From NCBI RefSeq assembly GCF_001536285.1, contig NZ_FAOZ01000001.1, positions 434,001 through 498,000 on the forward strand: a stretch of 64,000 bases of DNA. The letters run 5' to 3'. Of the stretch, positions 1 through 64,000 are shown one piece after another (the first letter of the stretch is position 1; the number at the start of each line of letters is the position of its first letter). The position numbers and the translations under genes are program-made. Source of the DNA: Parafrankia irregularis. GTDB taxonomy: Bacteria; Actinomycetota; Actinomycetes; Frankiales; Frankiaceae. The notes under the pieces are model-generated. The model was not told the DNA's origin. It ran no database searches and saw only the letters and a list, made by a program, of their open reading frames with translations.

Positions 1-1223
1 GGCGGCCGCTGTACCCGGCCATCGTCTGGCAGGACCGGCGCACGGCGGGGGCCTGCGAGCGCCTGGCCGCGGCCGGTCACGGCGAGCTCGTCGGGGAACG
101 CACCGGCCTGGTGCTCGACCCGTACTTCTCCGGGACGAAGGCCGCCTGGGTGCTCGACCATGTGCCCGGCGCCCGGCGGGAGGCCGCGGCGGGCCGGGTC
201 GCGTTCGGGACGGTCGACTCCTGGCTCGTCTGGCGCCTGACGGGCGGCCGGGCCCACATCACCGACGTCACCAACGCCTCTCGCACGATGCTGTTCGACC
301 TGGCCCGCGGCGACTGGTCACCCGAGCTGCTCGAGCTGCTGGACGTGCCGCCCGAGCCGCTGCCGCGGATCGTGCCCAGCTCGAAGGTCTACGCCCACAC
401 CGACCCCGAGGTCTTCCTCGGTGTCGAGGTGCCGATCGCCGCGGTCGTCGGTGACCAGCAGGCGGCGCTGTTCGCCCAGGGCTGCTTCGACCCCGGGCAG
501 GCCAAGAACACCTACGGCACCGGGTCGTTCGTGCTGGTGAACACGGGCCCGGTGCTGCCGCCCCCGCAGTCCTCCCTGCTGCGCACCGTCGCCTTCGGCC
601 TCGACGGTGAGCCGCCGGCGTATGCGCTGGAGGGTGCGATCCTGTCGACCGGGTCCGCGGTGCAGTGGCTGCGGGACTCCCTCGGCGTGATCTCCGACAG
701 CGCCCAGACCGCGCCGCTGGCCGCGTCGCTGGAGAGCAACGACGGTGTCTACTTCGTCCCCGCGCTCGCCGGGCTCGGCGCGCCGCACTGGGATCCACGG
801 GCCCGCGGGATGATCATCGGCCTCACCCGGGCCACCGGCCGGGCGCACCTGGCCCGGGCGGTGCTCGAGGCCATCGCCTACCGGACCAGGGACGTCGTCG
901 AGGAGATGGCCGCCGGCGCCGGCGTGACCGTCACCGAGCTGCGGGCGGACGGCGGCGCGGCGAGCAACCCGTGGCTGATGCAGTTCCAGGCCGACATCCT
1001 CGGGATCGAGGTGGACGTCCCGGAGAACACCGAGACGACCGCGCTCGGCTCGGGCTACCTGGCGGGACTGGCGACCGGCCTGTACTCGGGGCGCGACGAA
1101 CTCGACGCCCGGCGGCGCACCGCGGTCAGGTACCAGCCGTCCATGAGCGCCGACCGGCGCGAGGAGCTGTACGGCCAGTGGCTGCGCGCCGTCGAGCGCT
1201 CCCGGGGCTGGGACCGCGACTGA
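1..1223 (+). CDS. glpK: Glycerol kinase, C-terminal part (5' end outside window)
   Basis: Glycerol kinase phosphorylates glycerol with ATP to sn-glycerol 3-phosphate in the cytoplasm. The frame is open from base 3 and begins inside the FGGY-kinase N-terminal domain (AIVWQDRRT). Further on are the VVGDQQAALFAQG and NTYGTGSF segments, then GLGAPHWDPRARG and the C-terminal ADGGAASN ... QFQADI region, all typical of the family. About 406 residues are visible against roughly 500 in the family, so about 95 are missing upstream. The gene ends with TGA, and a GC-rich spacer with repeated GGCCC blocks follows. Whether glpF or glpD lies upstream cannot be seen. The family call is secure. Confidence 0.95.
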   Translation, partial: RPLYPAIVWQDRRTAGACERLAAAGHGELVGERTGLVLDPYFSGTKAAWVLDHVPGARREAAAGRVAFGTVDSWLVWRLTGGRAHITDVTNASRTMLFDLARGDWSPELLELLDVPPEPLPRIVPSSKVYAHTDPEVFLGVEVPIAAVVGDQQAALFAQGCFDPGQAKNTYGTGSFVLVNTGPVLPPPQSSLLRTVAFGLDGEPPAYALEGAILSTGSAVQWLRDSLGVISDSAQTAPLAASLESNDGVYFVPALAGLGAPHWDPRARGMIIGLTRATGRAHLARAVLEAIAYRTRDVVEEMAAGAGVTVTELRADGGAASNPWLMQFQADILGIEVDVPENTETTALGSGYLAGLATGLYSGRDELDARRRTAVRYQPSMSADRREELYGQWLRAVERSRGWDRD

Positions 1224-1527
1224 CCGGCCCGGCTCGCGGCTGACCGGCTCGGCCCGGCCCGGCCCGGCCCGCGACCGACCTGGCCGGCCCGCGGGCGGTC
1301 GGGCCATGAGCTGGTGGGTGGACGGGCGATCCGCCCGCGTTTAACCGAGTTCCCTCACGACGGACCATCATGTCCCACACCCGGACAACGCCGCAGGACC
1401 ACTTAAAGCCAACGGTAGATCGCGCCGAATTGAGAAAAGCGGCTGTCCGGCGACGGGATTTTTGCCAACCTGTAACAGGGGGCGGTTGGCGTCTCCTCGC
1501 CGCGCACCTAACCCCCGGACGGAGACC
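1224..1527. other. Intergenic spacer between glpK and the BldD-family gene
   Basis: No gene is supported here. The first 80 bases are a run of GGCC/GGCCC repeats that can fold and may end glpK transcription, but no U-tract follows. From about 1320 the base composition is lower in GC and probably holds the promoter of the regulator downstream. No convincing BldD-type operator (TNAC-N5-GTNA) was found by eye. Confidence 0.4.
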
Positions 1528-2073
1528 GTGACCGACGCGGACTACGCCCTGGAACTCGGCCGCCGCCTGCGGGCGGCCCGCAACCGACGTGGCCTGTCCC
1601 TCCTCGACGTCCAGGAACGTACCGAAGGCCGGTGGACCGCCGGGACCCTCGGCGCCTACGAACGCGGCAGCCGCACCCTGCGGGTGCACCGGCTCGTCGA
1701 GCTCGCGGAGCTCTATGACGTGCCGGCCACCCTGCTGGTCCCGCCGCCGGTCGAACGCCGCGAGACCGACGACCTGCCCCCGCTCGTCATCGACCTGCGC
1801 AGGCTGCGGAAGCTGCCCCCGACGCGGACCGGCCCGCTGCGCCGGTGGATCGCGATCGTGCAGGTGCTGCGGTCGGACAGTTCCCGCGATGTGCTGCGCC
1901 TGCGGCGATCGGACCTGCAGTCGCTGTCCCGCCTGTACAGCACCACCCCGGCCGTCCTCTACGAACGCCTCGGCGCCTGGGGCACGTTGATCGAGCCCGA
2001 CGACGCGGCTCCCACCACCGTGCGCCGGCGGTCGCCCGTGGTCCGGCCGGCACGCTCCCAGCCCCGCCACTGA
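1528..2073 (+). CDS. bldD: BldD-family developmental regulator with intact c-di-GMP motif
   Basis: This 181-residue DNA-binding regulator has an N-terminal helix-turn-helix of BldD type (residues 8-72, with ERGSRTLRVHRLVELAELYDV close to Streptomyces BldD). Its C-terminal domain aligns with the c-di-GMP-binding domain of BldD. The ligand signature RxD-X8-RxxD is present as RSD at 115-117 and RRSD at 126-129. In Streptomyces, c-di-GMP drives BldD dimerisation and repression of sporulation genes; the same role here is inference. GTG 1528 was chosen because GGAG precedes it at 1521-1524 and homology begins there; the ATG at 1462 lies in non-homologous sequence. It sits next to an ABC exporter, not the pyrR/efp context I know for Streptomyces bldD, so it could be a paralogue. 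Confidence 0.85.
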   Translation: MTDADYALELGRRLRAARNRRGLSLLDVQERTEGRWTAGTLGAYERGSRTLRVHRLVELAELYDVPATLLVPPPVERRETDDLPPLVIDLRRLRKLPPTRTGPLRRWIAIVQVLRSDSSRDVLRLRRSDLQSLSRLYSTTPAVLYERLGAWGTLIEPDDAAPTTVRRRSPVVRPARSQPRH

Positions 2074-2123
2074 AGCGATCAGCTCACGCCGAGCACCCCC
2101 GCGCAGTCCGTAGGATCAGCGGC

Positions 2124-3257
2124 GTGACCGAGGTCCTGGCAGTCGAGCTGACCGAGCTGGTCAAGACCTACCGGCGGGCAGCGGGTGCGTCGGGTGCGGG
2201 GCAGGCACGTCCGCGGTACCTGAAGGCGGGTGCGACGCAGGCGCAGGCCGGGTCACCAGCCCCGTCGAGACGTGGCCGGTCCCGGTCCCGCGGCGGTGCC
2301 CGCGACGCCCGGCCCGCCCACGACGCCCACGACCGCGCGCCGGGCGACACGACCAAGCGTGATGAGGGCATCCCGCCGCCGGCCGAGGTACGCGCGGTCG
2401 ACGGGCTGTCGCTGGGCGTCTCGGCCGGGTCCGTGACGGCGGTCCTCGGGCCGAACGGTGCCGGCAAGACGACCACCATCGAGATCTGCGAGGGCTTCCG
2501 CTCCGCCGACAGCGGCGGCGTCCGCGTGCTCGGGCTGCACCCGGTACGCGACGCGGCCGCGCTGCGCCCGCGGGTCGGCGTGATGCTGCAGGCCGGCGGG
2601 ATGTACCCGGGTGCCCGCGCCGGCGAGATGCTGCGCCTGATCGCCGCGCACCACGCCCACCCGCTCGACACCGGCGCGCTGATGGAACGGCTCGGGCTGG
2701 CGGAGGTGGCCGGCACTCCGTTCCGCCGGCTCTCCGGCGGCCAGCAGCAGCGGCTCTCGCTCGCGATGGCCGTCGTCGGCCGCCCGGAGCTGGTCTTCCT
2801 CGACGAGCCCACCGCCGGTCTCGACGTCCAGGGCCGCCGTGACACCTGGGAGCTCATCGAGGAGCTGCGTCTGTCCGGCGTCACGGTGGTGCTCACCACC
2901 CACGCCATGGACGAGGCCGAGCGCCTCGCCGACCAGGTCGTGATCGTGAACCGGGGCCGGGTCGTCGCGGCCGGTTCGCCCGCCGAGCTCACCCGCGGCG
3001 GCGCCGAGGGCCAGCTCCGCTTCCGCGCCCCGGGCGGCCTCGACGTCGCGCGCCTGCTGCTCGCCCTGCCCGACGGCACGACCGGCTGGGAGAACCCGCC
3101 CGGTCACTACCTGGTGCAGGGCACCGTCGACCCGCAGCTGCTCGCCGCGGTCACCGCGTGGTGCGCCAGCAACGGTGTGCTCGCCGAGGACCTGCGCGTC
3201 GAGCAGCGCACCCTGGAGGACGTCTTCCTGGACCTGACCGGGACGGAGCTGGAGTGA
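2124..3257 (+). CDS. ABC-2 type exporter ATP-binding protein with N-terminal insertion
   Basis: This is the cytoplasmic ATPase of a DrrAB/NodIJ-like exporter. Walker A (GPNGAGKTT, about residue 109), the signature LSGGQQQR, Walker B (LVFLDEPTAGLD) and the H-loop (TTHAMDEAE) are all present. Homology starts with ELTELVKTY at residues 8-16, is interrupted by about 68 Arg/Ala/Gly/Asp-rich residues (about 18-85), then resumes at EVRAVDGLSLGV. Walker A therefore lies about 70 residues later than usual. GTG 2124 has AGGA eight bases upstream; the upstream ATG at 1845 lies inside the preceding gene. The permease follows after one base, so the two are co-translated. The substrate is unknown. Confidence 0.92.
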   Translation: MTEVLAVELTELVKTYRRAAGASGAGQARPRYLKAGATQAQAGSPAPSRRGRSRSRGGARDARPAHDAHDRAPGDTTKRDEGIPPPAEVRAVDGLSLGVSAGSVTAVLGPNGAGKTTTIEICEGFRSADSGGVRVLGLHPVRDAAALRPRVGVMLQAGGMYPGARAGEMLRLIAAHHAHPLDTGALMERLGLAEVAGTPFRRLSGGQQQRLSLAMAVVGRPELVFLDEPTAGLDVQGRRDTWELIEELRLSGVTVVLTTHAMDEAERLADQVVIVNRGRVVAAGSPAELTRGGAEGQLRFRAPGGLDVARLLLALPDGTTGWENPPGHYLVQGTVDPQLLAAVTAWCASNGVLAEDLRVEQRTLEDVFLDLTGTELE

Positions 3258-3258
3258 G

Positions 3259-4065
3259 ATGAGTGTCATCGAGGCCACACCGGCCCCCGTGCTGGATCTC
3301 CGCCCGGCGCCCGGAGCCGCGTCCCGCGGGCGGATGCTGGCCGCGCAGACCCGGCTCGAGCTGACCCTCACCCTGCGCCGCGGCGAGTCCGTGCTGCTCA
3401 CCCTGATCATCCCGATCGGGCTGCTCGTCTTCTTCGCGGCCGTGGACGTCCTGCCCACCTCGCGGGCCGCACAGCGCTCGGTGGACTTCCTCGTTCCCGG
3501 CGTGCTGGCACTGGCCGTGATGTCGACGGCGTTCACCGGGCAGGCGATCGCCACCGGCTTCGAGCGTTCCTACGGCGTCCTCAAGCGGCTCGGTGCCTCG
3601 CCGCTGCCGCGGTCGATCCTGCTCGCAGGCAAGACGCTGGCCGTGCTCGCGGTGGAGATCGTCCAGCTGGTCCTGCTCGTCGCGGTCGGGTTCGCGGTCG
3701 GCTGGGAGCCGCACGGCTCGGCGGCGGGTGCGGGCTGGGTCGTCCTGCTGGTGCTGCTGGGGACGGCAGCCTTCTCCGGACTGGGACTGCTGATGGCCGG
3801 CACGTTGCGGGCCGAGGCGACACTCGCCGCGGCCAACGGGGTGTACCTGTTGCTGCTGCTGATCGGCGGGGTCGTGTTCCCGCTCGAGGAGCTGCCCGGC
3901 TGGATGCGGGTGGTGGCCGAGGGGCTGCCGACCGCGGCGCTGTCCGACGGGCTGCGCGCGGTGCTCGCCGAGGGCGCCGGGCCCGGCGCCGGCAACCTGA
4001 TCGTGCTGGCGGCGTGGTCCGTCGGTGCCCTTGGGCTGGCTGCCAGGTTCTTCCGCTGGGAGTAG
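3259..4065 (+). CDS. ABC-2 type exporter permease
   Basis: This integral membrane partner of the preceding ATPase has 268 residues and about six hydrophobic segments, starting near residue 44 (VLLTLIIPIGLLVFFAAV). It carries the ABC-2 family features: an early FLVPGVLALAVMSTAFTGQA segment, a cytoplasmic ERSYGVLKRLGASPLPR loop, and the late VVFPLEELPGWMR segment typical of DrrB-like permeases. The ATG follows the ATPase stop by one base. The pair may export a lipid, drug or secondary metabolite; nothing in the sequence decides which. Confidence 0.9.
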   Translation: MSVIEATPAPVLDLRPAPGAASRGRMLAAQTRLELTLTLRRGESVLLTLIIPIGLLVFFAAVDVLPTSRAAQRSVDFLVPGVLALAVMSTAFTGQAIATGFERSYGVLKRLGASPLPRSILLAGKTLAVLAVEIVQLVLLVAVGFAVGWEPHGSAAGAGWVVLLVLLGTAAFSGLGLLMAGTLRAEATLAAANGVYLLLLLIGGVVFPLEELPGWMRVVAEGLPTAALSDGLRAVLAEGAGPGAGNLIVLAAWSVGALGLAARFFRWE

Positions 4066-4122
4066 GGCGGGTGGCACCCCGGTAGTGGCGGCGCACACCC
4101 CGTCGGCCGGCACCGGGCGGAT

Positions 4123-4135
4123 TACTATGGCCGCG
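4123..4135 (+). promoter_or_regulatory. Possible -10 element giving a leaderless ctaA transcript
   Basis: TACTAT at 4123-4128 matches the actinobacterial -10 pattern TANNNT. It lies seven bases before the in-frame ATG at 4136, the distance at which transcription would start on that ATG. There is no Shine-Dalgarno sequence before either candidate ATG. No clear -35 is visible. Confidence 0.35.
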
Positions 4136-5194
4136 ATGCCATCTTCTACCACTCGTCGGAGCAAGCCCCGCGCCGGCGGCGACGCCAGCCCTGCCGGCAC
4201 CCACCAGCCCCGGGCGAGCCGTGCGGCCCGGGCAGCGGGCACCGGCCGGCTCCCGGTGATCGGGCTGCGCATGTTCCGGCGCCTCACGCTGGCCAGCGTC
4301 GTCCTGCTCGCGGCGATCGTCGTCACCGGCGGTGCCGTGCGGTTGACCGGCTCCGGGCTCGGCTGCCCGACCTGGCCGCAGTGTGGTGACGGCTCGTTCA
4401 CCCCCCATTCGGCCTACGCGATCAACGGCGCGATCGAGTTCGGCAACCGGCTGATCAGCATCGTGGTCGGCCTCGTGGTGCTGGCCCTGCCCATCGCGGC
4501 GCGCCTGCTCCAGGAGAAGCGGCGCGATCTGCTGCTGCTCTCGCTCGGGCTGTGGCTGGGCTTCGTCGGCCAGGCGGTGCTCGGTGGCATCACCGTCCTG
4601 GTCAAGCTGCACCCGGCGACGGTGGCCGCGCACTTCCTGCTGTCGATGGTGCTGCTGTTCAACGCCGTCGCCCTGCACCGCCGGGCCCGGCAGGCCGACG
4701 GGCCGACCCCGCTGGCGGTCCGGCCGGAGCTCGCCTGGCTCGCGCGGGTCGTGGTCGTGGTCGCCGCGGGCGTCCTCGCCCTGGGCACCGTCGTCACCGG
4801 CACCGGCCCGCACAGCGGCGACAGCGAGGACACCAAGCGGTTCGGTTTCGACATCGTCAACGTCGCGCAGCTCCACGCCGACGGCGCGATGGTCCTCACC
4901 GGCCTCACCCTCGCCATGATCTTCGCCGTGCGGCTCGCTCCCGTTCCCGCCGAGGCCCGGCGCAGCGCACACGCCCTGCTGCTCACCGTCGTCGCCCAGG
5001 CCGCGATCGGGTTCACCCAGTACTTCCTCGGCATCCCGGCGCTGCTCGTCGGCCTGCACATGGCCGGCGCGACGATCATGTGGATCGTCGCCATCCAGCT
5101 CTGGCTGGCGATGGGCGAACGGGCCCCGGCCACCGAGGCCGCCTGGGCCGGCTCCGCGGCGCGCGTCCCAGCTCCCGCACCCGCCACCGCGTGA
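4136..5194 (+). CDS. ctaA: Heme A synthase (CtaA/COX15 family)
   Basis: The membrane enzyme converts heme O to heme A for aa3-type cytochrome oxidase. After about 40 basic, Ala-rich residues there are eight hydrophobic segments. Family marks include TGGAVRLTGSGLGCPTWPQC near the first membrane helix, IEFGNRLIS, KLHPATVAAHFLLS, VAQLHADGAM and VGLHMAGA. The last three supply histidines that bind heme in this family. The position of the usual first His reads FGNR, which I recall as common in actinobacterial members. The start is ATG 4136 or ATG 4127. The long frame back to 4025 overlaps the permease gene and is not credible. Confidence 0.92.
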   Translation: MPSSTTRRSKPRAGGDASPAGTHQPRASRAARAAGTGRLPVIGLRMFRRLTLASVVLLAAIVVTGGAVRLTGSGLGCPTWPQCGDGSFTPHSAYAINGAIEFGNRLISIVVGLVVLALPIAARLLQEKRRDLLLLSLGLWLGFVGQAVLGGITVLVKLHPATVAAHFLLSMVLLFNAVALHRRARQADGPTPLAVRPELAWLARVVVVVAAGVLALGTVVTGTGPHSGDSEDTKRFGFDIVNVAQLHADGAMVLTGLTLAMIFAVRLAPVPAEARRSAHALLLTVVAQAAIGFTQYFLGIPALLVGLHMAGATIMWIVAIQLWLAMGERAPATEAAWAGSAARVPAPAPATA

Positions 5195-5240
5195 CAGGCA
5201 CCGCCTGACACCACAGTGACAGGCACCGCCTGACACCACA
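5191..5240. repeat. Perfect 25-bp tandem duplication over the ctaA stop codon
   Basis: Two identical 25-bp units lie head to tail at 5191-5215 and 5216-5240; the first contains the ctaA TGA. Each unit can itself form a nine-bp hairpin with one mismatch (GTGACAGGC / GCCTGACAC). This looks like a recent slippage duplication of a terminator-like hairpin. Confidence 0.85.
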
Positions 5241-5242
5241 CC

Positions 5243-5260
5243 CCGGAGCCGCTGCTCCGG
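5243..5260. terminator. Short inverted repeat between convergent ctaA and epimerase genes
   Basis: CCGGAGC (5243-5249) and GCTCCGG (5254-5260) form a perfect seven-bp stem with a four-base loop. A GGTCCGGACC palindrome lies just downstream. There is no U-tract, as usual for GC-rich actinomycete terminators. The position between two convergent genes supports a bidirectional terminator. Confidence 0.45.
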
Positions 5261-5301
5261 ACCCGGCTCAGGGTCCGGACCGACCCAGCGTCCGGACCAG
5301 C

Positions 5302-7179
5302 TCAGGGCGAGACGAGCGGGGTCCCGCCGGAGGTGGGCTCGTCTGCGCCGGCCGCCGGGCGCTCGTACCAGACCGTCCGGCGGACGTAGTCGATGTGGCT
5401 GATGATGATCCGCACGACCCGCCGGGACACGTCGTCCACGTCATAGGCGGAGACGGGGCCGTTCGTCCGGCTGCCCCTCGCCTCGCCGGTGGCCAGGCCG
5501 ACGGCGGCGAGGACGCGGTCGGGGCGGGGCAGGCAGGAGACCACCGCACCGGTGTCGACCCCCTCCGGATGTTCATGGGCCTCGCGGATCACCACCGCGG
5601 GGAAGCCGAGCAGGGACGCCTCCTCCGTCACCGTCCCGCTGTCGGAGACCACACACAGCGCGGCCCGCTGCAACGCGATGTAGTCCGCGAACCCGAAGGG
5701 CCGGCAGAACCGGACGAGGCCGTCAACCGACGGCGCCCGCCCCGTCGCCTCCAGCGCGTCGAGGCGCGCCCTGGTCCGTGGATGGGTGGACACGATGACC
5801 GGCACCCGGTAGCGGGCGGCCAGCCCGTTCAGCGTCTCCAGCAGGCCGGCGAGCAGCTCGGGACGGTCGACGTTCTCCTCCCGGTGCGCGCTGACGACCA
5901 GGTAGTGGCCAGGCGTCACGCCCAGCGTCGTGAGTGCCTCGGAGGCCTCGACCAGCGGCAGGTAGGCGTTCAGGACCTCCTTCATCGGCGAGCCGGTGAC
6001 GAAGATCCGCTGCGTCGGCAGGCCTTCCGCCAGCAGGTTCCGGCGGGCATGCTCCGTCGAGGCGAGGTTGACATCGCTGAGATGGTCGACGAGCCGGCGG
6101 TTGATCTCCTCGGGCACGCGGTCGTCGAAACTGCGGTTGCCCGCCGCCATGTGGAACACCGGGATGTGCCGCCGCCGCGCCGCGATCACCGCCAGCGTGG
6201 TGTTGGAGTCCCCGTAGAGCAGCAGGGCGTCGGGGGACTCGTCCGCGAAGACCGCGTCGGCGCGGGCGATGACCCGGCCGATGGTCTCCGCCGGGCTCGC
6301 TCCGACGGCGTCCAGGAAGTGGTCCGGTTTGCGGATGCCCAGCTCGTCGAAGAAGACCTGGTTGAGCTCGTAGTCGTAGTTCTGCCCCGAATGGACCAGG
6401 CAGAGGTCGACCGCCCGTTCGAGGGCGACCATCACCCTGCTGAGCTTGACGAGCTCAGGCCTGGTGCCGACCAGGACCATGACCCGCGGCCGATGCTCGG
6501 CGGGGCCGCGGCGCACCGTCGGCGCGGCTGACGGCTCGCCCACGATCTCCGTACGCGGCCCGTGCTGGGGGACGGTCGCGCGGGCCGCCGAGGCCTGCCG
6601 CTGGGCGGCCTGCCGGTCCCGGTCCCGGTCCGGGGACAGCCGGCGGCTGGGAACGGTCGGCACGGTCGGCGCCGCCGGCCCGGCCGGACCGGCGGGGGTG
6701 AACGGGGTCGACGGCGCCGTCGGCACGGTCGGACCGGACCGGACGACGGTGCCGTCCCCGACGGCACCGTCCGCCGTGCCCACCAGACCACCTGGGCGCG
6801 GCCCGGACCTGGCCACCGGAATCCGGTGCGGCAGCTGGGGCCTCGGCTCGGCCGCACCACCGAGCCCAGCCGAGTCATCGCGCCCGGCCGAAGCATTCAG
6901 CACACCCACGTCATCCAGGGCGTTCAGTCCCTCCAGGACACCCCGGGCACCTGTGCCGCCTCGGGCCGGGGAATCCGGGGCGCCCGCGTCCACCTCCGCG
7001 TCCACAGGCGCGACCGCACCGTCCGGGGCGGAGCGCAGCGGGTCCGACCACACGGAACCCGAAGCCGCCGCACCGCGCTGGCGCTGCGACCTCCCACCGG
7101 GGAGCAGCCCCCGGAGGAAGCCCGTCCGGGCCGGCTCCTCGCCGTCCCCGTTGTCGGTGCCACCCGTCGTTCTCGACAC
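5302..7179 (-). CDS. UDP-sugar 2-epimerase, FnlC/WbjD/CapG-like, with long disordered N-terminus
   Basis: Residues from about 235 to 615 align with the non-hydrolysing UDP-N-acetylhexosamine 2-epimerase family, closest in pattern to FnlC/WbjD/CapG (UDP-L-FucNAc branch). Visible marks are GTRPELVKL, HSGQNYDYELNQVFF, YGDSNTT, PEEINRR, SAHREENVD and SDSGTVTEEAS. The usual Glu of the HxEAG motif, proposed as catalytic in E. coli WecB, is Ala here (residue 345, codon 6145-6147; FHMAAGNR). The first 230 residues are low-complexity Pro/Gly/Arg/Ser sequence with no known domain. GTG 7179 is preceded by GAGGAG six bases upstream. It lies 67 bp downstream of the reductase gene, probably in one transcript. 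It may be inactive, altered in specificity, or regulatory. Confidence 0.88.
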   Translation of the reverse strand: MSRTTGGTDNGDGEEPARTGFLRGLLPGGRSQRQRGAAASGSVWSDPLRSAPDGAVAPVDAEVDAGAPDSPARGGTGARGVLEGLNALDDVGVLNASAGRDDSAGLGGAAEPRPQLPHRIPVARSGPRPGGLVGTADGAVGDGTVVRSGPTVPTAPSTPFTPAGPAGPAAPTVPTVPSRRLSPDRDRDRQAAQRQASAARATVPQHGPRTEIVGEPSAAPTVRRGPAEHRPRVMVLVGTRPELVKLSRVMVALERAVDLCLVHSGQNYDYELNQVFFDELGIRKPDHFLDAVGASPAETIGRVIARADAVFADESPDALLLYGDSNTTLAVIAARRRHIPVFHMAAGNRSFDDRVPEEINRRLVDHLSDVNLASTEHARRNLLAEGLPTQRIFVTGSPMKEVLNAYLPLVEASEALTTLGVTPGHYLVVSAHREENVDRPELLAGLLETLNGLAARYRVPVIVSTHPRTRARLDALEATGRAPSVDGLVRFCRPFGFADYIALQRAALCVVSDSGTVTEEASLLGFPAVVIREAHEHPEGVDTGAVVSCLPRPDRVLAAVGLATGEARGSRTNGPVSAYDVDDVSRRVVRIIISHIDYVRRTVWYERPAAGADEPTSGGTPLVSP

Positions 7180-7194
7180 GTCGTTCTCCTCTCT

Positions 7195-7232
7195 ACCGGA
7201 GAAGATCCACTGTCACCGGAGAAGATCTACTG
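7195..7232. repeat. Two 18-bp direct repeats before the epimerase start
   Basis: ACCGGAGAAGATCCACTG (7195-7212) and its copy at 7215-7232 differ at one base. They lie in the short spacer between the reductase and epimerase genes, just upstream of the epimerase ribosome-binding site. The role is unknown. Confidence 0.7.
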
Positions 7233-7246
7233 GCTCGGTCCACGGT

Positions 7247-8311
7247 TCAGGCGTCGGCGCGCACTCCGTTCGACGCCGACGCGCCCGCCGACGCCGAGGC
7301 CTCGGCCGACGCCGACGCCGACGCAGGGGTAGGGGCAGGGGTAGGGGCCGACGTCGCCGTCGGCAGCGACGTCGGTGTCAGGCGGCCGGCTGATGCCGCC
7401 CGGCGCACTCCGGGCACGTCCGCGACGTGCCCGGAACCGCGTCTGGAGCCCTCGATCTCGCGCCGCTCGATCGCGGTCGCCAGCTCGTCCACCATCGCCG
7501 CCCAGGCCGGCGGCCGGTAGCCTGTCACCGACCACAGCCGACGTGCGGAGAGAGCCCGGTTGCGCACCTCGTCGTCGCTCGGAACGATCTCCAGGTTGTG
7601 CCGGCCGAGCCGGTCAGCCAGCATCGTGAGCAGGTCGAACTTGGTGATGGGCTCGGAGGCGAGGTGCCAGACCCCGCTCAGGTCCGGATGCCCGACCAGG
7701 GCGAGATGCACGAAACGGGCGAACTCCGCGGTGGTGACGCCGCTGTAGACGACCCGGCGATACCCCGGGATCCGGCCGGTGGCGGACAGGAACCACTCGA
7801 CCAGGCCGGCGGGAACGGCGGCCGTCTCCAGCCCCAGCACCGACGTCCGCAGCGTGAGTGTTCCCGGCTCGGTCAGCTCACCGAGCAGCTTGGTCATCCC
7901 GTGGGCGTCGACCGGATCCGGGACGTCGTCCTCGTGGTACTCGCCCAGCCGCCCGGAGAACACGCAGTCCGAGGAGACGTGAACGAGCCTCGCGCCCGCG
8001 GCGCCGCACAGCCGGGCGAGGCGGTGTGGGAACAGCGCATTGACCTCGATCGCCGCTTGCATGCCTTGTTCACCCACCCGCCGGGCGGTCAGGCCGACCG
8101 CGTTCACGACCGCGTCGGGGCGCGTCTCCGCGAACACGTCGACCAGACTCTCCGGGTGGCACACGTCCACTCCGCACAGGACCCGGTCGGCCGGCGACGG
8201 CGAGCTCGGAGCGTGCGCCCGGACAGTCGCGGTGACGTCGTGGTCACGGACGAGTCTGCGCACCAGCTCGCCGCCGAGCATTCCGTCGCCACCGAGAACC
8301 AGTACGCGCAT
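7247..8311 (-). CDS. RmlD-like NAD(P)-dependent sugar reductase with His in place of catalytic Tyr
   Basis: This short-chain dehydrogenase of the dTDP-4-dehydrorhamnose-reductase type has 354 residues. The Rossmann motif GGDGMLGGE is at residues 7-15, SSDCVFSGRLGEY is the family strand with the catalytic Ser, and WHLASEP is the late substrate-domain segment. The YGxSK catalytic motif reads HGMTK: His137 (codon 7901-7903, CAC) replaces Tyr, while Lys141 is kept. The C-terminal 60 residues are an Ala/Ser/Pro/Thr tail. ATG 8311 has a strong GGAGGAGGAG site and the MRVLVLGG homology start; the ATG 14 codons earlier is less likely. It precedes the UDP-sugar epimerase, so a nucleotide-sugar substrate is expected. 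Confidence 0.85.
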   Translation of the reverse strand: MRVLVLGGDGMLGGELVRRLVRDHDVTATVRAHAPSSPSPADRVLCGVDVCHPESLVDVFAETRPDAVVNAVGLTARRVGEQGMQAAIEVNALFPHRLARLCGAAGARLVHVSSDCVFSGRLGEYHEDDVPDPVDAHGMTKLLGELTEPGTLTLRTSVLGLETAAVPAGLVEWFLSATGRIPGYRRVVYSGVTTAEFARFVHLALVGHPDLSGVWHLASEPITKFDLLTMLADRLGRHNLEIVPSDDEVRNRALSARRLWSVTGYRPPAWAAMVDELATAIERREIEGSRRGSGHVADVPGVRRAASAGRLTPTSLPTATSAPTPAPTPASASASAEASASAGASASNGVRADA

Positions 8312-8676
8312 CCGCTCCTCCTCCTCCGACCGTGGTCCCGCCAGGGGCGACACGCCGGATGGTCGGTCTCCGGCCGTTCTGGTCTCCGCCGGTTGGCTGC
8401 CAACCAGCCAACGCCAGGCAAGTATGACTCTAGGTAGTCAATTGATCGCCATCCGAGGTGGTGACGCGCCGAGACCAGCCGGCATCAGACACCAGAGACC
8501 GCGCATCACGACCCACATCGCCCATCACCACCCGCGCGGGTCAGCGACACCCGAGGCGCGCCGAGCGGAGATGCCGGACACAGACCAGGATGGCACTACT
8601 CTCTGCACCTGAACGCAAACTCTGCGGGTATGCAAGGTCTCGAACCGGCCGCCCGCGCGGAGCGGGACGGAGAACG
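8312..8676. other. Divergent intergenic region between reductase and methyltransferase-like gene
   Basis: No gene is supported. Segments around 8395-8455 and 8580-8640 are lower in GC and may hold the two divergent promoters. The open frame of the downstream gene extends leftwards to 8458, but composition and lack of homology argue against translation there. Confidence 0.4.
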
Positions 8677-9549
8677 GTGGGAACAGGTCGGTGGACCGCC
8701 ACAACAGGTCAGGTCGCCACGCTGCCCGGCCGCGACCGACGCCTGCGCCACCTCCGCAACAGCCACGGCGAGATCTGGGTGAACATCACCTCGTCGCACC
8801 TGGTGCTCGCGGACTTCGTGAACCTCGACCCGTCCTACTCGCCCGGGCTGGTCGGCGCGTATCCCGCGCTGGGGTGGGCCCGTGCCCTGCACCGCGCGCT
8901 GTGTGCCTCGCGAACGCTGAGCCTGCTGCGCCGGACGGGCACGGCCGCCTGGCGGGCGGTCCGGTGGCCACGGCTGGCGGCCACACTCACCCGTCACCTC
9001 CCGCGCAGGCCCGCACGCCCAGGACGGTCTGGACGAGGCCGCGGCCGCGGCTGGGCCGTCCGCCGGCAGTGGGAGGCCAGCCGGACGGCGGTCGTCGTCC
9101 GGCACCGGCCGGGCCGGCGACTGCCGTTGGCCGACGGCTCGGTTGATCACATCCTCTGCGCGCATGTCGTGCAGGAGCTGCCACCGCGCGTCGCCGGCCG
9201 GGTGCTGGCGGAATGCGCCCGCATCCTGCGCCCCGGTGGCACGCTCCACCTCGTGCTGCCGGATCTGCGCCAGGCAGTGGACCGCTATGTGCGCGGTGAG
9301 ATCGACGCCGACGAACTCGTCGCCTGGCAGCGGCTGAACGACGGGCACCGACCGGCCGACCCGCGCCGCGGTCGGCACCCGCGGCGCCGTGAACCGGCCG
9401 ACCCGCAGAACCGCTGGCACTACGACGAGCACACCGCGCAGCGCCGGCTGGTCGCCGCCGGATTCCACCTCTCGCGCACGCCCACCCCCAGCACCGGGCT
9501 GGTCGAGACCGATCCGGTCTCGCTGCATCTGGTGGCCGTCCGGCCCTGA
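8677..9549 (+). CDS. Class I methyltransferase-like protein lacking the glycine-rich SAM motif
   Basis: The C-terminal half is a clear class I methyltransferase pattern: LPLADGSVDHILCAHVVQELPP, RILRPGGTLHLVLPDLRQAVDRYVRG and a late HYDEHTAQRRLVAAGF segment, as in methyltransferases of glycan loci. The N-terminal motif I of this subfamily (usually LNLGSG ... FVNLD) reads VNITSSHLVLADFVNLD at residues 35-51, so the glycines that hold SAM are gone. About 60 basic residues sit between this and the next strand. GTG 8677 has GGAG four bases upstream; ATG 8590 is an alternative. Position between sugar genes and an LCP ligase suggests a surface-glycan role, perhaps non-catalytic. Confidence 0.7.
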   Translation: MGTGRWTATTGQVATLPGRDRRLRHLRNSHGEIWVNITSSHLVLADFVNLDPSYSPGLVGAYPALGWARALHRALCASRTLSLLRRTGTAAWRAVRWPRLAATLTRHLPRRPARPGRSGRGRGRGWAVRRQWEASRTAVVVRHRPGRRLPLADGSVDHILCAHVVQELPPRVAGRVLAECARILRPGGTLHLVLPDLRQAVDRYVRGEIDADELVAWQRLNDGHRPADPRRGRHPRRREPADPQNRWHYDEHTAQRRLVAAGFHLSRTPTPSTGLVETDPVSLHLVAVRP

Positions 9550-9722
9550 ACGGCCGGCCGAGACCGGATCAAGCCGCGCCACGCGCCGGATCGGACGGGT
9601 CCGGATTCGAGTCGGCTTGCAGGACGTTCCGTGCACCTTGGTGGACGAACCGCACAGTCCAATACGTCCGTCACATAGACTTGTTGTCCTGGTTCAGCCC
9701 GCGGCGACCATCACATCACCGT

Positions 9723-9764
9723 TGCAGACGAGCAGCATTGCTATTCATTGACTTATTGTCTGCA
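9723..9764. promoter_or_regulatory. AT-rich patch with inverted repeat upstream of LCP gene
   Basis: TGCAGAC (9723-9729) and GTCTGCA (9758-9764) form perfect seven-bp arms around an unusually AT-rich 28-base centre, about 45 bases before the LCP start. A promoter with a flanking operator is plausible. No matching -35/-10 pair was assigned with confidence. Confidence 0.35.
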
Positions 9765-9807
9765 TTCGCCGGCATCAGCTGGCTCCCGGTGTGGTGAGAG
9801 GGGCGAG

Positions 9808-11652
9808 ATGGAGGAGGCCGGCACGCGGCCTGTCGGAGATCCATCCAGCCCGACGGCACCGGTGGCCACGGAAAGCGAGCGGATCGTCCCCGACGACACG
9901 ATCCTGGATGACGCGATCCTGGATGGCACGGTCCTGGATGGCACGGTCCTCGACGGACCGCTGGCCACCGCGCCAGTGGTCGAACCGGGCGCCGAGGCCG
10001 ACGAGGCCGATCCTCTGTCGATACCGTTGGAGTCAACGGAACTACAGGAACCATCGGAACCACAGCCTGGTCGGGCCTCCCGCCGGTGGATCCGCCGGCC
10101 CCGGCGAGCGAACCAGCTCGGCGTCGACGGCATCGGCCGCCCCGCCCCGCGCGGCCCGCTGCGGCGCGCCCTGCTCGTCCTGACCTCGCTGCTGTCGCTG
10201 GTGGTCATCGCCATCACCGCCACCGGTTGGCTCGTCGTGACGTTCTACGACCGCCGGATCGACCGCGAGACGATCGCTCCACCCGCCGACATGACCGTCA
10301 CCCGGCCGCCGTCGGCACCCGTCGGTTCCGAGACCTGGCTGCTGGTCGGTTCCGACATCCGCACCGGGTCGGACGCGGCGAAGGTCGGCGGCGCCCGGTC
10401 GGACACGATGATGATCGCCCACCTGGCGTCCGACGGGACGACCCAGATCGTGTCGATCCCCCGCGACCTGCGGGTACCCATCCCGGCCTGGACGGATGAC
10501 GACGGCGACCGGCACCGCGCACGCGCCGACAAGGTGAACGCGGCCTTCAGCGCGGGCGGTCCCGCGCTGCTCGTGGCGACCCTCGAACAGGTCGCCGGGG
10601 TGCGCATCGACCACTACGCCGAACTGGACTTCGGCGGCTTCAGGCAGATGACCGCCGCGATCGGCGGAATCGACGTCTGTCTCAACGCGTCGACCTTTGT
10701 CGAAAGACATACGCTGGACAACGGCCGGACTGTCCGGTCGACGAACCTGAACGATCCCAGCTCCGGATTCGTCGGGCAGGTCGGAGTGAACCATCTCTCC
10801 GGTGAGAACGCGCTGGCGTTCGTCCGGCAACGGCATGGGTTCGCCGACGGGGACCTGTCCCGAATCCGCCGTCAGCAGGCCTTTCTCGCGGCCATGTTCC
10901 GCACGGTGCTGAGCGAGAACGTACTGCTGAGCCCGTCCCGGCTGACCTCCTTCCTCGGCGCGGTGACCGAGTCGGTGCTGCTGGACGACCAGACCGGATT
11001 CTCCGAGCTGCGCGAGCTCGCCGAGCGGATGCGCGGCATGACCACGGGCGCGGTGACCTTCTCCACCGTCCCGATCACCGGGCAGATCAACAGCCCCGTC
11101 TTCTACTTCCTCTACGACCCCGCCGCGATGAGACAGTTCTTCCGCGACGTCACCGGCAGCACAACGCTCTTCGAGCCGTCCGACGGTCCCGTCGACCCGC
11201 TTGACCTGAGCGCCGAGATCACACCGAGTGCGACTGCTGCCGCGGCCGGCTCGACGCCGGCGGCCTCCACGCGGCCCCGGGCGACGGTCACCTCGCCGGC
11301 CCCGCCGCAGACCACCGCCACGCCCACCCCGGACACCGCTGGCACGACAACCGAGCCCGGCCCGAGCGCGGAGACCTCATCCCAGCCCCAGGCCACGGTC
11401 ACCGCCTCTGCCACCGGGTCGAACGGCCAGCCGGACTCCGGCGGCTGGCCCCAGCCCTGGCCCACGGCGCTGACCGGCACAACCGCAGCCGCCGGCACCG
11501 TGAGCTGGGCCAGGGCCGCCGCTTTCGGATCGAACGTGACCGCGACCGGCGGGGCGGCCCCGACCGGCGGGGCGACCCCGACGAGCCCGTCCCCGACGGC
11601 GTCCGGGGCGCAGGAAGCGCCGGTGACCGCGGCGGCAGCCTGCATCTACTGA
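9808..11652 (+). CDS. LytR-CpsA-Psr (LCP) family cell-wall glycopolymer ligase
   Basis: LCP proteins transfer glycopolymers from lipid carriers to peptidoglycan outside the membrane. This 614-residue protein has an acidic cytoplasmic N-terminus of about 110 residues with ILDDAILDGTVLDGTVLDG repeats, one membrane helix at about 121-146, the LCP domain at about 170-450 and a Thr/Pro/Ala-rich tail. Signature residues are present: GSDIRTG, ARSDTMM, SIPRDLRVP, KVNAAF and RQRHGFADGDLSRIRRQQ. ATG 9808 has GAGAGGGG upstream; the ATG at 9748 lies in AT-rich spacer. It lies downstream of the sugar reductase/epimerase/methyltransferase group, so it may attach the glycan those genes help make. Confidence 0.93.
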   Translation: MEEAGTRPVGDPSSPTAPVATESERIVPDDTILDDAILDGTVLDGTVLDGPLATAPVVEPGAEADEADPLSIPLESTELQEPSEPQPGRASRRWIRRPRRANQLGVDGIGRPAPRGPLRRALLVLTSLLSLVVIAITATGWLVVTFYDRRIDRETIAPPADMTVTRPPSAPVGSETWLLVGSDIRTGSDAAKVGGARSDTMMIAHLASDGTTQIVSIPRDLRVPIPAWTDDDGDRHRARADKVNAAFSAGGPALLVATLEQVAGVRIDHYAELDFGGFRQMTAAIGGIDVCLNASTFVERHTLDNGRTVRSTNLNDPSSGFVGQVGVNHLSGENALAFVRQRHGFADGDLSRIRRQQAFLAAMFRTVLSENVLLSPSRLTSFLGAVTESVLLDDQTGFSELRELAERMRGMTTGAVTFSTVPITGQINSPVFYFLYDPAAMRQFFRDVTGSTTLFEPSDGPVDPLDLSAEITPSATAAAAGSTPAASTRPRATVTSPAPPQTTATPTPDTAGTTTEPGPSAETSSQPQATVTASATGSNGQPDSGGWPQPWPTALTGTTAAAGTVSWARAAAFGSNVTATGGAAPTGGATPTSPSPTASGAQEAPVTAAAACIY

Positions 11653-11769
11653 CTCCGGCGGATGGCACCTGCCGGCGCCAGCCGCCGTCTGCCGCTGGGT
11701 CCTGCTACCGACACCGCGGTGCCGTGGCTCCGGCACCCCTGTGGCCAGCCGCCCCGCTACCGTCAGGAC

Positions 11770-12483
11770 ATGCCAGCCGCCTCCCCTGCCCCTGGCCACG
11801 CGCCCGGCCCCGGCTCCGGTCCCGTACCGGTCACCAACGCGCAGCGCCGGGCAAGTGCCGACCGGCTCCGGGCGGCCTGCGCCGACGGACGGCTGACCTT
11901 CGGCGAGCTCAGCGAGCGGACCAACCGAGCCTGGGTGGCTCGCACCACCACCGAGCTCGAACGAGCCGAGGCCGATCTGCGCGCGGGACACCCCGAGGGT
12001 GCGCAAGCCCGACGTGCACCGCAGGCCCCCACCACGCGGATGGTCACCCTTCTCGGTGACGGCCGCCGCTTCGGGCGGTGGTGGCTGGCCCGCCGGACAG
12101 TGATCGTCAACGGCCTCGGCAACTGGGCCCTCGATCTGCGCGGGGCGCTGCTGGACGAGCGGATTCTCGCGGACGCCACCGTCGACCTGTGCTTCGTCTC
12201 ACTGGTCGGGGATCTGACCATCAGCGTTCCCGACGGTGTCGGCGTCGACGTGAGTGGCCTCGTCGCGCTCGGCGACCGCCACGTGGACCTGGCCGTGGTC
12301 CCGACCCGTCCGGGCATGCCCCGGCTGCGGCTACGGCTGGCCGGCCTGATCGGCGACCTGCGGATCACGAGCGGCTCGCTGCTCGGGCGCCCCGGTCAGG
12401 AGCACGGACGGGGAGGAGCCGGGGCAGCGGGCCAGCCCACGGGGCTGGTCTCGTCCGCGCGCGGCTGGTCCCGCCGCGGCTAG
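11770..12483 (+). CDS. DUF1707 plus LiaF-like C-terminal domain protein
   Basis: This 237-residue protein has a Pro/Gly-rich start, then a DUF1707 helical module (residues about 20-70; ASADRLRAACADGRLTFGELSERTNRAWVARTTTELERAEADL). It ends with a beta-rich domain resembling the C-terminal part of LiaF-type cell-wall stress proteins (VDLCFVSLVGDLTISVPDGVGVDVSGLVALGD). No membrane helix is visible. Such proteins are linked to envelope-stress sensing in Gram-positives; a role here is inferred from family and from the LCP neighbour. ATG 11770 has AGG upstream; the in-frame ATG at 11662 has no homology after it. Confidence 0.75.
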   Translation: MPAASPAPGHAPGPGSGPVPVTNAQRRASADRLRAACADGRLTFGELSERTNRAWVARTTTELERAEADLRAGHPEGAQARRAPQAPTTRMVTLLGDGRRFGRWWLARRTVIVNGLGNWALDLRGALLDERILADATVDLCFVSLVGDLTISVPDGVGVDVSGLVALGDRHVDLAVVPTRPGMPRLRLRLAGLIGDLRITSGSLLGRPGQEHGRGGAGAAGQPTGLVSSARGWSRRG

Positions 12484-12672
12484 AATGCGCACTGATATTC
12501 TCGATCATGTCTTCCGGAGCACCGCGGGCACGAGCACCGCACGCTCGACCTATGTCGGCTCGGGCGATGTCGGCTCCGAGTGGCCGGAATGCGGAGCGGC
12601 CACGGCGACCTTCTAATCGGAAGGAGCGGACGCGGATCCCGCGGACCAGATCGGTGAGGGAGGGCTCGACCG

Positions 12673-13596
12673 ATGCTTGACCCCAGAGACCTCTATGAGA
12701 TCAGAAGCGAGCTGGACGACCTGGGCCGCCCCATCCTGATCGAGGCGATGACAGGCGTCGTCGACGCCGGCGGCGCGGTGGGTCTGGCCAGCGAGCACCT
12801 CACGACGACTCTCGATCACGAGCGGATCGTCACCTTCGACGTCGACCAGCTCATGGACTACCGCTCCAGGCGGCCACCGATGGTCTTCTACGAGGACCAC
12901 TGGGAGAGCTACGAGGATCCGGTGCTGGCCATCGAGCTGCTGCGCGACGAGGCGGGCACGCCCTTCCTGCTGCTCTCCGGCCCGGAGCCCGACCTGCACT
13001 GGAAGCGGTTCACCAGCGCCGTTCGGACGATCATGAAGGATCTCGGGGTCCAGATGTCGGTCGGGCTCAACGCGATCCCGATGGCGGTTCCGCACACCCG
13101 GCCGTGTGGCGTCACGGCGCACGCGACCCGCAAGGAGCTGCTGGTCGGCAACGACCCGTGGATCCGCCGGGTCTCGGTTCCCGGCAGCGCCGGGCACCTG
13201 CTGGAGTACGAGCTCGGCCGGGCCGGGGCCGACGCGATGGGCTTCGCGGCACACGTCCCGCACTATCTGGCCCAGGCGACCTACCCGGCGGCGACGGAGG
13301 CGTTGCTCAGCGCGGTGTCAAGAGCGACCGGGCTGCTGCTGCCGCTGGACGGGCTGCGGTCCGCCGCGCTGGAGGTCCGCGGCGAGATCGACAGCCAGAT
13401 CAAGGGCGGCGGCGAGGCCGCGGACGTGGTCAAGGCCATCGAGGAGCAGTACGACGCGTTCCACCGTGGCCGCGAGGGCACGAATCTGCCGGTGGTCGAC
13501 GGCGACGAGCCGCTGCCGACCGGCGACGAGCTCGGTGCGGAGCTGGAACGCTTCCTCGCCGAACAGAGCGAACCGGGCGGCCCCCAGCCCGGCTGA
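12673..13596 (+). CDS. PAC2 family protein
   Basis: The 307-residue protein matches the PAC2 (proteasome assembly chaperone 2-like) family found widely in actinobacteria. Marks are the N-terminal LDDLGRPILIEAMTGVVDAGGA, TFDVDQLMDYRSRRP, LLLSGPEPDLHWKRF, HTRPCGVTAHAT and VPHYLAQATYPAAT. In bacteria these proteins are of unproven function; an assembly role with the actinobacterial proteasome is only an idea from the family name. ATG 12673 follows GAGGGAGGG. The gene stands alone, with a 190-bp spacer before it and convergent mrpF after it. Confidence 0.85.
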   Translation: MLDPRDLYEIRSELDDLGRPILIEAMTGVVDAGGAVGLASEHLTTTLDHERIVTFDVDQLMDYRSRRPPMVFYEDHWESYEDPVLAIELLRDEAGTPFLLLSGPEPDLHWKRFTSAVRTIMKDLGVQMSVGLNAIPMAVPHTRPCGVTAHATRKELLVGNDPWIRRVSVPGSAGHLLEYELGRAGADAMGFAAHVPHYLAQATYPAATEALLSAVSRATGLLLPLDGLRSAALEVRGEIDSQIKGGGEAADVVKAIEEQYDAFHRGREGTNLPVVDGDEPLPTGDELGAELERFLAEQSEPGGPQPG

Positions 13597-13684
13597 CCGG
13601 TACCGCCCCGACGGCCGCCCGCGATGTCACCGGCGCTGGTGGCCGTCCCCGTCGGGCTCCGCAGGTCCGCCGCGCGGTGCGTCC

Positions 13685-14065
13685 TCACCCGCGGCGGAGC
13701 GGCGGTCGCCGGTCGCCGGTGCGGTCGCCGGCGACGTCAACCGCGGCGGCCTGCTGTTCGCGGTGGCGGGCGAGGTCATCCATGACGAGCAGGTCGTGGC
13801 GGAAACAGCCGGTCCGGCAGGCGGCGGCCGCGGTGGCCGAGCCCAGGAACCCCAGCAGGGAGACGACCGCCACCAGGGCGATGTTCCAGCCCTCCCGGCG
13901 CATCCCGATCTCCACGGTGACTCCCGCGACGATGAGGATCACCAGGACGTCCAACGCCACGATGCGGTCGAGATCGGTCGGCCCGACCAGCAGCCTGGCG
14001 AGCGTGAGCAGCCCGGCGACGCTCAGCAGGACGAAGGTGGCCGTGTAGACAGCGGTCAAGATCAT
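13685..14065 (-). CDS. mrpF: MrpF-like Na+/H+ antiporter subunit with abnormal C-terminus
   Basis: MrpF is a small three-helix subunit of the multi-subunit Mrp antiporter. Residues 1-80 match well (VGPTDLDRIVALDVLVILIVAGVTVEIG, then NIALVAVVSLLGFLGSATAAA). After about residue 83 the sequence becomes hydrophilic and unlike MrpF, giving 126 residues instead of about 90. No mrpG follows and no mrpA, B, C or D is nearby. The ATG overlaps the mrpE TGA (ATGA), the normal operon arrangement. Since Mrp works only as a complex, this is probably a non-functional remnant. Confidence 0.75.
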   Translation of the reverse strand: MILTAVYTATFVLLSVAGLLTLARLLVGPTDLDRIVALDVLVILIVAGVTVEIGMRREGWNIALVAVVSLLGFLGSATAAAACRTGCFRHDLLVMDDLARHREQQAAAVDVAGDRTGDRRPPLRRG

Positions 14066-14320
14066 CCCTTCCCGGGTGGGCGAGCCCGCGCCCCGGTAGG
14101 CCGGCGGACGTCCTCCGCGAGGCCGAACACCTTCAGCACGCGATGGTGCATGCTCCGGACGGAGTCACGGACCTGGTCCGCCATCCGGTCGTCCTCGACG
14201 GCGAGCATCTGGACGTACAGCGCTCCGCGCTTGGTGGTCGATCTCCAGGACGAAGGCACCGGGTGCCAGCGAGATCGCGTTCGCCGTCAGCGTCGAGATG
14301 ATCTCCGAGGACGCGGTCGC
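14062..14320 (-). pseudogene. mrpE: mrpE remnant: N-terminus lost and one frameshift
   Basis: Two overlapping frames together encode the C-terminal half of MrpE. One gives SSEIISTLTANAISLAPG followed by AFVLEIDHQA; the other continues with LYVQMLAVEDDRMADQVRDS and then VRSMHHRVLKVFG. The switch needs one base near 14225-14235. Upstream of about 14320 the expected first 80 or so residues are absent and replaced by unrelated repetitive DNA. The frame ends in ATGA shared with mrpF. This is what remains of an Mrp operon. Confidence 0.75.
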
Positions 14321-14891
14321 GTCGCGACGACACGCCGAGCCGACACCGCGACACGCCGAGCCGGCAACACTTCCCCGACATTCACGACGGGTCGCGACCA
14401 TCCCCGAGACCAGACACTCGGCAGCCCCCACCAGCCACCCACACGCCACGCACACCCGACCGAACCCCGACCCCGCCCCTCACACACCGCAACCAGACCG
14501 ATGTCGGCGTTGCGGGCGCACATCAGCCACGGCCATCCGGACGTGCCCATAAAGAAAAAACACCGTCCGAATGAAACGAATAGCGGCTACCAAGCGTAGT
14601 CATCCCGCCTTCCGACCACACTCCGGCGGACACCTCCCGCCAGGCCCTCCGGACGCCCCGCACCCCATCCGTGCGCCACCCAGAACTTGTCGAATGGCAA
14701 CCAATGGCACCGGGAATACATTTCAGGCATCATGTCGTGATCATGGCACTAAAGGACTACCATCCGATCAGGCAATGCGATGTATGTGGTTTCGGTCCAG
14801 CTGGGGTACCCGGGGGGCTCGGTATGGTGCGGCGCCGCACGATGACACTTTCTGATCAGGGTCACGCCCATGGCCCCTCGGGGGCAGCGGT
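14321..14891. other. Gene-poor region between mrpE remnant and membrane protein gene
   Basis: No gene is supported. A direct repeat CGACACGCCGAGCCG occurs twice at about 14330-14365, right at the mrpE break point. Bases 14550-14620 and 14695-14760 are notably lower in GC than the surroundings and may carry the promoter of the next gene. Short open frames here lack homology and coding bias. Confidence 0.5.
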
Positions 14892-15566
14892 ATGAGCGCC
14901 ACCGCGATCACCTCCGCCAAGGCCCCGGCAAAGCCACGGCAGAAGCGATTAAGCCGCCAGCTTCTCCTCACCGCGCATGTACTGGTCAGCGTGGGCTGGA
15001 ACGGGGTCGCGCTCGGCCAGCTCGCGCTGGCGGTGACGGCCTCCGTCAACGGTGACATCAGGCATCCCGCCTACGAGCTCATGCACGTATTCGACCGGGC
15101 GCTCAACATTCCACTCGCGCTGCTCACACTCGCCACCGGAATCCTGATCTCGCTACGGACCCGCTGGGGTCTGCTGCACCACTGGTGGGTCGTGACGAAG
15201 CTGGCGATCACGGTGTTCGCCGTCATCTTCGCCGCCGGCTTCATGCGGACACTGATCGTCCGGGCCGGTGACGCCACCGCCGACGGCGAGATTCACTACA
15301 GCGCGCCGGCAGTGGCCATCATCACCGGCGCCTGCCTTATGAACGCCCTGTTCATCACGGCAACGTTCCTGTCGACGCTGAAGCCCTGGGGCCGGACCCG
15401 GCGCGGTCGGCAGACCGGCCCTCGTCGACGCGGGCCGGTGCCCGTCTCGCCGGCCGAGCCGCCGGCCAGGCCGGCGCGCGAGACGGCGGACGAGGCAGTG
15501 CCCGAGCCGGCAGGTGCCCCGGTACCGTCCCCCGCCACGACGTCCCCGGGCGGGGCTCACCTCTGA
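14892..15566 (+). CDS. Four-helix integral membrane protein, DUF2269-like
   Basis: The 224-residue protein starts with about 25 basic residues, then four hydrophobic helices (about 26-52, 68-88, 100-120, 135-158). It contains the LTAHVLVSVGWNGVALGQLALA opening and a HHWWVVTKLAITVFAVIF helix reminiscent of DUF2269/predicted membrane proteins. The C-terminal 55 residues are Pro/Arg/Ala-rich and cytoplasmic-looking. The function is unknown. ATG 14892 is preceded by a GGGGGCAG stretch. It is not obviously in an operon with the kinase 196 bp downstream. Confidence 0.6.
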   Translation: MSATAITSAKAPAKPRQKRLSRQLLLTAHVLVSVGWNGVALGQLALAVTASVNGDIRHPAYELMHVFDRALNIPLALLTLATGILISLRTRWGLLHHWWVVTKLAITVFAVIFAAGFMRTLIVRAGDATADGEIHYSAPAVAIITGACLMNALFITATFLSTLKPWGRTRRGRQTGPRRRGPVPVSPAEPPARPARETADEAVPEPAGAPVPSPATTSPGGAHL

Positions 15567-15762
15567 CTCCCGGCGTCGGCTCCCGTCGTCCCGGCGTCGA
15601 CTCTCGCCTTCCCGTAGCCAACTTCCGTCACTGTCAGATACTCGTCAACTCCGATGCGCGCCCACCTGGGCGGTCTCCGGCCCGCACGCTGGCAGGATCA
15701 CGGCCACAGCCAACGGGCCTGCCGGTGAACCGCGCCGCGCACCGGAGGAGGACCGACGGGCA

Positions 15763-17577
15763 GTGCCAGGACAAGACCTCCCCACGAGTGCGAGTGAGTT
15801 CGTCTCCCCGCTCACCTCGGACGACCCCCGTGTGATCGGGCCCTTCCGGATCCGCGGACGCCTCGGCGCCGGCGGCATGGGGACCGTGTACCTCGGGCAC
15901 TGCCCCGATCGGCGACCCGTCGCGGTCAAGATGATCCGGGCGGACATGGCCTCCGACCGCACGTTCCGGCGACGCTTCGAACGCGAGGTCGCGGCGATGG
16001 GGCGGGTCGAGAGCCCCTACACCGCACCCCTGATCGAGGCGGACGTCGATGCGCCCCGCCCCTGGCTCGCCACCGCCTACGTGCACGGCCCCACCCTGCG
16101 CGACAGCGTGGCCCGCAACGGCCCCCTCCCACCCGCCAGCGTCGCCACGCTCGCCGCCGGGATCGCCCGGGCGCTGGTCGCCATCCACGCGGCCGGTGTG
16201 ATCCACCGTGACCTCAAGCCCGCGAACGTGCTGCTGGCAGTCGACGGACCACGGGTCATCGACTTCGGTATCGCGCGGGCCGAGTTCCACCCGGGCACCA
16301 TCACCACCGGGCGCATCGTCGGATCGCCCGCCTACATGTCGCCGGAACAGGCCCGCAGCGGCCGGGTCGACGCGTCGTCCGACGTCTTCGCCCTCGGTTC
16401 GGTGCTCGCCTTCGCTGCCACCGGCCGCAACGCGTTCGGGGAGGGCAACACCGCGGACGTGCTCTACCGAGTCGTCCGGGAGGAACCGGACCTCACCGGC
16501 GTCGACGGCGAGCTGCACGCGCTCATCACCTCGTGCCTGCGCAAGACGCCCGAACAACGACCGACGCCACGGGAGATTCTGACCGGCTGCCACCGCGAGC
16601 CGTCCGACAGCACGCGGACGACGACCTGGCTACCGGTGCCCGTGCTCGCCGAGATAGACCAACGCCTGCGGCACCCCGCGGTGTCGGACGAGCCGGTCGA
16701 GTCCGGTGAGCAGGCGGTCCCGGACGAGCCGGATGCGCCGGACAGGCGGGGCGAGTTGGGAGCACCGGTCGGGAGCGGGCCCGGTGAGCGGGTCGAACAG
16801 ATCGAACGGATCGAACGGATCGAGCCGGCCGGTCCGGCTCGACCTGGCCGGCGCCCGCTGGTCGGGCTCTGCGCGCTGGTGGGCACCGCTGCCGCGACGA
16901 TCGCCGTGGTCGCCGTGGCGCCGACCGGCAACCGACTGCCCGACCCCTGGGACCTGCGCGGACGCGGTACCCACACCGAGACCCCCGAGCCGGCGGGGGT
17001 GAACGGCTCCGCCGGTTCCGCGGATCGCGACGATCTGAGGGGAGACGTTACCGAGGCGCAGCGCGACAGCTCGACGCGATCCGGGTTCCCAGGGCAGGAG
17101 GCCACCGACCACCGCCCGCCCGCCGGGGCCGTGCCGGCCACCGGCCCGGTCGCGCCGCCGACGACCCCCCGTGCCGAGACCCGCGCGGGCGACGGTCACC
17201 GTCCGGATGCGCGGCAGGGCGATCAGCCGGGCCGAGCGGGTTCGTCCTGGCTGTTCACCTGGCCATCGGTGGGCAAGGCGGGCTCGCACCCTCATCCGTC
17301 GCACCCCGAGGACGGCGCGGGCGCCACCACCGGCGGGGCACCGGCCGGCACGGCGAGCCCGCCACCGGAACCGAGCGGCGACGGCCCGACACCGCCGCCC
17401 ACACCGCCGCCCACACCGCCGCCCACACCGCCGCACCAGGGGGCATCGGGCTCCCCGCCGATCGACGGCGCTGATCCAGGTGCCGGAGCCGACCCGGATC
17501 CACGCGAGCGGCCAGGCTCGTCGGCCCCGGCCCCGGTGGCGACCGGAGCACCGACGCCCGCGGACCCGCCGCCCTGA
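15763..17577 (+). CDS. Membrane-anchored Hanks-type Ser/Thr protein kinase
   Basis: The 604-residue protein has a kinase domain at residues about 26-285: GAGGMGTVY P-loop, VAVKMI lysine, HRDLKPAN catalytic loop, DFGIAR and GSPAYMSPEQ. All key residues are present. A Glu/Pro-rich juxtamembrane segment, one membrane helix (about 364-389) and a 215-residue extracellular Pro/Thr/Gly-rich region with TPPPTPPPTPPP repeats follow. There are no PASTA repeats, so it is not a PknB orthologue. GTG 15763 is placed after a GGAGGAGG site 11 bases upstream; in-frame codons back to 15514 lack homology. The substrate is unknown. Confidence 0.9.
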   Translation: MPGQDLPTSASEFVSPLTSDDPRVIGPFRIRGRLGAGGMGTVYLGHCPDRRPVAVKMIRADMASDRTFRRRFEREVAAMGRVESPYTAPLIEADVDAPRPWLATAYVHGPTLRDSVARNGPLPPASVATLAAGIARALVAIHAAGVIHRDLKPANVLLAVDGPRVIDFGIARAEFHPGTITTGRIVGSPAYMSPEQARSGRVDASSDVFALGSVLAFAATGRNAFGEGNTADVLYRVVREEPDLTGVDGELHALITSCLRKTPEQRPTPREILTGCHREPSDSTRTTTWLPVPVLAEIDQRLRHPAVSDEPVESGEQAVPDEPDAPDRRGELGAPVGSGPGERVEQIERIERIEPAGPARPGRRPLVGLCALVGTAAATIAVVAVAPTGNRLPDPWDLRGRGTHTETPEPAGVNGSAGSADRDDLRGDVTEAQRDSSTRSGFPGQEATDHRPPAGAVPATGPVAPPTTPRAETRAGDGHRPDARQGDQPGRAGSSWLFTWPSVGKAGSHPHPSHPEDGAGATTGGAPAGTASPPPEPSGDGPTPPPTPPPTPPPTPPHQGASGSPPIDGADPGAGADPDPRERPGSSAPAPVATGAPTPADPPP

Positions 17578-17600
17578 TCGGGAGCAGGCCCGGCGCGGGT

Positions 17601-18851
17601 TCAGACCGCCTGCGACGACACCTCTGTTCCCGCCAGCAGCTCCTCGGCCGCGACCGCGAACACCTCGCCGCCGGCCTGGCGCAGCAGGCGGCGTGAGGCC
17701 TGAAGCGCCCCGGCACGCTGGCTCCTCGCCGTGCCGACGGCGGCCCGCAGGCGGTCGGCCGTGAGTTTCCGAGCCGGGAGCAGCACACCCGCGCCGGCCT
17801 CCACGACACGGCGGGCGACCTCGGGCTGGTCACGGCCGAACGGCACGGCGACCACAGGCACGCCCGCGGCGACCGCCTTCTGGACGATGCCCATCCCGCT
17901 GTGGCAGACGACGGCCGCCGCCCGCTCCAGAACGGGCCCGTGCGGCACGAACCGCTCGACGCGGATGTTGGGCGCCGCCGGCAGGTCGACGCGCCCGAAG
18001 GCATCGGCGAGCGTGATCAGGACACGGACCGGCTCGTCACGCAGCGCCTCCGCCGCTGCCAGGGCGAGACGCTCGTCGCCCTGGTACTCCGTCGATGTGG
18101 TCACCAGCACCCAGGGATCGCCGGGCTCATCGAGCCAGGCCGGCGTCTCCCCCGGCGGGTCGTAGATCTGGGCGCCCACGAAACGGATGTGGGCGGGGAC
18201 GTCCGAGCGTGGGTACTCCAGCGGCTCGCCGGTCAGCACCAGGACCTGGTCGGCCTCGAGGAGGTAGTCGAGCGGGCTGGTCAGCGGGGCGAGACCCGCC
18301 CCGGCACGCAACTCGTTGAGCGGGGGCAGCATCGCGGCGCCGAACTGCCGGATGAGCAGCGGCCACAGCACCCTGTCGCGCAGTCGTCCCAGCGGGCCGG
18401 ACGCCGGCGCGAGACCCATCCCGTACGGCGGGATGCCCTTGCCGGGCAGGGCGATCAGGGTCGGCAGGGCGATCCCCCACCGTCGCCCCGACGCCCGGGC
18501 GGCGACCGCGGCGCCATAGGCGTTGGTGTCGACGAGAACCACGTCCGGGTCGGTCTCGGCGATGGCCCGGTCGAGGTCGGCCCGTTCCAGCGGCCCCCGC
18601 GACATGAGCCCGGCGATCGCCTTCCGCAGCCGCGCCGCGCCGGACCCGGTGGTGGGCTCCCTGACGTCGATCTCGTCGATGCGCGGATCTGTCGGCGCGA
18701 CCTGCAGGCCCTGGGACCACGGGCCGTCGACGAGCTTGGCCCCGATCCGCAGGTGGACCTCGTGGCCACGGTCGCGCAGCGCACGCAGGCCGGGAACCAG
18801 CGGAAACAGGTGGCCGGGCGCGGTGGTGCAGTAGACGAGATAACGGGCCAT
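17601..18851 (-). CDS. MGT/GT1-family UDP-glycosyltransferase
   Basis: The 416-residue protein begins MARYLVYCTTAPGHLFPLVPGLRALRDRGHEV, the N-terminal Rossmann domain of GT1 glycosyltransferases. It ends with the nucleotide-sugar domain: FVPHGPVLERAAAVVCHSGMG and GVPVVAVPFGRDQPEVARRV. These enzymes glycosylate small hydrophobic molecules such as macrolides or lipids; the acceptor cannot be read from sequence. ATG 18851 has GGAGCG upstream. The TetR regulator gene lies directly upstream on the same strand (121-bp gap), so it is the likely controller. Resistance or detoxification by glycosylation is one possible role. Confidence 0.88.
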   Translation of the reverse strand: MARYLVYCTTAPGHLFPLVPGLRALRDRGHEVHLRIGAKLVDGPWSQGLQVAPTDPRIDEIDVREPTTGSGAARLRKAIAGLMSRGPLERADLDRAIAETDPDVVLVDTNAYGAAVAARASGRRWGIALPTLIALPGKGIPPYGMGLAPASGPLGRLRDRVLWPLLIRQFGAAMLPPLNELRAGAGLAPLTSPLDYLLEADQVLVLTGEPLEYPRSDVPAHIRFVGAQIYDPPGETPAWLDEPGDPWVLVTTSTEYQGDERLALAAAEALRDEPVRVLITLADAFGRVDLPAAPNIRVERFVPHGPVLERAAAVVCHSGMGIVQKAVAAGVPVVAVPFGRDQPEVARRVVEAGAGVLLPARKLTADRLRAAVGTARSQRAGALQASRRLLRQAGGEVFAVAAEELLAGTEVSSQAV

Positions 18852-18972
18852 GGTCGCGCTCCTTCGGGCAGGACGGTTCGCCGCCCGGCGCCGGTCGCGT
18901 GGGCGGGAGAGGGAGACGTGGGCGGGTGGGCGGGAGAGGCAGAGAAGAAGTCGTTGGAGGACGGTTGCGGCG

Positions 18973-19569
18973 TCAGGGTGACCGGAGGCAGGCCGCGATG
19001 AGGTCCGCGACCGCGTGACGCGTCGCCTCCACGGACATCGCCTGATCACGGCGTAGGACGAGCCACAGCTCGACACCGCAGACGGCGGCGAGCCGGCCCA
19101 GCAGATCGTGCCTCCGATCCGGGGCCAGGCCTTCGAGCTCCGCGGCGAACGCCGTGGCCGTCCAGTCGCGGTGGGCACGCCGGCCGGCCTCCGCCACCTC
19201 CGCCAGGGCGGGCGAGGCATCCTGCTGGCGGATCGCCCGATCCGTCACGTCGCCCCACCGCTCGTAGTGCCGGGCGAGACGCTCGGCGACCACCGCCGGA
19301 TCGGAGACGTCCGGGATGCCTCGGGTCGCCTCGATCTGCGGCGCCATCCAGGCACTGATCGCCCGCACCAGGCCGTCCTTCGTCCCGAACCGCCTGATCA
19401 CGGTCTGGACGCCGACCTCGGCGTGCTCGGCGACCATGGCCAGCGTGACCTGGTCGAACGGGTGGCGGGTGAACAGCTCGGCGCCCGCGGCGAGGATGCG
19501 TTCGGTGTTCGCCGCCGCGGCCTCGGAGCGCTGGCGCTGCTGGTAGCCGCGGGTCACCCTCGATTTCAC
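18973..19569 (-). CDS. TetR-family transcriptional regulator
   Basis: This 198-residue regulator has an N-terminal helix-turn-helix at residues 22-68 (ILAAGAELFTRHPFDQVTLAMVAEHAEVGVQTVIRRFGTKDGLV). The all-helical ligand domain follows. The start is GTG 19569. A short palindrome overlaps the start region (19569-19585), suggesting autorepression. It sits upstream of and codirectional with the glycosyltransferase, which it probably controls together with itself. The ligand is unknown. Confidence 0.9.
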   Translation of the reverse strand: MKSRVTRGYQQRQRSEAAAANTERILAAGAELFTRHPFDQVTLAMVAEHAEVGVQTVIRRFGTKDGLVRAISAWMAPQIEATRGIPDVSDPAVVAERLARHYERWGDVTDRAIRQQDASPALAEVAEAGRRAHRDWTATAFAAELEGLAPDRRHDLLGRLAAVCGVELWLVLRRDQAMSVEATRHAVADLIAACLRSP

Positions 19570-19585
19570 GGTATGGACATTACCG
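19569..19585. promoter_or_regulatory. Candidate TetR operator
   Basis: CGGTA (19569-19573) and TACCG (19581-19585) form a perfect inverted repeat with a seven-base spacer immediately upstream of the regulator start codon. The size and place fit autorepression by a TetR dimer, but the arms are short. Confidence 0.4.
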
Positions 19586-19698
19586 CCGAATGGGGGAACG
19601 CGGAACGCCGAAGACCTGTCACGCGCGCGACGGCGGGACGAACGCCGGACCGGGGCCCGAGCACGTTCGTCACCGCCGCCGCGGGGGAAGAGAGAGGA

Positions 19699-22305
19699 TC
19701 AGTGCCCGACGGCGTCACCCAGACGCTGGCCGCTCTCCAGCGCCGGCACGAGGCTGACCGTCGGGACCTCGAAGCGGTCGGTCGTCTCGTCCAGCACGAT
19801 GGCGCGGGCCGTGGCGATGTCGAACCACATGCCGACCAGCCGCAGACGTCCCTCCCGCTCGGCACGCCGCACCACGGACAGCCCGCGCAGAGCCACCAGC
19901 TGCTGGGCGACGCTGATCCGGCTCAGCTCGTCGGCGTCCGTGGGCAGGCCACCCGCCACACGTTCGGCGCGTTCGAGCGCCGGCTCGCCGTGGCGCAGCC
20001 AGCCCTCCAGATGACGCAGCGGCGCCGTACCCGGAGCCGGGGCGTGCCCGTCGCGCTCGAACAGCGCGTTGATCGCACCGCAGCCGGAATGCCCGCAGAC
20101 CGCGATGGTCCGGACCCCGAGCACCTCGACGCCGTACTCGATCGCGGCCAACGTCGAATCCCCGACCGCCTGCGGCCCGGGGACGAAGGCACCGGGCGTG
20201 CGCACCGTGAACAGGTCACCGGGGCCGCTGCTGGTGATGATGTTCGGCACCAGCCTGGAGTCGCTGCAGGTGATGAACAGAGTGGACGGACGCTGGCCCG
20301 CGCTCAGCTCGGTGAGATACGGCTCGATCATCGGCGCGGTCCGTCGATGGAACTCGTCGACCCCGTTCAGCAGATGACTGTGATCATGATGATGGCCGTG
20401 CTGCCAGGACGACCACGGTGCCAGCCAGCGCGGTGGCCGGACCGCACCGCCATGGCCGCCGCCGGGACGGGCCCCCAGCAGGCTCGCCAGGATCCGCCGC
20501 TGGCGCGGATGGGTCGGCGCGGACGGCAACGCCAGCGGGACGGTGCCGACCGGGTCGACCGTCACCGCCGTCCCGGCGCGATGACGCTCGGCGATCCAGT
20601 CGTCCAGCATCTTGTGCGCGCCGTGGTCGAGGTAGTCGACGGCGAGGTCGAGCCGGACGGGTGCCCCCGGCGGCACCTCCGCCAGCCGCCGCGACAGCCG
20701 AGGCAGCGAGAGGAAGGTCAGGGCCCCCTCCACCACGACCCGCCAGGGCGATCCGGGGCCGGACGGCGGATGGACGTGGACCGGGGCGACCAGCGTCCGG
20801 CGCAACGCCAGCAGCAGTGCCGTGGCGACCCCGAGCAGGACGCCCTCCAGCAGGTTGAGCAGCACCACCCCGACGACGGTCGTCAGGTAGATGGCGAGCT
20901 CACCGTGCTTGGCGATCGCCCGGATGTGGGCCAGATCGACGAGCCTGATACCGATCACGACCAGCAGGCCGGCGAGCACGGCGAGCGGGATGCGGGCCAC
21001 CACCGGCGCGAGCAACAGCGCGAAGCCGGCCATCCACAGGCCGTGCAGGATCGCCGAGCGCCGGCTGCGGGCACCCGCGCGGACGTTGGTGGAGCTGCGG
21101 ACGATGACCCCGGTGACCGGAAGGCCGCCGAGCAGGCCGGAGACGGTGTTCGCGGCCCCCTGCCCCAGCAGCTCACGGTCGAGGTCGCCGCGCGGGCCGG
21201 AGTGCATCGCCTCCACCGCGACCGCGGACAGCAGCGACTCGATGCTGGCGACCAGGGCGACGGTCAGCACCGACAGCGCGACGGCACCCCACTGGCCGCT
21301 CGGGATCTCGGGCAGCTCGATCGCGCCGAGCAGATCGCCGGGCAGGGTGACCCGCGGGACGTCGAACGGCAGCGAGATGACGGTCGCTGCGGCCACCGCC
21401 GCCAGCGGCGCCGGAACGGCGGACAGCGGCCGCGGCAGTCGCGGCCACCCGACGGTCAGCACGATCGTGATCACGCCCAGCAGCGCCGCGGCCGGAACCG
21501 ACGGCGAGACGATCTCACCGGGCAGCACGACCAGGTTGTCCCACGCCGCGGAGCCGGCGGTGCCGCCGAGCACGACGTGCAGCTGGCCGATGACGATCGT
21601 GAGGCCGATACCGGCCAGCATGCCGTGGACGACCGCCGGTGAGATCGCCAACGCGGCGCGGGCGACCCGGCTGAGCCCGAAAAGTATCTGCAGGACGCCG
21701 GCCGCGGCGGTGATGAAGCAGGCGACCCGCCACCCGTGGGTCACGACGATCTCGGCCACGACCGCGGTCAGGCCGGCCGCCGGCCCCGAGACCTGCAGGG
21801 GAACCCCGCCCAGGGCACCGGCGACGACGCCGCCGACCACCGCCGCGATGATGCCCGCGACCACCGGCGCTCCGGAGGCGACCGCGATACCCAGCGAAAG
21901 CGGAAGTGCCACGAGAAAGACCACGACGGATGCTTCGAGGTCATGGCGCCAGACCCCTCGCGGCGCTCCGTCGAGCGGGCCGCCGCGGTTCAGGCGGCCC
22001 GCGGCGGACGCGGTGCCCGTGCGCGCGGAAGACGCGGCGGCGGACGTGGAAGAAGCAGAAGAAGCAGAAGAAGCGGAGGAAAACTCCAGATCGTCGCCGA
22101 TTCCCGGGAAGCTCGGGTGTTCCGAAACACCGGCGTCCGTCGGGCGACCGCCGCGGTGCGGCTGGTCGGCACGCCCGGAACTGGTACGAGGTCGGGGGGC
22201 GCTTTCGGCCCCCGCGTGGGAATCCGTCTCCGACGGATAGGGCAACGCGGTCGGGACGGATCCCGCCGGTGGCTTGTTTCTTGGCTCGTGGTGCTCGGCG
22301 TGCAC
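19699..22305 (-). CDS. SulP-family anion transporter fused to beta-carbonic anhydrase
   Basis: This 868-residue two-part protein starts with about 105 hydrophilic residues. A SulP permease domain follows with about ten to twelve helices (start GVWRHDLEASVVVFLVALPLSLGIA; QVSGPAAGLTAVVAEI; GLPVTGVIVRSSTNVRAGARSR) and a short STAS-like region. A His-rich linker at about residues 635-645 (HGHHHDHSH) leads to a complete beta-carbonic anhydrase with the zinc motifs CSDSR (about 677) and HSGCG (about 737). Such fusions are known and are thought to couple bicarbonate transport with CO2/HCO3- conversion. GTG 22305 has GAGGAG seven bases before it. The second gene of a pair is not apparent, so it is probably monocistronic. 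Confidence 0.93.
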   Translation of the reverse strand: MHAEHHEPRNKPPAGSVPTALPYPSETDSHAGAESAPRPRTSSGRADQPHRGGRPTDAGVSEHPSFPGIGDDLEFSSASSASSASSTSAAASSARTGTASAAGRLNRGGPLDGAPRGVWRHDLEASVVVFLVALPLSLGIAVASGAPVVAGIIAAVVGGVVAGALGGVPLQVSGPAAGLTAVVAEIVVTHGWRVACFITAAAGVLQILFGLSRVARAALAISPAVVHGMLAGIGLTIVIGQLHVVLGGTAGSAAWDNLVVLPGEIVSPSVPAAALLGVITIVLTVGWPRLPRPLSAVPAPLAAVAAATVISLPFDVPRVTLPGDLLGAIELPEIPSGQWGAVALSVLTVALVASIESLLSAVAVEAMHSGPRGDLDRELLGQGAANTVSGLLGGLPVTGVIVRSSTNVRAGARSRRSAILHGLWMAGFALLLAPVVARIPLAVLAGLLVVIGIRLVDLAHIRAIAKHGELAIYLTTVVGVVLLNLLEGVLLGVATALLLALRRTLVAPVHVHPPSGPGSPWRVVVEGALTFLSLPRLSRRLAEVPPGAPVRLDLAVDYLDHGAHKMLDDWIAERHRAGTAVTVDPVGTVPLALPSAPTHPRQRRILASLLGARPGGGHGGAVRPPRWLAPWSSWQHGHHHDHSHLLNGVDEFHRRTAPMIEPYLTELSAGQRPSTLFITCSDSRLVPNIITSSGPGDLFTVRTPGAFVPGPQAVGDSTLAAIEYGVEVLGVRTIAVCGHSGCGAINALFERDGHAPAPGTAPLRHLEGWLRHGEPALERAERVAGGLPTDADELSRISVAQQLVALRGLSVVRRAEREGRLRLVGMWFDIATARAIVLDETTDRFEVPTVSLVPALESGQRLGDAVGH

Positions 22306-22954
22306 GATCGTCTCCTCGGCGAGGGCGCAACGTCAGCGTCAGGCCATCAAGATCTCGATGTTGAGTAGTACAGGTTCGAACACGTTACGTGATTTGGAGC
22401 GGGACCCCTGCCTCCACCACCACTGCACGGCAGGAAGAATGTGCCCACCGGGTAGATGACCCGGGCAAGAATCCGGAATAGGACGCCTAGCGCGTCACCT
22501 CGAAATCATAGGGTAGCCGCCGCCGCTGACCTGGGATTAAAGGTCCGACGGCCCGGCTACCTGCGACCCGCGCCAGCTCGGGGCTTTCGGCCCGGGGTTG
22601 GGGCACGCCCAGCGCCAGCCCACCGGCCCACCGGTCGGCCGGCCGGCCGGTGGGGACCCACCCGCACAGCCACCCAAAGCGGATCCCGCGCCGCCCGGCA
22701 GCACCGGCAAATCTCCCCAAGAGGGGTAAAAGGGGCACAGAGTGGCCTGGTGACCCGCAAGAACGAAGGATTTTGGTCGCCGGAACGACCAAAATCGTTC
22801 ACGCTTGCGGGTCGCCAAATCGGGCCGCCGGAACGCCGGGCGTTCGGGGGTCCGGGGGTCCGGCGGCGTTCGTGGAGTGCGAACCTCCCCGCCCACCGGC
22901 CAGCGATCTTGATCGGCGCCAATCCACGGCAGGCTCGCGGCGGACGACTCATCG
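22306..22954. other. Long divergent intergenic region
   Basis: No gene is supported in 650 bp. The part next to the SulP gene (22345-22400) is AT-richer and probably carries its promoter. The middle holds GGCCGGCCGGTGGGG-like GC blocks. A long hairpin element occupies 22753-22812. Apparent open frames on both strands here lack homology. Confidence 0.5.
22753..22812. repeat. 27-bp imperfect hairpin element, copy 1
   Basis: Arms at 22753-22779 and 22786-22812 are 27 bases long with four mismatches and a six-base loop; the outer nine and inner ten base pairs are perfect. The left arm and about 25 bases before it (from GGCACAGAGTGG at about 22735) resemble the hairpin at 49075-49126. It lies between divergent genes, so it is not a simple terminator. 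Confidence 0.7.
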
Positions 22955-24097
22955 ATGATGTGGGCTATGCCGGACCAAGGTGCGTTGCCGACTGGTGCGC
23001 GTGAGCTGACCGCGGCGCAGGCCCGCCGCTGGGACGAGGTACTCGGCCTGCTGGTGGCGATGTTCCCGGCGCCAGCGGTGCGGATACGGGTCGAGGGCCG
23101 AGCGATCGAGGCCGTCGAGGCGATGGCCGAGCGCCTGGGAGCGGCGCTCGACACGGCCGGCCGACCCTGCGCCCGGGCCCACCACCCCGCCGCGGGCCGC
23201 CCGCCGGCTCTCCCCCCGACCACATTTCTCGCCCCGACCGCGCCTCCCCCGGCCACCTCGACGCTCATCGCCGCGACGCTCACCGCCGCGGCCAGTACGC
23301 CCGGCAGAGCCGGCACGACCACCGCGCCCGGCACCACGGACGGCCCGACGGACGGACCCGCTGACATCGTGATCGGCCTGCGGACCCGCTCCACCGGCGA
23401 CGACGATCTCGATGGCCGCGCGGACGTCATCGTCGACCTGAATGATCTCACCTGGCCGGTGATCCGGCGGGTCGCGGACCGGCTCGGCGTCACCGACACC
23501 TGGCACGTCAGCGAGAGCCGGGCCTTCTTCGCGATTCGCGCCACCACGTGGGACTCGAGGTTCGGCGACGACGCGGCCGCCTACGCCGCCGCCGTCGCCG
23601 ACCTGGCGCCGGGGGCCGGTGCGGTCGTCGTCGACGTCGGCTGTGGCACCGGACGGGCCCTTCCCCCGCTGAGGGCAGCGGTCGGGCCGGCCGGCGTGGT
23701 GCTCGGGCTCGACGTCACCCCGCAGATGCTCGAGGTCGCGCGGGACCAGGGCCGGGCGCGGCCCGGCGAGCTGCTGCTCGGTGACGCCCGCCGGCTGCCC
23801 CTGGCGTCCGGCCGGGTCGACGCGGTGTTCGCGGCCGGGCTCGTCCATCACCTTCCGGACATCCGGGCCGGGCTGGCCGAGCTGGCCCGGGTCTGCCGGC
23901 CCGGCGGCCGTCTGGCGATCTTCCACCCCTCGGGGCGTGCCGCGCTGGCCGCCCGGCACGGCCGCACCCTCCGCCCCGACGAGCCGCTCGCCCCCGGCCA
24001 GCTGGGCCCGCTGCTCGCCGCCGCGGGCTGGCGCCTGGACCGCCACGACGACGCCTCGCACCGCTTTCTCGCACTCGCCTCCCGCACGAGCGACTGA
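22955..24097 (+). CDS. Class I SAM methyltransferase with unusual N-terminal domain
   Basis: The C-terminal 200 residues are an intact UbiE/COQ5-like methyltransferase: VVDVGCGTGR (motif I), LGLDVTPQMLEVARDQ, GDARRLPLASGRVDAVFAAGLVHHLPD, ELARVCRPGGRLAIFHPS. The first 165 residues resemble the frame of an actinobacterial uridine-kinase-like P-loop protein (AVRIRVEG ... LGAALDTAGRPCARAH ... RADVIVDLNDLTWPVIRR), but the Walker A loop and most of the core are missing and a Thr/Ala/Pro-rich stretch is inserted. That reading of the N-terminus is tentative. ATG 22955 is the first of three close start choices (22955, 22958, 22967); none has a good ribosome-binding site. The substrate is unknown. Confidence 0.8.
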   Translation: MMWAMPDQGALPTGARELTAAQARRWDEVLGLLVAMFPAPAVRIRVEGRAIEAVEAMAERLGAALDTAGRPCARAHHPAAGRPPALPPTTFLAPTAPPPATSTLIAATLTAAASTPGRAGTTTAPGTTDGPTDGPADIVIGLRTRSTGDDDLDGRADVIVDLNDLTWPVIRRVADRLGVTDTWHVSESRAFFAIRATTWDSRFGDDAAAYAAAVADLAPGAGAVVVDVGCGTGRALPPLRAAVGPAGVVLGLDVTPQMLEVARDQGRARPGELLLGDARRLPLASGRVDAVFAAGLVHHLPDIRAGLAELARVCRPGGRLAIFHPSGRAALAARHGRTLRPDEPLAPGQLGPLLAAAGWRLDRHDDASHRFLALASRTSD

Positions 24098-24328
24098 CCG
24101 GCCGACCAGCTGGGCCCCCGCACCACTGCCGCTGCCACGCACCCGAACGGCGAACCCACTCGGAGACGGCCCGGCAGTCGGGAGAACGACGCCTCTACCA
24201 GCCACAACACGTCACCCGCCCGACACATCCTGACAAATATTGATGCCACAGTCGGACAGGCCGCGGCCACCGTGGGTCGGACTACCGCCCACGAACGTGA
24301 GACCGCGGCACTTCACCCCGCACGCGCC

Positions 24329-24372
24329 GTCGGCCGTCAGGCCAGGCACATCGTCGGCCGTCAGGCCAGGCA
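24329..24372. repeat. Two 20-bp direct repeats upstream of MMPL gene
   Basis: GTCGGCCGTCAGGCCAGGCA occurs at 24329-24348 and again at 24353-24372, a 24-bp period, ending just before the AAGGAGGAG ribosome-binding site. They may be paired operators or a slippage duplication in the leader. Confidence 0.8.
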
Positions 24373-24385
24373 ACAAGGAGGAGTG

Positions 24386-26737
24386 ATGTCCGGGTTCCTT
24401 TACCGGGTGGGACGGCTGGCCGCGACCCGGCCCTGGCGCGTGATCGGCGTGTGGGTCGTCGCGCTCGTCGTGGCGACGGTGCTCGCCGCCCAGCTGGGAG
24501 GCGAGCCGCACGACGACTTCGACGCGCCGGGCACCGCCTCCCAACGCGGCACCGACCTGCTGCGCGCCGAGTTCCCGGCGCTCGCGGAGGCCCAGGCCCG
24601 GGTGGTTCTGCACACCCGGGACGGCAGCCCGGTCGCGACCGGGCTCACGGACACCGTCGCGCGGCGGCTGGCCGACGTCCCGGCGGTCGTGGTCGTCAGC
24701 CCACCACAGGTCTCCGCCGACGGTGACACCGCGATGTTCACCCTGAACTACGACCGCCCGGTCACCGACCTCGGCGGCAGCAAGGCCATCGACCAGCTCG
24801 TCGACGCCGTCACACCCGCGGCCGAGGCCGGGCTGACCACCGAGTTCGGCGGCCAGGTGGCCGAGAACGTGCAGGAGGTCAGCGGCACCGCCGAGGCGGT
24901 CGGCATCGCGTTCGCGCTGGTCATCCTGCTGATCGCGTTCGGATCGATCATCGCGGCCGGGGTGCCGCTGGCGGTGGCGCTGATCGGTCTCGGTATCGGC
25001 AGCGCCGGCATCACGCTCATCGCGGCCGGCACCGACGTCAGCACCATCGCACCGACCCTCGCCTCGATGGTCGGCATCGGCGTCGGCATCGACTACGCAC
25101 TGCTGCTGGTCACCCGGCATGTCGAGGGGCTGCGCAACGGCCTGAGCGTGCCCGAGGCCGCGGCCCGGGCCAACGGCACCGCCGGTGTCTCCGTGCTGTT
25201 CGCCGGGGTGACGGTCGTGCTCTCCCTGATGGGCCTGCGCCTCGTCGGGCTCAACACGTACGTCACGACCGGCTTCACCACCGCGGCGGTGGTGGTGACG
25301 GTCGTCGTCACCGCTCTCACCCTCGTCCCGGCGCTGTGTGGCCTCGCGGGGACCAGGCTGCTCGGCCGACGCGCCCGCGCCGCCCTCAATGCATCGGCGG
25401 CGGCCGGCGCTCCTGTGGCCATGGTCCAGGACACGGCCGACCGCACAGCTCAACCGGAACCGGAGACGAAGCCGAACCCACACCCGCAGCCGCAGCCGCA
25501 GCCGCGACGCACGCTGACCGCGGCCTGGGCCGAGCGGGTGGGGCGACGTCCGCTGCCCTGGGCGACCGGCGCCCTGCTGCTCTTGCTGCTGCTCGCCGCG
25601 CCCATCCTCGGCATGCGCACCTGGCCGCAGGATGCCGGCAGCCAGCCGGACTCCACCTACCAGCGCCGCGCCTACGACCTGATCGCCGCCGAGTACGGCC
25701 CCGGCGCGAACGGCCCGTTGATCGTCGCGGTCGACCTGCGCAGGATCTCCGCCACCGATCTCGACGGGCTGGTCCGCCGCCTCGCCGCCACCCCGGATGT
25801 CGCCGCGGTCGCCGAACCGGTGGTCGCGCCCAGCGGCGACGCGGCGGTGATCATCGTGACGCCGACGGTCGGGCCGAGCGACGAACGCGCCGCGGAGCTC
25901 GTACGTACGTTGCGCGCCGAGGTGCTGCCGGCCGGCGTCGAGATCACCGGTCTGACCGCCGTCTACACCGACCTGTCGCGCTGGATGTCCGACCGGCTGT
26001 GGTGGGTGGTCGGGTTCGTCGTGGGTGTCTCCTTGTTGCTCCTGACGCTCGTGTTCCGCTCACCGGTCGTCGCGCTGAAGGCGGCGGTGATGAACCTGCT
26101 CTCGATCGCGGCCGCGTACGGCGTCGTGACCGTGGTCTTCCAGTGGGGCTGGGGGACGGATCTGCTCGGTCTGCCGCACAGCGTGCCGATGTCGAGCTGG
26201 CTGCCGGTGCTGATGTTCACCGTGCTGTTCGGGCTGAGCATGGACTACGAGGTGTTCCTGCTCTCCCGGATCCGCGAGGACTACCTGGCGACCGGCGACC
26301 CGCACGGCAGCGTCGTGCGGGGGCTCGCCTCCACCGGCCGGGTGATCAGCTCCGCCGCACTCATCATGATCTCGGTCTTCGCCGGCTTCGCGCTCGACCC
26401 GGACGTCACCGTGAAGATGGTCGGTTTCGGGATGGCGGTCGCCGTGCTCGTCGACGCGACCATCATCCGCATGATCATGGTGCCGGCCACCATGGCACTG
26501 CTCGGCCGGGCGAACTGGTGGCTGCCCGGCTGGCTCGATCGCGTGCTGCCGCACCTGGACGTCCACGGCAGCGGCCCCGCCGCGCCGTCAACGCCCCGCC
26601 CCGACAGTGAGCCCACGGCCGACAGCCTGGGCCTGCCCGCGGTCGGTCACACGCACCTCCCCCTACCCCGGCAGCAGGATCCCCTCGCTCCCCTCGACGA
26701 GACCGACCAGCAACAACCCGACCCGATCGGCCGGTGA
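24386..26737 (+). CDS. MMPL/RND-family membrane transporter
   Basis: The 783-residue protein has the two-fold MMPL layout. An N-terminal helix (about 18-35) and a large external loop are followed by a five-to-six helix bundle (from VGIAFALVILLIAFGSIIAAG; MVGIGVGIDYALLLVTRH). The pattern repeats after a His/Pro/Gln-rich cytoplasmic linker (ending FTVLFGLSMDYEVFLLSRIREDY). The GxxxDY motif in each half is the conserved proton-relay region. Actinobacterial members export lipids or drugs; the cargo here is unknown. ATG 24386 has a strong AAGGAGGAG site. A strong hairpin follows the stop. Confidence 0.92.
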   Translation: MSGFLYRVGRLAATRPWRVIGVWVVALVVATVLAAQLGGEPHDDFDAPGTASQRGTDLLRAEFPALAEAQARVVLHTRDGSPVATGLTDTVARRLADVPAVVVVSPPQVSADGDTAMFTLNYDRPVTDLGGSKAIDQLVDAVTPAAEAGLTTEFGGQVAENVQEVSGTAEAVGIAFALVILLIAFGSIIAAGVPLAVALIGLGIGSAGITLIAAGTDVSTIAPTLASMVGIGVGIDYALLLVTRHVEGLRNGLSVPEAAARANGTAGVSVLFAGVTVVLSLMGLRLVGLNTYVTTGFTTAAVVVTVVVTALTLVPALCGLAGTRLLGRRARAALNASAAAGAPVAMVQDTADRTAQPEPETKPNPHPQPQPQPRRTLTAAWAERVGRRPLPWATGALLLLLLLAAPILGMRTWPQDAGSQPDSTYQRRAYDLIAAEYGPGANGPLIVAVDLRRISATDLDGLVRRLAATPDVAAVAEPVVAPSGDAAVIIVTPTVGPSDERAAELVRTLRAEVLPAGVEITGLTAVYTDLSRWMSDRLWWVVGFVVGVSLLLLTLVFRSPVVALKAAVMNLLSIAAAYGVVTVVFQWGWGTDLLGLPHSVPMSSWLPVLMFTVLFGLSMDYEVFLLSRIREDYLATGDPHGSVVRGLASTGRVISSAALIMISVFAGFALDPDVTVKMVGFGMAVAVLVDATIIRMIMVPATMALLGRANWWLPGWLDRVLPHLDVHGSGPAAPSTPRPDSEPTADSLGLPAVGHTHLPLPRQQDPLAPLDETDQQQPDPIGR

Positions 26738-26740
26738 CCC

Positions 26741-26807
26741 GGCGGCGCACGCCCACGCTGTTCGGAGTTCGGTCAACACCGAACTCCGAACAGCGTGGAG
26801 CGCCGCC
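26741..26807. terminator. Strong bidirectional hairpin terminator
   Basis: A perfect 20-bp inverted repeat (26753-26772 and 26779-26798, six-base loop TCAACA) is extended outwards by GGCGGCGC / GCGCCGCC. It lies between the MMPL gene and the convergent DUF3592 gene and probably ends both transcripts. Confidence 0.85.
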
Positions 26808-26845
26808 TGTGCCGGCCAGCGGAAAGCACCTGTCAGACCTCGCGA

Positions 26846-27325
26846 TCAGGCAGGCGGACGGCGCCGCTCCCGAGCAAGGTCGTACAGCGCCGCGACCAGG
26901 CGTGCGATGCCGTAGCAGACCACCGCGACCGACAGCCAGCCCACCACCTCGACGGTCGGGTCGCCCCAGCCCTCGACCTTCGCTTCGGCCGGGCGACCGG
27001 GGTCGAAGACCACCGGAAGCCGGTCGCCCCGGTGCGGATACGTCGTCGCCGCGAGGCTCCAGATCGGGGTGCTCTGGCGGAAGTGGAACTCCTGACCACC
27101 ATCGCCGAGACGAATCGTCACGTACTCGGCACCGCGCGGTCCGTGATCGACCGAGATCACCGTCCCCTGCGTGTGGCGCCAGCCGGCGGGGGTGGACGCC
27201 GTGGCCCACCACCTCGCCGTGAAGCCGGTGGCAAGCAGGAGCCCGGCCAGCAGGAGCCCGGCGCCGCGCACCAGATCCCGACGGAAGTCCCGGGCCCGGT
27301 ACGGCCCCCGCCGCCTGCCGACCAT
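26846..27325 (-). CDS. DUF3592-type membrane protein
   Basis: The 159-residue protein has two membrane helices (about 20-40 and 128-148) flanking an extracytoplasmic beta-rich segment with TQGTVISVDHGPRGAEYVTIRLGDGGQEFHF and GDRLPVVFDPGRPAEAKV. That layout is the DUF3592 pattern of small-molecule or redox-neutral accessory membrane proteins of unknown role. ATG 27325 has AAGGGAG six bases before it. It lies 64 bp after the TgpA gene on the same strand and may be the last gene of that operon. Confidence 0.75.
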   Translation of the reverse strand: MVGRRRGPYRARDFRRDLVRGAGLLLAGLLLATGFTARWWATASTPAGWRHTQGTVISVDHGPRGAEYVTIRLGDGGQEFHFRQSTPIWSLAATTYPHRGDRLPVVFDPGRPAEAKVEGWGDPTVEVVGWLSVAVVCYGIARLVAALYDLARERRRPPA

Positions 27326-27389
27326 GATCGACTCCCTTCGCGCACCGATCCCGCCGAGAAGGCGGGCGGCGACGTCCCGTCGGTGTCGC

Positions 27390-30146
27390 CTACCTCGGTT
27401 CGGCCCAGGAGGAGGGTGGTGGGCCCGCCGGCCCGTCCGGTTCCGACGGCTGGGGATCGGCGGGCGCCGCCGGAGCCGCCACCGGCCCGACACCGTCCAC
27501 CGAGCCGAAACCAGCCACTGGTCCGGGAGCTGGCGGCGGCCCGAAACCGGTCGCCGGCCCGGCGCTGACCGCTGGTTCGGGGATGCGCGCCGCCTGCCCG
27601 CCCGGCGCAACCTCCGCTGCCGGGTCCGGCGGGAGATCGGAGGATCCGCGTGGTGGTGGCAGCAGTGGCCGCGGATCGATCCTCGCCCGCAGCGCGCTCG
27701 CCCGGCCGTTGCTGTTCCGAAGCCCCTGGCGGATCTGCGCGACGAGCTGCCAGGCGCGCGTGGCGTCGGGCTCGAACGCGCCCCCGCCGGCGAACCGGGC
27801 CATCTCGGCCAGCGCCGCGAGCTCGCGCAGCGGCTGTTCGGCCGCGGCGGTGGCCGGCCGCTGCCCCGCCAGGCCGAGCACCTCGCGGTAGGTCAGCGCC
27901 CGCGAGCGGGAAACGCCGTGCTCGGCGAGCCTGTCCCTGGCCTCATGCCAGGCACCTCGCACCCGGTCGCCGGCGGTGCCGCGGCTGCGCGCCGCACGGC
28001 GACGCGCCTTCTCGCCGATGATCAGCGACAGGGTGACCAGGACCAGCCCCAGCAGGGAGACCACGGCGATGAGCAGAGTCCACGCAAGGACACGACCAGC
28101 TCCGCCTCCCGCACCGCCGCCGGCGTCCGACGGCGGATCCACGCCCGGTGGTTCGAGCGGCTTCAACGACGCGGGGGCCTCGATGCTCCTCCCGCCGAGT
28201 GGCATCGGCTCCACGGTCGGCGCCCGGTGGCGGAGATCGCTGATGTCGGTCGGCTCGAACGAGACCCAGCCGATGCCCGCGAGCAGGACCTCCGGCCAGG
28301 CGTGTGCCTGCCAGTTCGTGACGGTGAACGCGCCGTCGGTGGTCACCCGGTTACGGTCCAGCAGGTAGCCGACGGCGACCCTGGTCGGGAAGCCCAGTGC
28401 GCGGGCCAGCGCGGCGAACGCCGTGGCGTGCTGCTCGGCGTACCCGTGCGAGTCCGTCTCCTGCTGAGGATTGAGGAAGTCGTTCAGAACACCGTAGGAG
28501 TGCCCCGGGGAAGCGGACAGGTCATACGGATAGCCGGGCCCGGCGAGCGCCTTCTGGAGGGCGTCGAGCTGCTGGTAGGGCGTGCGGGCGTCGCCGACCA
28601 GCCGTTTGGCGGTCGCCTCCAGCCAGCTCGGCCTGCCCGGCAGGGTCGTGTAGGGCTCGGCCGCGGTGCCGGTGGCGGGGACGGCCTCGGCCAGCGCCCG
28701 CTGGCTGGGTCGCGGCACCTGCATGACCAGTTCGACGCGGTCACCTCGCGCGGGCGTGGCCAGCGCGGCGAGTGATCCGGAGGAAGGCTGGAAGACGAGA
28801 TCGGGCGCGTCACCGCTCCCGCCGACCGGTGCGGCTCCGGCGACCTCGGCGGCCGGGTGGTACGTGACTGACGTGGGCTGGCCGAACGTCGGAAGCAGAT
28901 CGCTGCCGGCCGCGCCGAACGTGACCTCGGCACGCACGGTGACCGAGGTGGACGGTCGTACCGACGACCCGTCGGAGGTCGGAAGCGTCTGGTCGACCCG
29001 GACGAACCGGCCGTCGTCGCGCCAGCTGGCGCCGTCGAAGTCGCCGAGCGCGGCGATCCGCACCCGGGTGTCGGCGACCGCCGGCCTGCCGGTCCTCGGA
29101 TCGTCAGCCAGTCGCACGGTGAAGACCTCATGCTCCGCGTCGACCAGCTGGGCACGCACCTGGACGAGCGGGTTGAGCGCGGTGACGTTCTCGACCGGCG
29201 GGCTGACGTGCTCTCGCGGGTCGAACCGGGCCGCGACCGGCAGCTGGCGGCCGATCACCGTCGCCAGCAGCGTGACGACCACGACGACGACCACTGTCAC
29301 CACAAGTGATCCGTTCAGCGCACGCCGCGCTCGGCCCGGAGATCCGTCCGGACCGCCAGGCCCAGCAGGCCCACCAGGACCGTCGGGACCGCCGGCCGGG
29401 CCGGTCGCCGGGTCGGGAGCCGCCAGCGGCCGCGCCGCTCGCAGCGCCGCCACGGCCATCGCCAGCAGGATGAAGGCGCCGGTGAGCAGCACCGGGGACG
29501 GCCGCCAGCCGCCGAGGGCGAGGGTGGCCGCGGTGACGCCGTCGCCGGCGTCGCCGACCAGCAGCAGCACACCGATCAGCCCGACGAGCGGCGGCAGCAG
29601 CGGGAGCAGGGTGTTCTCGGTGCGCACGACCAGGACGACCGCGAGGTGGGCCGCCACCCACAGCATCGCGCCCAGCGGTATCAGCAGCACCGCGCGTGGC
29701 TCGGCCGGAACGGCGGCGGCCAGGACCCGTGGCCAGCCGACCCGCAGGCCGCTCACCAGCAGGTCCACGTTCCCGGCAGTCAGGACGACGCCGTAGAGCA
29801 CGCCGCCGACGAGACCGAGCAGCCAGACCAGTTCGAGCCTCGCCACCAGCTGGGCCGAAAGCCACGCGACCAGCGCGGCGGCCACGACGGCACCGGCGAG
29901 CGGCGCCAGGTAACGCATCCCGGCGAACAGCCGGCCGGCGACCAGCGCGGCCGGCAGGCAGGCTAGCGCGACGAGCACGGCCTGGGCGATCCGGTCACGG
30001 CCCCGCTGGTGCGGCCGCGGTGACCGCAGCCACCGGAGCGGATGACGCCGCTGGGATTGCCGCGACGGCTGGGAGGCTCGGGACGGCTGGGACTGGGACC
30101 ACGGGGAGGGATGGGCGGGACGGCTCTCGTCCGTCGGGCTGGTCAC
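27390..30146 (-). CDS. TgpA-type transglutaminase-like membrane protein, catalytic Cys replaced
   Basis: This 918-residue protein has an N-terminal block of about seven helices (residues 50-310) carrying the TgpA N domain. A large extracytoplasmic region holds the transglutaminase core, and one late helix (WTLLIAVVSLLGLVLVTLSLI) leads to a cytoplasmic DUF4129-like tail. The core motif that normally reads GYCEQF is GYAEQH: Ala570 (codon 28437-28439, GCC) replaces the nucleophile. The His motif QAHAWPEV and GWVSFEPTD remain. GTG 30146 overlaps the stop of the DUF58 gene by four bases (GTGA), so translation is coupled. It is probably a pseudoenzyme with a structural role in the MoxR complex. Confidence 0.9.
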   Translation of the reverse strand: MTSPTDESRPAHPSPWSQSQPSRASQPSRQSQRRHPLRWLRSPRPHQRGRDRIAQAVLVALACLPAALVAGRLFAGMRYLAPLAGAVVAAALVAWLSAQLVARLELVWLLGLVGGVLYGVVLTAGNVDLLVSGLRVGWPRVLAAAVPAEPRAVLLIPLGAMLWVAAHLAVVLVVRTENTLLPLLPPLVGLIGVLLLVGDAGDGVTAATLALGGWRPSPVLLTGAFILLAMAVAALRAARPLAAPDPATGPAGGPDGPGGPAGPGGPDGSPGRARRALNGSLVVTVVVVVVVTLLATVIGRQLPVAARFDPREHVSPPVENVTALNPLVQVRAQLVDAEHEVFTVRLADDPRTGRPAVADTRVRIAALGDFDGASWRDDGRFVRVDQTLPTSDGSSVRPSTSVTVRAEVTFGAAGSDLLPTFGQPTSVTYHPAAEVAGAAPVGGSGDAPDLVFQPSSGSLAALATPARGDRVELVMQVPRPSQRALAEAVPATGTAAEPYTTLPGRPSWLEATAKRLVGDARTPYQQLDALQKALAGPGYPYDLSASPGHSYGVLNDFLNPQQETDSHGYAEQHATAFAALARALGFPTRVAVGYLLDRNRVTTDGAFTVTNWQAHAWPEVLLAGIGWVSFEPTDISDLRHRAPTVEPMPLGGRSIEAPASLKPLEPPGVDPPSDAGGGAGGGAGRVLAWTLLIAVVSLLGLVLVTLSLIIGEKARRRAARSRGTAGDRVRGAWHEARDRLAEHGVSRSRALTYREVLGLAGQRPATAAAEQPLRELAALAEMARFAGGGAFEPDATRAWQLVAQIRQGLRNSNGRASALRARIDPRPLLPPPRGSSDLPPDPAAEVAPGGQAARIPEPAVSAGPATGFGPPPAPGPVAGFGSVDGVGPVAAPAAPADPQPSEPDGPAGPPPSSWAEPR

Positions 30147-31288
30147 CGGGCCGCCCCCGCCCCGGATGTCCACTCCGCCGCGAAGGCCTCGCTGGTACGC
30201 GCGTGGACAACCAGCGCACCCGACACCGTCGGCCGCCCCCGCGGCTCCCCGACCAGCACCAGGCTGACCATCGCGAACCGGGGCCTGACCTTCGTCACGG
30301 CGGCCAGCTGGCCGGCCGCGGGCTGACCGGTGACCGCTCCGAGGGCCACCCCGGGCTCACCGGGAACCATGCCGGCGAGGCCGGCCAGTCCCGGGTCGCC
30401 CTCGCGGGGCGAGACGGCCGCGAGCAGGTCCAGTGCCGCGTCGAGGGACTCGCGGCCGTGACCGGCCGCCACCTGCTCGCCACCGGTGGTGCGCAGTACG
30501 ACCGGGAAGCCATGGGTATGCCCGGAGACCACCAGCGACGCCACGATGCGCACCGCGTCCTCGAACGCGTCACCCGTGTAGGGCGCCGCGCTGGTGTCCA
30601 GCACCACCAGCATCGTGGGGTCGTTGGGGATCACGTTGTGCCGGACCATCTTCTTTCGCAGCTTCGCCGTCGACGGCCAGTGGATCAGGCGCGGATCGTC
30701 CCCGCGGACGTACTCCCGCAGCGAATGGAAGGCGACGCCGCCGCGCGGAGCGGCGTCCGAGGTCGGGCCTTCCAGGTCGGGCGAGCCACCGGTCGGCAAC
30801 GGCGGGATGGCGTGCACCCGCGGGCGTACCCGCAGGACGGAGCGCTGCGGCAACGCCCGGCCCACATGGACCAGCCGCAGCGGGTCGCTGTGCGCGATGA
30901 CCAGCGGGCCGATCTCGAACACGCCGCGCCGCGGGGTGGGGATCGGGTAGGTGCGCCGCGCCGACCCGCCGGCCGCGAGCGCGGGCAACGCGACGCCGAC
31001 CGATCTGCCGGCCACCCGCTCCTGTGCCTGGGCGGGTGGGCAGCGCCGGTTGGCGATGTTGGTGACGGTCAGCTGGGCGAAGGCGGGCTCGCCCTCGACG
31101 ACCCGCGCCGGATGGATCTCCCGGGAGATCGTCACGTTCGGGGTGACGAGCAGCCAGGCGCCGGCGACCAGCAGGGAAAGCGTCGCGGCGGCAGCCACGA
31201 CGACCAGCTCGGGGTATCCCAACGCGACCCCGGCGATACCCAGGAACGCCGCCACGAAGGCGACCGCGATCCCCGTCCCGGTAATCAT
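30143..31288 (-). CDS. DUF58 membrane protein of MoxR/TgpA operon
   Basis: The 381-residue protein has two N-terminal helices (about 5-45) and then a cytoplasmic VWA-like region. The DUF58 signature FHSLREYVRGDDPRLIHWPSTAKLRKKMVR is clear. DUF58 proteins pair with MoxR AAA ATPases and TgpA proteins in envelope-related operons. ATG 31288 was chosen although its GAGGAG lies directly against it; no better in-frame start exists between the MoxR stop and the first helix. It is 14 bases after moxR and overlaps the TgpA start by four. Confidence 0.88.
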   Translation of the reverse strand: MITGTGIAVAFVAAFLGIAGVALGYPELVVVAAAATLSLLVAGAWLLVTPNVTISREIHPARVVEGEPAFAQLTVTNIANRRCPPAQAQERVAGRSVGVALPALAAGGSARRTYPIPTPRRGVFEIGPLVIAHSDPLRLVHVGRALPQRSVLRVRPRVHAIPPLPTGGSPDLEGPTSDAAPRGGVAFHSLREYVRGDDPRLIHWPSTAKLRKKMVRHNVIPNDPTMLVVLDTSAAPYTGDAFEDAVRIVASLVVSGHTHGFPVVLRTTGGEQVAAGHGRESLDAALDLLAAVSPREGDPGLAGLAGMVPGEPGVALGAVTGQPAAGQLAAVTKVRPRFAMVSLVLVGEPRGRPTVSGALVVHARTSEAFAAEWTSGAGAAR

Positions 31289-31302
31289 CTCCTCAGCCGC
31301 CG

Positions 31303-32286
31303 TCAGTCCGGCACCCGGGCCGACGCGACGATCGCGCGCAGGAGCCGTTCGGGGGTGGTGCCGGCCAGCTCCGCCTCCGGGCGAAGCAGCACCCGGTGGG
31401 CCAGCACGGGCAGAACGAGGTCCTTCACATGGTCGGGGGTGACGAACCAGGAGCCGCGGGCGGCGGCGTGCGCCTGCGCGGCGACAGCCAGCGTGAGCGC
31501 GCCACGCGGGCTCACGCCGAGGCGCACCTCCGGATGCGTCCGGGTGGCCACGACGATGTCGAGGATGTAGTGGACGACCGGCTGCGCCAGGTGGACCCGG
31601 TGCACCAGATCGGTCATCTGGTGGATCTCCGCGGCCGGGACCACGGGGGCCAGGTCCACGACGGAATGGCCGGCGGCCCGGTTCAGGATCATCTCGGCCT
31701 CGGGGCCGTAGTCCGGATACCCCATGGTCAGGCGCGCCATGAACCGGTCGATCTGGGCTTCGGGCAGGTCGTACGTACCGCCGTGCTCGACCGGGTTCTG
31801 CGTCGCGATCACCAGGAACGGCCGTGGCACCGGATGGGTCGCGCCGTCCACGGTGACCTGCCGCTCCTCCATCACCTCCAGCAGCGCCGACTGGGTCTTC
31901 GGGGACGCCCTGTTGATCTCGTCCGCGAGGACCACGTTCCCGAACACGGCGCCCCGGCGGAACTCGAACCCGCTGGTCTGCTCGTTCCAGATCGACACCC
32001 CGGTGATGTCGGTGGGCAGCAGGTCCGGGGTGCACTGGATGCGACGGCTGGTACCGCCGTCGAGGGAGCCGGCCAGGGCCTTCGCCAGCGAGGTCTTACC
32101 CACGCCGGGGACGTCCTCGATGAGCAGGTGCCCCTCGGCGGCCAGGCAGGTCACGGCCAGCCGGATCACCTCCGTCTTGCCGCGGATGACCCGCTCGACG
32201 TTCTCGACGATCCTGTTGCAGCGATCGGCGAACCAGGCCACCTCCGATGGCGTCACAGCCGCACGCTGCCTGATCGGATCCGGCAT
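31303..32286 (-). CDS. MoxR-family AAA+ ATPase
   Basis: The 327-residue chaperone-like ATPase has Walker A EDVPGVGKTS (about residues 58-67), Walker B VVLADEINRASPKTQSALLEVMEE, sensor-1 ATQNPVEHGGTYDLPEAQIDRF and a C-terminal lid domain with LGVSPRGALTLAVAAQAHA. All AAA+ residues are present. MoxR proteins act with VWA/DUF58 partners to mature or remodel protein complexes. AGGAGA precedes the ATG. It lies in the order kinase, moxR, DUF58, tgpA. Confidence 0.93.
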   Translation of the reverse strand: MPDPIRQRAAVTPSEVAWFADRCNRIVENVERVIRGKTEVIRLAVTCLAAEGHLLIEDVPGVGKTSLAKALAGSLDGGTSRRIQCTPDLLPTDITGVSIWNEQTSGFEFRRGAVFGNVVLADEINRASPKTQSALLEVMEERQVTVDGATHPVPRPFLVIATQNPVEHGGTYDLPEAQIDRFMARLTMGYPDYGPEAEMILNRAAGHSVVDLAPVVPAAEIHQMTDLVHRVHLAQPVVHYILDIVVATRTHPEVRLGVSPRGALTLAVAAQAHAAARGSWFVTPDHVKDLVLPVLAHRVLLRPEAELAGTTPERLLRAIVASARVPD

Positions 32287-32377
32287 TTCTCCTGCCTCTG
32301 TTCGGGGTCGTCTAGCTGTTCGGTTCGGCTGTTCGTCGGGATGGACCGGCCGCCGAGCCGGTGGGCGAAGGCGCGCG

Positions 32378-33922
32378 TCAGCGGTACACGACCACCGCCA
32401 ACAGGACCAGCGCCGCGATCAGGGCGACCAGGCCGAACACGACAAGTGCGCCCCGCATGCCAGCCCGCGGATCCGCCCCATCGCGCAGGCGGGCCACCAG
32501 CGGGCCCGTGGTGACCGGCGGACCGGCGATGACCGGCGGGCCGGTGGTGACCGGCGGGCCGGTGGTGACCGGCGGGCCGGTGGTGACGGTGGTGACGGTG
32601 GTGACGGTGGTGACGGTGGTGACGGGCGGATCATCGGTAGCGGGCGGGGTTGTGGGCACAGCACCAGCCGGCTCGGGTTCGACGCCCGGTCCACCCACGG
32701 GCGACCGCTCGGCCAGCGCCCAGGTGGACGGTTCGACAGGCGGACCGCCGGTGGCGGGCTCGGCCGGCGGCCTACCGGTGGGCGGCTCGACGAACGGTCC
32801 GTCGGTTGCGGCCTCGGCAGCCGGTCCCGTCGTCCGGGGCTGACCGGCTGGCTGGCTGTCGGACCACCTCTGGCCAGGGCGCACCATGCGTGAATCCGGC
32901 GCGATCGGCGGGTCGGCGCGGTGCGGCCGGGGAGTGTCCGAGACGGGGGCGGTGTAGCCAAGCGCCGCCGCCTGGATGTCGGTCTCAAGAAAGGCCTGAA
33001 AACCGGCCCGGGTCAGCCAGGCGTTGCCCCAGGATTGCGCCGCCGCGGTAGCGAGCTCGAACGCGAACTCCCGGGCGTTCTGGTGGCGCTCGGACGGGGC
33101 GTAGGCCAACGCCGTCCAGATCACCCGGTTGACTTTCTCCGGGACGCCGCTGACATGGTTCGACCTGGCTGCTTCCGGGCCCACCCCGGAAACCGTCATT
33201 CGGCCGTTGAACAGCTCGAAGGCGACGAGACCCAGCGCATAGACGTCCGCACTCGGATACAGCGGGTCGGTTCGGAACTGCTCAGGAGCCATGTATCGCG
33301 GTGTGCCGGCCGGATGCAGGGTGTGCACCCCGGAGTCCTCGAGGACACGCGCGATTCCGAAGTCCGTCAGTTTCGGTCGGCCGTCCTCGGTGAACAGAAT
33401 GTTCGCCGGTTTGACGTCCCGGTGCAGGACCCTGCGGTCGTGGGCCGCGGCGAGTGCCGTGGCCACCGCCAGCACAACCGCGCACGACCACTCGGGCGAC
33501 CGGATGCCCTGGATGAGGCGATCGCCCAGCGTGCCGCCGGGCAGCAGCTCCATCACGATGAGGATCACGGTCAGATCCGGTGCGGCCACCCCGGCCGGCC
33601 GTGGGGCACGGAGCGTTCCAGGCGCCTCGAATCCCGGCCGTGGTTCAAAGGAGAGGTTGACCGGGATCGCGCGATGGATGCCGACGATGTGCGGGTGGTT
33701 GACGCTGGCCAGCAGTCTCGCCTCGCGCAGCGCCTCGGCCTGAGCGTCCTGGCCGCCGCTGAACGCACTGGGATCCACCACCTTGACGGCGACCTGGCGG
33801 CCCAGTTCGTCGGCGCACTCGAAGACGACACCGAATGCTCCCCGGCCCAGCAGCCCGTCGACCCGGAATCCCGGTAACGCCAGACCCAGCCAGGCACGTA
33901 ACCATGCCGGCTCGGAGATCAT
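32378..33922 (-). CDS. Ser/Thr protein kinase with C-terminal membrane anchor
   Basis: The 514-residue protein has a kinase domain at about 18-290 (GRGAFGVVF, VAVKVV, HRDVKPAN, DFGIAR, GTPRYMAPEQ; all key residues present). A 35-residue Pro-rich insertion lies between the N-lobe strands (about 94-125). After it come a low-complexity linker with VTTVTTVTT and GPPVTT repeats and a single hydrophobic helix at the very end (VVFGLVALIAALVLLAVVVYR), leaving almost nothing outside. The kinase is thus tail-anchored with no external sensor. It starts a run of codirectional genes (moxR, DUF58, tgpA), so it probably phosphorylates or regulates that system. Confidence 0.9.
   Translation of the reverse strand: MISEPAWLRAWLGLALPGFRVDGLLGRGAFGVVFECADELGRQVAVKVVDPSAFSGGQDAQAEALREARLLASVNHPHIVGIHRAIPVNLSFEPRPGFEAPGTLRAPRPAGVAAPDLTVILIVMELLPGGTLGDRLIQGIRSPEWSCAVVLAVATALAAAHDRRVLHRDVKPANILFTEDGRPKLTDFGIARVLEDSGVHTLHPAGTPRYMAPEQFRTDPLYPSADVYALGLVAFELFNGRMTVSGVGPEAARSNHVSGVPEKVNRVIWTALAYAPSERHQNAREFAFELATAAAQSWGNAWLTRAGFQAFLETDIQAAALGYTAPVSDTPRPHRADPPIAPDSRMVRPGQRWSDSQPAGQPRTTGPAAEAATDGPFVEPPTGRPPAEPATGGPPVEPSTWALAERSPVGGPGVEPEPAGAVPTTPPATDDPPVTTVTTVTTVTTVTTGPPVTTGPPVTTGPPVIAGPPVTTGPLVARLRDGADPRAGMRGALVVFGLVALIAALVLLAVVVYR
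32519..32635. repeat. In-frame minisatellite in kinase linker
   Basis: Within the kinase gene, an 18-bp unit (GACCGGCGGGCCGGTGGT type) repeats several times, followed by five copies of the nine-base unit GGTGACGGT. They encode the GPPVTT and VTT repeats and are likely to vary in copy number. Confidence 0.85.
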
Positions 33923-34286
33923 GCCCCGGTCTCACAGGTGGACGTCCTGCATGGGCACGGCATGTGAAACGGACGGAACGAAACCGCGGCCCTCGCCCGC
34001 ACAGCGACGGGAAACCACCCCGCGACGGGCAGAGGCACACGGGCAACCGCTGCGCCGGCCCACCGCCCGGCTGCCCGCATGCGGCGCCCCCACGTTCCCA
34101 GTTGTCAGCCCGGATACCCGCGAAGCGCCGGCCCACGCACCGCATCCCGCACAGGACGGCATCCCGACAAATAGCTTGTATACGGAACACAACCTACGCG
34201 ATCAGCATAGTGGTGAGCCGGTCCCCTGCGCCCCGGCCCCCGTGGCCCGGGATGTCAGCCATTGGACATGCCCGCAGGCCGGGCAC
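33923..34286. other. Spacer between histidine kinase remnant and Ser/Thr kinase
   Basis: No gene is supported. An AT-richer patch at about 34165-34205 containing GTATAC may be the promoter for the leftward kinase operon. Open frames crossing this region have no homology. Confidence 0.4.
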
Positions 34287-35537
34287 CTACGGTGTGGGAC
34301 GGGGTGCCTGCGGTATCCGGAGTCTGAAGGTCGAACCACCGCCCGGCGTGGCCGAATGGTCCGCACCACCCCCGTGGGAACGCATCACGGCGTCGACGAT
34401 CGACAGGCCGAGTCCGGTGCCGCCGGCTTCGCGCGAACGCCCGGCATCGGCGCGATAGAAGCGCTCGAAGATGTGGGGAACGTCCTCGGGCGCGATACCC
34501 GGCCCGTGATCGGCGACGGTCACGACCGCCCAGCCGTCGCCGGAACGGACCGCCTCGACCTCGACCGGGGTACCGGCCGGCGTATGCACGAGCGCGTTGC
34601 GGACGAGGTTGCCGACCGCCTGGCGCAGCCGCGGCTCATCACCGGTGATCTCCAGCAGCGGCGCCACCTCGACGGTGATCGTGCGGGTGGGATCGACCGC
34701 ACGAGCGTCGGCGACGACATCCCGGACGACGGCGGCGAGGTCGACCGGTTCCGGCCGCCGCCTTGTTCCCTGGTCGAGGCCCGCCAGCAGGAGCAGGTCG
34801 TCGACGAGCTCACTCATCCGCGCGGCCTCGCTCTCGATCCGGCGCATCGCCAGGGCGAGATCCTCCGGACGGTCGGCGACGCCCCGGTGGAACATCTCGG
34901 CGTACCCCTGGATCGACGTCAGTGGCGTGCGCAGCTCGTGGCTGGCATCGGCCACGAACCGCCGCAGCCGGTTCTCTGAGTTCTCCCGCTGCCGGAACGC
35001 CGCCTCGATCTGCGCCAGCATGGCGTTGAGGGCGCGTCCCAGCCGACCCGCCTCGGTACGGGGACCGGCATTCGCGACCCGCCGGGTCAGATCGCCGGCC
35101 GCGATCGCGTCGGCCGTGCGCTCCATCTGCTCCAGCGGCCGCAGTCCCAGCCGGACCACGACATATCCGAGCGCGGCCGTGGCGGCGGCGACGACGAGAC
35201 TGGCCACCACCTCGATGCGCCAGATGTCATCGAGAGTCGCGTCCATCGCCGTGTAGGGGACAGCGACGACAAGTACCTGCCCAGGGTCACGGGAGACCGC
35301 CAGCACGCGGAATCGGTCACCGCCTCCGGACGCGGGCACGGCCGTGAGCCGACCGGACCCGCCGGGCTGGCGCCGCGCCTCGTCCAGCAGGCTCCCCGGG
35401 ACGTCGGGGCGTGGTGTCTGGCCCGACGTCCCGCCGGGGTTCGGCCTCACCTCGGCGACTCGTCGGTCGTCCGCGTCGAAGAGCGCGCCGTAGGTGCCGA
35501 CGAGGTAGGCCGTTCCGAAGCGCGGGTAGTCATGATC
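34287..35537 (-). pseudogene. Sensor histidine kinase lacking its N-terminus
   Basis: The remaining protein has part of an extracytoplasmic sensor domain, a membrane helix (IEVVASLVVAAATAALGYVVVRLGL), HAMP, HisKA with the phospho-His motif SHELRTPL, and a full HATPase (NLVRNALVH, DHGPGIAPEDVPHIFERFYR, GGTGLGLSIVDAV). The frame is open from 35537, just after an in-frame TAG, and reads DYPRFGTAYLVGTYGALFD, which is internal sensor sequence. The first membrane helix and start are missing. The only usable start is GTG 35450, giving 387 residues. The deletion end meets the truncated regulator gene just upstream. A soluble-start product could still be made, but normal topology is lost. Confidence 0.8.
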
Positions 35538-35697
35538 CTACGATCAGATCCGGAGCGCAGAGCGCGACCTTGGTGAGCGCCGCCTGGCCGGTGCTCGCGG
35601 TCGCCACCTGGTACCCCTCGTAGCGCAGCGCCATCGATACCAGATCCGTGATCGGCTCCTCGTCGTCGACGACGAGGATCGTCGCGCTCTGTTCCAT
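35530..35697 (-). pseudogene. Response regulator truncated before the phospho-acceptor Asp
   Basis: This 55-codon frame, too short for most gene callers, reads MEQSATILVVDDEEPITDLV and continues through LRYEGYQVATASTGQAALTK to APDLIV, then GS and stop. It is the first half of an OmpR-type receiver domain with the acidic pair DD at 11-12. It ends exactly where the phospho-acceptor Asp (DLIVLD in intact proteins) should come. The DNA-binding domain is gone. The frame runs directly into the broken histidine kinase, so one deletion probably fused the two genes. Confidence 0.8.
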
Positions 35698-35717
35698 CAG
35701 CCGCTCTGTTCCATCAG
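35685..35717. repeat. 16-bp duplication carrying the regulator start codon
   Basis: CGCTCTGTTCCATCAG occurs at 35685-35700 and again at 35702-35717 (one base between). The outer copy creates a second ATG and a five-codon frame (MEQSG-stop) whose TGA overlaps the TGATGG of the inner start. Confidence 0.8.
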
Positions 35718-35858
35718 CACAGTCTCACCCCTGCCATCTCGTGGATTCGCAGCCGGGAAGCACACGGACGCGCGCTCGCGCACATCCCGGATGTGTGCCG
35801 GCCGGGTGTGTCCCAGCCGGGTGAGCCGAGCCGGGGCCGGTCGTGCGCCGGGCCGGCG

Positions 35859-36707
35859 TCATCCAGGCACTCCAGGCACCCCAGGCAGCGCCCGCGGGCC
35901 CTGGCCTGCGCCCATCGCGACAGCCCCCGGGAAGGCGCCGCTGCGGCGGATCGCGCCTGTGCTGCTGACCAGCAGCCACGCCCAGCCCGCCGGCTCCAGC
36001 TCGGCCAGGAAATCCACCGCCTGCGGCCCTGCCGCCACAGCCGCGGTCGCGTAGCCGTCGGCGAGCGCCAGGTCCGGCCCCACCACCGTGGCCGACGCCA
36101 GATCGCTGGCCGGCAAGCCGGTGGCGGGGCAGACGATGTGGGCACCCCGCTCGGCGGTTCCGGATGTCGCGACCGCGATCTCGGCGGCCTCGACCACCGC
36201 CACGAGACGGCCCGCGGCGAGGGGATCGGCGACCCCGACCCGCCAGGGCCGCTGGACCGTGGCGCGGACCCGGACATCCCCGGCGGCGTTGACGCAGTGG
36301 TCGACAGCGCCCGCCGCGGTCAGCACCTCCGAGGCCGCGTCCGCCGCCCATCCCTTCACCAGGCCCGTCGGGTCGAGGGTGCCGTCGCCCCGCCAGGCCG
36401 GGTCGAAGCTGCCCGCCGAACGTCGTCGACAGAGCTCGGCCAGGCGCAGGACGTCCCGCAGCTGGCCGGGGCAGTCCGCGAGCTCGATCTCATGGCGCCG
36501 CAGGCGGGAGAGCCACGAGTCGGGGCGGTAGGTGCTGAAGTCCGCGTCGGCCCGGTGCAGGCATGCGACGGCGCTGTCGATCGCCGCGTCCAGCACCGCC
36601 GGCGGCAGTTCGGTACGCACGGCGATGCTCACCACCGTGCCCATCACCGGCTCGACCCGCCTGCCGCCAGGGTGGCGCGCGCCCGCGGCCTCCCGTGGGC
36701 TAGTCAC
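35859..36707 (-). CDS. apbE: ApbE FAD:protein FMN transferase
   Basis: ApbE attaches FMN covalently to Thr/Ser in FMN-binding proteins. The 282-residue protein shows VMGTVVSIAV near the N-terminus, DADFSTYRPDSWLSRL, GSFDPA, GLVKGWAAD, VNAAGDVRV, ATSGTAERGAHI and the metal-binding LADGYATAAV. The usual HIxDP motif reads HIVCP, a Cys for Asp exchange. No signal peptide or lipobox is visible, so it may act in the cytoplasm or the start may be imperfect. GTG 36707 overlaps the FMN-binding gene stop by eight bases, so the two are co-translated; that gene is the obvious substrate. Confidence 0.9.
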   Translation of the reverse strand: MTSPREAAGARHPGGRRVEPVMGTVVSIAVRTELPPAVLDAAIDSAVACLHRADADFSTYRPDSWLSRLRRHEIELADCPGQLRDVLRLAELCRRRSAGSFDPAWRGDGTLDPTGLVKGWAADAASEVLTAAGAVDHCVNAAGDVRVRATVQRPWRVGVADPLAAGRLVAVVEAAEIAVATSGTAERGAHIVCPATGLPASDLASATVVGPDLALADGYATAAVAAGPQAVDFLAELEPAGWAWLLVSSTGAIRRSGAFPGAVAMGAGQGPRALPGVPGVPG

Positions 36708-37284
36708 CGATACCGGCCTGGTCCAGCGCCGACTGGACCGAACGCAGGTAGCCCACGCTGGTGTAGGTCGCCCCGGACACCGTGTCGACCGCGGCGCTCT
36801 GGGCGTCGAGGACCGCCTGGCGCAGGATCGGGACCGCCTCGGCGTTGATCCGCCGGTCCCGCCCGTTCTGGTCGGGCAGGGCCAGCGCGACGACGTCCGT
36901 GATCTGCCCGTTCCGCAGGTCGACCCGCACCTGCACCGGGCCGAAGCGGGTGCCGACCGAATCACCGGTGACAGTCGTCACCGACGTGTCCCCGGTGCCG
37001 GTACCAGTGCCGGTGCCGGTGCCGGTCGAGCTGTCCGGCTCACCCGCTCCCGAGGAACCGCTCCCCCCGGCCCCGTCCACTCCCACGGATCCGGTCGAGC
37101 CCGCGGCGGCGGTCGAGCCCGGCATGGTCGCGATCGCCGCCGACGGGGCCGGCGGGGCGCCCGTCACCGCCTTGGCGCCGACCACCAGCACGACCGCCCC
37201 GAACAGCCCGGCGAGCCCGAGGCGCCCGCCGAGCCAGTGGCCTGGGCCCTGCGCCCGGCCGTGATCACTTCCAGACCGAGTCAT
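36700..37284 (-). CDS. Membrane-anchored FMN-binding domain protein
   Basis: The 194-residue protein has an N-terminal membrane anchor (about 23-42), a Gly/Ser/Thr-rich linker with GT repeats (about 80-95), then an FMN_bind domain. The flavinylation motif SGATYTS is present (DTVSGATYTSVGYLRSVQSAL); its second Thr is the expected FMN-Thr site as in NqrC/RnfG. The domain lies outside the membrane and would carry electrons there. ATG 37284 overlaps the ferric reductase stop (ATGA), and apbE overlaps its end. Confidence 0.93.
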   Translation of the reverse strand: MTRSGSDHGRAQGPGHWLGGRLGLAGLFGAVVLVVGAKAVTGAPPAPSAAIATMPGSTAAAGSTGSVGVDGAGGSGSSGAGEPDSSTGTGTGTGTGTGDTSVTTVTGDSVGTRFGPVQVRVDLRNGQITDVVALALPDQNGRDRRINAEAVPILRQAVLDAQSAAVDTVSGATYTSVGYLRSVQSALDQAGIGD

Positions 37285-38729
37285 CGGAGGCTGAACTCCT
37301 CGTGATGGATGCGGACGGCGGGAACGCCGAGCTGGCGCAGTGCGTGCGACAACGAGGTGACCAGGCCCGGCGGGCCGCACACGAAGACCACCCGCCGCGC
37401 GACGTCCGGCACCGCGGCCGCCAGGAATCGCGGCTCGAGCGGGTCGTAGCCCAGCTCGCGGCGGCTTCCGACGACCCGGTGGAAGGTCAGCCGCCCGGCC
37501 TCCGCGAGCGCGTTCAGCTCCCCGGCGAGCGCGAGGGCCTCCACCCGGTTGGCCCGGTAGATCACCGTGACGTCGACGCCGCGCCGGACCAGTTCCTCGG
37601 CGAGGGCGCGTACCGGCCCGATCCCGCTGCCGGCACCCACGAGCAGGGCTCCGGGGGTCGTGACCTGATCGGCGGTGAAGTGGCCGAACGGCCCCTCCGC
37701 CAGCACCGGGATGCCGGGCCGCAGCCGGGCGAGGGCGCCCGAGTGGTCCCCGGCGTCCTTCACCGTGATGCGCAGCCGGTGCGGCGACGGCGGCGCGGAC
37801 ACCGAGTAGGCGTGCGCGGTGAGCCAGTGGCCCGGGGTGAGGAACCGCCAGAGCAGGAACTGCCCGGCGGCCACGCCGAGGCGGTCGAGATCCCGGCCAC
37901 CGATCTCGACCGAGACAACCCCAGGCGCTTCGGGCACCACTCGCTCGACCACCATCCGGTGCCGGGCGAAGCCCAGCAGCGGCCAGCCCAGCCGCCAGAC
38001 GACCAGGCAGGCCGCGACCACCACGTAGAACGCGATCCACAACGCCCGGTTGAGTGGCCGGCCGACGAAGTCCGGGCCGGTCGCGATCTGGTGGAAGAAC
38101 GCCAGCGCGACGGCCAGGTAGGCGGTCAGATGCAGCAGGTACCAGGCCTCGTAGGACATCCTGGCGCGGGCCGTCCGCCCGCTGGCCACCCCGACCGCGA
38201 CGAGCCCGACGGTGCCGATCGTCGCCTTCCACATGTCCGGGTAGGTCATGACCACCGAGACGAGCTCCGACAGCGGCTGATGATGCTCGACGAGCCCGAG
38301 TCCCCACACGGTCAGCAGGACATGCCCGACCACGAGCAGGACGACGTTCGTCCCGAATGTGCGGTGCCAGGCCGCCAGCCGGTCGAAGCCGACGGCCCGT
38401 TCCAGCGCGGGCACCCGGGCCATCAGCAGGAGCTGCACGAGAACCAGGTAGGCGGCGAGGAGCCCCGACACGTCCCCCATGGCGGTGAGGACCTCGCCGG
38501 CGCCGGCGACGTCACCCGCCGCGGTGTCGAACCACCACATGCCGAGCACCGCGACCCCGCCGAGAACCAGCCCGAGCCGAACGGCACGGGAGGCGGCCGA
38601 CCGGTGCCCACCCGCCAGCCACCCGGAGGCCGGCCGCGAACCGCGCGCGCTTCCTGCGGGCGGCGCTCCCCCGCCGTCGACCGCGGGAACAGCGTGGCCG
38701 GGCCTGGCGGGCGGATGGGTCGTGGGCAT
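37281..38729 (-). CDS. Ferric-reductase-like membrane flavoprotein
   Basis: The 482-residue protein has six helices in its first half with heme-binding histidines (AWHRTFG, VVGHVLLTV, YLLHLTAYLAVALAFFHQ). An FAD-binding beta-barrel (HAYSVSAPPSPHRLRITVKDAGDHSG) and a pyridine-nucleotide domain (LVGAGSGIGPVRALAEEL; FVCGPPGLV) follow. It would move electrons from NAD(P)H across the membrane to the flavinylated partner encoded next. The stop overlaps the next ATG. The first 45 residues are Pro/Ala/Gly-rich. ATG 38729 lacks a strong ribosome-binding site. Confidence 0.9.
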   Translation of the reverse strand: MPTTHPPARPGHAVPAVDGGGAPPAGSARGSRPASGWLAGGHRSAASRAVRLGLVLGGVAVLGMWWFDTAAGDVAGAGEVLTAMGDVSGLLAAYLVLVQLLLMARVPALERAVGFDRLAAWHRTFGTNVVLLVVGHVLLTVWGLGLVEHHQPLSELVSVVMTYPDMWKATIGTVGLVAVGVASGRTARARMSYEAWYLLHLTAYLAVALAFFHQIATGPDFVGRPLNRALWIAFYVVVAACLVVWRLGWPLLGFARHRMVVERVVPEAPGVVSVEIGGRDLDRLGVAAGQFLLWRFLTPGHWLTAHAYSVSAPPSPHRLRITVKDAGDHSGALARLRPGIPVLAEGPFGHFTADQVTTPGALLVGAGSGIGPVRALAEELVRRGVDVTVIYRANRVEALALAGELNALAEAGRLTFHRVVGSRRELGYDPLEPRFLAAAVPDVARRVVFVCGPPGLVTSLSHALRQLGVPAVRIHHEEFSLR

Positions 38730-38823
38730 GCGTCCACCGTGGATGCCGATCCTGGGAGATCCCTGAGAGCTTCCCGAGAAAGCGCCGAGGTTCCGCGGCT
38801 GACGTGCTTCGGTCCCGGGAGGA

Positions 38824-40173
38824 TCACACGGGCCGGGCGGGGCACAGTGGCGACGTCGCCGCCAGCGAGCCGGCCAGGACGTCCAGGCCCTCGGTGAGCA
38901 GGTCGTCGCTGATCGACAGGGGCGGCAGCAGGCGCAGCACGTTGCCGTCGGTGCCGCAGGTCAGCACGATCACACCCTGCTGATGCGCCGCCGCCGCGAC
39001 GGCACGGGCCAGCGCCGGGTCCGGTGTCGTCGTGCCCGGTTCGACGAGCTCGACGGCGATCATCGCGCCTCGCCCGCGCACGTCCCCGACCCGCGGATCC
39101 GCCGCCCGCAACCCACGCAGCCGCGTTGTCATCAGATCGCCGATCGCCGCGGCGCGGGCGACGAGCTCCCCTGCCTCGACCGTCTCGATGGCGGCGAGTG
39201 CCGCCGCGCACGCCAGCGGGTTGCCGCCGTACGTCCCGCCCAGCCCGCCGACCTGCGGCGCGTCCATGAGGTCGGCACGACCGGTCACCGCGGAAAGCGG
39301 CAGCCCGCCGGCAATCCCCTTGGCTGTGACGACGAGATCGGGGACGACGCCCTCGTGCTCGCAGGCGAACATCGCGCCCGTCCTCGCGAAGCCGGTCTGC
39401 ACCTCGTCGGCGACGAAGACGACGCCGTTCGCCCGGCACCAGGACGCCAGCGCCGGCAGGAATCCAGGTGCCGGTTCGATGAAACCGCCCTCGCCCTGGA
39501 TCGGCTCGATCACCAGCGCCGCGAGGTCCTCGGCAGCGGCCTGCCGCCTGATCTCGTCGATCGCCCGGATCGCCGCGGCCGGGCCGTCGACCGCCGGACC
39601 GTCCCGGAACGGGTACGACAGGGGCGCCCGCACGACCTCGCCCGCGAACGGGCCGAACCCCTGCTTGTAGGGCGTCTCCTTCGCCGTCATCGCCATCGTC
39701 AGGTTCGTCCGGCCGTGGTAGGCGTGGTCGAAGACCGCGATCCCAGGCCGGCCGGTGGCCGAGCGAGCGATCTTGACGGCGTTCTCCACCGCCTCGGCGC
39801 CGGAGTTGAACAGCGCCGTCCGCTTCTCGTGCCGCCCCGGAGTCAGGCGGTTGAGCGCCTCGGCCACCGCGACATAGCCCTCATACGGCGTGACCATGAA
39901 GCAGGTGTGGGTGAACGCCGCCACCTGCTCCTGCACGGCGGCCACGACCCGCGGGGCGCTGGCCCCGACCGTCGTCACAGCGATCCCGGAACCCAGGTCG
40001 ATGAACTGGTTGCCATCGACGTCGACCAGCACCCCACCGCCGGCGTGTGCGGCGAAGACCGGCATCGTCGAGCCGACACCGAACGCCACCGCGGCGGCCC
40101 TGCGGGCGGCCAGGCGAAGTGATCGCGGTCCCGGAACGCCCGTGACCAGGAGCCGGTGCTGCGGGATGTCCAT
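38824..40173 (-). CDS. gabT: 4-aminobutyrate-type class III aminotransferase
   Basis: This 449-residue PLP enzyme shows the class III pattern: NSGAEAVENAVKIAR, DHAYHGRTNLTMAMT, IEPIQGEGG, FVADEVQTGFARTG, and the PLP lysine in VVTAKGIAGGLPLSA. It closely resembles actinobacterial GabT, which transfers the amino group of GABA to 2-oxoglutarate. Other omega-amino acids are possible substrates, and no gabD is adjacent. ATG 40173 starts the homology; the frame open back to 40908 overlaps the divergent LysR gene and is not used. Confidence 0.88.
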   Translation of the reverse strand: MDIPQHRLLVTGVPGPRSLRLAARRAAAVAFGVGSTMPVFAAHAGGGVLVDVDGNQFIDLGSGIAVTTVGASAPRVVAAVQEQVAAFTHTCFMVTPYEGYVAVAEALNRLTPGRHEKRTALFNSGAEAVENAVKIARSATGRPGIAVFDHAYHGRTNLTMAMTAKETPYKQGFGPFAGEVVRAPLSYPFRDGPAVDGPAAAIRAIDEIRRQAAAEDLAALVIEPIQGEGGFIEPAPGFLPALASWCRANGVVFVADEVQTGFARTGAMFACEHEGVVPDLVVTAKGIAGGLPLSAVTGRADLMDAPQVGGLGGTYGGNPLACAAALAAIETVEAGELVARAAAIGDLMTTRLRGLRAADPRVGDVRGRGAMIAVELVEPGTTTPDPALARAVAAAAHQQGVIVLTCGTDGNVLRLLPPLSISDDLLTEGLDVLAGSLAATSPLCPARPV

Positions 40174-40209
40174 GGAGCCACTCTCCGCCCACCCCGGCAT
40201 GCTGTCTAA

Positions 40210-40230
40210 TTCCAGCTGGGAACACTTTCC
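40210..40230. promoter_or_regulatory. Alternating half-sites between gabT-like gene and LysR gene
   Basis: TTCC-N5-GGAA-N4-TTCC spans 40210-40230: TTCCAGCTGGGAA is a near-perfect palindrome and GGAACACTTTCC a perfect one sharing the middle half-site. It sits in the 106-bp divergent promoter region and fits a LysR-type binding region controlling both genes. Confidence 0.5.
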
Positions 40231-40279
40231 ATGTTCTGCGGGCATGGATGATCGGCGCGAAGGAACGGGTGAGGGCCCG

Positions 40280-41260
40280 ATGGAGCTGCGGACGGTCCGG
40301 TACTTCGTGGCGACCGTCGACGCGGGATCGGTCAGCGCGGCCGCCGCGGCAGTGCGGGTGACACAGCCGGCGCTGTCCCGCCAGCTGCGCCAGCTGGAAC
40401 GGGAGCTCGGCGTCGACCTGTTCGAACGCTCCGGCGGGCGGCTCACCCTCTCCCCCATCGGGCGGGCGCTGCTGCCGCTCGCCCGCGAGCTGCTCGACCG
40501 CGCCGACGCACTCCGGCTCGCCGCCACGCTCCATGCCTCCGGCCGTCTCGAACGGATCACGATCGGCGCCCCGGCCACGACCCTCGCCGACGTCGTCGCA
40601 CCGTTCATCACGACCCTGACCGCGGGCGACCCGACACCGGCGATCCTCACCGCGGACAGGCTGACCACCACCGAGACCCTGGCCATCGGCGCCGAGCTCG
40701 CGATCGGCACCGCGACCGTCCGGCCGCCGTACCGCGCGCTGCCGCTGGCGGTGCTGCCGGTGTGGGCGTACGTCCCGCCAGCGCATCCGTGGGCCGGTCG
40801 CACGGCGGTGTCGCTCGGCGAACTCCTCGAACAACCGCTGGTCGTCCCGCCGGAGACGTTCACCGCCAGGGAGGCGCTTGACACGGCGGTGGCCGCCGCG
40901 GGGCTCACCTACGCCGATCTGACCGAGGCCAGCGACGGAACCGTGGCCCAGGCCCTGGCCGCCGCGGGCCGCGGCGTAGCGGTCGTCTCCGACGATCCGC
41001 GTTTCAAGCTCACGCCCACAGCGATCCTGGCTGACAGCTCACCGCCGCGGGTCCGGCTGCTCGCGGCCTGGGACACCCGCCACCCAGCAGCAGGGACCCT
41101 GGCGGCAATCGCCGCCCGCCTGGCCCGCTACATCGTCGACCGCTACGGCCCCGACACCGCCCCCGCCACCACCCGGGCACCGCGCGAGCAGACGAAAGTC
41201 CGCCGTGGGGAACACGGGCCCGCTGTGCGGAGCCCTTTCGCTACACCCGAAACGGATTGA
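40280..41260 (+). CDS. LysR-family transcriptional regulator
   Basis: The protein opens with the classical LysR helix-turn-helix: MELRTVRYFVATVDAGSVSAAAAAVRVTQPALSRQLRQLERELGVDLFER. A periplasmic-binding-like effector domain follows. It has 326 residues and ends in a basic tail of about 35 residues not seen in most members. ATG 40280 has GAGGG four bases upstream; ATG 40244 would add a short non-homologous leader. It is divergent from the aminotransferase gene and probably activates it. Its last 20 bases overlap the convergent EcsC gene. Confidence 0.9.
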   Translation: MELRTVRYFVATVDAGSVSAAAAAVRVTQPALSRQLRQLERELGVDLFERSGGRLTLSPIGRALLPLARELLDRADALRLAATLHASGRLERITIGAPATTLADVVAPFITTLTAGDPTPAILTADRLTTTETLAIGAELAIGTATVRPPYRALPLAVLPVWAYVPPAHPWAGRTAVSLGELLEQPLVVPPETFTAREALDTAVAAAGLTYADLTEASDGTVAQALAAAGRGVAVVSDDPRFKLTPTAILADSSPPRVRLLAAWDTRHPAAGTLAAIAARLARYIVDRYGPDTAPATTRAPREQTKVRRGEHGPAVRSPFATPETD

Positions 41261-42047
41261 GGCGCTTGATCTGCGCGACACCACGTACACGCGGCTCATC
41301 CAGGTCAACGGCGACCGGCCTCGCGGAAAGCCCGCTTCCTTCGCCCTCAGCCTCTGATGCTGCTGGGGTGTCATCGGCATCAGGCTCAGAAACGGGCGGG
41401 AAGCTCGACCTGGCGAAGGCGGCCACCGCGCGCATGGAAATCAGGTCGGTGGTAGCACCGATCGGCGCGCCGACGAACGGCACCATCTTGCCAAGGTTGA
41501 TGACTCCGGTGGTTCCGGCCTTGGTGAAGAGCCTGAAGCCAACCTTCTTGTTGATCTCGATCAGAGTCTTGCCGGACACTCGTCTGACCGCGGCAACGGC
41601 ACTCCGCCGACCGAGCTCGATGCCCGTTTCCCGCAGAATCTGAGTCGCCGCACCGCCCCCCACCATGGTCAGCAGCAGTGCTGTGTGGACCTCTTCCGAG
41701 TCGAGGTCGTAGCCACGCAGGTGGGCGACGCCGCCCACGAGCCTTCCCGCGACCAGGTAGTAGCCGCTGAGGCCCGCAGGGATTGTGATCGGCATGGTGA
41801 CCAGGCCACCGAGCCCGGTGAGGGCGCCGCTGGCAGCGGCCAGCCTGAGGTGAAGCGCGATCAGCCGATCGATCGCCGCCTCCGGGTCCGCCGCTTTGGC
41901 CCGGATCTCTTCTGCGACCGCGGCAGCGCCCTTGAATGGCCCCGCGCCCGCGATCGCGGTGTGCAGTAACTGACCAACAGCCCTGACCGCCAGGCCGCCC
42001 TCGTCCGCCAATCCGGCGGCCTCGGCCTTCCCGCCCTCAGTAGCCAC
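41241..42047 (-). CDS. EcsC-family protein
   Basis: The 268-residue protein matches the EcsC family (GGLVTMPITIPAGLSGYYLVAGRLVGGVAHLRGYDLDSEEVHTALLLTMVG; VGFRLFTKAGTTGVINLGKMVPFVGAPIGATTDL). Two moderately hydrophobic segments (about 78-100 and 180-215) suggest membrane association. EcsC was named from Bacillus, where it follows the EcsAB ABC transporter; its function is unknown and no EcsAB is here. GTG 42047 follows a GGGGGG stretch. Codon usage is somewhat less GC-biased than that of the neighbours. Confidence 0.8.
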   Translation of the reverse strand: MATEGGKAEAAGLADEGGLAVRAVGQLLHTAIAGAGPFKGAAAVAEEIRAKAADPEAAIDRLIALHLRLAAASGALTGLGGLVTMPITIPAGLSGYYLVAGRLVGGVAHLRGYDLDSEEVHTALLLTMVGGGAATQILRETGIELGRRSAVAAVRRVSGKTLIEINKKVGFRLFTKAGTTGVINLGKMVPFVGAPIGATTDLISMRAVAAFARSSFPPVSEPDADDTPAASEAEGEGSGLSARPVAVDLDEPRVRGVAQIKRLNPFRV

Positions 42048-42228
42048 AATCCCCCCAGGTCAGGGGGAAGGCATTCCAGCGATCGTCCCCCGGCGTCGCA
42101 ATGCGCGCACACCGTAGCACGACCGACAAAAGGCCCCGCCACACAGGGCGGAAAGAATTCCAGATTTCCCCAGCACCCAAGACCCGTCTAAACCTGGGCC
42201 AAGCTTGGATGGGGGTGTCGAGGGCGAA

Positions 42229-42440
42229 GCCCCTGACTCGGGGGTTCCAGGGGGTCGCCCCCCTTGGGCCAACATAACGCGGGAGCACGGGAAGCTTCCC
42301 CCGCAGGGGAAGCGAACAGAAAAACCCCGATCGCGCCCCTGACTCGGGGGTTCCAGGGGGTCGCCCCCCTGGGCAGATATTACGCGGGAGCTCGGGAGCA
42401 TCTTCCCAAAGGGAAATGCGAACACGCGAACCCCGATCGC
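42229..42440. repeat. 106-bp tandem repeat, two copies, abutting tRNA-Ala 3' end
   Basis: Copy 1 is 42229-42334 and copy 2 is 42335-42440. The first 35 bases (GCCCCTGACTCGGGGGTTCC onwards) are nearly identical, as are ACGCGGGAGC and the closing ACCCCGATCGC; the middle has diverged. Each copy contains GGGGG-TCG-CCCCC, a strong hairpin. On the tRNA strand they lie directly downstream, so they may serve as duplicated terminators. Confidence 0.8.
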
Positions 42441-42441
42441 G

Positions 42442-42515
42442 TGGAGCTGAGGGGATTCGAACCCCTGACCCTCACACTGCCAGTGTGATGCGCTACCAGA
42501 CTGCGCCACAGCCCC
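42442..42515 (-). tRNA. tRNA-Ala (anticodon GGC)
   Basis: The 74-nt cloverleaf can be read fully: acceptor GGGGCTG / CAGCTCC with the G3:U70 pair that marks alanine tRNAs, D-arm GCGC-GCGC, anticodon stem TCACA/TGTGA with loop CTGGCAG (anticodon GGC), five-base variable region, T-arm AGGGG TTCGAAT CCCCT and discriminator A. CCA is not encoded. Confidence 0.97.
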
Positions 42516-42588
42516 ATATTAAGTTCTTACTGCCAGTTCTTCGGTTCGTGCTGCTTACATCCTACACGACCATTTTCTGTACCCGCTC

Positions 42589-43338
42589 TCAGCCAATTGC
42601 CGGCTGCGTCTGCGAGTGTACAGGTTCCGTGTCGCTTTCCGTCGGCCCCTCCTGCGTTGGCAGAAGTGCCTCGGCCGGTGGGAGAGGAGCTGCGCTCCCC
42701 GGCCCGACGCTGACGACCATATCAGGCGCCGCGGCACCTGTGGCGAGGGGCCCGCTGTTGTGTTCCGCCAGCCGGAAACCACCGTGCTCCCGCCGGAGCA
42801 TGGACCAGCGGCAGTTGCGCAGCGGGCCGAACACCCACCAGTTCTGCGGGGGGACGCCCAGCGCCCTCCCGATGAGGGCCCGCGCCGTCCCGCCGTGCAA
42901 CACGAAGACGACAAGCCCGGAGGGGTCGACCGGCAGGCCCTCGGCGAGGACCTCGTCGAGGACCGCGAACGCCCGTTCCGCGACCTCCACATACGTCTCG
43001 CCACCACCGCGGCGGATGTCCTCACCGCGCCGCCACGCGGCGTCCTCCGCGGGGAATCGCGCGGCGGCCTCGGACCCGGTCAGACCGGACCAGGCACCCA
43101 GGTCGATCTCCCGCAGCCGGGCATCGGCCCGCACGGGCAGCCCGATGCTCGCGGCGGTCTCCTGGCAACGAATCAGATCCGAGGAGATCACGAGCTCGGG
43201 GCGCAGCGCCCTGATCACCGGGCCGACCGCCGCGGCCTGACGGCGCCCCGTCTCGTCCAGGGGCGGGTTCGCATGCCCCTGGAAACGCCCCGCGTCGTTC
43301 CAGGACGTCCTGCCGTGCCGCCAGAGAAGCAGCCTCAC
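42589..43338 (-). CDS. Histidine phosphatase (phosphoglycerate-mutase-like)
   Basis: The 249-residue protein has the RHG motif near the start (LLLWRHGRTSWNDAGRFQGHANPPLDETGRRQA), the second catalytic His in VLHGGTARALIGRAL and the acid residue in the REIDLGAWSGL segment. Members include broad phosphatases and GpgP. In actinobacteria this gene often follows rsfS. GTG 43338 overlaps the rsfS stop by four bases (GTGA), so it is translationally coupled. The C-terminal 45 residues are non-conserved and end near the tRNA gene. The substrate is unknown. Confidence 0.9.
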   Translation of the reverse strand: MRLLLWRHGRTSWNDAGRFQGHANPPLDETGRRQAAAVGPVIRALRPELVISSDLIRCQETAASIGLPVRADARLREIDLGAWSGLTGSEAAARFPAEDAAWRRGEDIRRGGGETYVEVAERAFAVLDEVLAEGLPVDPSGLVVFVLHGGTARALIGRALGVPPQNWWVFGPLRNCRWSMLRREHGGFRLAEHNSGPLATGAAAPDMVVSVGPGSAAPLPPAEALLPTQEGPTESDTEPVHSQTQPAIG

Positions 43339-43724
43339 CGCGGTTCCGCCGCACCGACGCCGACCGCGGCGTCGGTGAACGGGATGACCGGGCAGTCCTT
43401 CCACAGCCGCTCCAGGCCGTAGTACTCCCGCTCCTCGGCCCGCTGCACATGCACGACGATGTCGGCGAAGTCGAGCAGGACCCACCGGCCGTCCCGCTCG
43501 CCCTCGCGGCGCAGCGGCTTCGCGCCGAGCGCCCGCAGCTTCTCCTCGATCTCGTCCACGATCGCCTTCACCTGACGCTCGTTGTCGGCCGATGCGATGA
43601 CGAAGCAGTCGGTGATCGCGAGCCGCTCACTGACATCCAGAACGAGAATGTCCTGGCCGATCTTGTCGGCGGCGGTCTGGGCTGCGGCGAGAGCGAGCTC
43701 AACGGCTCGCGGCGAGGCGGTCAC
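43335..43724 (-). CDS. rsfS: Ribosomal silencing factor RsfS
   Basis: RsfS (Iojap family) binds ribosomal protein L14 and blocks subunit joining under starvation. The 129-residue protein shows DILVLDVSERLAITDCFVIASADNERQVKAIVDEIEEKL and GRWVLLDFADIVVHVQRAEEREYYGLERLW, the full family pattern. GTG 43724 has GGAG about nine bases upstream. It overlaps the downstream phosphatase gene and follows nadD after 127 bp, the usual actinobacterial order. Confidence 0.95.
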   Translation of the reverse strand: MTASPRAVELALAAAQTAADKIGQDILVLDVSERLAITDCFVIASADNERQVKAIVDEIEEKLRALGAKPLRREGERDGRWVLLDFADIVVHVQRAEEREYYGLERLWKDCPVIPFTDAAVGVGAAEPR

Positions 43725-43851
43725 GCTTGTTGGTCTCCAAAAGGTCCGAACTGGTCACGCACGCCGATGGACGCACCGGCCACCCACCGGTCGAGTGGCC
43801 ACGTCCAGCGTGACACAGCTTTGCGCGAATCGGCGACCATGTTTGTGGTCA

Positions 43852-44496
43852 TCAGGCCGAATGTTCCGTCGCATCGGGCCGCCCGGCGCCCTCGGGCACC
43901 GACGGCGCGACCGGTCGGGGGCCGTACAGCCCCCGTTTCGCGATGTAGCGGACGACCCCGTCCGGCGTCAGATACCAGATCGGTGCCGCGCGAGCGACCC
44001 GCTGGCGGATGTCGGACGAGGAGATCGCCAGCGCCGGAACCTCCAGGAGGCTGACCGACTCGTCGGGCAGGCTGGCGTGGCGACGCAGGTCGTAGCCCGG
44101 CCGGGTCACACCGACGAAGTGGGCGAGCCCGAAGAGCTCGGTGTGGTCACGCCAGGTGAAGATCTGCGCGAGCGCGTCCGCGCCGGTGATGAAGAACAGC
44201 TCGGCGTCGGGGTGGGTGCGGCGCAGGTGGCGCAGGGTGTCGATGGTGTAGGTCGGGCCGCTGCGCTCGATGTCGATACGACTGACGGTGAACTGGGGGT
44301 TCTCCGCCGTCGCGAGGAAGGTCATCAGGTACCTGTCCTCGGCGGCCGAGACCTCCCGGTCGGCCTTCTGCCAGGGGCGGCCGCTCGGGACGAAGACGAC
44401 CTCGTCCAGGTCGAACAGCGCCGCGACCTCACTCGCCGCGACCAGATGCCCGTTGTGCACTGGATCGAACGTCCCGCCCATCACACCCAGTCGCAC
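43852..44496 (-). CDS. nadD: Nicotinate-nucleotide adenylyltransferase
   Basis: NadD makes deamido-NAD from nicotinate mononucleotide and ATP. The 214-residue protein has the nucleotidyltransferase motif [12 protein letters not shown] at residues 7-18, [24 protein letters not shown] and the C-terminal [10 protein letters not shown] motif (usual ISSTxIR). The start is GTG 44496. Elsewhere in actinobacteria nadD follows proA closely; here a 7-kb block separates them. Confidence 0.95.
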
Positions 44497-44577
44497 GTGG
44501 GGACATTAACCCCAGGCAAAGTCCACGTGCCTCCTTCTCACCTCCGCCCGCAGGATGTCCTTCGTCACTCGACCTAG

Positions 44578-44598
44578 TAAGTTGGATTTTCCAACTTA
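44578..44598. promoter_or_regulatory. Perfect 9-bp inverted repeat, candidate operator of SDR gene
   Basis: TAAGTTGGA (44578-44586) and TCCAACTTA (44590-44598) are perfectly complementary around TTT, about 100 bases before the SDR start. AT-rich palindromes of this kind are typical binding sites for TetR-, MarR- or HxlR-type regulators of oxidoreductases. No regulator gene is adjacent. Confidence 0.6.
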
Positions 44599-44695
44599 TG
44601 ATTCGGCCGTGGACCGCCCGCTCGGATGCCCCCCGGCGCGGCCTCGAAGCAGCCCACGCAGAGCCCACACACCCCACGCACGGACGGAGAACGCC

Positions 44696-45487
44696 ATGGC
44701 GCCCATCGAAGGGTCGGTCGCGCTGGTCACCGGTGCCAACAGAGGTCTCGGCCGCAGGTTCGTCGAGGAGCTGCTCGCGAGGGGCGCGGCGAAGGTCTAC
44801 GCCGCGGCACGCAATCCCGACTCGATCACAACACCCGGTGTCGTCCCGATCAGGCTCGACGTCACCGACCCCGCCCAGATCGCCGCCGCCGCCGAGGCCA
44901 CCGGCGACGTCGACCTCCTGATCAACAACGCCGGCAGCTCGACCGGCGCGTCGGTGCTGACCGGAGACCTCGATGACATCCGGCTGGAGATGGAGACCCA
45001 CTACTTCGGGCCGCTGCGCCTGGTGCGCGCCTTCGCGCCGCAGCTGTCACGCGAACGGCCGGACCACGCCGGCGGGGGCGACACTCACGGCCCGCACGCC
45101 AGGCACGGAGCCGTTCTCAACGTTCTGTCGGTGCTGTCCTGGCTGGCGATGCCGACGAGTGGGGCGTACTGCGCGGCGAAGGCGGCGGCCTGGTCCCTGA
45201 CCAACTCCCAGCGGGTCGAGCTGGCCGGCGCCGGGGTCACCGTCACCGCGCTGCACGTCGGCTTCATGGACACCGACATGACGCGGCGGATCGACGCGCC
45301 CAAGGTGGATCCCGCGGCCGTCGCCGCGCTCGCGCTCGACGCCGTCGCCGCCGGCGCACCCGAGGTCCTGGCGGACACACCGAGCGTCCAGGTACGGGCG
45401 GCCCTGGCGGGCGGGCTCGGCGCGCTGTACCCGGGCCTCGCCGAGCACTACGGCACCCTCGAGGCGATGCTTCCCCGCACGGACTGA
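44696..45487 (+). CDS. Short-chain dehydrogenase/reductase
   Basis: The 263-residue classical SDR has TGANRGLGR (cofactor glycines, residues about 13-21), NNAGSS, the catalytic Ser in VLNVLSVLSW, and YCAAK (Tyr-x-x-x-Lys). A 20-residue Gly/His-rich insert (RPDHAGGGDTHGPHARHG) sits just before the catalytic Ser strand. The substrate is unknown. ATG 44696 has GGACGGAGA upstream. An operator-like palindrome lies in the promoter region. The gene is divergent from nadD and probably inducible. Confidence 0.9.
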   Translation: MAPIEGSVALVTGANRGLGRRFVEELLARGAAKVYAAARNPDSITTPGVVPIRLDVTDPAQIAAAAEATGDVDLLINNAGSSTGASVLTGDLDDIRLEMETHYFGPLRLVRAFAPQLSRERPDHAGGGDTHGPHARHGAVLNVLSVLSWLAMPTSGAYCAAKAAAWSLTNSQRVELAGAGVTVTALHVGFMDTDMTRRIDAPKVDPAAVAALALDAVAAGAPEVLADTPSVQVRAALAGGLGALYPGLAEHYGTLEAMLPRTD

Positions 45488-45601
45488 TCCTCGCCCGGGG
45501 CGCGGGCCGCATCCGGGCGGGACGAAGCCGGCCGGGTGCGGCACCGACGGGGCTGCATCTAGGCTGACCGGGGAGCCGATCACATCCCATGGAGCCCGCC
45601 C

Positions 45602-47257
45602 ATGCCGAACAGCCCGCGCGCGGGGCAGCCCGCCGCTCCCGACGAGCTCATCGACCCGGGCGCGCTGCTCGCCGCCTACCACGACGTCCACCCTGACCCG
45701 GCCGACCCGGCCCAGCGGGTCTCCTTCGGGACGTCCGGCCACCGCGGCAGCGCCCTTCGCGCCTCGTTCAACGAAGACCACATCCTGGCCACCACCCAGG
45801 CGATCTGCGAGTACCGCGCGGCCGCCGGGACACATGGCCCGCTGTTCATCGGGGTGGACACACACGCCCTGTCCGCGCCGGCGCTCGCGAGCGCGCTGGA
45901 GGTGCTCGTCGCCAGCGGGGTGGACGTCCGGGTCGCCCCCGCGGGCGAGGCCACCCCGACACCGGTGATCTCGCACGCGATCCTCGCCCACAACGGGCGA
46001 GGCGCCGCGGGATCGGACCGGCCGGCCGGGTTGGCTGACGGCATCGTCGTCACCCCGTCGCACAACCCGCCGGCCGACGGCGGGTTCAAGTACAACCCGC
46101 CACATGGCGGCCCGGCTGACACCGCCGCCACGAGCGCGATCCAGAACCGGGCGAACGAGCTGCTCGAATCGGGCCTGGCCGGGGTGGCGCGGGTGCCCCA
46201 CCAGCAGGCACTGGCCGCCGCGACCGTGCATGACTTCGTCGGCGCCTATGTGGCGGACCTGCCGGATGTGGTCGATCTCGACGCGATCCGCGCGGCGGGG
46301 GTCCGCATCGGGGTCGACCCGCTGGGAGGCGCGAGCGTCCGGTACTGGCAGGAGATCGCCGACCGGCACAAGCTGGACATCGAGGTGGTCAACACCTCGG
46401 TCGACCCGACGTTCGGCTTCATGACGCTGGACTGGGACGGCAAGATCCGGATGGACCCGTCGTCGCCCTACGCGATGGCGTCGCTGCTGCGGCTGGCCGG
46501 GTCGTTCGACGTGGCGCTGGCGAACGACGCCGACGCCGACCGGCACGGCATCGTCACCCCCGGCGCCGGCCTGCTCAACCCGAACCACTACCTCGCCGCG
46601 GCGATCGCCTACCTGTTCGCGCACCGCCCCGGCTGGCCCGCCGGCGCCGCCGTCGGCAAGACGCTGGTCAGCTCCGGGATGATCGACCGGGTCGCCGCCG
46701 GCCTCGGGCGCCGGCTGTACGAGGTTCCGGTGGGCTTCAAGTGGTTCGTCGACGGGCTCCTCGACAGCTCGCTCGGTTTCGGCGGCGAGGAGAGCGCCGG
46801 AGCGTCCTTCCTGCGCCGTTCCGGCGGGGTGTGGACGACGGACAAGGACGGAATCATCGCCTGCCTGCTCGCCGCCGAGATGACCGCGGTCTCCGGGCGG
46901 GACCCGGGCCGGCTCTACGCCGACCTGACGGAGCGCTTCGGCTCGCCCGCGTACCGCCGGGTCGACGCGCCGGCCAGCCCGGCCCAGAAGAAGATCCTCT
47001 CCGCGCTCACCCCGGAGGCTCTCGGCGCCACGACGCTCGCGGGCGGCGCCGTGACCGCGGCGATGTCGTCCGCGCCGGGCAACGGCGCCGCGATCGGCGG
47101 CGTGAAGGTGGCGACGGCGGACGCCTGGTTCGCCGCCCGTCCGTCCGGCACCGAGGACGTCTATAAGATCTACGCCGAGAGCTTCGCCGGCACCGAGCAC
47201 CTCACTGCCGTGCTCGCGGAGGCCCAGACCATCGTGGACGCCGCGCTGGCCGGGTAG
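45602..47257 (+). CDS. pgm: Phosphoglucomutase (alpha-D-glucose phosphate-specific)
   Basis: The 551-residue enzyme interconverts glucose 1-phosphate and glucose 6-phosphate. It has [10 protein letters not shown] near residue 45, the phosphoserine loop [11 protein letters not shown], the metal loop DADADRHG, the substrate loop GGEESAG and the phosphate loop [12 protein letters not shown]. Length and order fit the bacterial Pgm family. ATG 45602 follows GGAG. A hairpin between it and the convergent DUF4349 gene ends transcription. Confidence 0.95.
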
Positions 47258-47280
47258 GTGCCCCGGCCAGCCTTCCCGGA

Positions 47281-47326
47281 CTGACCTCACCGCCGTACCG
47301 GCCCGCGACCGTGGCGGTGAGGTCAG
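47281..47326. terminator. Bidirectional hairpin terminator after pgm
   Basis: CTGACCTCACCGCC (47281-47294) pairs perfectly with GGCGGTGAGGTCAG (47313-47326). It lies between convergent genes and overlaps the stop codon of the DUF4349 gene. Confidence 0.85.
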
Positions 47327-48783
47327 GACGTGCTGGTCCCCGGCTCGTCCGGAGAAACCGGCTCGTCCGGAGAAACCGGCGCGGCGGGCGGAACCGGCGC
47401 GGCGGCTGCGCCAGGGGCCGGGCCTGCGGCCGGGGCCGGGGCCGGGGCTGGCACTGGAGCGGGATCCGGCACAGGCACCGGGGCCGGGCCTGCGGCTGGC
47501 ACCGGGGCCGTTGTGCCGCCGCGGCCTCGCCGACGCACGATCCGGACCAGCCGGACGCCCAGGTAGGCGAAGCCTGCGAGCAGGGCGACCAGCGCCAGCG
47601 GGCCGATCAGCGCGATGATCGCCTCGATGCCGTTGACGAAGCGGTCCCATGACCGCTGGACGGCGTCCCCCAGACCGGACGGGTCGTCCTCGGGCGCGGG
47701 ACTGATCTCGCCGGCGCCGTCCTCAGCGATCCGGACGGTCAGGGTGGCGAGATCGCTCGCGTCGGCGAGGACCATCCGCTGGCCCTCGATCTGCTCGATC
47801 TCGACCTGCACCCGGTCGATCGCCTGCTGCACCGACAGGGTCTCCCCCACCGTCGTCGCCTTGGCGAGCAGGGCCAGGTAGGCGTCGCGGGACGCCTCGA
47901 GAGCCCGCTTGCGCGCCTGGAGGTCGACGTACTCTCCCGTGACATCCCGCGCGGAGGTCGTGGACGACGTCACGGTGCCGAGCCCGCCCACACCGGAGCG
48001 CAGCTTGTCGAACGACGCGGTGGGCACCCGCAGCGTCACGGTCGCGCTCTGGTGACTGTCGTCGGTCGTCGACGGCGTTCCGTTGGTCTCGCTGAACTCG
48101 ACGTAGCCGTCGAGGTCGTTCGCCCGCGTCGACAGTGCCTGGACGGCTTCCTCCACCCGGCCGGCCGGCACCGACAGTTCCGTCCTGCCGTCACGGACGA
48201 TGCGCGGCTCGGCTCCGGCCGGCCGTGCCGGCTCACCGGTGGCGCCCGTCGACCCGCCTGAGCTGGTCGAGGCCGGGCTTGGCGCGACGACGCCACCGCG
48301 CGCGGCCTCCGGCGACACCGCCGAGTCGGCGAGGCTCTCCCCCGAGGTGTCTGAGGCGGACCCGGAGGCGGAGCCCGCGGCGCCGCCTCCGGCAGCGAGT
48401 GTCGGCGCCGGTGCGACCGCGGGTTCGGCCGCCGCTCCGGTCGAGGGCACCGACAGGGCCAGGTCGGCGGACGAGCCGTCATCCAGCGCGTCGGCGAGGC
48501 TACCCAGCCCGGCGCCGGCGACGAGTGCCACGGCCAGGATCATGAAACCGACGAGAACCTTCCCGCGGCGGCGCGAGGGAGCGGGACCGCCCGGGCTGGC
48601 CGGACCTGGCGGGCGAGGCGGACTGACCGGTTCAGGCGGAGTGATCAGTTCGGCCGGACCGGCGGGTTCAGCTGAACCGACTGGTCCAGCCGAACCGGTC
48701 GGCCCGGTCGCGCCGGTTGGCTCGGTCACACCGGCTGGTCCGGTCGCGCCGACTGGTCCGGTCCTGCTCACCGTGGTTGCCAT
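47323..48783 (-). CDS. DUF4349 membrane protein
   Basis: The 486-residue protein starts with collagen-like GPVGATGPAG repeats (residues 8-45) and a Pro-rich stretch. One helix (VLVGFMILAVALVAGAGLGSL) and an extracytoplasmic DUF4349 domain follow (GYVEFSETNGTP; TLRVPTASFDKLRSGVGGLGTVTSSTTSARDVTGEYVDLQARKRALEASRDAYLALL). This domain contains a helical hairpin and ends with a second helix (IIALIGPLALVALLAGFAYLGVRL) and a Pro/Ala-rich tail. The function is unknown. ATG 48783 has GGAGGGG eight bases before it. Confidence 0.85.
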   Translation of the reverse strand: MATTVSRTGPVGATGPAGVTEPTGATGPTGSAGPVGSAEPAGPAELITPPEPVSPPRPPGPASPGGPAPSRRRGKVLVGFMILAVALVAGAGLGSLADALDDGSSADLALSVPSTGAAAEPAVAPAPTLAAGGGAAGSASGSASDTSGESLADSAVSPEAARGGVVAPSPASTSSGGSTGATGEPARPAGAEPRIVRDGRTELSVPAGRVEEAVQALSTRANDLDGYVEFSETNGTPSTTDDSHQSATVTLRVPTASFDKLRSGVGGLGTVTSSTTSARDVTGEYVDLQARKRALEASRDAYLALLAKATTVGETLSVQQAIDRVQVEIEQIEGQRMVLADASDLATLTVRIAEDGAGEISPAPEDDPSGLGDAVQRSWDRFVNGIEAIIALIGPLALVALLAGFAYLGVRLVRIVRRRGRGGTTAPVPAAGPAPVPVPDPAPVPAPAPAPAAGPAPGAAAAPVPPAAPVSPDEPVSPDEPGTSTS

Positions 48784-49186
48784 GGCGGCACCCCTCCGTC
48801 TGGCCTCCCAGGTCACCGCGCGGATCTCCCGCACGGACCGCCTGGTGCGGCGGACGCGGGCCGCGTCGCCGTCGAAGAGGTTTGACGCAGCCAGACGGCG
48901 ATCGGTTCACCCACAGTCGGACGAATCTCGCCGCCTGGCGCTCCTCATCAAAGTCCCGAGAAGCGGCGGGTCCGGCCCTCGACTCCAACCTGGCGGTCCG
49001 TGTCCGCCCGCCGCACCGCGCCGGCAATACCCACCAATAGGGATGAACAGGGCACAAGAGTGCTCTGACAATCCGCAAGAAGTGAGGATTTCGGTTGCTT
49101 GAGCAGCCAAGATCCTCACTTCCTGCTCAGAAGCAGCGGCGGCAGCGGAAGCCCGAAGCTCGACAGCCGGCCAGGCCGGGCCCGGA
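48784..49186. other. Intergenic region upstream of DUF4349 gene
   Basis: No gene is supported in 400 bp. It contains the promoter region of the DUF4349 gene and, at 49075-49126, a hairpin element related to the one at 22753-22812. Confidence 0.5.
49075..49126. repeat. 25-bp imperfect hairpin element, copy 2
   Basis: Arms at 49075-49099 and 49102-49126 pair with four non-Watson-Crick positions, two of which would be G-U in RNA, and a two-base loop. The left side (CCGCAAGAA ... GGATTT.GGT) and the preceding GGGCACA-AGAGTG at about 49050 match copy 1 near 22735-22775. Confidence 0.7.
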
Positions 49187-50614
49187 TCAGGTCGGCAGCA
49201 GGCGTTCGATGAAGTGCTGGAGCTGCTCGACGTTGCGGCACTCGACCATCTCGTCGACGAAGTCCGCGTAGGCCCCGGTGGCCGAGTCACCGGACCCCCA
49301 GTAGCTGCGCGGCTCCGGGTTCAGCCAGTAGGAGTGGCGGGCCTGCCCGCACAGCCGGCGGAAGACCGCGGCCGAGGTCGCGCGGTAGTTGTTGCGTGCG
49401 TCCCCGAGGATGAGCAGGGATGTCCGCGGGCCCACCGCGTCCGGGTACTTCTCGGCGAACACGTCGATGGCGTGGCCGTAGTCGCTGTGGCCGTCGAACC
49501 AGACCAGGTCGGCCTCGGCGGCGATCCGGGCCATCATGTCGCCCAGGTCGAGACCACGCAGGAACCGGGTGACCTCGTCGGTCGTGTCGATGAACGCGAA
49601 GGCGCGGACCTTGGAGAACTGCTCCCGCAGCGCGTGGGTGAGCATGAGCGTGAAGTGCGCGAAGGAGGCCACCGATCCGGACACGTCGCACAGCACGACC
49701 AGTTCCGGCTTGTGCGGCTTGTGCGGCCGGTGCTTGGTCTCCAGCGGCACGCCGCCGGTGGCCAGCGAGGCCCGCACCGTGCGGCGGAAGTCCAGCCGCC
49801 CGGTGCGGCCGAGCCGGCGCTTGGCGGTCAGCCTGGTCGCGAGGCGCCGGGCCAGCGGATACACCTGACGACGCAGCTCCACCAGGTCACGCTGCGAGGC
49901 GCGCAGGAAGTCGACCTGGTCCGCGAGCGGCTTGACGGCGGAACGCTCGACCGCCTCAAGCCCCCGCTCCTCCGCCATCCGCCGCCGCACCTCGGAGGAG
50001 ATCATGTCCTCGAAGGCCTTGATCCGGTCGGAGATGGTCTGGCGGGCGATCCGCTCGCCGAGCCCGCCGCGTTCCTCCTCGCCGAGCATCGCGGCGAGCA
50101 GGTCGGCGATGAGCGTCTCCGGCGACATCGCGCGCAGCACCCGGTAGATGAAGTAGCTGCGCTGGCCGGGGCCGTTCTGCGCGGCGCCGAAGGCGGTGAC
50201 CGAGCGGCGGGCCAGGTCGCGCAGCCTGTCGTCGTCTCCGTCGAGCAGTGCGTCCCGCAGCTGGTCGCGCATGGCGCGGCGAAGGGCCTCCAGCTCCTGC
50301 GGGGTCAGCTCGGGCGCCGGACCGTTCGCGCCGTCGGCCGACTGCCCGGAGCCGGACATGTCGCCGGAGTCGCCGAGCGCGACACCGTCACCGATCCGCG
50401 GCGGGAAGTACAGGTCGAACAGCGAGTCGAAGGCGTTGCGGTACAGCGGCCGCTTGCACATGGTGGCAGCGAACGCGGCCCGCACCGCCTCCCGGTCGGC
50501 CCACCCGACAGCGCCGACCGCCCGCGCGGCGTCGACCGTCTCGGCGCTGCTCACCGGGACGTTCGCGCGGCGCAGGGCGGCGGTGAACGCCACGGTGCGG
50601 TCGAGCAGGTTCAT
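49187..50614 (-). CDS. CoxE-like VWA domain protein
   Basis: The 475-residue protein has a helical N-terminal region (FTAALRRANVPVSSAETVDAARAV) and a VWA fold in its second half. The metal-site motif is present as DVSGS (LVVLCDVSGSVASFAHF), with later GHSDYGHA and LLILGDARNNYRA. It matches the VWA-CoxE family that pairs with MoxR ATPases; the name comes from CO dehydrogenase operons, but no cox structural genes are here. It lies 55 bp downstream of its ATPase partner. The complex probably remodels or inserts metal into an unknown enzyme. Confidence 0.88.
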   Translation of the reverse strand: MNLLDRTVAFTAALRRANVPVSSAETVDAARAVGAVGWADREAVRAAFAATMCKRPLYRNAFDSLFDLYFPPRIGDGVALGDSGDMSGSGQSADGANGPAPELTPQELEALRRAMRDQLRDALLDGDDDRLRDLARRSVTAFGAAQNGPGQRSYFIYRVLRAMSPETLIADLLAAMLGEEERGGLGERIARQTISDRIKAFEDMISSEVRRRMAEERGLEAVERSAVKPLADQVDFLRASQRDLVELRRQVYPLARRLATRLTAKRRLGRTGRLDFRRTVRASLATGGVPLETKHRPHKPHKPELVVLCDVSGSVASFAHFTLMLTHALREQFSKVRAFAFIDTTDEVTRFLRGLDLGDMMARIAAEADLVWFDGHSDYGHAIDVFAEKYPDAVGPRTSLLILGDARNNYRATSAAVFRRLCGQARHSYWLNPEPRSYWGSGDSATGAYADFVDEMVECRNVEQLQHFIERLLPT

Positions 50615-50669
50615 CGGGACCTCCCGGTCCGGGGCCGGCCGCCCGCTGCGTGTCGGCGCCGAGCCTGAT

Positions 50670-51611
50670 TCAGTTGGCGCCGAGCTTGAGCTGGCTGATG
50701 GCGCGAGCCTGGTCGCTGGCGTGCTTGAGGACCACGCCGAGAGTCGAGGTGACGGCGGCGTCGTCCATGGTGTCGAAGCCCAGCGCGAGAACCGTCTGGC
50801 CCCAGTCGATGGTCTCCGCGATCGACGGGGCCTTCTTCAGCTCCATCGCCCGCAGCGAACGCACGATCCGCACCAGGGACTCGGCCATCCGCTCACCGAG
50901 CTCCGGCACCCGGGACAGGACGATCTCCTTCTCCCGGGCAGCCGACGGGTAGTCGAGGTTCAGGTAGAGGCAGCGGCGCTTGAGCGCCTCCGACAGCTCA
51001 CGGGTCGCGTTCGAGGTGAGGATGACGAACGGCCGCCGGGTCGCCTTCAGGGTGCCCAGCTCCGGGATCGTCACCTGGAAGTCGGACAGCACCTCCAGCA
51101 GCAGGCCCTCGACCTCGACGTCAGCCTTGTCCGTCTCGTCGATGAGCAGGACCGTGGGTTCGCTGCGCCGGATCGCGGTGAGCAGCGGGCGGGAGAGCAG
51201 GAACTCCTCGCTGAAGATGTCGTCGTGGGTCTCGCGCCAGGTGGCGAGACCGGCCGACTCCCCCGCGGCCCCGGCAGCCCCGGCGACCCCCGCCGCGGCC
51301 TCGGGCGCCAGACTGGCGCCGGCCTGGATGCGCAGCAGCTGCTTCTTGTAGTTCCACTCGTAGAGCGCCCGAGCCTCGTCGAGGCCCTCGTAGCACTGCA
51401 GCCTGATCAGCTCGGCACCGACGGCGGTGGTCAGCGCCTTGGCCAGCTCGGTCTTGCCGACACCGGCCGGCCCTTCGACCAGGAGCGGCTTACCCAGCCG
51501 GTCGGCGAGGAAGACCGTGGTGGCGATCGCCTCGTCGGCGAGATAACCCGTCTCCCGGAGCCGCTCCTGCACATCCGCGACATCAGCGAACGCGTATCCC
51601 TGCGACGACAT
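50670..51611 (-). CDS. CoxD/MoxR-like AAA+ ATPase
   Basis: The 313-residue ATPase has Walker A VEGPAGVGKTE (about 44-54), Walker B TVLLIDETDKADVEVEGLLLEVLSDF, sensor-1 FVILTSNATRELSEALKRRC and the lid domain. An Ala/Gly-rich insertion (AAAGVAGAAGAAG, about residue 105) interrupts the core after Walker A. ATG 51611 follows GGAAGG. It is encoded directly before the VWA protein, the standard MoxR-VWA pairing, and is a different MoxR class from the one at 31303-32286. Confidence 0.9.
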   Translation of the reverse strand: MSSQGYAFADVADVQERLRETGYLADEAIATTVFLADRLGKPLLVEGPAGVGKTELAKALTTAVGAELIRLQCYEGLDEARALYEWNYKKQLLRIQAGASLAPEAAAGVAGAAGAAGESAGLATWRETHDDIFSEEFLLSRPLLTAIRRSEPTVLLIDETDKADVEVEGLLLEVLSDFQVTIPELGTLKATRRPFVILTSNATRELSEALKRRCLYLNLDYPSAAREKEIVLSRVPELGERMAESLVRIVRSLRAMELKKAPSIAETIDWGQTVLALGFDTMDDAAVTSTLGVVLKHASDQARAISQLKLGAN

Positions 51612-51811
51612 GGCCACCTTCCGGTCCCGGTGCCTGGTAGTACCCACTGTCCATAGTGCCAGTGGTTGGCACCACATGACGGATTGACGACGGATGACGG
51701 CCTTGCGGAATTCTCCGGACCGCACCGTCGGGCCACCATCCCATCGCCTTCCGCACCCCCCGTCACCTGCGGAAACCTTTCGGTCACCGAGGCGGAACGG
51801 GGCCGGACCGC

Positions 51812-53068
51812 CTACACGAGATGGCCGTCCCCGATGCCGACCCAGGTCGTCGAGGTGAGCTCGGGAAGCCCCATCGGCCCGCGCGCGTGCAGTTTCTGGG
51901 TGGAAATACCGATCTCCGCGCCCATCCCGAAACGCTCGCCGTCGGTGAAACGGGTCGAGGCGTTCACCATCACCGCGGCGCTGTCACAGCCCGCGATGAA
52001 ACGGCGGCTCGCCGCCAGTGACCGGGTGATGATCGCCTCGGTGTGACCGCTGCTCCACCGCCGGATGTGGTCGACCGCCTCGTCGAGGGAGCTGACCACC
52101 CCGACCGCCAGGTCCAGCGAGAGGTACTCGGTCGCCCAGTCCTCGTCGGTGGCCGGCACCGCCGACGGGTCCACCGCACGCACGGTCTCGTCGCCGTGCA
52201 CGGTCACCCCCGCGTCGCGCAGCGCCGTCAGCACCCGCGGCAGGAACTCCGCGGCGATGCCCGCGTGGACGAGCAGCGTCTCGGCCGAGTTGCACACCGA
52301 GACCTTCTGGGTCTTCGCGTTGAGCGTGACGGCCAGCGCCGTGTCAAGGTCGGCGTCGACATCCACGTAGACGTGGCAGTTGCCGACCCCGGTCTCGATC
52401 ACGGGGATCGTCGACTCCTCGACGACCGTGCGGATCAGGCCGGCGCCGCCCCGCGGGATGAGCACGTCCACCAGCCCGCGCAGCCGCATCAGATGCTTCA
52501 CGGACTCGTGGTCGGCACCCGGGACCAGCTGGACCGCGTCGGCCGGCAGCCCGGTGGCCACCGCGGCCTCGCGCAGGACGTCCACCAGGACCCGGTTGGA
52601 GTGCAGCGCGGAGGCGCTGCCGCGCAGCAGAGCCGCGTTGCCGCTCTTGAGGCACAGCCCCGCCGCGTCGACCGTGACGTTGGGCCGCGCCTCGTAGATG
52701 ATCCCGACGACGCCGAGGGGGACCCTGACCTGCCGCAGCTCCAGCCCGTTGGCGAGCACCCGGCCGCGGATGACCTCACCGACGGGGTCGTCGAGCGACG
52801 CCACCTGTCGCAGCCCGTCGGCCATCGCCTCGATCCGCGACGGTGTCAGCGTGAGCCGGTCCACCAACGCGTCGGACGTCCCGGCCGCCCGTGCGGCGGC
52901 GACGTCCACGGCGTTCGCGGCGAGGATCTCGGTCTGGCGTTCGAGGAGCGCACCGGCCATGGCGAGCAGGGCGGCGTCCTTGGCCGCCCGCGGGAGCGGC
53001 GCGAGCGCGCCGGCGGCCTGCCGGGCTCGCACCGCACTGGCTCGGACGTCCTCCGCCGAGGTGTTCAT
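51812..53068 (-). CDS. proA: Gamma-glutamyl phosphate reductase
   Basis: ProA reduces glutamyl 5-phosphate to the semialdehyde in proline synthesis. The 418-residue protein has the aldehyde dehydrogenase fold with [17 protein letters not shown], the catalytic Cys in [14 protein letters not shown] and the C-terminal [28 protein letters not shown] precedes the ATG. It follows proB after a 258-bp gap, longer than usual within this operon. Confidence 0.97.
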
Positions 53069-53274
53069 GACCGCATTCCTTCCAGGAAGTCCGCGACATC
53101 CGACGCCGACGCCGACCCGGGCCCGGCGTCATCGGCGGCATCGGCGTCGCCGACGCGGCCGCACGCCGTCGACGACGAGGCTACCGGCGTCCGGCGCCCA
53201 AGGACCCCGGACCCGCGTAACCAGTTGGTCAGGGGGTGGGCCGGACCTCGGCCGGCGGCGATCCGCGTGATCAA
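53065..53274 (-). CDS. Possible small protein ending in proA start codon
   Basis: A 69-codon frame starting with TTG 53274 ends in ATGA shared with the proA start, the typical sign of translational coupling. Third positions are mostly G/C, though less biased than in the neighbours, and I recognise no family. It fills the otherwise long proB-proA gap. It may equally be a chance open frame. Confidence 0.25.
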
Positions 53275-53326
53275 CGGCAGGTGACCGGCCGCAGGTGATC
53301 AGCGACAGACGGTCGGCGACAGACGG

Positions 53327-54454
53327 TCAGCGGCGGGCGAGCAGCAGCACGAGGTCGTCACGGTGGACGACCTCACGCTCATAGGACGGCCCACGCTCGG
53401 CGGCCAGCTCCATCGTCGAGCGGCCGAGCATGCCCGGCAGTTCGGTCGAGTCGAACTCGACGAGGCCCCGCGCGACCGGACGCCCGAGCGGATCCACCAG
53501 GTCGACCGGGTCACCCGCGGAGAAGTCGCCCTCGACCCGGGTCACCCCCGCGGGCAGCAGCGAGGCCTGCCGGTCCACGACCGCGGCCACGGCACCGTCA
53601 TCCAGGTACAGCCGCCCTTCCGGGGCGGTCGCGTACGCGAGCCACTGCAGGCGCGAGGCCCGCCGTGGGCCGGTCGGGTGGAAGACCGTCCCGACCTCCT
53701 CGCCGGCCAGTGTCTCGGCCGCGAGCGCCGCCGAGGTCACGATGGTGGTGACACCACCCGACGCCGCCATCCGAGCCGCGTCGATCTTGGTTGCCATACC
53801 GCCGACCCCGACGCCGGCCGTGCCCGTGCCCTGCGCGGTCAGCCCGTCGAGATCGGCGTCCGACCGGACCTCGCGGACCATGGCCGCCGGGCCCAGCCGC
53901 GGGTTCGACTCGTACACGCCGTCGACGTCGGAGAGCAGGACCAGCACGTCCGCGGACACCAGGTGGGCGACGATCGCGGCCAGCCGGTCGTTGTCGCCGA
54001 ACCGGATCTCCTGGGTGGCGACCGCGTCGTTCTCGTTCACGATCGGCACCACGCCCAGGGCCAGCAGCCGATCCAGGGTGGTGCGGGCGTTGCGGTAGTG
54101 CGTGCGCCGGATCACATCGGTCGCGGTGAGCAGGACCTGGCCGACCCGGTAGCCGGCCCGGCCGAACGCTCCCGCGTAGCAGTGCACGAGCGAGCTCTGG
54201 CCCACGCTCGCCGCGGCCTGCAGGGTGGCGAGGTCCCGGGGCCGCCGGGAGAGCCCCAGCGGGGCGAGCCCGGCGGCGATCGCCCCCGAGGACACCAGGA
54301 CGAGCCCACCCTCCGGACCCGCCCGGCCGACGACCGCCGACACCAGGGATTCCACCCGGGCGACGTCCAGACCGCCGGCGGCGGTGGTCAGCGACGACGA
54401 TCCGACCTTGACGACGATCCGGGACGCGTCGGTGACGAAGGCGCGCGGCATCAT
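53327..54454 (-). CDS. proB: Glutamate 5-kinase
   Basis: ProB phosphorylates glutamate at the start of proline synthesis. The 375-residue protein has the amino-acid kinase core (RIVVKVGSSSLT, LVSSGAIAAG, PIVNENDAV, FGDNDRLAA, GVGVGGMATKIDAA) and a C-terminal PUA domain (GRLYLDDGAVAAVV; RVEGDFSAGDPVDLVD). ATG 54454 has AGGGG five bases before it. The gene starts eight bases after obg, so the two are co-transcribed. Confidence 0.97.
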   Translation of the reverse strand: MMPRAFVTDASRIVVKVGSSSLTTAAGGLDVARVESLVSAVVGRAGPEGGLVLVSSGAIAAGLAPLGLSRRPRDLATLQAAASVGQSSLVHCYAGAFGRAGYRVGQVLLTATDVIRRTHYRNARTTLDRLLALGVVPIVNENDAVATQEIRFGDNDRLAAIVAHLVSADVLVLLSDVDGVYESNPRLGPAAMVREVRSDADLDGLTAQGTGTAGVGVGGMATKIDAARMAASGGVTTIVTSAALAAETLAGEEVGTVFHPTGPRRASRLQWLAYATAPEGRLYLDDGAVAAVVDRQASLLPAGVTRVEGDFSAGDPVDLVDPLGRPVARGLVEFDSTELPGMLGRSTMELAAERGPSYEREVVHRDDLVLLLARR

Positions 54455-54461
54455 CCGGCCC

Positions 54462-56111
54462 CTAGCCACGCTCGGGGTCGTCATCGAAGCCGTCGAGGCT
54501 GTCGAAGCCGTCGGCGTCATCGAAGCCGTCGGTATCGAAGCTGTCGGTCTCGTCGAAACCCTCGGCCGCGTCCCGGCGGGCCGCCCGCTCCGCCCTGGTC
54601 AGCCGCTTCGACGTCCGAAGCCGCAGGTCGGTGCCGCGAGGACCGAGCTGGACGTCGGGCACCGCACCGGCACGCAGCCCGGTCCGGCCACCGCCCGGGA
54701 TGCCGCCGGAACCACCGACGGTCGCGACGGTCGGCGCGGCGACCGGCTCGACGAGCCCGTAGCCGTCCGCGCTCCCACCGCTTCCGCCGCCCGCGCCCTC
54801 GAGCAGCAGGGCCTCGCGCCCGGACAGGGTCGGCTCCCAGTCGAAGGTCACATCGCCGATGGTGACCTCGACCCCCGGGACGGCGCCGCAGCGGGCCAGC
54901 TCCTTCTCCACCCCGAGCCGGGCGAGCCGGTCCGCGAGGTAGCCGATCGCCTCCTCGTTCGTGAAGTCGGTCTGCCGCACCCAGCGCAGCGGCTTCGGAC
55001 CCCCGACGACGAAGCCGTCGCCGACCGCACGCACCGTGAAGTCGGGTTCGTCCACCGCCCGCGGATGCAGGACCACCCGGGCGGAGCTGCGGCTCGGCGC
55101 CGCGGCGCGCAGGCTCGCGACGAGCTCCGCGAGGGCGAGCGACAGGGCGCGCACACCGTGCCGGCTCGCCGTGCTCACCGCGAAGACGGTCAGCCCACGG
55201 GCCTGCAGGTCCGGCGTGACGAGCTCGGCGAGGTCGGCGGCGTCCGGCACGTCCACCTTGTTCAGGACGACGAGCCGGGGACGGTCGGACAGGTCGGTGG
55301 TGTAGGCGGCGAGCTCCGCCTCGATGATGTCGAGGTCGGTCAGCGGATCACGGCCCGGTTCGAGCGTGGCGCAGTCGAGAACATGAACGATCAACGAGCA
55401 GCGCTCGATGTGGCGGAGGAACTCCAGCCCCAGCCCGCGGCCCTGGCTCGCGCCCGGGATCAGCCCGGGGACGTCCGCCACGGTGTAGGGCGGGTGGTCA
55501 CCGGCCTGGACGACACCCAGGTTCGGCACCAGGGTGGTGAACGGGTACTCGGCGATCTTGGGGCGGGCGGCGCTGAGGACCGAGACCAGCGAGGACTTCC
55601 CCGCGCTCGGGAAGCCGACCAGCGCGACGTCCGCGACGCTCTTGAGCTCCAGGACGGCGTCGAGCTGCTCACCGGGCTCACCCAGCTCGGCGAAGCCGGG
55701 CGCCTTGCGCCGGGCCGACGCCAGGGACGCGTTCCCGCGCCCACCGCGCCCACCGCGGGCGAGGACGTAGCTGCTGCCCGGGCCGACCAGGTCGATGAGC
55801 TCCTCGCCGTCCGGCGAGATCACCACCGTGCCGTCGGGGACCGCCAGCACGAGATCTTCGCCGTCCGCGCCGTGCCGGTTCGAGCCCTGGCCCGGACGGC
55901 CCCCACCCGCCTTCTGATGCGGATGGAAGTGGAAGTCGAGCAGGGTGGTCACCCCGTGATCCACCCGCAGCACCACGTCACCGCCGCGGCCCCCGTTGCC
56001 CCCGTCGGGGCCGCCGAGCGGCTTGAACTTCTCGCGGTGGATCGAGCAGCAGCCATGGCCGCCGTCACCCGCTGCGGCGTGCAGAACAACCCGGTCGACA
56101 AACGTCGCCAT
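54462..56111 (-). CDS. obg: GTPase Obg/CgtA
   Basis: Obg is a ribosome-associated GTPase. The 549-residue protein has the Gly-rich Obg fold (residues 1-158), a G domain (GFPSAGKSS at about 167, [20 protein letters not shown]) and the OCT domain ([12 protein letters not shown]-like start; [14 protein letters not shown]). It then extends about 110 residues further, ending with an acidic, Phe-spaced tail ([19 protein letters not shown]). ATG 56111 starts the conserved [12 protein letters not shown]; the AGGGAG site is rather far (about 13 bases). Confidence 0.97.
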
Positions 56112-56158
56112 GGTCAGCCATCTCCCTGCTCCCCGCCCGGCCGCGGGACCACACGAGA

Positions 56159-56203
56159 ACGCCGCGCGTACCACCTCCGGTTCGGCGGTGATACGCGCGG
56201 CGT
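56159..56203 (-). terminator. Perfect 12-bp hairpin between rpmA and obg
   Basis: ACGCCGCGCGTA (56159-56170) and TACGCGCGGCGT (56192-56203) pair perfectly, and the inner loop also pairs (CCACC/GGTG). There is no U-tract in the transcribed direction. It may weaken transcription from the ribosomal genes into obg or act as an mRNA processing site. Confidence 0.55.
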
Positions 56204-56251
56204 CCTGTGAACAACTACATCTCAGACAACTACTGCGGCCGTGCCGTCAGG

Positions 56252-56542
56252 TCAGGCGCTGACCGCGACCTTCTGCTCGCTCTGCTCGCCCTGGACCGCG
56301 ACGATGCTGATGACCCGCCGGCCACGCTTGCGGCCGAACTCGACATAGCCGGGAGCGAGGGCGAACAGCGTGTCGTCCTTGCCGCGACCGACCAGGTCAC
56401 CGGGGTGGAAGTGGGTGCCCCGCTGGCGGATGATGATCTCACCGGCCTTGACGAGCTGCCCACCGAAACGCTTGACGCCCAGCCGCTGCGCGTTCGAGTC
56501 ACGGCCGTTGCGCGAGGAGCTCGCGCCCTTCTTATGCGCCAT
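56252..56542 (-). CDS. rpmA: 50S ribosomal protein L27
   Basis: The 96-residue protein is a complete L27 ([50 protein letters not shown]). It begins directly with MAHKKG, so no N-terminal cleavage by a Prp-type protease is needed. It lies four bases after rplU in the usual rplU-rpmA-obg order. Confidence 0.98.
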
Positions 56543-56546
56543 CTCG

Positions 56547-56864
56547 TCAGGCCTTCCCCGTCTCGATCCCGGTCACCTTCAGGCGCGTGTACTTCTGGCG
56601 ATGGCCCTGGCGCTTGTGGTAACCGGTCTTGTTCTTGAACTTGTGGATCCGAATCTTCGGACCCTTGACGACTTCGACGACCTCGGCCGTGACCGCGACG
56701 GACGCAAGCGCGTCAGCGTCGTGGGTGACCGACTCACCGTCGACCAGGAGCACCGCCGGAAGCTTCACGGCCGCGCCTGGCTCACCGGAGAGGAGCTCGA
56801 CGTCGACGACATCGCCGACGGCGACCCTGTGCTGCTTGCCGCCGCTGGCAACGACCGCGTACAC
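56547..56864 (-). CDS. rplU: 50S ribosomal protein L21
   Basis: The 105-residue protein matches L21 ([24 protein letters not shown] ... [27 protein letters not shown]). GTG 56864 is used because L21 homology starts at VYAVV and AGGGAG lies six bases upstream; the ATG 17 codons earlier has no homology. It is the first gene of the rplU-rpmA-obg-proB-proA run. Confidence 0.97.
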
Positions 56865-57365
56865 CAGATCTCCCTGCTGTTGGATCCCGCATGGACCGCT
56901 CTGGCGGTCCGCCACGTCTGCTCACGGTGCCCGGCGCTGGCGTCAGACCACCATGCCACCCAGCCTGCCAGGCCTCTGGAGCACTCGAAGCGCCCAGAAC
57001 ATCCCGGAGCCGGGGACCATGCTGACCGCGCGACATCGAACCCGACGGGGCTCCGAACCTGACAGGGTCTTGCAACCCGACAAGCCTGGGAGCCCGACAA
57101 GGGCGACATCGCGAGCACGCGCCTGTCCCGTGTCCGTCCACCTTACAGGTCATCCGCGCGGGGGTGAGAAAGGCCCGCGCCCGGAGGCCCGATTTCACCC
57201 GACCGACCCCTGGACAGGACCCCCGAACCCCCGAACAGGACCCCCACCCGACCATCGAAAGTCAACCAGTGGCCGACAGGAGGACACGGGAAGACACAGG
57301 CAGAGCTGGGCATGGGCGATAGACAGCCACCGAAGAGGCCATCCCGGCCATGACTCGGACGGGCC
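56865..57365. other. Leader/promoter region of the rplU operon
   Basis: No gene is supported in these 500 bp. The most notable content is the four-box array at 57039-57102. A further pair of GACAGGACCCCC-like repeats lies at about 57213-57245, and an imperfect hairpin (GGGTGA ... TCACCC) at about 57160-57200. Confidence 0.5.
57039..57102. promoter_or_regulatory. Array of four 12-bp boxes upstream of rplU
   Basis: AACCCGACGGGG (57039), AACCTGACAGGG (57056), AACCCGACAAGC (57074) and AGCCCGACAAGG (57091) repeat with spacings of 17, 18 and 17 bases. The consensus is ARCCYGACRRGS, separated by five or six unrelated bases. The array lies about 175-240 bases before the rplU start, where a promoter or mRNA leader should be. 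It looks like a multi-site operator or a leader repeat. Confidence 0.6.
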
Positions 57366-58124
57366 ATGGCCGCGCGCCGTGGGCACGGCGAACATGTGGG
57401 GTCCCCCGCAGCGGGCGCTTCCGCCGCGGCGCGGTCCACAGCCGCCGTGCGAACCCCACGGCCAAGCAGAAGGAAGAAGACCTTGACCTGGCAGCACGTG
57501 ACGTGGGCGGCGAGCGTGGCCACCGTCACGGCGCTGCTGGTCGTCTGCGGCTTCCTGCTCACAGCGGCTTCCGGCCGCCGTGCCGAGGCGGCCAGCGGCG
57601 CTGCCGCGGCCGGCACGCCTGCCGCGGCCATCGGCGTGCTGTCCATCGTGGTCACGCTGGTCACCGCGGAGCTGGTCTTCACCGACCTGATCGATCCCCC
57701 GGCCTGGGCCAAGGCGGTGTGGGCGCTGCTGACAGCCACGGCGGCCGGCTGTCTCGCGGTATATGGGCGCGGCCTGGCCAGGCCCGTCACCGCCAGCACC
57801 GTCACCGCCAGCACCGAGCCGGCCGCGACCGCACCAACGATCCCGGCCATCCCGGCTGACCCAGCTGCCTCGGCCTCGGGGACTCCGGCCGATGAAGGGC
57901 GCCCGCTCGATCCGCTCTCCGCTCAGGACGATCTGGTGCAGACCCTGGTGGTCGCCTCCTACGCGCTGCAGATGGGTGACGAGCCCCGCGCGCGTCAGGC
58001 GCTGGACGGCGCGCTACGACGGTCCCGCGCGACCCTGGACGAACTGGTGCGCCAGCGCGGCTGCCACGGCTTCGTCCGGGCCACACCCGCGGCCGTCGGT
58101 CGGGACCTGTCGCCGCTGTCCTGA
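57366..58124 (+). CDS. Small membrane protein of unknown function
   Basis: The frame encodes two hydrophobic helices (HVTWAASVATVTALLVVCGFLLTAA; GVLSIVVTLVTAELVF) and a third weaker one (AVWALLTATAAGCLAVYG). An Ala/Pro/Thr linker and a helical C-terminal region with Arg/Glu-rich repeats follow (LSAQDDLVQTLVVASYALQMGDEPRARQALDGALRRSRATLDELVRQRG). I recognise no family. ATG 57366 gives 252 residues. TTG 57483, with AAGGAAGAAG just before it, would give 213 residues starting at the first helix and may be the true start. It is divergent from the rplU operon. Confidence 0.55.
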   Translation: MAARRGHGEHVGSPAAGASAAARSTAAVRTPRPSRRKKTLTWQHVTWAASVATVTALLVVCGFLLTAASGRRAEAASGAAAAGTPAAAIGVLSIVVTLVTAELVFTDLIDPPAWAKAVWALLTATAAGCLAVYGRGLARPVTASTVTASTEPAATAPTIPAIPADPAASASGTPADEGRPLDPLSAQDDLVQTLVVASYALQMGDEPRARQALDGALRRSRATLDELVRQRGCHGFVRATPAAVGRDLSPLS

Positions 58125-58245
58125 GTCCGCGGCGGGCCGCAGGCCAGCCGGCCGCGATTCGCCGGCCAGCCGAGATCGTGGCCGCTCGCCGCGGTGACCG
58201 TGCCCCCGAAGGCCCACGATGCACCAGGGCACGGAAGCCCTGCGC

Positions 58246-58306
58246 GGAAAAGAAAGAAGCGGCTGGGCGTGTTCCGCGCGGACACGCGGGAACACGCCCA
58301 GCCGCT
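58246..58306 (-). terminator. Intrinsic terminator of the rne transcript
   Basis: An 18-bp stem (58258-58275 with 58289-58306) is followed, in the leftward direction, by CTTCTTTCTTTTCC (complement of 58246-58259), a real U-rich tract rarely seen in this genome type. It lies directly after the rne stop. Confidence 0.85.
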
Positions 58307-58310
58307 CTGG

Positions 58311-61300
58311 TCAGCTTCCGGCCGCCTCGGACGGCTGGAGGGATTCGGCCGGCTTCGACACCGGCCGGGAGGCCCGGCGCCGCCTGGTGCGTGCCGGCTT
58401 CTCCGCGCCCTGCGAGGCACTCGCCCCGTTGGCCGCCCCGTGCAGAACGCTGTCCGGATCGTCGGTGTTGGCGAAGACGGTGCTCTCGCGCTCGCCGGAT
58501 CCGGTGAGCACCACCGGGCCGCTCGACGCGCCGACCGCCGCGAGCTCGCCGTGGCCTTCGGCCGTCGGCGCCGCTTCCGGCCGCACGGCCTCGTGACCCG
58601 GCACGGAGACCTGGTCGGCGGCACCGGCACCATGCGCGCCGTCGGGTGACGCCGGCTGCGCCGCCGGGACCGCGGACGGCGTCGCCGTCTCCACGTGCCC
58701 GTCAGGCGATGCCGGCACCGCGGCGGTGCCGGCCGCGACCAGGGCCGGGCCGCCGCTCTTCGCCGCCTGCCTGCCCCGACGCCCGGCCGGAGCGCTCGCC
58801 TGCGCGGGCGGTGCGGGCACCTGCTGGGGTCCCGCGTGCGCGTGGGCACCGTCCAGGTGAATCGTCACGCCGCGCCCACTGCAGTGCGCGCAGGGCTCGC
58901 TGTATGCCTCCAGCAGGCCCTGCCCCACCCGCTTGCGCGTCATCTGCACCAGACCAAGGCTGGTCACCTCGGCGACCTGGTGGCGGGTCCGGTCCCGGCC
59001 GAGGCACTCGGTGAGCCGCCGCAGCACCAGTTCGCGGTTGCTCTCCAGCACCATGTCGATGAAGTCGATGACGATGATGCCGCCGATGTCGCGCAGCCGC
59101 AGCTGCCGGACGATCTCCTCCGCGGCTTCCAGGTTGTTCTTGGTGACCGTCTCCTCGAGGTTCCCGCCCTTACCGGTGAACTTCCCGGTGTTGACGTCGA
59201 TGACGGTCATCGCCTCGGTGCGGTCGATCACCAGTGAGCCACCTGAGGGCAGCCAGACCTTGCGGTCCAGCGCCTTCGCGAGCTGCTCGTCCACCCGGTA
59301 CTCGGCGAAGACGTCGCCGGTGCCGACATAGCGGCGGACCCGGTCCCGCAGGTCGGGAGCGACCGTGTCGACGTACTCCTCGACCGTCGCCGCCTCGGTC
59401 GAGCCCTGGACGATCAGCTCGGTGAAGTCCTCGTTGAAGACGTCCCGGATGACCCGGACCACGAGGTCGGGCTCCCCGTAGAGCAGCGATGGCGCGCTCG
59501 CCTTCTGCGCCTTGCGCTGGATGTCCTCCCACTGCGCGACCAGCCGCTCGACATCGCGCTCCAGCTCGGCCTCGCTCGCACCCTCCGCCGCGGTGCGGAC
59601 GATCACTCCACCGTTCTCCGGGGTGATCTTCTTGAGGATGCTCTTGAGCCTGGCCCGCTCGGTGTCCGGCAGCTTGCGGCTGATGCCCGCGTTCTGCCCG
59701 TCCGGCACGTACACCAGGTAACGGCCGGGCAGGCTGACCTGGCTCGTCAGCCGGGCGCCCTTGTGCCCGATCGGGTCCTTCGAAACCTGGACCAGGACCG
59801 ACTGGCCGGACTTCAGCACCTGCTCGATCTTGCGCGGACGCCCGTCGAGGCCGGAGGCGTCATAGTTGACCTCACCGGCGTACAGGACGGCGTTGCGGCC
59901 CTTGCCGATGTCGACGAAGGCCGCCTCCATGCTGGCCAGCACGTTCTGGACCCGGCCCAGGTAGACGTTGCCCGCGTACGAGGTCGAGCTCGCCCGCGTC
60001 ACGAAGTGCTCGACCAGGACGCCGTCCTCGAGCACCGCGATCTGGGTGCGGTCGCCGTGGTGCCGGACGACCATCCGCCGCTCGACCGACTCACGCCGGG
60101 CGAGGAACTCCGCCTCGGTGACGATGGGCGCACGGCGACGGCCGCTGTCCCGGCCTTCCCGCCTGCGCTGGCGCTTCGCCTCCAGCCGGGTCGAACCGCT
60201 CACCCCGCGGACGAGGTCGTCGTCCTTACGGGTCTCACGGACATGGACCACGGTGTTCGGCGGGTCGTCCGCCATCGGTGCGGCCTCACCGACCCCGGAC
60301 CGCCGCCGCCGGCGCCGCCGCCGGCGGGAGCCACCGGCCTGCTCGTCGTCAGCGCCGTCGTCGGAGCCGTCGTCAGCGGAGTCGTCCGAGCCGTCCTCGA
60401 CGGTGTACGCGGCGTCCTCGTCCGCGTCCTCGTCGGCGCCGTGCTCCGCCTCCGCGTCCGCGGCGCCCGAGCCGTCGTACGACCCGCGCGTCCCGGTGCG
60501 CCGGGAGCGGCGACGGCCAGGCGTGACCTCGTGCTCCTCCGCCTCCGCGTGCTCCCGGTCCTGTTCGTCCGGTTCGCCGCCATCGTCCTCGGAGGTCTCG
60601 CCGAGCTCATCCTCGCCTCGGGCCCGGCCGCGACCGCGGCGGCCACGGCGACGGCGACGGGTTCCACCGAGGCCGGTGTCGTCGGCGTCCGACTCCAGGT
60701 CCGTGTCGGCGGACACGAAGGCATCGTGCTCGAACGCGTCCGGCTCGTCCTCCGGAGCCGCGTCGGTGGCGGCGAGCTCATCGAGGTCGGTGAGCTCCTC
60801 GGTGGCCACATCGTCGGACGTGGAATCGCCCTGCGCCGCGATCGCGCCACCGTCGCCAGCCCGGCCCGGGCCGGTCGGGGGTGCCTCGTCGCTCGTGGGC
60901 TCACTGCGGCCTCGGCGGCGCGTCCACTCCTCGAGCGCGGCCACCTCGGGCTGCTGGAACATGATCATGGCAACCGGTCGGCGTGCCGGTGTCTTGGCTG
61001 CCGCGGCGGGGATCTCGGCCTCGGCGCCGCTGGTCCAGGTCGGGGTGACCGGCCGCGAACGCCGACGCGCCGGACGCTGGGCCGCCTCCCCTGCCGTGGC
61101 CGGCTGCGGACCAGCGGCCGCGAACGCGTCCGCGGCCGGAGCGGCCGGACTCGCGGTGGCCGCAGGAGCGGTCGTGTCGCCACTGGCGCCGGCCTCGCCG
61201 GGCCCGGCCTCGCCGGACTCCGCCTGCGCGGCTGGCCCCGGCTGGACCACCGAAGCGGTCACGGCGTCGGTCGCGGCCGGCGCCACGGACTCGTCGGCCG

Positions 61301-62381
61301 GGCCGCCCTCGCCCTCGCCCGCGGGCGCCTCGGCGCTGATCGGTGCGCCGGTGCTGACGGTCGGATCGGTACTGACGGGCGCTTCGGTACCGGCTGTGCC
61401 GACAGCGCCGACCGGTGCGGCCGGCTCGGCGACCGCGGATGCCTCGGCATCCGACGCCGCCACCGCGTCGGACCCGCCGCCCGATGTCGCCGACGGACCG
61501 CCGGCGGCCAGCTCGGACGGCTGGGCCGGTTCCACCGGCTCGACCTTCGTGGCGGTGCGACGAGCACGGGAACGTCGGGGCTTGGTCGCGGCGGGGGCGA
61601 CCTCACCGCGCTCCGTAGTGTCAGCAGACGCAGTGTCAGCAGACGCCTCGGAAGCCGCGGATGACTCGGGAACCGCGGACGACTCGGGAACCGCGGACGA
61701 CTCGGACGCAGCGACAGTCGCACCGTCGGTGGCCTTGCCGCCGTCGCCGCCCGCGGGCAGCTTGCTCGTGCCCGCTTCGGCAGTGCCCGATGACCGGGCT
61801 GCTCGACGGCGGGTCCGGGTCGGCTTCTCGGCCACGACGACCGGTGCGGCATCAGCGGTCGGACCCGCTCCGATATCAGCGGTCGGACCGGCTTCGATGG
61901 CGGCGGTGGAGGAGGCGGACGTGGCGGCCGGGTCGGAAGCCGGGGCGGGCCCGGCGGCCTGGTCGGCTGCGGCGGCCGGGTCGGCGGAACCCACCACGGC
62001 CTCGCTGACCGCGCGGGACGCCCGCCGCGGCCGGGTGGCCGCGCGTCGCGCCGGCTTGGCTGGCGCCGCCTCCGGCACCGGGCCTGCGGTGTCCTCGGCT
62101 GGCTGGGATGGTGCCGTCGGCGTCACCGCGGCATCGTCGGCCGGAACCGACACCACGGGCTCGGACGGCGAGATGGCCGCAGCGGCCTGGCCGGCAGGCG
62201 CCGCTGCGCTGGACTCCCCGGAGCCGGTCGGGACTGTCTCCGGCTCGGCTGCGGGTACGGGCACGGCCGCTTCCGGTGGCGGCCCGGCGGGCCGGCCGGC
62301 GGCACGCCGTCGACGTGTCGGCCGCACGGCTGCGGACTCGGACGCGGTCTGCTCTTCGGTGGTCTGGTCTTCGGCGGGCAC
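58311..62381 (-). CDS. rne: Ribonuclease E/G
   Basis: The 1356-residue endoribonuclease processes mRNA and rRNA. Its first about 730 residues are Ala/Pro/Thr/Glu-rich low-complexity sequence, ending with Arg-rich blocks (RRRRRGRRGRGRARG; GGSRRRRRRRRRSG). The catalytic part follows: the S1 domain (SYAGNVYLGRVQNVLASMEAAFVDIGKGRNAVLY), the DNase-like metal site (VIDVNTGKFTGKGGNLEETV; GGIIVIDFIDM) and a zinc-link CAHC. About 180 more disordered residues end the protein. The disordered arms probably bind RNA and degradosome partners. The start is GTG 62381. It is followed by a strong terminator. Confidence 0.95.
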   Translation of the reverse strand: MPAEDQTTEEQTASESAAVRPTRRRRAAGRPAGPPPEAAVPVPAAEPETVPTGSGESSAAAPAGQAAAAISPSEPVVSVPADDAAVTPTAPSQPAEDTAGPVPEAAPAKPARRAATRPRRASRAVSEAVVGSADPAAAADQAAGPAPASDPAATSASSTAAIEAGPTADIGAGPTADAAPVVVAEKPTRTRRRAARSSGTAEAGTSKLPAGGDGGKATDGATVAASESSAVPESSAVPESSAASEASADTASADTTERGEVAPAATKPRRSRARRTATKVEPVEPAQPSELAAGGPSATSGGGSDAVAASDAEASAVAEPAAPVGAVGTAGTEAPVSTDPTVSTGAPISAEAPAGEGEGGPADESVAPAATDAVTASVVQPGPAAQAESGEAGPGEAGASGDTTAPAATASPAAPAADAFAAAGPQPATAGEAAQRPARRRSRPVTPTWTSGAEAEIPAAAAKTPARRPVAMIMFQQPEVAALEEWTRRRGRSEPTSDEAPPTGPGRAGDGGAIAAQGDSTSDDVATEELTDLDELAATDAAPEDEPDAFEHDAFVSADTDLESDADDTGLGGTRRRRRGRRGRGRARGEDELGETSEDDGGEPDEQDREHAEAEEHEVTPGRRRSRRTGTRGSYDGSGAADAEAEHGADEDADEDAAYTVEDGSDDSADDGSDDGADDEQAGGSRRRRRRRRRSGVGEAAPMADDPPNTVVHVRETRKDDDLVRGVSGSTRLEAKRQRRREGRDSGRRRAPIVTEAEFLARRESVERRMVVRHHGDRTQIAVLEDGVLVEHFVTRASSTSYAGNVYLGRVQNVLASMEAAFVDIGKGRNAVLYAGEVNYDASGLDGRPRKIEQVLKSGQSVLVQVSKDPIGHKGARLTSQVSLPGRYLVYVPDGQNAGISRKLPDTERARLKSILKKITPENGGVIVRTAAEGASEAELERDVERLVAQWEDIQRKAQKASAPSLLYGEPDLVVRVIRDVFNEDFTELIVQGSTEAATVEEYVDTVAPDLRDRVRRYVGTGDVFAEYRVDEQLAKALDRKVWLPSGGSLVIDRTEAMTVIDVNTGKFTGKGGNLEETVTKNNLEAAEEIVRQLRLRDIGGIIVIDFIDMVLESNRELVLRRLTECLGRDRTRHQVAEVTSLGLVQMTRKRVGQGLLEAYSEPCAHCSGRGVTIHLDGAHAHAGPQQVPAPPAQASAPAGRRGRQAAKSGGPALVAAGTAAVPASPDGHVETATPSAVPAAQPASPDGAHGAGAADQVSVPGHEAVRPEAAPTAEGHGELAAVGASSGPVVLTGSGERESTVFANTDDPDSVLHGAANGASASQGAEKPARTRRRRASRPVSKPAESLQPSEAAGS

Positions 62382-62494
62382 GGGTTATAAAGCCTTTCGG
62401 GCTCCCGGGCGCGCTGCGTCAGCAGTCGCGACCGCGCAGAAGCCGCTGTCTCGGTCCGACGGTTCGCACCGCCGGCAATCCTGCGACACCCTCA

Positions 62495-63220
62495 TCACGC
62501 TTCGAGTCGACCTGCCGGCCGGGCAGCCTCATCGCGGTCCGGCGCCAGCGGGTCCGCCAGCGTTCCATCCTCGCGCAATCGGCCCTGTTCGAGCCGTGTC
62601 GGCTCGGGTGGCACCGGAACGCTGAGAACAGCGACCGCGGAAAGGGCGGTCAGCACATCGTCGGGTCGAACGGCGGGCGTCGTGTGCCGTACGACCACGT
62701 CCAGTATCGCACAGGTGTCGTTCTCTGCACGGCAAACGGCCCAGACCACGGCCCCGCGCACATCAACTTCACGCTTGCCGTCCTTGGTCGCCCGCTCGAC
62801 GACCAGCGATTCCCGCGCCAGGAGCGCAGGAACGGCCACGCCCAGTTCCGCCGGAGCCACCCCAGGTAGCCGAAGCTGCCAGCGTGAGGCGTCGACGCGG
62901 TCGGGAAGCGCCCGCCCCTGCGCCTCGACACAACAGACCACATCGAGACCGGGCGGAAGTGCCGCGTCCAGCGCTTCGTGCACCCACCTCGGAGTGACCG
63001 GCGCGGAGAAGGCGATCTCGACGTACTCCGCCTCGCTGGCCGCACCGGTGGGCGCGGCACCAACCCAGGAGAGCCGGGGATGGGGGCTGAAGCCGGCGGA
63101 GAGCGCGACCGGCAGCCGCGCCCTGCGCAGGCCACGCTCGAAGGCCCGGGCGATGTCGCGATGCGAGAGGAAGCGCAGCCTTCCCCGCTTGGCGAAGCGC
63201 ACCCGGATGCGTGCCACCAC
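62495..63220 (-). CDS. TIGR03936/DUF2344 family protein
   Basis: The 241-residue protein matches the DUF2344 family by VRFAKRGRLRFLSHRDIARAFERGLRRARLPVALSAGFSPHPRLSWVGAAPTGAAS. It is nearly always encoded next to, or fused with, the radical SAM protein that precedes it here, and is thought to act with it in RNA modification; that role is unproven. GTG 63220 was chosen because homology begins right after it. GTG 63217 is equally possible; no strong ribosome-binding site is visible. Confidence 0.88.
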   Translation of the reverse strand: MVARIRVRFAKRGRLRFLSHRDIARAFERGLRRARLPVALSAGFSPHPRLSWVGAAPTGAASEAEYVEIAFSAPVTPRWVHEALDAALPPGLDVVCCVEAQGRALPDRVDASRWQLRLPGVAPAELGVAVPALLARESLVVERATKDGKREVDVRGAVVWAVCRAENDTCAILDVVVRHTTPAVRPDDVLTALSAVAVLSVPVPPEPTRLEQGRLREDGTLADPLAPDRDEAARPAGRLEA

Positions 63221-63239
63221 CGGGGGCGGCGGTGGGCCC

Positions 63240-64000
63240 TCAGGTTGACGAGGCACGGGCCGGCACCATGCTCGAAGGGGAGGCAACCGAAGGGGAAGCG
63301 TCCGAGGAGGAAGCGTCCGAAGGTGAGACAGCCGAGGCTGTTGCGGAGGCGGCCGGGGCAGGGGTGCTCGCCACCGAGACCACCGGGAGCAACGTGCGCC
63401 CGGTGGGGCCGATCTCGTTCGCGGTGCCCATCGTCGGGCAGACACCGCAGTCGTAGCAGGGAGTCCACCGGCAGTCGTCGAGCTCCGCCTCGCGCTGCGC
63501 GTCCTGCCAGTCGGCCCACAACCAGTCCCGGTCGAGACCGGAGTCGAGATGGTCCCACGGCAGGACCTCGCGCTCGTCGCGCTCCCGGGTGGTGAACCAG
63601 TCCAGCGAGACGCCCAGCGGGCCCAGCTCCGCCTCGCAGGCGGCCTCCCAGCGCGCGAACGAGAAGTACTCGCTCCAGCCGTCGAAGCGGCCCCCCTCGC
63701 GCCACACCCGCTCGATCACCCGGCCGACCCGGCGGTCGCCGCGGGCCAGCAGGCCCTCGATGATGCCCGGGCGCCCGTCGTGGTAGCGGAACCCGATCGC
63801 CCGCCCGACCTCACGATCGGCACGCACGGTGTCCCGCAGCAGCTTGAGGCGGTGGTCGGTCACCTCGTACGAGGCCTGACCGGCCCACTGGAACGGAGTA
63901 TGTGATTTGGGGACGAATCCCCCGATCGACACGGTGCAGCGGATGTCACGGTGACCGCTGGCCTTCCGGCCCGCCCGGATGACCTCGCGGGCGAGGTCCG
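63240..64000 (-). CDS. TIGR03960 B12-binding-type radical SAM protein, C-terminal part
   Basis: The frame is open to the window edge; only about 253 residues are visible. Readable marks are ASGHRDIRCTVSIGGFVPKSHTPFQWAGQ, the segment GWSEYFSFARWEAACEAELGPLG, LPWDHLDSGLDRDWLWADWQDA and the Cys pair in PCYDCGVCPT, all typical of the C-terminal half of this family. The radical SAM CxxxCxxC motif lies outside the window. The last 45 residues form a Ser/Ala-rich tail (SPSDASSSDASPS). It lies just upstream of DUF2344 and is co-transcribed with it. Confidence 0.88.
   Translation of the reverse strand, partial: DLAREVIRAGRKASGHRDIRCTVSIGGFVPKSHTPFQWAGQASYEVTDHRLKLLRDTVRADREVGRAIGFRYHDGRPGIIEGLLARGDRRVGRVIERVWREGGRFDGWSEYFSFARWEAACEAELGPLGVSLDWFTTRERDEREVLPWDHLDSGLDRDWLWADWQDAQREAELDDCRWTPCYDCGVCPTMGTANEIGPTGRTLLPVVSVASTPAPAASATASAVSPSDASSSDASPSVASPSSMVPARASST

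Follow-up and report, generated by a model that had tools for sequence, protein, structure and literature searches.

The adjacent reductase and 2-epimerase genes of Parafrankia, a genus of plant symbionts, may well be remnants of a UDP-L-QuiNAc/L-RhaNAc-type pathway in which the original chemistry is no longer under selection and the proteins themselves still are, a reading on which we are evenly balanced. The window is the whole stretch of DNA analysed, 64,000 nt of Parafrankia irregularis (GCF_001536285.1, NZ_FAOZ01000001.1, positions 434,001–498,000, forward strand). An original prediction had described three adjacent sugar-locus proteins here, each missing a catalytic residue or motif. The features, in window coordinates, are as follows.

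5302–7179, minus strand: 2-epimerase of the CapG/FnlC/QnlB UDP-sugar type (Pfam Epimerase_2, E 1.3e-89; ORF of 625 aa)
6145–6147, minus strand: epimerase codon Ala345; Glu in 30/30 non-Parafrankia homologues, equivalent to E. coli WecB Glu117
6205–6207, minus strand: epimerase codon Ser325; Thr of GDT in every non-Parafrankia homologue, adjoining the retained catalytic base Asp324
5569–5571, minus strand: epimerase codon His537; Arg of the AHERPE motif in 30/30 non-Parafrankia homologues
7247–8311, minus strand: reductase, homologue of RmlD/QnlA-like SDR 4-reductases (Pfam RmlD_sub_bind, E 6.5e-32)
7901–7903, minus strand: reductase codon His137; Tyr of YxxxK in 11/11 scored reductases beyond the His lineages
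8419–8448, no strand: AT-rich element CAAGTATGACTCTAGGTAGTCAATTGATCG between the divergent genes, kept in 6/6 Parafrankia
8677–9549, plus strand: Parafrankia-specific methyltransferase-like protein (Methyltransf_11, E 6e-9; frame open from 8458)
8779–8829, plus strand: VNITSSHLVLADFVNLD, conserved methyltransferase-like segment at the position expected for the glycine-rich SAM motif, present in 6/6 Parafrankia
9748–11652, plus strand: LCP-family (LytR-CpsA-Psr) protein, start uncertain; syntenic neighbour in 6/6 Parafrankia

Organisation and identity of the genes

Direct reading of the sequence and its open reading frames showed that all three frames are open, as predicted. The epimerase starts at GTG 7179, preceded by the RBS-like GAGAGGAG, and the reductase most likely at ATG 8311 with the RBS GGAGGAGGAG upstream, its open frame reaching 8353. 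The expectation of good start sites did not hold for the methyltransferase-like protein. Its likeliest start is GTG 8677, the ATG of three orthologues is TGG here, and the frame upstream to ∼8676 is unconserved as protein. The three predicted departures were all found, as GCG for epimerase Ala345, CAC for reductase His137 (numbered from ATG 8311) and VNITSSHLVLADFVNLD for VNITSSH. Independent assemblies agree at both codons, ruling out a sequencing error there, and since relatives carry the same residues such an error is rejected for all three proteins.

The epimerase scored 300.9 against Epimerase_2 (cut-off 30.6) and 206.4 against TIGR00236 (WecB/MnaA), for which the cut-off of 210.15 is narrowly higher. 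Among PDB entries its closest matches are 4hwg and S. aureus CapG (7ya2), which place it in the CapG-type subfamily. It has a low-complexity N-terminal tail of ∼215 aa, and orthologues were found in 23 of 35 Frankiaceae genomes, with an open frame in all six Parafrankia. The PDB relatives of the reductase are 2ggs, RmlD and MAT2B, and its C-terminal tail is of low complexity. The AlphaFold models of the reductase and the methyltransferase-like protein had mean pLDDT values of <40 and 36, respectively, probably reflecting shallow alignments in both cases.

Residues lost and retained

The reductase residue is CAC-encoded His in all six Parafrankia genomes. Tyr was replaced by His separately in two Pseudofrankia, and the tree requires two origins of His. 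Compared with the RmlD triad of Thr104, Tyr128 and Lys132 (PMC4832382), Ser114 and Lys141 are kept and Tyr137 is replaced, leaving the SDR triad incomplete. The GxxGxxG cofactor motif (GGDGMLGG) is intact in all open Parafrankia reductases. Tyr137, Lys141 and Trp173 are invariant in 11/11 reductases beyond the His lineages; Lys141 has also gone in one Parafrankia reductase (G018). An equation of Trp173 with RmlD Trp153 was dropped because the spacing from Tyr differs.

Ala345 of the epimerase, unlike the reductase and methyltransferase-like changes, is not common to the genus, being present in only three of six Parafrankia orthologues of the one locus (GCG also in Parafrankia sp. EUN1f and G018), and the tree requires two origins. 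Residue 345 is thus probably dispensable for the present role of the protein, and the presence of Glu or Ala in orthologues of one locus makes that role probably independent of the ancestral catalysis. The description of the lost Glu as catalytic needs qualification: the activity of E. coli E117Q is below measurable, but the structure of the T. thermophilus 2-epimerase has the corresponding Glu in contact with the 4′-OH of the sugar, and its authors doubt that this Glu transfers a proton (PMC10622841). A second sugar contact, absent from the original prediction, has also gone, Arg537 being His here and lost in four of six Parafrankia; by alignment its equivalent hydrogen-bonds the 3′-OH in UDP-GlcNAc epimerases (PMC10622841). 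This genome's epimerase therefore has neither the HxEAG Glu117 nor the 3′-OH-contact Arg. Asp324, Glu357/358, His432, Ser514 and Glu520, the equivalents of the catalytic base Asp95, Glu131, His213 and the nucleotide-binding Ser and Glu, are present in all six, and the P. soli epimerase retains every conserved residue.

Among the 99 epimerase positions that do not vary in 25 outsiders, three are changed here (Thr325, Glu345 and Arg537) and eight in Parafrankia together, compared with 2/101 in genus g7 and 18/117 in g2, so that the count by itself is not unusual. Four of the eight changed positions, against 26 of the 99 invariant ones, are at most one residue away from a ligand residue, numbers too small for a firm test.

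It is possible, if doubtful, that both enzymes are active on a different nucleotide sugar. His137 would then be the acid replacing Tyr, and the epimerase pocket, freed of its 3′-OH and 4′-OH contacts, would accept a sugar differing there, possibly from the PglF/CapD-like dehydratase described below. In favour of this, the residues lost from the epimerase are sugar contacts (Asp324, His432, Arg433 and the nucleotide residues being retained), purifying selection is strong, and WbjB, an SDR, has Met in the Tyr position (PMC5774825). The T. thermophilus UDP-GlcNAc3NAcA 2-epimerase likewise has no Arg contacting the UDP-GlcNAc 3′-OH, with Trp307 in its place to suit a substrate that is different at C3′ (PMC10622841), though that active, characterised enzyme, unlike the P. 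irregularis protein, keeps Glu120, the Glu345 equivalent. However, Parafrankia orthologues at one locus differ at Glu345, Asn348, Glu434 and Arg537, which is hard to fit to one common new substrate, and the reductase varies at Trp173, Lys224 and, in G018, Lys141; in P. soli it is reduced to a pseudogene.

Pathway context and comparison with known systems

No FnlA/CapE-type 4,6-dehydratase/5-epimerase was found in any of the six Parafrankia genomes. Orthologues of FnlA/CapE (88–100% identity) are confined to four Frankiaceae genomes (G027, G028, G030 and G033), exactly those with a Tyr reductase, and a 44% relative adjoins the Tyr reductase of G124. Conversely, His was seen only in genomes lacking this dehydratase, in 7/7 of their reductases, where Trp173 is lost in four and Lys224 in five. 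This association rests on just two independent Tyr-to-His events. All six Parafrankia have a larger PglF/CapD-like dehydratase (∼38% identity to the FnlA query, frames of 658–783 aa), which might supply a keto-sugar. In 12 genomes of genus g2 an epimerase with Glu345 occurs with neither FnlA/CapE nor the reductase, so a catalytic role outside the pathway is possible.

Reductase, dehydratase-like and 2-epimerase genes adjoin in plasmid clusters of Rhizobium, Bradyrhizobium, Mesorhizobium and Priestia. These clusters usually also carry a WbuB-like transferase, close orthologues of which are absent from Parafrankia. Pseudofrankia and the rhizobial plasmids carry intact gene sets. The route to UDP-L-QuiNAc/UDP-L-RhaNAc uses FnlA, QnlA and QnlB in Plesiomonas and E. 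coli, and Megavirus Mg534–Mg536 are a dehydratase-5-epimerase, 4-reductase and 2-epimerase (PMC6467956, PMC10117803). Parafrankia resembles these systems in pairing an RmlD-like 4-reductase, with no recognised cupin domain, with a CapG/FnlC/QnlB-type 2-epimerase. It differs from them in lacking the dehydratase and the transferase, in the His of its reductase and in the loss of the epimerase Glu and Arg in part of the genus. A first assignment to the UDP-L-FucNAc pathway (CapE-CapF-CapG, WbjB-C-D, FnlA-B-C) was abandoned. The epimerase does belong to the CapG/WbjD type, but CapE/FnlA is absent and the RmlD-like reductase has no CapF-type C-terminal cupin domain by Pfam, which fits UDP-L-QuiNAc/L-RhaNAc better.

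MAT2B (methionine adenosyltransferase 2; PDB 2ydx, 4ktt), to which the reductase has a significant sequence match, is an RmlD-fold member acting as a regulatory subunit. Unlike the Parafrankia protein, it retains a YGKTK motif and has a known partner enzyme.

The remnant-pathway reading would run as follows. An ancestral pathway would have comprised an FnlA/CapE-type dehydratase-5-epimerase, an RmlD-like 4-reductase and a 2-epimerase, the first of these being missing in Parafrankia. The lack of a 4-keto substrate would have released both active sites from constraint at their sugar end. The reductase Tyr would then have become His in the common ancestor of the genus, and in the epimerase the 4′-OH-contact Glu would have been lost twice and the 3′-OH-contact Arg in most of the species. 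Purifying selection would have gone on, with the Rossmann cofactor motif, the catalytic Asp and His of the epimerase and its nucleotide-binding residues all retained. We infer that the original catalysis has been lost and that the proteins now act in a non-catalytic, pseudoenzyme-like role, binding NAD(P) and UDP-sugar.

Pseudoenzymes are mostly observed long after conversion. Stages of a possible conversion can be followed in this case through six closely related species, a sister genus whose pathway is intact and the independent Pseudofrankia example: the supplier enzyme is missing, a catalytic residue has been replaced in every species, further residues have changed in one species or another, one copy is broken and the rest remain under selection. 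Whether ligand binding or new chemistry is the reason for retention becomes testable. The case is also a warning for annotation, as a profile match alone would label both genes as working sugar enzymes.

Selection and the divergent neighbours

Codon selection was assessed per gene, as had been proposed, using NG86 omega and a pairwise likelihood script. Between G000 and EUN1f, whose divergence entirely postdates Ala345 and His137, synonymous and nonsynonymous differences numbered 17:5 for the epimerase core, 14:6 for the reductase and 17:6 for the methyltransferase-like protein (one-sided P of 2e-6, 1e-4 and 9e-6). The corresponding NG86 omega values were 0.11, 0.16 and 0.14, and the likelihood-ratio statistics against omega = 1 were 50, 28 and 38. 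The five nonsynonymous epimerase differences all lie close to the ends of the core fragment. Substituted lineages thus keep dN/dS far below 1, as do relatives with the normal residues. Working enzymes on a new sugar would also give low dN/dS.

The original prediction had offered repurposing or early decay. Given the genus-wide His and VNITSSH-type motif and the low dN/dS, simple decay fails for most lineages; however, decay is in progress in at least one, P. soli, where the reductase is a pseudogene with deletions of 132 bp, 309 bp and 1 bp. As the P. soli epimerase is intact, the two proteins are not obligate partners. A slower decay, with the pathway lost, both genes drifting to pseudogenes and low dN/dS reflecting weak residual use or older constraint, seems unlikely to us. 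It would accommodate the P. soli deletions, the species differences in active-site residues, the loss of Lys from the G018 reductase and the NG86 omega of 0.8 in the residual G018/G019 reductase segment (17 nonsynonymous and 6 synonymous codons out of 102, alignment partly poor). Against it, the reductase is open in five of six genomes and the epimerase in all six, G000 and EUN1f remained strongly constrained after both substitutions, genus-wide reductase omega (∼0.24) is the same as in Tyr-bearing relatives, and the divergent intergenic element is retained.

The methyltransferase-like neighbour, judged by its sequence, stands apart: it is specific to the genus and has a conserved non-canonical motif of its own. 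Its match, above the cut-off, covers Methyltransf_11 positions 44–93 of 95, the second half only, as in 6/6 Parafrankia orthologues. In all six the SAM motif I position reads VNITSSH, VNVTSSH or LNITSTH with no profile match over that half, so the predicted missing glycine motif is an absence rather than a demonstrated loss. Within the family, a motif search for the VNITSSH-type pattern gave no hit in the 29 genomes outside Parafrankia, and a genome-contig scan likewise found no relatives beyond the genus. Wider searches, at class level (297 genomes, with just 8 candidates scored in each) and among plasmids, gave matches confined to the domain's second half. A single common cause for all three proteins was rejected, the motif being conserved, the reductase change genus-wide and the epimerase change patchy. 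The link to the LCP ligase in the predicted repurposing is unsupported, a conserved neighbourhood being its sole basis.

No sigma-70-type promoters were found between 5100 and 9900, and a regulon search for CAAGTATGACTCTAGGTAGTCAATTGATCG gave no second genomic copy at ≤3 mismatches. The element, unique in this genome at that threshold, is probably a divergent promoter or operator. At its most speculative, and we think it improbable, loss of the first enzyme would repeatedly make conserved pseudoenzymes. The Parafrankia reductase and epimerase, with low-complexity tails added, would then be cofactor and UDP-sugar sensors acting in cell-wall polymer assembly, expressed from a locus-specific divergent promoter shared with the methyltransferase-like protein and the LCP transferase.

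Conservation of the locus and the methyltransferase-like protein

The window covers positions 434001-498000 of a contig of the source genome (9.5 Mb), which belongs to Parafrankia, a genus whose members are mostly nitrogen-fixing plant symbionts. The closest relative of the source genome among those compared was Parafrankia sp. EUN1f (G020), and the other members of the genus were P. soli NRRL B-16219 (G019), Frankia sp. EI5c (G021), P. colletiae Cc1.17 (G017) and G018. The sister genus g7, which we take to be Pseudofrankia, includes G028 (8.8 Mb, single contig). The original prediction described three adjacent enzymes each missing a catalytic residue or motif. Sequence and Pfam matches confirmed Ala345 (codon 6145-6147) in an Epimerase_2 protein and His137 (codon 7901-7903, numbered from the ATG at 8311) in an RmlD-like SDR, and the third motif, VNITSSHLVLADFVNLD, was found near the conserved start of the methyltransferase-like protein.

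Synteny extends in 6/6 Parafrankia over the epimerase-reductase pair and the genes divergent from it (methyltransferase-like, LCP, DUF1707 and the 12673 gene); on the ctaA/ABC side it was seen with EUN1f only. No evidence was seen for a functional tie of the epimerase, reductase and methyltransferase-like genes to the LCP protein. The methyltransferase-like gene probably starts at GTG 8677 rather than at 8458, as the 5' region has no protein-level conservation, G021 has an in-frame TGA upstream of the start, and the ATG of the orthologues in G018, G019 and G021 is TGG in the source genome and EUN1f. The intergenic region that separates the reductase from the divergent methyltransferase-like gene holds two conserved, apparently non-coding elements.

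8419-8448: AT-rich element, conserved in 6/6 Parafrankia, single copy in the genome
about 8575-8605: second conserved element

Few segments of the protein are as well conserved as VNITSSH (variants VNVTSSH and LNITSTH), and the pattern occurs in 6/6 Parafrankia and 0/29 other genomes of the family. The Pfam match covers the second half of a methyltransferase domain and not the first. Loss of a glycine motif would be deduced from domain position, since the searches gave no relative whose first half carries the canonical form. Our guess would be a non-canonical or non-catalytic methyltransferase-fold protein.

Origin of the two sugar enzymes and substitution in the reductase

Two Pseudofrankia genomes, G030 and G027, have the reductase gene beside those for a WbuB-like glycosyltransferase and an FnlA/CapE-type dehydratase; the epimerase gene lies a few kb off. 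Plasmid clusters of Rhizobium, Bradyrhizobium, Mesorhizobium and Priestia hold the same enzyme types together (dehydratase assigned by annotation), and G124 has the full set with the epimerase ~12 kb from the reductase. A Legionella cluster is a looser case: SDR genes are neighbours there, but no 2-epimerase is annotated next to them. The combination of FnlA, a C2-epimerase and an RmlD-like reductase that lacks a cupin domain matches the UDP-L-QuiNAc set (FnlA/QnlA/QnlB, PMC6467956; Mg534-536, PMC10117803) rather than UDP-L-FucNAc synthesis, in which CapF/WbjC performs both 3-epimerisation and reduction (PMC5774825).

Tyr137 was present in 11/11 scored reductases (four Pseudofrankia, G124 and six plasmid clusters). 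His occupies the position in five Parafrankia, the P. soli remnant and Pseudofrankia G031 and G032, and the tree requires two origins. Within the family a close FnlA/CapE orthologue occurs only in the four Tyr-bearing Pseudofrankia; none was found in Parafrankia, G031 or G032, which gave only larger PglF/CapD-like proteins (~38% identity). The tie between Tyr-to-His change and dehydratase absence is suggestive but, with two independent events, not statistically strong. The His lineages keep the cofactor motif and have lost further residues invariant in the Tyr set (Trp173 in 4/7, Lys224 in 5/7, Lys141 in G018). In P. soli the reductase is a pseudogene (L045, about 8981-9780) with 132-, 309- and 1-bp deletions relative to G018. 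In Parafrankia, we infer, the original pathway no longer operates.

The independently derived His reductases of G031 (L054, 8152-9015) and G032 (L055, 8220-8939) adjoin a WbuB-like transferase; neither FnlA/CapE nor a close CapG-type epimerase was found in these genomes. The C-terminal tail of the reductase (7247-7450, minus strand) is variable and of low complexity, with a conserved NGV(H/R)ADA-like peptide at its very end, and DNA for this end is still present in the P. soli pseudogene.

Epimerase substitutions and selective constraint

Ala345 occurs in the source genome, EUN1f and G018, encoded by GCG each time against GAG in relatives, and the tree gives two origins. The source epimerase carries Thr325Ser (adjacent to the catalytic Asp), Glu345Ala and Arg537His, its only departures at the 99 positions invariant among 25 outside sequences. 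Alignment with the T. thermophilus enzyme places the Glu at the sugar 4'-OH and the Arg at the 3'-OH, and E. coli E117Q lowered activity below a measurable level (PMC10622841). The base, bridging His and Arg, and nucleotide-binding residues are retained. P. soli, whose reductase is lost, keeps 99/99 positions. Control counts were 2/101 in Pseudofrankia and 18/117 in genus g2, thus the Parafrankia count is not itself unusual; it is the position of the changes that stands out, though they are too few for a firm test.

Ala345 and His137 are shared by the source genome and EUN1f, so that parsimony places the entire divergence of the two genomes after these substitutions. All three genes remained constrained over this interval. 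NG86 values were relied on, with between-gene comparison, because GY94 omegas were lower still, probably in part through extreme third-position GC.

Substitutions between the source genome and EUN1f (synonymous:nonsynonymous; one-sided binomial P; NG86 omega; likelihood-ratio statistic against omega 1)
Epimerase (counts and P for the core): 17:5; 2e-6; 0.11; 50
Reductase: 14:6; 1e-4; 0.16; 28
Methyltransferase-like: 17:6; 9e-6; 0.14; 38

Across Parafrankia the His reductase gave an NG86 omega of ~0.24, equal to comparisons among Tyr-bearing Pseudofrankia. The surviving proteins may function without the ancestral catalysis. A non-catalytic role is best supported by the occurrence of either Glu or Ala among same-locus orthologues at an otherwise invariant residue. 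The chief reason for caution is that an enzyme with an altered substrate would give an equally low dN/dS.

The epimerase N-terminal tail (6534-7179, minus strand; ~215 aa) is of low complexity, with conserved ARTGFFRxWFPGxRxxRQRG-like and GPxVPTVPSRRLSPDR-like islands recurring in Parafrankia; a GPSVPTVPS piece is also found in g2. A CapG-type epimerase is present in G001 (L053, 7530-8753) and 11 further g2 genomes, all without reductase or FnlA/CapE; these retain the Glu and other catalytic residues, and the G001 neighbours are not sugar-gene-like in appearance.
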